Origin: a virus | IMG/VR virus record: IMGVR_UViG_3300021961_000677 | Location: 1 to 22,934 of that record | DNA: 22,934 nucleotides | Reading direction: 5' to 3' (one strand) | In this document: positions 1 to 22,934 of the stretch, in pieces | Position numbering within the stretch: the stretch's first letter is position 1 | How the letters are laid out: each line of letters begins with the position of its first letter | Made by a program: the position numbers and the translations under genes | Notes under the pieces: model-generated | Databases searched by the model: none | Told to the model about the DNA's origin: nothing | Seen by the model: the letters and a program-made list of their open reading frames with translations, nothing else

Positions 1-141
1 AACATGACGCAAGTACACCTCGCCCGCAAGATTGGGATGTCCGAAAGGTCGATCCGATACTATGAACAAGGCGGTCGATCCGTCCCGGCTCCGGTCTCTA
101 TCCTCTTAGAGACGTTTCTAGGGGGTCTGGAGCGTGCCTAG
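1..141 (+). CDS. XRE-like helix-turn-helix regulator, C-terminal part (5' end off window)
   Basis: The frame is open from base 1 to a TAG at 139-141. The visible residues read as the second half of a Cro/C1-type DNA-binding fold: an LARKIGMS turn, then a recognition helix with SERSIRYYEQG, then a short C-terminal tail. The spacing of LA..IG.S...I..YE is that of XRE-family repressors. An ATG at bases 4-6 could make it a complete 45-residue protein, but the fold would then lack its first helix, so truncation by the window edge is more likely. It lies 88 bases upstream of the small terminase gene on the same strand. A role as a phage repressor or Cro-like regulator is inferred. Confidence 0.6.
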   Translation, partial: NMTQVHLARKIGMSERSIRYYEQGGRSVPAPVSILLETFLGGLERA

Positions 142-229
142 CTACAATCGGGATAGTTACCTAGCAATTACCCTATATGCCTCTCTATGGGCTTTATACG
201 GGCTTATAGAACTATATAAAGGATAAGAC

Positions 230-763
230 ATGGCCGGACATATTAAACGGCGCACGATTGCGTCAAACTTGGACAAGGTTGGCGAGACCGTCTTGCTGGA
301 AAAGATTGCATCCGGCATGACAATGGCTGGCCTTGCTCGTGAACTGAACATCAGCAACCTATCGCTCTATCATTGGATACGCAAAGACCCAGACCGAGAA
401 GAACGATTCAGACAGGCTCGGACAATCGCGGCGGATCAATGGGCGGATGAGTGCCTCGACATTGCCGACGCCTCGGACAGTGTATCGGCTAACGCTGACA
501 GGCTTAAGATCGAAACGCGCAAATGGTTGGCGGGGGTTACTGCTCCGGATAAGTTCCAAGCCAAGCCGACCGCAGCGGTCCAAGTCAACGTGAACCAACT
601 TCACCTTGATGCACTGCGCCAGCTAAACTTGGCGTCATCAAATCCTCATGACCAAATCGAGCATATCGAGGAAGAGATCACCATAGACATCACCCCACCC
701 AAGCAAGTCGGCTCTCATAACCTCGATGCGGACGACTTGCCGGGTGTGTTTGACGAAGATTAA
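230..763 (+). CDS. terS: Terminase small subunit, Sf6 gp1-like
   Basis: This 177-residue protein should recognise the packaging site and load the large terminase. Residues 20-52 form a helix-turn-helix (MTMAGLARELNIS followed by LYHWIRKDP). Residues 60-110 match the Sf6-type core: a helix with ARTIAADQWADECLDIAD, then NADRLKIETRKWLAGVTAPDKF. That R.K.E.RKW...P.KF pattern is characteristic of the family. The acidic C-terminal tail (ending DDLPGVFDED) is plausible for contact with the large subunit. The start is supported by AAAGGA six bases before the ATG. No large terminase gene follows: the next gene is convergent, so the usual terS-terL pair is broken here. The family call is strong; the gene name follows from it. 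Confidence 0.8.
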   Translation: MAGHIKRRTIASNLDKVGETVLLEKIASGMTMAGLARELNISNLSLYHWIRKDPDREERFRQARTIAADQWADECLDIADASDSVSANADRLKIETRKWLAGVTAPDKFQAKPTAAVQVNVNQLHLDALRQLNLASSNPHDQIEHIEEEITIDITPPKQVGSHNLDADDLPGVFDED

Positions 764-775
764 CGGAAAACTGCC

Positions 776-1060
776 ATCCGTGCACGGTTTGAGAGGGTCC
801 GTGCACGGTTCGGGCCGGGTTTGGGGCCGGGTTTAAGCACGCATTTCCGCCAATGTGCACGGAGTGCACGGTTTGTCGGCGCATTAGTCCCCATAAATAA
901 GTAACAGTGTAATATGACACTTCTAACACTGTTACTTACGTGAGAGCGGATTAACTTTTTTAAACCCGGCACTCCGTGCACATCCTTAGATTTCCGCCAT
1001 TTTATCTGGCCCTAAACCGTGCACCAACCATGCACGGACCCTCTCAAACCGTGCACGGAT
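776..1060. repeat. 285-bp concentric imperfect palindrome with GTGCAC repeats
   Basis: Three inverted-repeat pairs share one axis at base 918. The outer pair, 776-805 with 1031-1060, is a perfect 30-bp match. The middle pair, 853-867 with 969-983, is perfect over 15 bp and extends to 874/962 with two mismatches. The inner pair, 898-910 with 926-938, is perfect over 13 bp around a 15-base AT-rich loop. The arms stay in register with no indels. GTGCAC occurs at 780, 801, 855, 864, 976, 1019 and 1051, with a one-base variant at 1030. The flanks are GC-rich and the centre (about 890-965) is AT-rich. The block sits between the convergent terS and DUF3310 genes and no convincing ORF covers it. An origin, terminus or multi-site operator are all possible. 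Confidence 0.9.
898..938. repeat. Central 13-bp hairpin of the palindrome
   Basis: TAAGTAACAGTGT at 898-910 is the exact reverse complement of 926-938, leaving a 15-base loop. It is the innermost element of the palindrome. Either RNA strand could fold here, so it might act as a weak bidirectional terminator between the convergent genes. The T-run on the plus strand (about 954-960) is too far from the stem for a standard intrinsic terminator. Confidence 0.8.
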
Positions 1061-1062
1061 TT

Positions 1063-1087
1063 AAAAAAAGGGAGCCGAAGCCCCCTT
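1063..1087 (-). terminator. Rho-independent terminator of the leftward early operon
   Basis: Read on the minus strand, a GGGGGC/GCTCCC stem (one G-U pair) closes a TTCG tetraloop and is followed by seven T. The C(UUCG)G loop and U-run are the classic intrinsic-terminator form. The stem begins at the stop codon of the DUF3310 gene (1086-1088), so it ends the leftward operon before the palindrome. Confidence 0.9.
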
Positions 1088-1370
1088 AGTCTGCTTTACG
1101 TTCACGTAAACTTATGAGCCGGTCGAGATACCATCGGGCCTTCTTTAAGTCCTCAATCGGCTTCCCCTTCCTCTCATAGCGCCACATATATTTCATGATG
1201 TTGCCCTTGAGGTAGCCAGCAAATGCCTCCGGAGCCATCGACGCTTCGATCCCTTCGATAGCCTCGATGCCTCCGGTCTTATAGTGCGGTGGGCTATTGA
1301 CCACATCGACACTCTGCTCGTTAAGCATATCCCTCACTTCCTTATATCGCATAAAATCATTCCCATACAT
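1086..1370 (-). CDS. DUF3310 protein (T7 gp1.7-related domain)
   Basis: This 94-residue protein consists almost wholly of a DUF3310 domain: VNSPPHYKTGGIEAIEGIEA, then GYLKGNIMKYMWRYERKGK, then DLKKARWYLDRLI. The domain forms the C-terminal part of T7 gp1.7, a nucleotide kinase, and occurs as a stand-alone protein in many phages. A role in nucleotide metabolism is therefore possible but not shown for the short form. The start codon overlaps the stop of the primase gene (TAATG), which suggests translational coupling. Internal ATGs at residues 7 and 15 are alternatives; the latter has AAGGAAG upstream and would begin just before the domain. A strong terminator follows. Confidence 0.8.
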   Translation of the reverse strand: MYGNDFMRYKEVRDMLNEQSVDVVNSPPHYKTGGIEAIEGIEASMAPEAFAGYLKGNIMKYMWRYERKGKPIEDLKKARWYLDRLISLRERKAD

Positions 1371-3847
1371 TACACATCATCCCTATCATCTGCTTTGAAG
1401 TTAATCTCAACGCCAAAGAAATCGTCCGACCCTTCATCGATCATGGCGTTGATGATCATGTGGTCTGCATCGCCAATGAGAAGTTCAAGACCGCGGAACA
1501 CACGCTTCGTTCGTGTCGCCCGGTCCCTTGTGGCATCATAGCCATGCGTCTTCATCTCGCCATTGAACTTACGCTGCGACCACTCCTTGCCCTTGGCTTC
1601 GTTGTTATCCTTGCACCAGTCACGGAAGTCATTGAACGCCTCATTGGTGGTCATCTCATTGTCTTCGCCAGCCACGCAACGCTCCGTGATCCAGCGGGCC
1701 AATGCGTCCTCTCCTGCGAGATACTCATCGGTAGCTTGAATTACGACCTGTGGCGGGTTCAACCCTTCAGCCATCCATGCCTTCGCGCCTTCGATAATCC
1801 ACGCCAAGATGGCTGGATATTCTTCTTTTAGCTTGTCGGGCAGGTCCATATCCTTACGAACTGGTTTGGTGTCGAAGGGTATGAGGTGCATACGACGCCG
1901 CATAGCGTCATCCACATTAGTTATCTCTGGCTTCGTATTGCCTGCAATAACCAACGTGAACTGCGGCTCGAACTCAAACAAATCCTGACGCATGAAACGC
2001 GCACTGATCTTGTCCCCGCCAGTCAGCGACTTGACCTTGGCTTCGTCCCACCTGCGCGACGGGTCGATTTCCTGCGCGTGAACGAGCCTTGCGCCCATCA
2101 ACGACGCCAACTCTGTAGGGTGACGCTGATTGTTCGACGCCAAGAACACGTCCGCACTGGCCACGGTGGCATAATCGCCAAGGATGTTGCCTATCGCACC
2201 AAGGAACGTCCCTTTGCCATTGCCCCCGGACCCGTGGGCGAAGGCGAGTACATGCTCCTTCGTACTACCCGTAGCCGAATAGCCAGCCAACCTTTGAAGG
2301 TAAGAGATCATCTCGCTATCACCGTTGCACGCCTCATTAAGGAACGCCTGCCATTGCGGGGCTGGCTTGCTGAAGTCCGCCTCGACCGATGTGCATTTTG
2401 TGCACATGCGAGAACGGTCATGGGGGAGCAATGCCCCCGTCTTCAGGTCTACCATCCCCGACCGGGTGTTGAGGATATAGATGTCCGCGTCTAGCTGTTC
2501 CGTCGTGGCCTGCATGGACGGCTCGACTGCCGCCAGCTTCGCTACGTTTGCAATCACATTGTACGACGCCACACGCTGCGCGATCCGCTCACCCTTTTGC
2601 GGGCTGTCAATGTGCTGCAATGCTTCAGCCGACGCATTCGCGCAGACCTTGCGGACGATGGACAGGTGCTTGTTCGCCACGTCCTTGGCCCACTTGTTAC
2701 CATCCCATGCGACCCAGCCCATGCCGCCCACAACGTATCGTATATCCGAAACGTGTAGCCGAGCAACGCGCTGCGCCAATGCAATGTCGCTGTACTCAAT
2801 CGGTGTTTCGCCCGCAGACGCTACCATGCCGAAGTCTTCATCGCTGAAGTCCGTCACATCGAACTCATCGACCTCGCGTTTGTAGCCAAAGGTCGCAGCC
2901 TTACCCGCCAGCCAGTCCCAGCCCAACTCATAGGGCGGGTGCATACGACCGAAGTCTGCTTCGATAGTATCGAGCGAGTTAACGCCGTCTTCCCAACGCT
3001 CGGCCCAGCCTGCGAATATCTCGAACGCATCCGGCTCATGGTCTGGGCCACACGCCGCCTTGATGGCGTAGCCCATGCGGATATAGTCATCGCGGTCAGG
3101 GAAATGCTCGGTCTTATTCGGGATGGCCGCTACCGCAGCCGCTACATGGGTAATGCTTGGCGCGGTGAGCGACGCCTGATCGACGGACTGCCGCTCGACT
3201 GCCTTCTGCGCCGTCTTATCCGCGTGGATAATCTCGCAGCCCATCATCTCCAACGTCTCCGTCAGATCGGCGAAGAACTGCTCAATCTTTTCCCGCGTTA
3301 CCTTCTTCAAGCCAGCCGGGCCACGTGCCTCCAAGTCCACATCAAGACTGTACGGTTCCTTAGTGATAGGATGGATACCGCCGATGACGTACTGCTGCCC
3401 GTCACCTAGAAATTCTACAAGCTGCTCGACGCCCCGGTCATCGCGGAACCGCACCTGCATCCGGCCAATCTTTTCATCGGTGCGATACATGAACAGCCGC
3501 TTGGGGAAACGACCGATACGCATAGGGGCTTTGCCCAATGCCTTCACCGCCATATCACCAATGACCCTAGCCAGCCCCTCGTTGACAACATCAATGTCAA
3601 CCGCAGGATATTTGCTTGCCTTCAAGCCGATATTAGCATGGCTGCGGTCCCACCTTTCCACATCGTTAGATGTTGGCACATAGTCCTGCCAGCCGTAGCC
3701 GCCCCATGTGCCCTGTGCATTCTGCCGACCGGGTGCTTTGCCTGCCTGATCCGCTTGGATTTTAGACATGGCCGACAACTCGGCGTTCGGCGGGATGACG
3801 GACACGAGATCGGTGAACCCAATCTCATACAGTGTCTTAAATTTCAT
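1370..3847 (-). CDS. Primase-helicase: Prim-Pol domain plus D5/P4-type SF3 helicase
   Basis: This 825-residue protein should prime and unwind DNA at the replication fork. The N-terminal part looks like an archaeo-eukaryotic-type primase/polymerase: a DxD pair at D84/D86 (YPAVDIDVV), E145, and the GGIHP motif with H159. A PriCT-like linker follows at about 232-316 (DRDDYIRMGYAIK, then ELGWDWLAGKA). The C-terminal half is a superfamily 3 helicase with a D5_N-like region from about 370, Walker A GSGGNGKGT (539-547, K545), Walker B around LVHAQEID (588-595), sensor 1 AGNTKPE, and arginines in DDAMRRRMH as finger candidates. The length is typical of such fusions. It starts on a TAATG overlap with the upstream small gene and has GGGAG eight bases before the ATG. 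Confidence 0.92.
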   Translation of the reverse strand: MKFKTLYEIGFTDLVSVIPPNAELSAMSKIQADQAGKAPGRQNAQGTWGGYGWQDYVPTSNDVERWDRSHANIGLKASKYPAVDIDVVNEGLARVIGDMAVKALGKAPMRIGRFPKRLFMYRTDEKIGRMQVRFRDDRGVEQLVEFLGDGQQYVIGGIHPITKEPYSLDVDLEARGPAGLKKVTREKIEQFFADLTETLEMMGCEIIHADKTAQKAVERQSVDQASLTAPSITHVAAAVAAIPNKTEHFPDRDDYIRMGYAIKAACGPDHEPDAFEIFAGWAERWEDGVNSLDTIEADFGRMHPPYELGWDWLAGKAATFGYKREVDEFDVTDFSDEDFGMVASAGETPIEYSDIALAQRVARLHVSDIRYVVGGMGWVAWDGNKWAKDVANKHLSIVRKVCANASAEALQHIDSPQKGERIAQRVASYNVIANVAKLAAVEPSMQATTEQLDADIYILNTRSGMVDLKTGALLPHDRSRMCTKCTSVEADFSKPAPQWQAFLNEACNGDSEMISYLQRLAGYSATGSTKEHVLAFAHGSGGNGKGTFLGAIGNILGDYATVASADVFLASNNQRHPTELASLMGARLVHAQEIDPSRRWDEAKVKSLTGGDKISARFMRQDLFEFEPQFTLVIAGNTKPEITNVDDAMRRRMHLIPFDTKPVRKDMDLPDKLKEEYPAILAWIIEGAKAWMAEGLNPPQVVIQATDEYLAGEDALARWITERCVAGEDNEMTTNEAFNDFRDWCKDNNEAKGKEWSQRKFNGEMKTHGYDATRDRATRTKRVFRGLELLIGDADHMIINAMIDEGSDDFFGVEINFKADDRDDV

Positions 3848-4068
3848 TAGTGCAACTCCCTTTTTTCAATTTGGTCCCGCCTCTGCATCAATATGTCTAT
3901 TGCTGCGTCGATGGCGTAGACCGCGAAGTCTGGTTCGGCTTCGTCTAGTATTTTGTAGGCGGCTGTTGTTAATATTACGCCGCGTTCAAAGTCTTCTTCG
4001 AAACCGATGATGAATACTGGAACAAACTCAACCTGTTGTTCTTCATCAGTCCATCTTATCTTGGTCAT
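3847..4068 (-). CDS. Hypothetical 73-residue acidic protein
   Basis: No family is recognised. The protein is small and acidic in its first half (WTDEEQQVEF, GFEEDFERG), with a predicted helix near the C-terminus (YAIDAAIDILMQRRDQIEKRE). There is no signal peptide or membrane segment. The start is supported by AAGGA eight bases upstream. Its stop codon overlaps the primase start (TAATG), so it is translated in the early operon and is probably coupled to the primase. Its position fits a replication accessory or host-takeover protein, but no function can be assigned. Confidence 0.65.
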   Translation of the reverse strand: MTKIRWTDEEQQVEFVPVFIIGFEEDFERGVILTTAAYKILDEAEPDFAVYAIDAAIDILMQRRDQIEKRELH

Positions 4069-4070
4069 TA

Positions 4071-4289
4071 CTATATCCTTCCGAAGACACTCCGGCCAGT
4101 GTAAGAAGCCTGATTGTCTGCATGGATTCGGCGGGTGCTTCTGCCAGCCAGAAGCGACTGGACATAGAGCAGAAGTTCGTAGGCATCAATCTCACCTTCG
4201 ATTTTTATTCGGTTACCATCCCGGCTGGTGTAGCCACGTGTGTTATTGTCGAGCCACTCGGCCAGTTGTGCTGCTTGTACCTGTTTCAT
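4071..4289 (-). CDS. Hypothetical 72-residue protein
   Basis: The family is not recognised. The N-terminal stretch (MKQVQAAQLAEWLDNNTRG) looks helical, the middle has alternating charged and hydrophobic residues (GNRIKIEGEIDAYELLLYVQ), and the C-terminal third is basic and polar. It starts by ATGA overlap with the preceding gene, with GGGAG eight bases upstream, and ends two bases before the next start. It is part of the tightly packed early operon. Confidence 0.6.
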   Translation of the reverse strand: MKQVQAAQLAEWLDNNTRGYTSRDGNRIKIEGEIDAYELLLYVQSLLAGRSTRRIHADNQASYTGRSVFGRI

Positions 4290-4639
4290 TTGCTCTTCTC
4301 CCTTATCTCAAAGCCAAGCGCGTCCAGTGCGGCGCGGAGTGATGGTTCGGAATTATTGATGTAAGCGTCACCCCATCCAGCCTTTTTCATCGCAGCCACC
4401 AGCGGGTCAGGCTTGGGCGTGGGGAGGATGAATTCGGCGAACCTACTATTAGCCGGAACGTACCCTCCTCCGTAATAGTCACGCAGCGCATCGCTCACCT
4501 TCTGCCGGAAGGCTTCGTGTTGTTCGATGGCGCGGCGAAGCGCCGTGCATAAATCTTTATGCGGTGCAGTGTCCACGTTTTCGCATTTGTAAAGGGACAC
4601 CTCATTCAGTAGCACCAGTGCTTTGTCTTCAGTTGTCAT
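4286..4639 (-). CDS. Hypothetical 117-residue early protein
   Basis: No family is recognised. It has a helical N-terminal half with a Cys and His pair (LYKCENVDTAPHKDLC), a central helix (LRRAIEQHEAFRQKVSDALR), a YYGGGY turn, and a C-terminal helix (EPSLRAALDALGFEI). The frame stays open upstream to 4723, but I chose the ATG at 4637-4639. It has AAGGAGA upstream at good spacing and forms an ATGA overlap with the small gene before it, whereas the longer reading would run through that gene out of frame. Confidence 0.65.
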   Translation of the reverse strand: MTTEDKALVLLNEVSLYKCENVDTAPHKDLCTALRRAIEQHEAFRQKVSDALRDYYGGGYVPANSRFAEFILPTPKPDPLVAAMKKAGWGDAYINNSEPSLRAALDALGFEIREKSK

Positions 4640-4791
4640 TTCAAATGATCTCCTTCTGCAATCCGATCCGCCAGCCAACGTGTGTTGCGCTCGAACATGT
4701 TCATCTTGCCAGTGCGAAGCCAAGCAATGATGGCATCCTTCTCGTTGACGACAGGCGGTTTCTCTTCATTAGTTTTTGTTGGACGTGTCAT
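4636..4791 (-). CDS. Small 51-residue hypothetical protein
   Basis: This short gene reads MTRPTKTNEEKPPVV, then NEKDAIIAWLRTGKM, then FERNTRWLADRIAEGDHLK. Its ATG forms a TAATG overlap with the stop of the upstream regulator gene and has AAGGAG at eight to nine bases. Its TGA overlaps the next ATG. Without it a 150-base gap would break an otherwise continuous operon, so it is very likely a real gene. The charged, helical composition gives no function. Confidence 0.7.
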   Translation of the reverse strand: MTRPTKTNEEKPPVVNEKDAIIAWLRTGKMNMFERNTRWLADRIAEGDHLK

Positions 4792-5561
4792 TAGATTAAC
4801 TCCTTAACCTTAAATCCTTTTGCTTCAGCGTAGGCGATGAGGTCGTCGAGCCACATGATGCCTTTGCCTGAAACAAAATACTGATTGATGCCCCGAAAGG
4901 GTACATTCTTTATGTCGCCCCATGTGTGCGACGACTGCTCATACATCTTTATATCTGCACGGTGGACCGATGGATGAGTCCGGCGCAGAAAGTTAGCTGC
5001 TTCAGCCGCAATCAATTTCGTGTGGCCGGAGAACTCACGCCGAGCAACTGGCTCATCTCCTTTGACTTCAGCCGGAACAAACCTATCCGTTTTCGCGTAC
5101 CATTCCGCCTTTGGTATAGAGGCAATACCTGTTTCCTTAAGCCAGCCCTTAACCGTTCTACGGTCACTGCCGTATAAACGCATAAGCGCAGCGCAGGTCA
5201 TAGTCGGGGCCATCGTGCGAAAGTTATCTGGCACGGCCTTCTTCCTTCCGCTTGAACTGACAAGGACTTCCGTAAGTTTAAGTTCGTCCATCCAACGAAG
5301 GACCACCGACCTAATCCGGCCATAATGTTTAACGAGTTGCGTTACGTTCATGGTCCTTGCCATCTCCCTTAGATCATCTGGCGGTGGCGATTTGTGCGAA
5401 ACGAACTCTCGCTTCAGCCCTATCTTTCTACGCCGCGTATCAACGGCGTCGGCAGAACGGCCAAGCACCTCTCCAATCTGCGGGTACGTCAGATTTTTAT
5501 GGTAAAGTTCTGTGAGAATAGCGTCCTCTTCAGGTCGCCACGGGGTAAAACTCTTGGACAT
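4791..5561 (-). CDS. Multi-repeat helix-turn-helix protein, Myb/GcrA-like N-terminus
   Basis: This is probably a DNA-binding regulator at the head of the leftward early operon. Residues 8-49 form a Myb/SANT or GcrA-like module (WRPEEDAILTELY, YPQIGEVLGRSADAV, TRRRKIGLK). Two further copies of a second HTH-like unit follow at about 60-96 and 110-146; both run PD..R.MA.TM....L...YG...R.V..W. The last 100 residues, including WGDIKNVPFRGINQYF and IMWLDDLIAYAEAKGF, are not recognised. The start at 5559-5561 has GAGG at six bases. The frame is open to a GTG at 5640-5642, which would add 27 residues, and an ATG at 5571-5573 is also possible. It is divergent from the polymerase gene. Confidence 0.7.
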   Translation of the reverse strand: MSKSFTPWRPEEDAILTELYHKNLTYPQIGEVLGRSADAVDTRRRKIGLKREFVSHKSPPPDDLREMARTMNVTQLVKHYGRIRSVVLRWMDELKLTEVLVSSSGRKKAVPDNFRTMAPTMTCAALMRLYGSDRRTVKGWLKETGIASIPKAEWYAKTDRFVPAEVKGDEPVARREFSGHTKLIAAEAANFLRRTHPSVHRADIKMYEQSSHTWGDIKNVPFRGINQYFVSGKGIMWLDDLIAYAEAKGFKVKELI

Positions 5562-5705
5562 AATCTCCCTCATTTGTTTGTTGCCTCTCTTGGGTGGCAC
5601 AGGTTCAATATCGAATGCAAGAACTTTTTTTGTTGACGACACTATGCGACTTGTGCCAGCTATATGGAAAGCAAACGTGACGCCGACGAAAAAGAGGGAA
5701 CGAGT
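5562..5705. promoter_or_regulatory. Divergent early control region (inferred)
   Basis: The leftward primase operon and the rightward polymerase operon both begin here, so promoters in both directions are expected. The region includes an A/T tract near 5624-5631 and a TTGACG at 5633-5638, but no well-spaced -10 partner is visible. If the leftward gene starts at the GTG at 5642, the gap shrinks to about 60 bases. The call rests on gene layout rather than on a clear motif. Confidence 0.35.
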
Positions 5706-7613
5706 ATGGTAGTATCGGTAGACTTCGAGACGCGCAGCGCCGTCGATCTCCGTAAGACGGGCGTCTATAAGTACGCCGCTGACCCATCAACCGACATCTG
5801 GTGCATGGCCTACAAGGCTCCGTGGTCTGACGACGTGCTGGTATGGCAGCCGGGCGATGAGGTAGATGCCCACCTCGAAGATTGGATCAGGGCGGGCGGG
5901 TTGCTGTCGGCATGGAACGCCAACTTCGAACGCACAATCTGGAACAATATCATGACCGGTCGCTATCAGTGGCCAGACACCCGCATCAATCAATGGCGCT
6001 GCACGATGGCGCAGGCCAGCGCGATGGGACTGCCCCGCGCACTAGGCCAAGCTGCTGCCGTCCTTGGCGTTGAAGAACAGAAAGATAAGACCGGCGCGGC
6101 CCTTATGCTCCGGATGGCACGGCCACGTAAGGTGAACGCCGACGGTAGCTACACATGGTGGGACACAAAGGACAAACTCGATACGCTAGTAGCGTATTGC
6201 CGACAGGACGTGCGAACGGAACTGTCCGTCGCGGAAGTCCTGAACGAAATGCCTGACAGTGAGCGTCGTCTGTATCAGCTTGACCAACGCATCAACGACC
6301 GGGGCGTTAAGGTTGACCGTGACCTGATTGAACGGGTTAGCAAACTTGCTAACTCCGCATCGGAGAACATCGACGCAGAGATCAAGCGCCTTACGAACGG
6401 CCAAGTCAAAGCAGCAACGAACGCAATGGACTTAACCGCGTGGCTTCGTGGCTATGGGTTAAACGTAAACTCTGTGGACAAGCAGACCGTGACTCGGATG
6501 CTGAGCGTTGATGGGCTGCACCCCATCATCAAGCAAGTGTTGAAGCTACGCCAAGACGGAGCCAAGTCCAGCACCGCTAAGTATGATGCAATGCTTAACG
6601 CCGCAGACGCCGACGACCGTATGCGTGGCCTGCTTATGTATCATGGCGCGGCAACGGGCCGGTGGTCTGGTCGGCTTGTGCAACCACAAAACTTTCCTCG
6701 GCCCTTAAAAAAGAACGATGAACTTGAAACAATCATCGCAAAGCTAAAGGCCGACGAAGATGTATCAGAGCATGGCGCAGGGACAGTTATTGCCTCTGAC
6801 TTGCTCCGGTCTATGCTGATCGCCGAGGATGGCCATCGGCTTATGTTTGCCGACTACTCGGCGATTGAGGCCCGCGTGTTGGCGTGGGTAGCAGGACAGA
6901 ACGATCTCGTTGAGACGTTCCGAAAGGGGGGAGACGTGTACAAAGATATGGCATCCGCTATCTACAACAAGTCTGTTGACGCAATCAGCGACAACGAACG
7001 CCAAGTTGGTAAGATGGCAATCTTGGGTTGCGGCTACGGCATGGGGGGCAAACGCTTCGCCGAGCAGTGCGCCACAATGGGCATCAAGGTAGACGAGGAC
7101 GAAGCCAAGCGCATCGTGTCGGTCTATCGTGAGAAGAACAATCGGATCGCGCAATACTGGCGTGATGTCGAACAAGACTTTGTAGATATGGTAAAGGAAG
7201 CGGGCCGTGTTAGGTCGGTCGAACTTCCTCTACCTAGCGGGCGGTCGCTTACGTACCACAATCCGCGCATCATTCAGCGAGAGACGCCTTGGGGGGCAAT
7301 GCGTGACACCGCGCAAGTCGATACGCTGAATAGTGTGACCCGTCAGTGGGTGTCACAGATTATATGGGGTGGTCTGTTGACGGAGAACGTGGTGCAAGCG
7401 ACTGCCCGCGACATGATGGCCACGGCCATGATGGCGTTGGAAGTCAAGGGCTACAATGTCATCCTGTCCGTACACGATGAAATCATTAGCGAAGTGCCAG
7501 ATAATTTTGGGTCGCTTGACGAAATGATTGACATCATGACACGAGTTCCGGCATGGGCGGAAGGCTGCCCAATCAACGCCGAGGGCAAAGAAGGGAAGAG
7601 GTATCGCAAATGA
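5706..7613 (+). CDS. DNA polymerase, family A, with 3'-5' exonuclease domain
   Basis: This 635-residue replicative polymerase carries all expected catalytic motifs. The proofreading exonuclease has Exo I VDFET (D6, E8), Exo II NANFE (71-75) and Exo III YCRQD (Y164, D168). The polymerase domain has motif A FADYSAIEAR (D383), motif B RQVGKMAILGCGYGMG (432-447) and motif C SVHDE (588-592). No 5'-nuclease domain is present, as in T7-like phage enzymes. The reading frame opens at 5664, but the ATG at 5706 is preferred because AGAGGG lies upstream at good spacing and the exonuclease motif follows directly. The stop overlaps the next start (ATGA). Confidence 0.93.
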   Translation: MVVSVDFETRSAVDLRKTGVYKYAADPSTDIWCMAYKAPWSDDVLVWQPGDEVDAHLEDWIRAGGLLSAWNANFERTIWNNIMTGRYQWPDTRINQWRCTMAQASAMGLPRALGQAAAVLGVEEQKDKTGAALMLRMARPRKVNADGSYTWWDTKDKLDTLVAYCRQDVRTELSVAEVLNEMPDSERRLYQLDQRINDRGVKVDRDLIERVSKLANSASENIDAEIKRLTNGQVKAATNAMDLTAWLRGYGLNVNSVDKQTVTRMLSVDGLHPIIKQVLKLRQDGAKSSTAKYDAMLNAADADDRMRGLLMYHGAATGRWSGRLVQPQNFPRPLKKNDELETIIAKLKADEDVSEHGAGTVIASDLLRSMLIAEDGHRLMFADYSAIEARVLAWVAGQNDLVETFRKGGDVYKDMASAIYNKSVDAISDNERQVGKMAILGCGYGMGGKRFAEQCATMGIKVDEDEAKRIVSVYREKNNRIAQYWRDVEQDFVDMVKEAGRVRSVELPLPSGRSLTYHNPRIIQRETPWGAMRDTAQVDTLNSVTRQWVSQIIWGGLLTENVVQATARDMMATAMMALEVKGYNVILSVHDEIISEVPDNFGSLDEMIDIMTRVPAWAEGCPINAEGKEGKRYRK

Positions 7614-8755
7614 CAGCACATGCTAAGTTTGGCGCGTCGAATGCAAAGCGCCGCATCAACTGCCCCGGTTCGCTTAGCGCCGAGGCTCCGTTCCCTAACG
7701 AGAGTTCACCTTACGCCGAACTTGGTACGGCGGCACATGAGTTTGGTGAGTTCTGCTTGGTCAATGGACATGAAGATGCCTTCGCCTTCATTGGCCAAGA
7801 GCACAACGGCCACAAGGTTGACGACAACATGGCGCGTGCGGTGCAGGTTTACATAGACCACATCCGCGAGGTGGCCTCATCGGAGCCGAGCATCTGCCGC
7901 TATGAGAAACGCTTCAGCCTCGATAAGCTGGACCCACCTATGCCAATGTTCGGCACGGCTGACTGCATCATTTACGGCAAGGCAACTGGGACGCTGTACG
8001 TCAACGACTATAAGCACGGCCAAGGTATCGCGGTTGAAGTCGCGGACAATGAGCAGCTTAAATACTACGCGCTCGGTGCTATCCTTGAGATTGGCGAGAA
8101 GGCTCCGGTCAACAAAGTTATAACGGTCGTTATACAACCCCGCGCCATGCACCCCGATGGGCCGGTGCGGCAGCACAGCTACAGCCGCGACGAGATCATG
8201 GACTTCGGCACAGAACTTATCGACGCAGCGTATGCGTCCTTGAAGCCGGACGCACCGCGCATCTCTGGCGATCACTGCAAGTTCTGCCTTGCGGCTGGCA
8301 CTTGTTCGGCCCTGCGCAACAACGCCCTTGAGGTCGCACAAGACGAGTTCGGTACAGTACGAACCATCAATGACCTAACTCCACAGGAAGTCGCGGACTA
8401 TCTGCAAAGGGTTCCGTTGGTTGAAGAGTGGATCAAATCTTTGCGCCGCCATGCCAATACTTTGTTGGAAACAGGCGCAGGTCTCCCCGGCTACAAGTTG
8501 GTTGAGAAACGACCGACGCGCCGCTGGCGTGTTGAAGAAGAGTTCGTGGCTTGGGCCACAGAAGAAGGTCTCGATGACGACGACATCTACGAAAAGAAGT
8601 TGAAGTCGCCACCGCAGATCGAGCGTGTTGTGGGCAAGAAGAACCTGCCTGCATCGCTCGTCATAGCTGTATCATCCGGCACATCAATGGTCGCTGATAC
8701 AGATAACCGTCCGGCTGTAGCCTCGTTGGCCGCAGACGACTTTACCGCTGAATAA
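7610..8755 (+). CDS. DUF2800 family Cas4/RecB-like PD-(D/E)XK nuclease
   Basis: This 381-residue protein is a probable replication or recombination exonuclease. It has the family opening (HAKFGASNAKRRINCPGS, then YAELGTAAHEFGE with H43), the catalytic GTADCIIYG (D118) and VNDYKHG (D133, K135), and a downstream Q149. Cysteines C18, C223, C226 and C232 (GDHCKFCLAAGTC) are spaced like the iron-sulfur cluster of Cas4/AddB-type nucleases; the cluster itself is inferred. The ATG overlaps the polymerase stop and has AGAGG eight bases upstream, which rules out the longer frame from 7553. In other phages this family is often next to DUF2815 and PolA, as here. Confidence 0.87.
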   Translation: MTAHAKFGASNAKRRINCPGSLSAEAPFPNESSPYAELGTAAHEFGEFCLVNGHEDAFAFIGQEHNGHKVDDNMARAVQVYIDHIREVASSEPSICRYEKRFSLDKLDPPMPMFGTADCIIYGKATGTLYVNDYKHGQGIAVEVADNEQLKYYALGAILEIGEKAPVNKVITVVIQPRAMHPDGPVRQHSYSRDEIMDFGTELIDAAYASLKPDAPRISGDHCKFCLAAGTCSALRNNALEVAQDEFGTVRTINDLTPQEVADYLQRVPLVEEWIKSLRRHANTLLETGAGLPGYKLVEKRPTRRWRVEEEFVAWATEEGLDDDDIYEKKLKSPPQIERVVGKKNLPASLVIAVSSGTSMVADTDNRPAVASLAADDFTAE

Positions 8756-8765
8756 GGAAACTACG

Positions 8766-9326
8766 ATGTCAAAAGTTATTACACCCGAAGCAATCATCTC
8801 TTATCCGCATGTGTTCGAACCGCAGACACCTCCGGGTGCAAGTGAGCCAGTCTATTCTTGCTGCCTTGTATTCCCTGACGGCACTGACATGTCCGAACTC
8901 AAAGCGACGGCTGCGGCTGTGGCCAAGGAGAAGTGGGGAGACAAGACTAAATCGTTGATGGAAGGCGGCAAAATCCGTATGCCTTTCCGCAACGACGGCG
9001 AAGAGAAGGGCTATCCTGAAGGCTCGGTCTTCATGAACGTCAAGTCGAAGCAAGCGCCCGGTGTTGTCAGCAAGTTTGCTGGCGAGAACGGCAAGCCTGC
9101 TCCGATTACCGACCCTAAAGAAATCTACCCCGGTGCGAAGGTCCGTGCCTCGCTGCGCGCCTATGCGTACAGCGTGAACGGCAACAACGGCGTTGCGTTC
9201 TCTCTGGGCAATCTGCAAAAGGTAGCCGATGGCCCCCGTATGGATGGCCGTCTGTCCGCTGCCGACGAGTTCACTGCAACGGAGCGTCCGTCCGCAGACA
9301 TCTCGGACCTTGACGATTTGCTCTAA
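8766..9326 (+). CDS. DUF2815 family single-stranded-DNA-binding-like protein
   Basis: This 186-residue protein matches DUF2815. The features are an N-terminal SYPHVFEPQTPPGASEPVYS strand region, GKIRMPFRNDGEEKGYPEGS, a YPGAKVRASLRAYAYS strand, and GVAFSLGNLQKV. The tail ends in a short acidic-hydrophobic peptide (DISDLDDLL), the feature by which T7 gp2.5-type and SSB proteins contact partners. This supports an ssDNA-binding role, although no binding residues can be proved from sequence. It follows the DUF2800 nuclease by ten bases, with AAGGA upstream of its ATG. Confidence 0.8.
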   Translation: MSKVITPEAIISYPHVFEPQTPPGASEPVYSCCLVFPDGTDMSELKATAAAVAKEKWGDKTKSLMEGGKIRMPFRNDGEEKGYPEGSVFMNVKSKQAPGVVSKFAGENGKPAPITDPKEIYPGAKVRASLRAYAYSVNGNNGVAFSLGNLQKVADGPRMDGRLSAADEFTATERPSADISDLDDLL

Positions 9327-9332
9327 ATGAAA

Positions 9333-9372
9333 GGGAGGGCCGGGGAGTTTGGAAGTCGCTCCGGCCCTTCTT
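9333..9372 (+). terminator. GC-rich hairpin after the replication genes
   Basis: AGGGCCGG at 9336-9343 pairs exactly with 9361-9368 around a 17-base loop, followed by a short TTCTT. It lies between the DUF2815 stop and the HNH gene. It fits a weak intrinsic terminator or an mRNA 3'-end stabiliser that would reduce expression of the endonuclease. The poor T-run keeps confidence moderate. Confidence 0.5.
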
Positions 9373-9385
9373 ACGGGAGGCTGCT

Positions 9386-9886
9386 ATGGAAAGTTTAATT
9401 AAGGCGCATGATGCACGTAAATATTTAGACTATGACCCAGCCACAGGTGAGATGCGCTGGAAGATTTGGCCGCGCACTGGACGCCCTAGTGGGCGTGAAA
9501 TCCTAACGACAAACGCGCAAGGCTATCGTGTAGTTACGCTTATGGGTAGGCAGTACCGCGTACATCGCGTAGCTTGGCTCATGATGTACGGCAAATGGCC
9601 GTCTGAACTTCTCGACCACGCCAACGGTAAGCGCACGGACAACCGCCTAGTAAATCTACGCGAGGCCAACCGCGCTGAGAACAACCGCAATCGGGGCATG
9701 AACCGAAACAACACGACAGGCTTTAAGGGCGTGACGTACAACAAAGACCGCAAGAAATGGCAGGCTAAGATTTACCGCAACAACAAGGCGATACACCTTG
9801 GTCGGTTTGCGTCTGCGCAGCAAGCCTTCGCGGCGTACTGTAAAGCCAGCCGCGAACACCACGGTGAGTTTCGACGGCTAGTCTAA
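9386..9886 (+). CDS. HNH endonuclease with C-terminal AP2 domain (homing type)
   Basis: This 166-residue protein joins an HNH nuclease fold to an AP2 DNA-binding domain. Residues 50-100 hold the HNH elements: YRVHRVAWLMMYGKWP, then LLDHANGKRTDNRLVNLREA, with D77/H78, N80, N86 and N90 as metal or catalytic candidates. Residues 111-160 are AP2-like (TGFKGVTYNKDRKKWQAKI, then LGRFASAQQAFAAY). GGGAGG lies six bases before the ATG. Such free-standing genes are usually selfish insertions between phage genes. It ends with a nine-base tail-to-tail overlap with the SNF2 gene. Confidence 0.87.
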   Translation: MESLIKAHDARKYLDYDPATGEMRWKIWPRTGRPSGREILTTNAQGYRVVTLMGRQYRVHRVAWLMMYGKWPSELLDHANGKRTDNRLVNLREANRAENNRNRGMNRNNTTGFKGVTYNKDRKKWQAKIYRNNKAIHLGRFASAQQAFAAYCKASREHHGEFRRLV

Positions 9887-11161
9887 CGCCTCGGATATCA
9901 TCTGCGCTTTCTTGGCTAGGGTCTTAGCCACAATCTCATCAACAGAATTGACAAGGCCGAATGTCCGCACGATCACAGGCTTTGTCTGGCCGATGCGATG
10001 GCAACGCTTTGCCGCCTGTGCGTTCACCGCCGGAACCCAATCCATCTCAACAAACGCCACCTGATTTGCCGCTGTCAATGTGATTGCTGTGGAACACGCC
10101 GTGATCTGGCCGATGAATACCCGCACCTTCGGATCAGTCTGGAAGTTGTCAATCGCCGCTTGACGGTCGGCTGTCGGCATACCGCCTGCGACCACCACTG
10201 GATTGAAGTCTTTCAGCCTATCGTAAAGCGTCTGGATTGCGTCAGTGTGGTAGGCGAAGATGACTATCTTGTCGTAGGCATCATCGGCCAATTCACCCGC
10301 TATCTGTGTGGCGATGGGCGCTGCCTTGGCCGCACCGGTTAGCCGTCTTAATGACGCGATATGCGGAGCGATGCTCTCAATCTCTGAAGCCAAGTCCTGC
10401 CCCGTAAGGGAATGCGCGAGGATCATATCGACCGCTTCGGCTTGGCGTGGGTCGTCGATGTGTTTCCTATCGCTCCAGTTTTCTATCTCAACTGGCGCGC
10501 TCTGCCACCAGATAGGCGGCAAATCTTTTAGCACCACCTCGCCCTTGCGGCGAAGCATAATCGACTGGAGTACGGTCTTGAACTCCGCCATGCGCTCGGT
10601 CTTGTTACCGAGAATTTGTAGCCCAAATGAGCCACACCATGTCTTGCAGAAGTACGTCGTAAAGTCAGTGAAGTTTAGCGGGTACTTCCAAATCGCTTTA
10701 AGATGGGTCCAGAAATCGCTGACATTATTAGGGATGGGAGTACCGCTAAGAAGCCAAACACGATCAGCAAACTTAACAAGGCCATCACCGCGACAGTACT
10801 GGCCATATAGATACTTTGTGCGCTTAGCAGTACGGTTCTTGAGATAATGAGCCTCGTCCAGAACAAGAACGTCTGGTTCAAACTTTGCGATCTCATTGCG
10901 CACCTCCTTCGACTGTGTGATTTTATCATAGCTGAAGACTTTGACTTCGCGCTCGACGGTCCCCCATCGCTCGAACTCACGCCGCCAGTTAATCTTAGCG
11001 ATAGCTGGGCAGATCACGACGACTTTTGTTAGGCCGAGTTTATCACAGGCTGCGATAACTTGAAGTGTTTTGCCAAGGCCCTGCTCGTCGGCAAGGAATG
11101 CGGCTGGGTTATCACAGAGAAAGTCTGCGCCGACCTTTTGGTAATCGAATAGATGGTTCAT
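9878..11161 (-). CDS. SNF2-family DNA helicase/translocase
   Basis: This 427-residue protein is a compact superfamily 2 SNF2 ATPase. Motif I is DEQGLGKT (K31, T32), motif II is DEAH (102-105), motif III is LLSGTP (137-142), and motif VI is RCHRIGQTKP (386-395) with the expected arginines. No extra DNA-binding or nuclease domain is visible. In phage replication modules such proteins are thought to translocate on DNA and help recombination or fork restart; the exact role here is inferred. The frame opens at 11218, but the ATG at 11161 has GAGAGGG at about seven bases and directly precedes the LFDYQKVGADFL Q-motif region. Its first 50 bases overlap the RuvC gene. Confidence 0.9.
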   Translation of the reverse strand: MNHLFDYQKVGADFLCDNPAAFLADEQGLGKTLQVIAACDKLGLTKVVVICPAIAKINWRREFERWGTVEREVKVFSYDKITQSKEVRNEIAKFEPDVLVLDEAHYLKNRTAKRTKYLYGQYCRGDGLVKFADRVWLLSGTPIPNNVSDFWTHLKAIWKYPLNFTDFTTYFCKTWCGSFGLQILGNKTERMAEFKTVLQSIMLRRKGEVVLKDLPPIWWQSAPVEIENWSDRKHIDDPRQAEAVDMILAHSLTGQDLASEIESIAPHIASLRRLTGAAKAAPIATQIAGELADDAYDKIVIFAYHTDAIQTLYDRLKDFNPVVVAGGMPTADRQAAIDNFQTDPKVRVFIGQITACSTAITLTAANQVAFVEMDWVPAVNAQAAKRCHRIGQTKPVIVRTFGLVNSVDEIVAKTLAKKAQMISEALD

Positions 11162-11639
11162 CGTCTTCCCTCTCGGCGGCGTAGCAGGCGATAAGCGCAG
11201 CTTCGGCTCGACCGTCATCCTTTTTCCGTGCGAAGAGATGGGCGTAATCCGGGAACAACTCTTGTGCCCGCTGACGACTGCCGTCCTTTCCTCCGAACGT
11301 GCGCATAGACTTAATCCAAGTTGCAGGCGGTATCAACTCAAAAGATACAGACAGGCCAGCAAGGACACCCTCGACGATACCAGCGGCACGGCCAAAGCTG
11401 AACATCGAGGACACGCCTTGGCCCGGCATGGCGTGGACTTTCTCGATGATGGCTTTGATTTCACCGGTCACATGCGGGCGCAGGCTATCGGCCAGCATGT
11501 GTGCGTCAACCTGATTGACGACACGCGGCCCACGTTTGACTTTAAGAGTAGGCATGTCGATGATGACAAGTTCTCGGCTATCCTTATCCAGAATAGCGAC
11601 AGCCCCGAACGCGCCGGGATCAATACCCATGAACTTCAT
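11112..11639 (-). CDS. RuvC-like Holliday junction resolvase/endodeoxyribonuclease
   Basis: This 175-residue protein has the RNase H-like fold signature of RuvC: GIDPGAFGAVAI (D7), AIIEKVHAMPGQGVSSMF (E66), and KDDGRAEAALIACYA (D141/D142, E146) as the acidic metal-binding set. The MPGQGV.SMFSFGRAAG segment is common in phage RuvC-like nucleases. It probably resolves branched DNA before packaging. It overlaps the start of the SNF2 gene by 50 bases in another frame, so the two are likely co-expressed. No strong ribosome site is visible before the ATG, but a GTG or internal start would lose the first catalytic Asp. Confidence 0.87.
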   Translation of the reverse strand: MKFMGIDPGAFGAVAILDKDSRELVIIDMPTLKVKRGPRVVNQVDAHMLADSLRPHVTGEIKAIIEKVHAMPGQGVSSMFSFGRAAGIVEGVLAGLSVSFELIPPATWIKSMRTFGGKDGSRQRAQELFPDYAHLFARKKDDGRAEAALIACYAAEREDDEPSIRLPKGRRRLSL

Positions 11640-11656
11640 GGGCAGTGTCTATAATA

Positions 11657-11788
11657 TCAGAAGCTAGTTCGCAAGTGACTGCGTGGCCCCAAAGACTTAC
11701 GATGGCGAAGCCCGTCGGGTTTGTGGCGACGTTTCGACTTTGGCTGGGGTCGCCACGACATGTCTTTAACGCTAGTCTTCTTGGCCAT
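11657..11788 (-). CDS. Tiny, very basic 43-residue protein
   Basis: The ATG overlaps the stop of the 1022-residue gene (TAATG), and AAAGG lies about seven bases upstream. The protein reads MAKKTSVKDMSWRPQPKSKR and continues with RHKPDGLRHRKSLG to a TGA. Fourteen of 43 residues are Lys or Arg and three are His, with few hydrophobics, so it could bind nucleic acid or be a packaged basic peptide. It fills an otherwise empty 148-base gap before the RuvC gene. The coupled start makes it more likely a gene than chance, but no family is recognised. Confidence 0.5.
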   Translation of the reverse strand: MAKKTSVKDMSWRPQPKSKRRHKPDGLRHRKSLGPRSHLRTSF

Positions 11789-14700
11789 TACTTGCCTTTC
11801 GTATAGACCTTATAGTCGCCGGGATCGGTGTACTCAGTACCGACAGGGAGCGCATCATATTGTTCTTGGTTCTTAAGAAGAGGAGCCTTGCTCAACTGAC
11901 GCAGCAATGTGTCTGCCGTCATGCCCGTGCTGGCTTCAACTTGGCGGTTGAGCATGATCTTCTCTTCGCGGTTCATACCCTTAAACTTTTTTAGCAAAGA
12001 AAGTTCTGGGTTCTCCGCGTTGAACTTAGCGTTGGCGGCTTCACGCGCCTTAGCATAAATCTCTTTGATTGCTGCGGACTTTCCGACGTTATCAAGGTTC
12101 TGATATTCAGGAGATTGCAACAACGGTGCGATCCCGCGCTCGGCGATGATGCCTAGATCGCGGTTAACAAGGCGGTCGATGGCAACTTCGCCAGTCTTCG
12201 ATCCTACATCGTAGGGTGTAAGACCAAGTTTATCCAGTTCGCTTTCAACAATGTTCTTGGCTGGACGGATTGTGGCCCCAAGAAGCTGACGCAACGCCGG
12301 GTCTTCAGTGGTCATTGGCCCTTCACGCGTCGCCGAAGGCGCAGCCGGAACGCCTAATGCCTGCTGCGCTCCGGGGATTGGACGAACAAGCGCGCCAAGG
12401 GGGTTGTCCTTGGTGTCACGGTAGACCGCTTCTTCCGGATCGTACTGGGCGTAGAAATCTTTGAATGTGCTGAACGGCTGAAGGAAGCCAGCGCCTACAT
12501 CTGCCAGCCAACTTGTCACAATCGTCTTAGCTTTGTCGAGGTTTCCGGCAGCGCCGGACAAATCCTTTAAAAGCTGATCGGTTACATAGAGGCCCGTGCC
12601 TGCGCGAAACTGCGCGCCGCTCAGGCCTTGAAGAATATCTTTCGTCTCAAACGCCTGATCGAGAGTGTTATCCTGCGCTCGTTTAATAACATCCGCGACT
12701 AAGAGATACGGGGCAGCGGGAAAAAACGGACGAAGGTCAACAGTCCGGCCATCTGGCAAACGACCTTCGTACCATTTCTCCCCAGCGTATTCGCTATTGC
12801 GAAATTCATACGCACCGTACAGCATGGACGATCCGACGATAGCTTTCGACACAGCCGACACATCGCCCTTAGCAAACTTGGCGCGTTCGGCTTCGGTCAA
12901 TAGTTTTGTAAAACCGGCGGGGCTGTAGTCGAACTGGAACTTCATCGCGTTCATCATGAAACGCGGGAACGGCATTACAGTTGTACCGACAACGCGGGCA
13001 ACGGTCCCAACCTTGCCCATTTTGTCTAGCATCTCGCTGAACTTATCGGCAACTTCAGAGCGTGCCGAATAGGTGAAGCCAAGGGTGTCGTCGAGCGCCT
13101 TTATCCATGCCTCTTCGGGCAGACGTGCGATACCACCTGTGTCCACCAGTTCGTTAAAGTCTAGGCCGAGACGGGTTGCTTCTCGGCGCAGCATAACTGG
13201 GAACAAGGCTTTGCGCGTTGCGGTTTCTGTGACGCGGTTCAAAAGGTTAGCGACATCAACCGCCTTTTCGACTTTAGAAAAAGCGTCTTTCTTAGTTACA
13301 CGCACAACATCGGCAGCGTAAGTAGCCGCGAGTTCTTTATTAATTTCCGGCTGGACATTCTTCATTTGCTCCCAGAACTTAGTGTTCCGACCCGGAGCAA
13401 AGCGATCCGTCAAGACAGCCGCTGCGTCAAATGGACTAACGCCAACCTTCTGTTGGCGAAAGGGATTAACCGCAGCATTGACCGTGGTGTCCATAAGGTT
13501 CGTTGCCACGTCAATAGGTACACGAACACCGGACGATATGACGTTGCGCATTGTAGTGGCCACGCTCGACACGAGCGCGCCGCGATAGGCATTGGTCAGT
13601 CGTTTCCAGAAGCCAAGATCATCCGCCTCTTGAATGCCAAGTTTAGCGATGTCGGCTGCTTCTTTTGGAACATAACGGCTGGCCATACTGAACCGTTGCA
13701 TAACACGAGCGGCATCGCCAAGACCTTGGCGTGATCCAGTGATAAGTTCAAACAGGTCTTCGTCTTTAAGGTCATACTTCGTGACGAGTTTGGATACCTC
13801 TTCTTCGGGAAGAGTGCCTGCTTTGAAGTGACGATAGAAAAATTCAGAGAACGGCATATCTGCTGGACGCTGGAGGCCAGCCAGATTGCTATAGTCCGCT
13901 GCAAAGTTAGCGACCTTACCCCCAATTTCGGCGGTAGGAATAGGCTGCGTCTGGCCCTTCACTTCCATAGCCGCGATGGCGGGGATACCTGTTTCGGGGG
14001 TAGATGCAGGTAGATCATACGCCACATTGCGCGGTGCTACCGCAGCTTCAGGGATTGCTGCGGCTTCAGGAATTACTGCGGCTTCAGGAACTACCGCTGC
14101 GGCCACGGGGGCTTCCGGCAACTCAACAGCCTGCGCCTTCTTCAGCTTGCTTGGCACGACAGGAGCCGGAGCAACAGGCGCAGCAACTGCGGCCATCTCA
14201 GGAGTAAGCGCAGTTTCGGGAACCGCTGTGGCAATCTCTTCCGCAACTGCGGCAGGGCCAGTAGCAAAGCGGCCAATAGCCGCGCTAGTCTTCGGTGCGG
14301 CACGACGGAAACCCGTCGCTACTGGTTTGGCCGCAAACGGTAGAGCGAGAAGCCCAACGTTGAAGTAATCCTCAAGTGTTGCGCGATTGGTTAAAATGTC
14401 ACCGGCACTACGTTCGGTTTTTTCGATACCGAGTATGCCTTCAGTACCAGTTTTGATATTCCTAAGTATATTACTGGCGTAGTCATTGGCTCGGCGTTCA
14501 TCGAAACCGGGAATTAAATCAGCTAAAGTTGCGAAGCCGGATTGGAGCGTATCATAGATGCCACCCGTAATTGTGGTCGGCGTATACGCTTTTAGTTCCG
14601 GTTGCCGGTTTGCGACGAGACTAATCTCTTCGGTCGGGGCAGCGGCTTGCGGCTGGTCAACAGGTGCTGCGGACAAACGTTTGACCTGAACAGCCGCAAG

Positions 14701-14856
14701 CAGGGGGCCTTTGTAGTTCTTTGCAATCCACGTATCGGCGGCAGCTTTAAGTTCATCGTTACTGCTAAGCGACGTTACACCGGGAAGCGTGATCGTCTCC
14801 CCAGTGGCAGGAATTTTCAGGAATACTGGTTCGCCTTTCGGCTTCTCCTCGGCCAT
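11788..14856 (-). CDS. Large 1022-residue putative internal virion/ejection protein
   Basis: No catalytic motif is seen. The N-terminal 100 residues are mixed. A stretch with GGIYDTLQSGFATLADLIPG and GLLALPFAAKPVATGF is hydrophobic. Residues about 205-290 form an Ala/Pro/Glu-rich low-complexity linker with VPEAAVIPEAAAIPEAAVAP. The middle contains RGALVSSVATTMRNVISSG, a motif type common in very large phage virion and polyvalent proteins. After it come long amphipathic helices (ADKFSEMLDKMGKVG and MPFPRFMMNAMKFQFD). Size, helix content and a place late in the virion operon fit an internal core protein ejected with DNA. AGGA lies six bases before the ATG. The role is inference; the coding call is firm. 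Confidence 0.7.
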   Translation of the reverse strand: MAEEKPKGEPVFLKIPATGETITLPGVTSLSSNDELKAAADTWIAKNYKGPLLAAVQVKRLSAAPVDQPQAAAPTEEISLVANRQPELKAYTPTTITGGIYDTLQSGFATLADLIPGFDERRANDYASNILRNIKTGTEGILGIEKTERSAGDILTNRATLEDYFNVGLLALPFAAKPVATGFRRAAPKTSAAIGRFATGPAAVAEEIATAVPETALTPEMAAVAAPVAPAPVVPSKLKKAQAVELPEAPVAAAVVPEAAVIPEAAAIPEAAVAPRNVAYDLPASTPETGIPAIAAMEVKGQTQPIPTAEIGGKVANFAADYSNLAGLQRPADMPFSEFFYRHFKAGTLPEEEVSKLVTKYDLKDEDLFELITGSRQGLGDAARVMQRFSMASRYVPKEAADIAKLGIQEADDLGFWKRLTNAYRGALVSSVATTMRNVISSGVRVPIDVATNLMDTTVNAAVNPFRQQKVGVSPFDAAAVLTDRFAPGRNTKFWEQMKNVQPEINKELAATYAADVVRVTKKDAFSKVEKAVDVANLLNRVTETATRKALFPVMLRREATRLGLDFNELVDTGGIARLPEEAWIKALDDTLGFTYSARSEVADKFSEMLDKMGKVGTVARVVGTTVMPFPRFMMNAMKFQFDYSPAGFTKLLTEAERAKFAKGDVSAVSKAIVGSSMLYGAYEFRNSEYAGEKWYEGRLPDGRTVDLRPFFPAAPYLLVADVIKRAQDNTLDQAFETKDILQGLSGAQFRAGTGLYVTDQLLKDLSGAAGNLDKAKTIVTSWLADVGAGFLQPFSTFKDFYAQYDPEEAVYRDTKDNPLGALVRPIPGAQQALGVPAAPSATREGPMTTEDPALRQLLGATIRPAKNIVESELDKLGLTPYDVGSKTGEVAIDRLVNRDLGIIAERGIAPLLQSPEYQNLDNVGKSAAIKEIYAKAREAANAKFNAENPELSLLKKFKGMNREEKIMLNRQVEASTGMTADTLLRQLSKAPLLKNQEQYDALPVGTEYTDPGDYKVYTKGK
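14042..14095 (-). repeat. Three 18-bp tandem repeats encoding PEAA-type repeats
   Basis: Units at 14042-14059, 14060-14077 and 14078-14095 are near-identical (consensus GCGGCTTCAGGAATTACT on the plus strand). On the minus strand they encode the VPEAAV-IPEAAA-IPEAAV run in the 1022-residue protein. The period is a multiple of three, so copy-number change would keep frame. Confidence 0.85.
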
Positions 14857-14864
14857 TTAAAATC

Positions 14865-15788
14865 CTATCGACGGATGATTGGTTTACCAGTTGCGGGCGG
14901 AAGAAGTCCGCTAAACATGTTGGCCGCAGCAGGCGATTTCAGACCAGTACTAATCTGCCGTGTTGGGTTCTTTGGATCAACCGCCACAATACCGTCGGCT
15001 GTAGTGATGAACCGATACGACGTTGCGCTGCCGCCACCTTCGCCTCGGCCATCGCCACGAGCAAAGCGTTTTTCATCAAGCGCAAGGCTGCGCGCCTGAA
15101 AAGCCGACATCTGCTTCGGGATCGACAAAACAAGTTCGTTTGTATCTTCGTTGCGAATTTCAATGGCGTTGCCAACGTCAATCTCGCGTGTCTTGGACGG
15201 CATCTTCTGGTCTGTAACAACAGACGAACCGTCACCAAATGTCAGTCGCACATTGCCGGTTGCAGGATCGCGGTCACGGTTGAACACTTGTTTCGGACGG
15301 AACGCTTCTGTCTGCACCAACTTAAACGCCTCTGCGGGGTCTGCGTTCTCAAGAACGCCACGCTGGCCCTCTGGCAAAGACGAGGCGTATTGCTTAACGA
15401 ATGCGCGCTGCTGCGCTTCTTGCTGCTGAGCCTGCTGCATCTGTGCGATCTGATACTGAGCGTTCAGCTTTTGCATCTGCTGTTGGCGGACGTTCTGGAT
15501 AACTGCGCTAGGGTCTGTCGCGCCACGGCTACCTGCGGCCTGAAGCACTTGACCAAGCGCGCTAATCTTTTCGCCAGTCGATAGCGGGCCGATGCCACCG
15601 CTCATAAGAGCCTGCATATCCTGAATGTACTTTGCCGTTGGCGAAAGCTGAGGCTGAGCGGCTGCGGCGGGAGGGGCAATACCTACCGGGGCAACAGCTT
15701 GCGGAGCAATAGCGGGCATAGCCGAGCCACTTGGAGGAGTGCGGTTTGGAACCAGTAACCGCATCAAGTTGTCCATTGGGAGCGCCAT
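14865..15788 (-). CDS. Hypothetical 307-residue virion-type protein, Gln-rich coiled coil
   Basis: No family is firmly recognised. The first 50 residues are Ala/Pro-rich. Residues about 95-130 are a Gln-rich heptad-like helix (VRQQQMQKLNAQYQIAQMQQ and onward). The C-terminal part is beta-rich with GNVRLTFGDGSSVV and TADGIVAVDPKNP, followed by a Gly-rich linker (RGDGRGEGGG). AAAGGG lies upstream of the ATG. It sits between two other virion-operon genes with almost no spacing, so it is probably structural or ejected. Confidence 0.6.
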   Translation of the reverse strand: MALPMDNLMRLLVPNRTPPSGSAMPAIAPQAVAPVGIAPPAAAAQPQLSPTAKYIQDMQALMSGGIGPLSTGEKISALGQVLQAAGSRGATDPSAVIQNVRQQQMQKLNAQYQIAQMQQAQQQEAQQRAFVKQYASSLPEGQRGVLENADPAEAFKLVQTEAFRPKQVFNRDRDPATGNVRLTFGDGSSVVTDQKMPSKTREIDVGNAIEIRNEDTNELVLSIPKQMSAFQARSLALDEKRFARGDGRGEGGGSATSYRFITTADGIVAVDPKNPTRQISTGLKSPAAANMFSGLLPPATGKPIIRR

Positions 15789-15792
15789 CTAA

Positions 15793-16638
15793 TTAACCCT
15801 TTTTGAAAAGATCAAGGATACCGCCGATTGCCGAAGCAGCCGACCCAACTTGGCCGAGCGTTGACTGGCCCGGTGCAGTTGTCGTTTGCGTGACTGGGGA
15901 AGGAAGACCCTGCGAACCCATGAGTAAAGTTTGAAGCTGCTGCTGCGGGAACCCACGCTGTTCGAGGAAGTCCTTGTACGCCAGATCGAGGTTCTGCTGA
16001 GCCATGCCACGCTGTGCTTGGCCTGCACCCTGAAGCATCGCAGCGTAGGACTGCTGCTGACCAAGCGCCTGTTGGCCGAAGCCAGACAAGGCCTGTGCAC
16101 CCGCAAGCTGCTGACCCGGCAGACCCTGTGCAAGCCCAGCGGCTTGCGAGTAACCCTGATTATACAGGTTCGCCAGCGTTTGAGCCGTATTCAAATCCTG
16201 CTCACCGGCAAGCTGCGCTTCGTAAACACCACGGCGCTCGTTACCGAATGCACGCGATGCGGCCATTTGAGCCTTTGTTGCTGCGTCACGCTCGGCGCGG
16301 TTCTGTGCAAGACGGGCCATCGTGGCGTCGATGACGTTGGTCTGGAACGGCGACATGAAGCCGGAGACATCTTGCTGGAATTGCTGAGGGGTATATCCGG
16401 CTGCACGCTCAGCAACTTGGGTGGCTTGCTGAAGTTGCGGCATCCCAACTTGCTGGGTTGCAGCGTTGATCGCGGTCTGGAACGCCTGCTGTTCAGCGGG
16501 ACGGAACTGCGCAATGCGCGGACCTTGATATGCCTGATACGGAATGGACGCAACTTGCTGTGCGGCCCCATAGTTACGCGCCAGAATATCCTGAATGAAA
16601 GGATTTAGTGACTGAGTTTGTGTGGTAGTTACCGCCAT
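15793..16638 (-). CDS. Hypothetical 281-residue Gln/Ala-rich virion-type protein
   Basis: This is a Gln- and Ala-rich helical protein. The segment GFMSPFQTNVIDATMARLAQ, followed by NRAERDAATKAQMAASRAFG and NERRGVYEAQLA, resembles a pattern seen in uncharacterised proteins of environmental podovirus-like phages. It is followed by repeated QG/AG turns (GLPGQQLAGAQALSGFGQQA) and a Gly/Ala-rich C-terminus (GQVGSAASAIGGILDLFKKG) that could touch membranes. GGAG lies seven bases before the ATG. An internal or ejected virion role is inferred. Confidence 0.6.
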   Translation of the reverse strand: MAVTTTQTQSLNPFIQDILARNYGAAQQVASIPYQAYQGPRIAQFRPAEQQAFQTAINAATQQVGMPQLQQATQVAERAAGYTPQQFQQDVSGFMSPFQTNVIDATMARLAQNRAERDAATKAQMAASRAFGNERRGVYEAQLAGEQDLNTAQTLANLYNQGYSQAAGLAQGLPGQQLAGAQALSGFGQQALGQQQSYAAMLQGAGQAQRGMAQQNLDLAYKDFLEQRGFPQQQLQTLLMGSQGLPSPVTQTTTAPGQSTLGQVGSAASAIGGILDLFKKG

Positions 16639-16708
16639 TATAATCTCCGTGCGGACTGGCCGCCTAATCCTTCGTTATTAACACAAAACAAAATAAATTG
16701 ACAGCCCA

Positions 16709-17818
16709 TTACTGCTCCGTCTGCGTTACTGCCAACAATGCGGCTGGAGCGGCTGGAGCAAATGCCGTAGCAGCTACCGTTGAAATGCTGATATTCACGT
16801 CATCCGATGCAAACATGATCTCCATGTAGTCACCGGCTAACATAGAAATAACCTCATTGATAGTCACAACAAGGTATCCGTTATTCAAGTTGATTGATGC
16901 AATTCGAGCGGAGTTAGGAATGTCTGTCGTTCCATTCTTTCGCAACCAAACTCGTACCGCCTTCTGTGAAGAGTTGGTCGAAGTCATCTGTATGGATAGC
17001 GCAAAATTATACAGGCCAGCATTTGCAATAATGATGCGGGATGTTGGCGTTCCACGCGATACGCCCTTGGCAAGTTCTGTAGTAGTGAACGTCAAAGCGT
17101 AGGCAGTGTTGGCCACAGCCGGTGTCTGAGTGTCAGTCTTGGTAAACTCGCCGTAATACTTCTGTTGCTCAATCGTTGGGCGGACGAAGATGATGCCGTC
17201 CGTCGTCCCAACCTTCAACACAGCGGCCAAAGGAATGACATTGTTTGGCGCGGTTGGCTTAACGTTTGTAAAACCACCAGCAACAGTTGGCGAGGCGTAA
17301 AGCAAATCGCCAAGGGAGAAGGCGCTAGTATTTAGGCCACGAACAAAGCCCCACGTTGTGCAGTATCCCTTCTGCCCAGTGTCGGGCAGATCGTGCGTCA
17401 TTACGCCAAGGATGTACAGCGAGTTCTGCGATCCGTCCGCTAGATACGGACTAACCGACAGCGCGCTATCAGGGGCTGCGCCAGTGAAACCGACAACAGT
17501 ACCGTTCGGTATTGTCACGCCAGTATTGTTTTGGACCCGTGCATAAATCTCTTCGCCAATCTGCTGGACAACGCCGTACTCCATACCCAGATCAAGCGTC
17601 TGGTCGGCGGTATTCCACGAAAGACTACCCCTATCGGGGGTATGCGTGTCAGTCGTAATGAACGAGGCGTCGGAGACAACTAACTTGGCGGGCTGGTAGA
17701 CGCCTACGTCTTGGCCCTTCTCGTAAACAGTAGACGAGTACAGTTCGATGAGGCGATTGCGCTGGGCCTCATACGACGGGGTGTATACCGCCGGGGGTGG
17801 TGGTAGCTTAATGCTCAC
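16709..17818 (-). CDS. Fibre-like virion protein with C-terminal jelly-roll domain
   Basis: This 369-residue protein has an N-terminal part typical of phage fibre or head-decoration proteins (GSLSWNTADQTLDLGMEYGV, then YARVQNNTGVTIPNGTVVGF). The C-terminal third looks like a C1q/TNF-like jelly roll: SRIIIANAGLYNFALSIQM, VRVWLRKNGTDIPNSA, and INEVISMLAGDYMEIMFAS. Such domains trimerise and may bind surfaces. It starts at a GTG overlapping the previous stop (GTGA). It follows the gp10-like gene, as expected for a neck or tail appendage. Confidence 0.65.
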   Translation of the reverse strand: MSIKLPPPPAVYTPSYEAQRNRLIELYSSTVYEKGQDVGVYQPAKLVVSDASFITTDTHTPDRGSLSWNTADQTLDLGMEYGVVQQIGEEIYARVQNNTGVTIPNGTVVGFTGAAPDSALSVSPYLADGSQNSLYILGVMTHDLPDTGQKGYCTTWGFVRGLNTSAFSLGDLLYASPTVAGGFTNVKPTAPNNVIPLAAVLKVGTTDGIIFVRPTIEQQKYYGEFTKTDTQTPAVANTAYALTFTTTELAKGVSRGTPTSRIIIANAGLYNFALSIQMTSTNSSQKAVRVWLRKNGTTDIPNSARIASINLNNGYLVVTINEVISMLAGDYMEIMFASDDVNISISTVAATAFAPAAPAALLAVTQTEQ

Positions 17819-19296
17819 CTGCGGCCACCCGGAATTGCGTTAAGGCGCTGCGTCCCTACACGCCAATCAGACGGCGTTGTAGTTGTCACACGCATCTTGA
17901 TCTGGCGTCCATTGAAACGAACCGATGTCGGCTGTGTCAAACTATACGGACCGTAAGTTGTCTCTTCGCTTGTCGGGTAATAGCGCGTCTTAAATGTGGC
18001 AGAGACGCTACCCTGATTGCGTTCGTCAGGAATCATCTCGTTAATATACAAAATCTGGTCGCCGTTTCCAATCTGGAACGGACCAGTCTCGGCGTAAGGA
18101 AGCGCGCCGCTGTAGTTCAGGCCGACTTCGTGGTCGTAGATAAAGCCGTCCGTACCAATCATGATTGGGTTACGGAACACGCTGCGGTCTGTACCAGCCG
18201 TGCGGGCCAGTGTGCCAATCGACCAATGGTTCTCTACATAATCCCAAGAAACATAGCTGTCGTTCTCGTTCGATCCAGCCGACGGATAGAACCACCAGAC
18301 TTCGTTATACTGGCTGTTGTTGACAGCATAGACTTTGGAGATTTGGTTCGTGTTGAGGTTGTTAAATACATAGTCGTAGACTTCGCATGGCAGGGGCTTG
18401 ACGTAACCATCGTAAACGTGGAAGCCCTTCTGGCCCATCCATACCGCCATGTTGTCGAGAACGGCAACGCAGTTAGCAGACGCAGCACCGCAGGCACGGC
18501 CCGCGATTTCTGCTTGATACACAAACGGCTGGCCCACATATGTCAGAACGTGCGCGTCAATGTCCGTTATTATAAGGTTCTGGCCGCGAACGCGCTTGCC
18601 GGTGATGATCCGGCCCGATGTTTGTAGGATGATGCTGCCAGCAAGATTGGTAGAAGATGGCGTCCAGACGGTATTGTCTTCGAGATCGGACCACGCAACC
18701 TTACGGCCATCGCCCGACGCACCAAGCGCAAACAACGAACGCTCGGCGGTGACAAGAAGGCCGATGTTATTGATCGGCGCGTTTGCGATTACCGCAGCTT
18801 TGGTTGGCGTAGTGAAGTCGAGTTGCCACTCATACAGCTTGCCGTCAGATGTTGCACAGCCGACGAGATATTCACCCCAAGTGTCTAGCGACCATGTGGT
18901 AGCGGCTGTTACAGAACCAGTATCAGGACGAGGTGTGCCGTAAAAGCCACCACCATAAGTATCAATCCCGTAGCCAGCGCCCGTAGAAGCATCGTCCGAT
19001 CCCGCTGTAAAACCAACAGGCGTAATATCTACCAGAACATTGGACTGTGTAACAGCATAAAGTTTCGACGAAGTTCCGATGGCCATGAGGCGTACACTGC
19101 CGTTCGTCTTCCAACTAAGAAGCGAACGAGCCTTGCCCGTTAGCGCGGGGATGTCGCGTTTCTCCCACCCGCCAATCGGCTCCATAGCGCCTTCTGTCCA
19201 GCGCACAAGATTAACGTCGTACCACCGCCCGGCGGACTGAAGTTCAGTGCCGTTGCGAAATACGCCGGGAGGAATGTTAATCGGAATTAGCGCCAT
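17815..19296 (-). CDS. P22 gp10-like neck/packaged-DNA stabilisation protein (beta-propeller type)
   Basis: This 493-residue protein is made of repeated short beta-strands and has the hallmarks of the family. The opening is IPPGVFRNGTELQSAGRWYD, then VNLVRWTEGAMEPIGGWEKR. Inside are SWKTNGSVRLMAIGTSSKLY, DGRKVAWSDLEDNTVWTP, and NEVWWFYPSAGSNENDSYVS followed by WDYVENHWSIG. P22 gp10 plugs the portal after packaging and forms part of the tail hub. The match is by pattern, so a related tail or receptor-binding hub is possible. It precedes the fibre-like gene with a GTGA overlap and follows the lysis cassette. CGGA lies about eight bases before the ATG. Confidence 0.65.
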   Translation of the reverse strand: MALIPINIPPGVFRNGTELQSAGRWYDVNLVRWTEGAMEPIGGWEKRDIPALTGKARSLLSWKTNGSVRLMAIGTSSKLYAVTQSNVLVDITPVGFTAGSDDASTGAGYGIDTYGGGFYGTPRPDTGSVTAATTWSLDTWGEYLVGCATSDGKLYEWQLDFTTPTKAAVIANAPINNIGLLVTAERSLFALGASGDGRKVAWSDLEDNTVWTPSSTNLAGSIILQTSGRIITGKRVRGQNLIITDIDAHVLTYVGQPFVYQAEIAGRACGAASANCVAVLDNMAVWMGQKGFHVYDGYVKPLPCEVYDYVFNNLNTNQISKVYAVNNSQYNEVWWFYPSAGSNENDSYVSWDYVENHWSIGTLARTAGTDRSVFRNPIMIGTDGFIYDHEVGLNYSGALPYAETGPFQIGNGDQILYINEMIPDERNQGSVSATFKTRYYPTSEETTYGPYSLTQPTSVRFNGRQIKMRVTTTTPSDWRVGTQRLNAIPGGRR

Positions 19297-19330
19297 GTTT
19301 TTATCCGTACCTAAAGTCTTAGGTCTTATA

Positions 19331-19684
19331 TCACTTTCTAGAAGTTTTTACAGCTTCTTCCCATGCTTCTATAGTTCGGCGATGGCGCAGAGCGCAATCC
19401 CCATATTTAGCTATTATATCTACTTCCCATATAGCGCGCTCTGGGTCGGCGAGTGGGTTAGGAATTGAGGGCAGCGGAGGGCAGTTACTCGCTAGGTTCG
19501 CCGGAGGCTGCGGCATTGGCGCGACTGAGACCGCCTTCGAGCAGCCCGACAACGCGAACATCAGGAACACAATCAGCAGAAACAGCAGGCAAAGTCTTGT
19601 ATATCTCGCGGATTGTTTCTCGCTCTCCGGCGACCACGACATCGGCTTTATCTCGTTCGGCTTGGTAAAGCGTAGAAACCGCAT
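19331..19684 (-). CDS. Rz1-like outer-membrane lipoprotein spanin subunit
   Basis: The protein has a lipoprotein signal: a basic n-region (EKQSARYTR), a hydrophobic core (LCLLFLLIVFLMFALSGC) and the lipobox ALSGC, whose Cys would be acylated. A Pro-rich region follows (VAPMPQPPANLASNCPPLPS), typical of Rz1, and then a short helix. It should sit in the outer membrane and join with Rz across the periplasm to fuse the membranes in lysis. It overlaps the Rz gene by 200 bases in a different frame. AAGGA lies seven bases before the chosen ATG; an internal ATG at 19642 would give a more usual signal length. Confidence 0.8.
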   Translation of the reverse strand: MRFLRFTKPNEIKPMSWSPESEKQSARYTRLCLLFLLIVFLMFALSGCSKAVSVAPMPQPPANLASNCPPLPSIPNPLADPERAIWEVDIIAKYGDCALRHRRTIEAWEEAVKTSRK

Positions 19685-19844
19685 CTATCTTTCCTTGCAT
19701 TTGCTGGCGTTGCTTTTCAGCCTTTTCCAAAGCCTTGGAATAAGCGGCATCGCACTGCCAGTCTTTGATCTTCCATCCGGAGGCGAGGCCAATAGCAAGA
19801 GCGCCTGCCGCCACATAGCCCATGAATGGATCAATCCGCACCAT
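19485..19844 (-). CDS. Rz-like inner-membrane spanin subunit
   Basis: This 119-residue protein has one N-terminal membrane segment (MGYVAAGALAIGLASGW, residues about 8-24) and a periplasmic coiled coil from about 34 to 85 (ALEKAEKQRQQMQGKIDAVS, then YQAERDKADVVVAGERETIR). This is the Rz i-spanin layout. Its 5' end overlaps the holin gene by 14 bases and its 3' half contains the out-of-frame Rz1 gene. Confidence 0.78.
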   Translation of the reverse strand: MVRIDPFMGYVAAGALAIGLASGWKIKDWQCDAAYSKALEKAEKQRQQMQGKIDAVSTLYQAERDKADVVVAGERETIREIYKTLPAVSADCVPDVRVVGLLEGGLSRANAAASGEPSE

Positions 19845-20052
19845 TTATTTTGCCCCATTCCCTCACCGCAAATATAGTAGCACATGACGCAATCGTCGCC
19901 GCTAAATCAGTCAACGATATTGGAGACTTGGTAATCATTGGTAACACGACAGCGTTAACGATAACACCGACAGCAATACCAACGCACGTTACTGGCCGCC
20001 ACCAAACGCGAACTCGCTCAAGCATGGCCGCTTCAAGTTCCTTAACCGTCAT
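19831..20052 (-). CDS. Putative holin, GTA-holin-like
   Basis: This 73-residue protein has a short charged N-terminus, WWRP directly before a first membrane helix (VTCVGIAVGVIVNAVVLPMI), then a second hydrophobic helix (LTDLAATIASCATIFAV) and a polar REWGKINGAD tail. The R-P-T-G-style entry and the two-helix length resemble the holin family of gene-transfer agents. It would pore the inner membrane to release the endolysin. Context is strong: it lies between the endolysin and spanin genes, with an ATGA overlap with the endolysin stop. Confidence 0.65.
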   Translation of the reverse strand: MTVKELEAAMLERVRVWWRPVTCVGIAVGVIVNAVVLPMITKSPISLTDLAATIASCATIFAVREWGKINGAD

Positions 20053-20441
20053 TTCGGATCAGGATATTTAGCGTGGGGAAGTTCCCAATGCGGGCCGTCC
20101 TTAAATGATTTCCAGTCGCCACCCCACGTAATCTGTACGTTCTCTAGCTTGGCTGCCTTCTTCATGGCTGCTTCGATTTTGTCAAAGAGCGGCCAATCCC
20201 AGCGGATGCTACCAGCTACATAAGGCGCGATGTCAACCGCAAAGCCATGAATGTGGCGTGAGCGCATTGTCTTGGTCGCACCCTTGGCGAACAGTTCACG
20301 TTGGCGTGCTGGTGTGCGAAGCCCCTCAATGACGGTGAAGTCTATATCAGAGATACTGATAGCGCGCTTAACGACGCGCACCAAATCAGGGTGCACGCCG
20401 CGAAGGTTTAGAAGGGAGCGCGGGCCTAGTTTAAAAGCCAT
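20049..20441 (-). CDS. Endolysin, M15/VanY-type L-Ala-D-Glu peptidase
   Basis: This 130-residue protein matches T5-type peptidoglycan endopeptidases. Residues 35-55 hold FTVIEGLRTPARQRELFAKG. The zinc-binding residues are H63 and D70 in SRHIHGFAVDIAPY and H118 in DGPHWEL, with D115 or E120 as catalytic base candidates. It should cut the stem peptide of the cell wall. No signal peptide is present, so export depends on the holin. It starts by TAATG overlap with the upstream small membrane protein gene. Confidence 0.87.
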   Translation of the reverse strand: MAFKLGPRSLLNLRGVHPDLVRVVKRAISISDIDFTVIEGLRTPARQRELFAKGATKTMRSRHIHGFAVDIAPYVAGSIRWDWPLFDKIEAAMKKAAKLENVQITWGGDWKSFKDGPHWELPHAKYPDPK

Positions 20442-20659
20442 TACCGATCTGCCTTGTTGTCCAGCTTGTCCTCAATCCGGCGAAGGTGCATCATGACTTC
20501 ATCAAACTTCTTGTCGATGCCGTTAAACTTTTCGTCACCAAACTCCAGCTTCGTCTCAAGGATTGCCAGTCGGTTGCTGAGTTGCGTCCACACGCCAATG
20601 ATGGCGAAGATGCCAGCGATGACGGTGAGAAGCGTGTCGATGCCAAACGACATATCCAT
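20441..20659 (-). CDS. Small membrane protein with coiled coil in the lysis cassette
   Basis: The protein has one N-terminal hydrophobic helix (IDTLLTVIAGIFAIIGVW) and then a heptad-like polar helix (LAILETKLEFGDEKFNGIDK, then KFDEVMMHLRRIEDKLDNK). Its place directly before the endolysin suggests a holin partner, antiholin or lysis regulator. XhlA-type proteins have a similar composition but reversed order. The chosen ATG lies two bases after the previous stop. An ATG at 20674 would add five residues. Function is inferred from position only. Confidence 0.6.
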   Translation of the reverse strand: MDMSFGIDTLLTVIAGIFAIIGVWTQLSNRLAILETKLEFGDEKFNGIDKKFDEVMMHLRRIEDKLDNKADR

Positions 20660-20661
20660 TG

Positions 20662-21117
20662 TTATGCAACCCATTCTTCAGCAGGAGCATCTGGCCATAC
20701 TGGGTCGAGCATATCCAATTCACGCAGGGCTTGGCGGTGATCAGCAAAATCAGCCTTGCACTGAGCAGTCAGGGGGACATCCCCAAGCTGCGTCCAGTCT
20801 GTTGCGGACAGCTTCGTGTTACGAAGGGCCTTGTTGGCCGCAATCGTGGTTGCGTCAACAGCAGCTTTAGCTTCGTCGTCCATATCGGCCACAGCGTACT
20901 TGGTGTACCACTTGCCCTCGATCTCCTCAACACCGTCACGGTATGCAACCTGATAGCGTGTAGGGGACGGCTGTGGGCCTTCGAACACAACGTCCGCGCC
21001 CAAGTCGTTGACCAACTCTTCGGTCAAGACATAGGGGAAAGATGTGTTCGGGTACATGGCGCGGAGTTCGCTTTCCAGTACAACTGCGCCTGTTTCTCTT
21101 ATGCGATATTCAGCCAT
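20662..21117 (-). CDS. Tail fibre assembly/chaperone-like protein
   Basis: The last 60 residues of this 151-residue protein match the phage tail-assembly-chaperone type domain (RNTKLSATDWTQLGDVPLTA, then FADHRQALRELDMLDPVWPD). The RN.LL..TDWT....LT....YRQ.LRD....WP pattern is distinctive. The N-terminal part is a small, possibly fibre-binding region (YRIRETGAVVLESELRAMYP). It lies 11 bases downstream of the fibre gene, with AAGGA before its ATG, which fits a dedicated folding or assembly partner of the fibre. Confidence 0.7.
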   Translation of the reverse strand: MAEYRIRETGAVVLESELRAMYPNTSFPYVLTEELVNDLGADVVFEGPQPSPTRYQVAYRDGVEEIEGKWYTKYAVADMDDEAKAAVDATTIAANKALRNTKLSATDWTQLGDVPLTAQCKADFADHRQALRELDMLDPVWPDAPAEEWVA

Positions 21118-21128
21118 TGTTTTTGTCC

Positions 21129-22934
21129 TTACGCGATGGCGAGATAGATGTAGGTTGCGGATGATACGTTGACGTTTGTTGCTGCGTCCTGATTGACGAT
21201 GAAGCCGCTGCTGTCAGTATCAACGCTGTCGTCTGTTGTAACCTGAGGCTGTATGCCATTCAGCGATAGATGCGGGTCATTACCAGCCACAATGCCGCGT
21301 GCGCTATCCCAGACATACCAGTCGCCTGTGCTGTCCGTCCGCTTAATCATCACAAACCGCGCACCAGCAGCAAAGCCACAGTTAATCGTCTGGCTGCTTC
21401 CATTGCCGGTGTAGCTGCCGACCTTGCTCACGCCCGGTGCGGAGGCGAAGAGGTAGGTGACGTAGTTACCTCCAGAAGCATTGCTGTCCCCGCCAATCGT
21501 GAAAACAGTAGACGTAGGCACCGTAGAATTGAGATTGCCAGAGCTAAACGCAGGACGGCCTGCTGCATTACTCAATGCAAGAAGCGCGTTGGCCTGTGAC
21601 AAATCAGCCGATTTATCCCATGTGAACCAGTTATAGCCTGCGGAACTACGGTTCTTCATAATCATCAACTCCGGCGTAACGCCAAGGTTGTGATTAATCG
21701 TGCGACCGTTTACCCCGTTCCCCGTATAGCACACCACATCCATGAAGCCGGGGGCGCGGCGGAACATCCAAGATCGGTTACCGCTTTCGTAATTTACTGC
21801 CCACCCTACATTAGAGCCGAAAACAAAGTTTGAATTGCCGCTTTCAGCATTAGTTTCGTTTAACAATAACTGGCGTGCGCCTAGCAGCCTTGTCCCTGCG
21901 GATTTGTTTGAAAAGCCCGCTGGCATTGCATCAAACGCAAAATCAACAGGGAAGCCCGAACTATAAGTTGGTACGGTAGAAGACGCGGTTCCAAGGGCAG
22001 TGTTATACACACTCGTCCCCAGCGTCGGTGTCCGCATAGGCCCGCGACGGATGGCGATGTAGATGTAAGTTTGCGAAGCATTAAGGTTTCCAGCGTTAAA
22101 CCCTGTTGCTGTCGGAACGTAAACTGCTGGCGTGGATGTGCCTTCAGCATTGGCAGAGTTAGCCAAAAGATTGGCGGTAGAGCCAGTTGACATATTCCGC
22201 ATAACGTCGGCTATAAACCAAGGGCCGCCAGATGTGGTTTTGCCAATTAGCCACTGCGGCTCCCATCCGAGGGTTACAGAAGCCGTGCCAGACCCGTTAG
22301 TCGTAAACGACCCACACTGAATAAGCCCGTCAGCAGTTGCGTCGTGGGCGAAGAGGTAGGCGACGTATGTACCGCCGCCACTGTTTGTGTTCCCATAATC
22401 ACGATCAGCAGTAAATGTGGTCGCAGTTGGGTTCCAAATAGCAACGCTTCCGTATGTGGATTTTGCGGCTGTGGTGTTTAACGCCAATACACTGCTATTA
22501 GGAGATGGATTTCCACGATGATAAACAGACCAATCAGATGTGGCGTCTAGTCGTTTAACAATAATACAACCCGGCTCGGTGCCGAGATTATGGCTGATTG
22601 TTTGGCTTGCGTTACCATTCCCCGTATACGTCACAATATCAAAGAACTTAGGTGCTTCGCGGAATGTCCATGAGGCGAAGTTACTGGTTGATTGGTCACC
22701 GCTACCACCAAAATATGAGGCAGCGTCAATACCGAAGCCAGAACTATTAAACGATATGCCGTTGTTTGGAAATGTAGACTGCCCGTTTGTTAGGTCAGAG
22801 CTAAGGTACTTGTCATCACCACGGACCGTATCAAACAATCCGTGACTTTGCGTGGTTGTAAACCCCGAGCCGGGGCTTCTCATCTTTAACCAAACCAACC
22901 CGCCCTTGCCAGCAAGGTCAATGCCGTTGGTGAT
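21129..22934 (-). CDS. Tail fibre/tailspike protein with duplicated domains (5' end off window)
   Basis: The frame stays open to the right edge, and the codons beyond the TTG at 22898 read TNGIDLAGKGGLVWLKMR, a common entry to this domain. The gene is therefore cut by the window and 601 codons are visible. The protein is Gly, Asn, Ser and Thr rich. It carries two copies of a unit about 300 residues apart: TFREAPKFFDIVTYTGNG near 90 and MFRRAPGFMDVVCYTGNG near 390. Each is followed by ISHNLG/INHNLG, then YVAYLFA/YVTYLFA and TYIYIAI/TYIYLAI. The pattern is typical of phage host-recognition fibres of the DUF7483 type. The receptor cannot be told. Confidence 0.8.
   Translation of the reverse strand: MTNGIDLAGKGGLVWLKMRSPGSGFTTTQSHGLFDTVRGDDKYLSSDLTNGQSTFPNNGISFNSSGFGIDAASYFGGSGDQSTSNFASWTFREAPKFFDIVTYTGNGNASQTISHNLGTEPGCIIVKRLDATSDWSVYHRGNPSPNSSVLALNTTAAKSTYGSVAIWNPTATTFTADRDYGNTNSGGGTYVAYLFAHDATADGLIQCGSFTTNGSGTASVTLGWEPQWLIGKTTSGGPWFIADVMRNMSTGSTANLLANSANAEGTSTPAVYVPTATGFNAGNLNASQTYIYIAIRRGPMRTPTLGTSVYNTALGTASSTVPTYSSGFPVDFAFDAMPAGFSNKSAGTRLLGARQLLLNETNAESGNSNFVFGSNVGWAVNYESGNRSWMFRRAPGFMDVVCYTGNGVNGRTINHNLGVTPELMIMKNRSSAGYNWFTWDKSADLSQANALLALSNAAGRPAFSSGNLNSTVPTSTVFTIGGDSNASGGNYVTYLFASAPGVSKVGSYTGNGSSQTINCGFAAGARFVMIKRTDSTGDWYVWDSARGIVAGNDPHLSLNGIQPQVTTDDSVDTDSSGFIVNQDAATNVNVSSATYIYLAIA

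Follow-up and report, generated by a model that had tools for sequence, protein, structure and literature searches.

The palindromic element at positions 776–1060 is very probably the replication origin of the phage, bound by an initiator helicase of the P4/SaPI type whose gene lies at 1370–3847. The window, meaning the whole 22,934-nucleotide stretch analysed here (a 22.9-kb IMG/VR fragment), comes from an uncultured bacterial virus and contains the element in a single copy. The element carries a conserved array of short repeats (iterons) that occupy fixed symmetric positions in helical phase, and the sequence class of these iterons covaries with winged-helix residues of the primase-helicase. 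This covariation, together with the spacing kept in relatives, supports the replication-origin reading put forward in the initial annotation. Binding by the primase-helicase is suggested by these sequence comparisons, while the role of the element as an origin, the number of rings, the melting step and the direction of replication are proposed by analogy with the P4, SaPI and SCCmec initiators.

Symmetry and iteron layout of the element

The element fills the gap between the stop codons of two convergent genes, beside terS and downstream of the primase operon, in agreement with its initial placement. The features of this region are as follows.

230–763, plus strand: terS, terminase small subunit of the Sf6 type (PF20901, phrog_1482), ending 13 bp from the block
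776–1060, no strand: whole putative origin, a concentric dyad with its axis at base 918 and arms 776–917 and 919–1060
780–787, plus strand: iteron L6, 138 bp from the axis, GTGCACGG
801–808, plus strand: iteron L5, 117 bp from the axis, GTGCACGG
812–819, plus strand: iteron L4, 106 bp from the axis, GGGCCGGG
824–831, plus strand: iteron L3, 94 bp from the axis, GGGCCGGG
855–862, plus strand: iteron L2, 63 bp from the axis, GTGCACGG
864–871, plus strand: iteron L1, 54 bp from the axis and 9 bp from L2, GTGCACGG
876–965, no strand: AT-rich core (63% AT), the presumed DNA-unwinding element
898–910, plus strand: left half of the 13-bp core inverted repeat, TAAGTAACAGTGT, core type 1 of the relatives
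926–938, minus strand: right half of the 13-bp core inverted repeat, pairing with 898–910
965–972, minus strand: iteron R1, 54 bp from the axis, GTGCCGGG
974–981, minus strand: iteron R2, 63 bp from the axis, GTGCACGG
1005–1012, minus strand: iteron R3, 94 bp from the axis, GGGCCAGA
1017–1024, minus strand: iteron R4, 106 bp from the axis, GTGCACGG
1028–1035, minus strand: iteron R5, 117 bp from the axis, GTGCATGG
1049–1056, minus strand: iteron R6, 138 bp from the axis, GTGCACGG
1061–1086, minus strand: hairpin and T run resembling an intrinsic terminator, read by eye (GGGGGCTTCGGCTCCCTTTTTTT on the minus strand), ending the primase/DUF3310 transcript
1086–1370, minus strand: DUF3310 gene (PF11753), between the initiator gene and the array
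1370–3847, minus strand: primase-helicase, 825 aa, the proposed initiator (D5_N, DUF5906, P4 family TIGR01613)
1526–1651, minus strand: winged-helix part of the primase-helicase, codons 733–774, with specificity residues 733, 735, 762, 763, 772 and 774 (MI up to 0.90)

Pairing about base 918 extends over 96 of the 142 arm positions, and a scan of every axis of the window returned this dyad as the best, compared with 57–61 pairs in six block-shuffled windows. The folding energy of the palindrome is likewise far from that of shuffled sequences (z = −15). The coordinates and axis initially assigned to the palindrome thus stand, as do its perfect repeat blocks of 30 nt at the outer ends, 15 nt at about 855–869 and 967–981, and 13 nt in the core. 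The AT-rich core is equally evident: positions 876–965 are 63% AT and positions 892–940 are 69% AT, compared with 41% in the outer arms, which provides the AT-rich region that adjoins the repeats of an iteron-type origin. The seven GTGCAC motifs described earlier do lie within 776–1060, but the repeated unit is a longer, degenerate iteron in 12 copies, of which seven read GTGCAC; the hexamer as such is not enriched, with 10 occurrences in the window against 7.9 expected. Each arm has six iterons, which face the opposite way to those of the other arm and lie at mirrored distances from the axis.

Known RNA families gave no match in positions 1–3000 of the window, and no tRNA was found. A transposable element (MITE) was considered and rejected because the record holds one copy only and the place of the element is conserved in all relatives.

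A DNA search against 50,697 phage records gave chance matches only, and relatives were therefore sought through the primase, a single scan yielding 80 viral contigs. The loci counted, 64 with the window included, are those that span DUF3310 to terS and in which axis and class could be scored. Conservation in related phages had been proposed as a check on the origin reading, and the concentric block, with its spacing, is kept in the DUF3310–terS gap of all 64. Exactly 6+6 iterons were scored in at least 50 of them, most others being one scored site short. The iterons fall into class T, G[TG]GC[AC]NGGTTT (GTGC/GGGCC), and class S, GGGAC[GA][GC]NT (GGGAC), which occupies sites identical to those of class T. 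Relatives therefore hold the blocks and the spacing while the motif changes, which bears out the earlier argument that a fixed register signals function and provides the short repeats in conserved register that characterise iteron-type origins.

Two unrelated core types occur among the relatives. With core type 1, the iterons start 54, 63/64, 94–96, 106, 117/118 and 138 bp from the axis on both arms; with core type 2, they start at 58, 66, 76, 121, 142 and 152/162 bp. At 10.5 bp per turn, helical phase has a coherence of 0.95 (p about 0.002), and for core type 2 the coherence is 0.82 (p about 0.025). Core type shows no covariation with phage proteins near the strength seen for the iterons, a comparison made without a permutation test that doubles as a negative control for the iteron covariation; this behaviour fits a melting element or a host-factor site.

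Several features of the relatives were recorded alongside. In core-type-2 loci (L003, L018, L026, L064 and others) the interval from DUF3310 to the origin is longer by several hundred bases and seemingly contains small genes. Several contigs among L008, L019, L030, L035–L037, L057 and L059 stop inside DUF3310 or near the array, a pattern that assembly breaks at the palindrome and at variable flanks would produce. In relatives G001–G024, TerS and TerL lie several kb apart on opposite strands. A prophage and host search in 85,000 genomes found no relative.

Covariation between the iterons and the primase-helicase

The proposed initiator belongs to a recognisable helicase family. It matches TIGR01613 ("phage/plasmid primase, P4 family") with 307 bits against a cut-off of 108.7, and an SF3 helicase domain of the P4/SaPI5 initiator type is indicated by TIGR01613, D5_N, DUF5906 and a fold match to 7OLA. 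The helicase half matches the folds of ASFV C962R and SaPI5 Rep (7OLA), and the best fold matches of the helicase and winged-helix half together are ASFV C962R and the poxvirus D5/E5 primase-helicases, which are relatives in fold and sequence only and serve to place the fold. With the Pox_D5 profile, the window protein scores 17.1, below the cut-off of 21.4, and 16 of 38 relatives match, the best at 2e-9. A C-terminal winged-helix domain is predicted; AlphaFold2 models, in which this region has a pLDDT of about 85 from a small alignment, place residues 733/735 at a helix N-end; the recognition helix carries 762/763 and the wing carries 772/774. For the winged helix taken by itself, the best matches are C962R and RFX winged helices, at weak E-values (0.008 at best), and the 50 fold matches listed do not include the solved origin-binding domain of P4.

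The reader of the iterons was sought with an association test in which alignment columns of each neighbouring protein were compared with iteron class by MI and labels were permuted; L058, whose contig ends before the array, was left out of the class counts. Residues 733, 735, 762, 763, 772 and 774 of the primase-helicase respond, and positions 762 and 774 reach an MI of 0.90, the full class entropy, against a permuted-label maximum of at most 0.24. Class T is accompanied by N762 and R774 in 41/41 loci and class S by T/I/V762 and K774 in 19/19, a correspondence that holds in 60/60 relatives. The signal is confined to the specificity codons: third codon positions elsewhere in the primase have a mean MI of 0.02–0.05 per segment and are high only at or beside those codons. 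DUF3310, an internal negative control because it is encoded between the primase-helicase and the array, stays within the permuted range (maximum MI 0.19), and so do the HTH protein, the D5-like regulator, PolA and two small proteins. Repeats read by the phage's own initiator, a further property of iteron-type origins, are thus indicated by covariation, and recognition of the iterons by the C-terminal winged helix of the primase-helicase is supported at the level of sequence.

At least 14 independent switches of class agree with this association. On a tree of primase codons 1–700, class changes 16 times, against a shuffled-label mean of 16.2, and the residues follow class in all 14 independent pairs on supported branches (sign test, p = 1.2e-4). 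On a tree of codons 725–800, a single change splits the classes, and once the six specificity codons are removed, 10 changes are needed. The primases of L025 (T762/K774) and L062 (N762/R774) are identical over more than 1.3 kb, but the two loci have different alleles and different arrays. The codon 725–800 trees and this pair indicate that small patches move by recombination with matched pairs kept; the class alleles have therefore partly spread by recombination, and not every switch is an independent mutation. L025/L062 and L003/L006 are examples of natural matched pairs.

A held-out group from a second scan, with primases about 73% identical to the query, follows the same code, although several of its contigs are near-identical and overcount independent cases. 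The combination S762 and K774 (L131, L132, L137, L138, L141) accompanies GGGAC in a 6+6 array, and N762 and R774 (L134, L140, L142, L143) accompany GTGC, again 6+6 where the array is complete. A previously unseen pair, S762 and R774 (L135), accompanies a third motif, GCGGACGCTTA. The scorable held-out arrays all fit except that of L144, in which a T-type initiator stands beside a GGGAC array; because its primase shows 100% identity to T-type relatives and this match ends partway through DUF3310, L144 is likely an assembly chimera or a fresh recombinant. In L133 (5218–5344), all that is left of the array is two outer iterons abutting terS, through either natural deletion or assembly collapse at the palindrome, and its class could not be scored.

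Beyond this group, different 9-bp iterons follow directly after the primase genes of four distant phages with the same primase type, as direct pairs or triplets facing inverted copies across a core.

AcaML1: iteron just 3′ of the primase gene, CTGACGGGT
Acinetobacter phage 4316: iteron just 3′ of the primase gene, AGTGACGTT
MacnCheese: iteron just 3′ of the primase gene, GGCACAGAT
Bordetella BIP-1: iteron just 3′ of the primase gene, TTTGCCTCG, with 2+2 inverted copies forming the reported "stem"

Automatic motif calling succeeded in the Acinetobacter-like family and not in most of the AcaML1-like family. Most members of the 4316-like family have 2+2 copies at near-constant spacing with varied motifs, and in this Acinetobacter family AGTGAC iterons go with R, and AGTGGC/AGTGGA iterons with K, at the position aligned to 774.

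Putative initiation mechanism and competing explanations

In the proposed mechanism, the C-terminal winged helix of the primase-helicase would bind every iteron in double-stranded form, with recognition-helix residues 762/763 and wing residues 772/774 deciding which iteron is read. The six in-phase iterons of each arm, lying on one helix face, would gather one initiator assembly, perhaps a hexamer, per arm, and the two opposed assemblies would flank the AT-rich core. Melting of this core would follow, with the rings unwinding DNA away from it, the primase-helicase itself priming and phage PolA extending the primers, giving bidirectional replication. The initial annotation had also named a GC-skew switch at base 918 as a possible signature; none is clear, and in three 38-kb relatives cumulative skew tracks gene direction.

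An improbable variant of this arrangement keeps the primase-helicase bound to the array and assigns the array to copy control or helicase recruitment, in the manner of crr, with the melting origin elsewhere. P4 has an origin plus a separate crr, both with the same repeats, a precedent that gives this variant some footing, and covariation identifies the reader and not the event. The three 38-kb relatives, however, have a single iteron cluster per genome, the array has an AT-rich core of its own, and the distant relatives have inverted iterons round a core in an equivalent place.

Somewhat less probable still is a stem-loop (cruciform) origin, in which the palindrome would work by extruding hairpins, as proposed for pRN1 and BIP-1 (PMC4234260). 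The predicted hairpin is very stable, gene context and protein type are alike, and pRN1 replication requires an intact stem-loop (PMC4234260). Nevertheless, complementarity of the arms is high at the iterons and low across much of the spacers, iterons at mirror sites often differ (GTGC against GGGCC), and the BIP-1 "stem" itself consists of 2+2 inverted TTTGCCTCG iterons. Arm pairing is not conserved as such, as judged without a formal count of compensatory changes, and the cruciform is disfavoured because pairing is kept at the iterons and not across the spacers.

The readings entertained earlier as alternatives, namely a packaging site, a regulator array and a telomere-like site, fare badly. 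A packaging site (pac/cos) read by TerS is very unlikely. The terS gene adjoins the block in all relatives, and TerS shows a weak association with iteron class at position 145 of its tail (maximum MI 0.31 against a permuted top of 0.24). This signal falls far below the 0.90 of the primase and does not amount to covariation of motif with TerS; it lies in a variable tail encoded beside the array, as linkage would give. Moreover, other phage families have inverted iterons without an adjoining terS, and long contigs continue across the site without ending. There is even less to commend an operator array for a dimeric regulator, whether an HTH protein or the D5-like regulator (4791–5642): the units are repeated and near-palindromic and HTH genes lie close by, but the block sits between convergent genes with nothing to promote, and neither protein covaries with the motif. 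A hairpin telomere or its resolution site (telRL), suggested by the perfect concentric dyad blocks, is highly improbable, since more than 60 contigs cross the block to terS and the block is internal in 38-kb contigs, which places no end at the axis in any of these, and neither the iteron positions nor the helicase covariation would be expected of it.

Separate observations concern other genes of the window and its relatives. The PolA gene of the window (5664–7613) is without an insertion, and an insertion after residue 456 is present in L005, L016, L025, L032 and L071, with the gene cut off there in L045 and L059. In L032 the insertion is 828 bp long and in frame, with intein-like ends by eye, and in another frame it resembles an HNH endonuclease by eye (DRIDNDAGYQPGNLRFITRSDN); neither the first frame searched against Pfam and NCBIfam nor the second searched against NCBIfam gave a profile match. 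Positions 9386–9886 of the window hold a homing-endonuclease gene of the HNH_3 and AP2-like kind, after the gene for an Enc34-type ssDNA-binding protein.

Relation to known initiators and implications

Iterons read by a self-loading helicase of the D5_N/P4 type downstream of its gene are a known kind of origin. According to Ubeda et al., as cited in PMC7581432, SaPI Rep is an initiator helicase that loads itself and uses its C-terminal domain to recognise iterons lying immediately 3′ of its own gene. The window element shares with SaPI Rep/ori the initiator type and the iterons 3′ of the gene, and 7OLA matches the modelled helicase half; unlike SaPI, the window phage has its own DNA polymerase and a DUF3310 gene between initiator and origin, and its array is strictly 6+6 and mirrored, with another iteron sequence and exchanged specificity alleles. 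SCCmec Cch2 is likewise a D5_N-type helicase with short iterons downstream of its gene, bound by its C-terminal domain at a putative origin (PMC7581432). The Cch2 origin differs from the window in that the three AAGTG iterons reported are direct repeats without a mirror array (PMC7581432).

P4 alpha binds its origin repeats through a winged helix and carries a Toprim primase (PMC4234260). The window protein resembles it in matching TIGR01613 far over the cut-off, whereas the Toprim primase is a property of P4, and the repeats and layout also differ. In pRN1 and BIP-1, as in the window, a large inverted repeat lies 3′ of the gene for an SF3 primase-helicase that carries a winged helix at its C-terminus (PMC4234260). 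That work proposed a stem-loop origin with two hexameric rings, the binding motifs being unidentified there (PMC4234260); in contrast, the motifs of the window can be put forward as candidate duplex iterons. A search of the literature, which lacked most papers behind subscription, the primary ones on SaPI origins among them, found neither the strict 6+6 mirror layout nor a specificity code at the level of residues nor the repeatedly exchanged types; within that scope, the 6+6 mirror layout and the exchanged specificity alleles are new.

A broader reading, offered tentatively and perhaps somewhat short of an even chance, is that origin specificity is a trans-lineage polymorphism in which at least two and probably three types (GTGC, GGGAC and GCGGAC) are swapped as small recombination patches. 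Frequent exchange of such patches would account for the random spread of type over the primase tree. If true, this spread fits an advantage of rare types, for example if they were spared interference with their replication by co-infecting relatives or by satellites with the same iterons.

In most phages with D5_N/SF3 primase-helicases the origin has yet to be mapped, and here comparison alone points to the origin, its reader and the reading residues. The same comparison explains the BIP-1 "stem-loop" origin as inverted iterons and suggests a rule for other phages, namely to seek inverted 9-bp iterons just 3′ of the primase gene. The natural matched pairs would suit study of a six-residue specificity switch and of the loading of two opposed rings.
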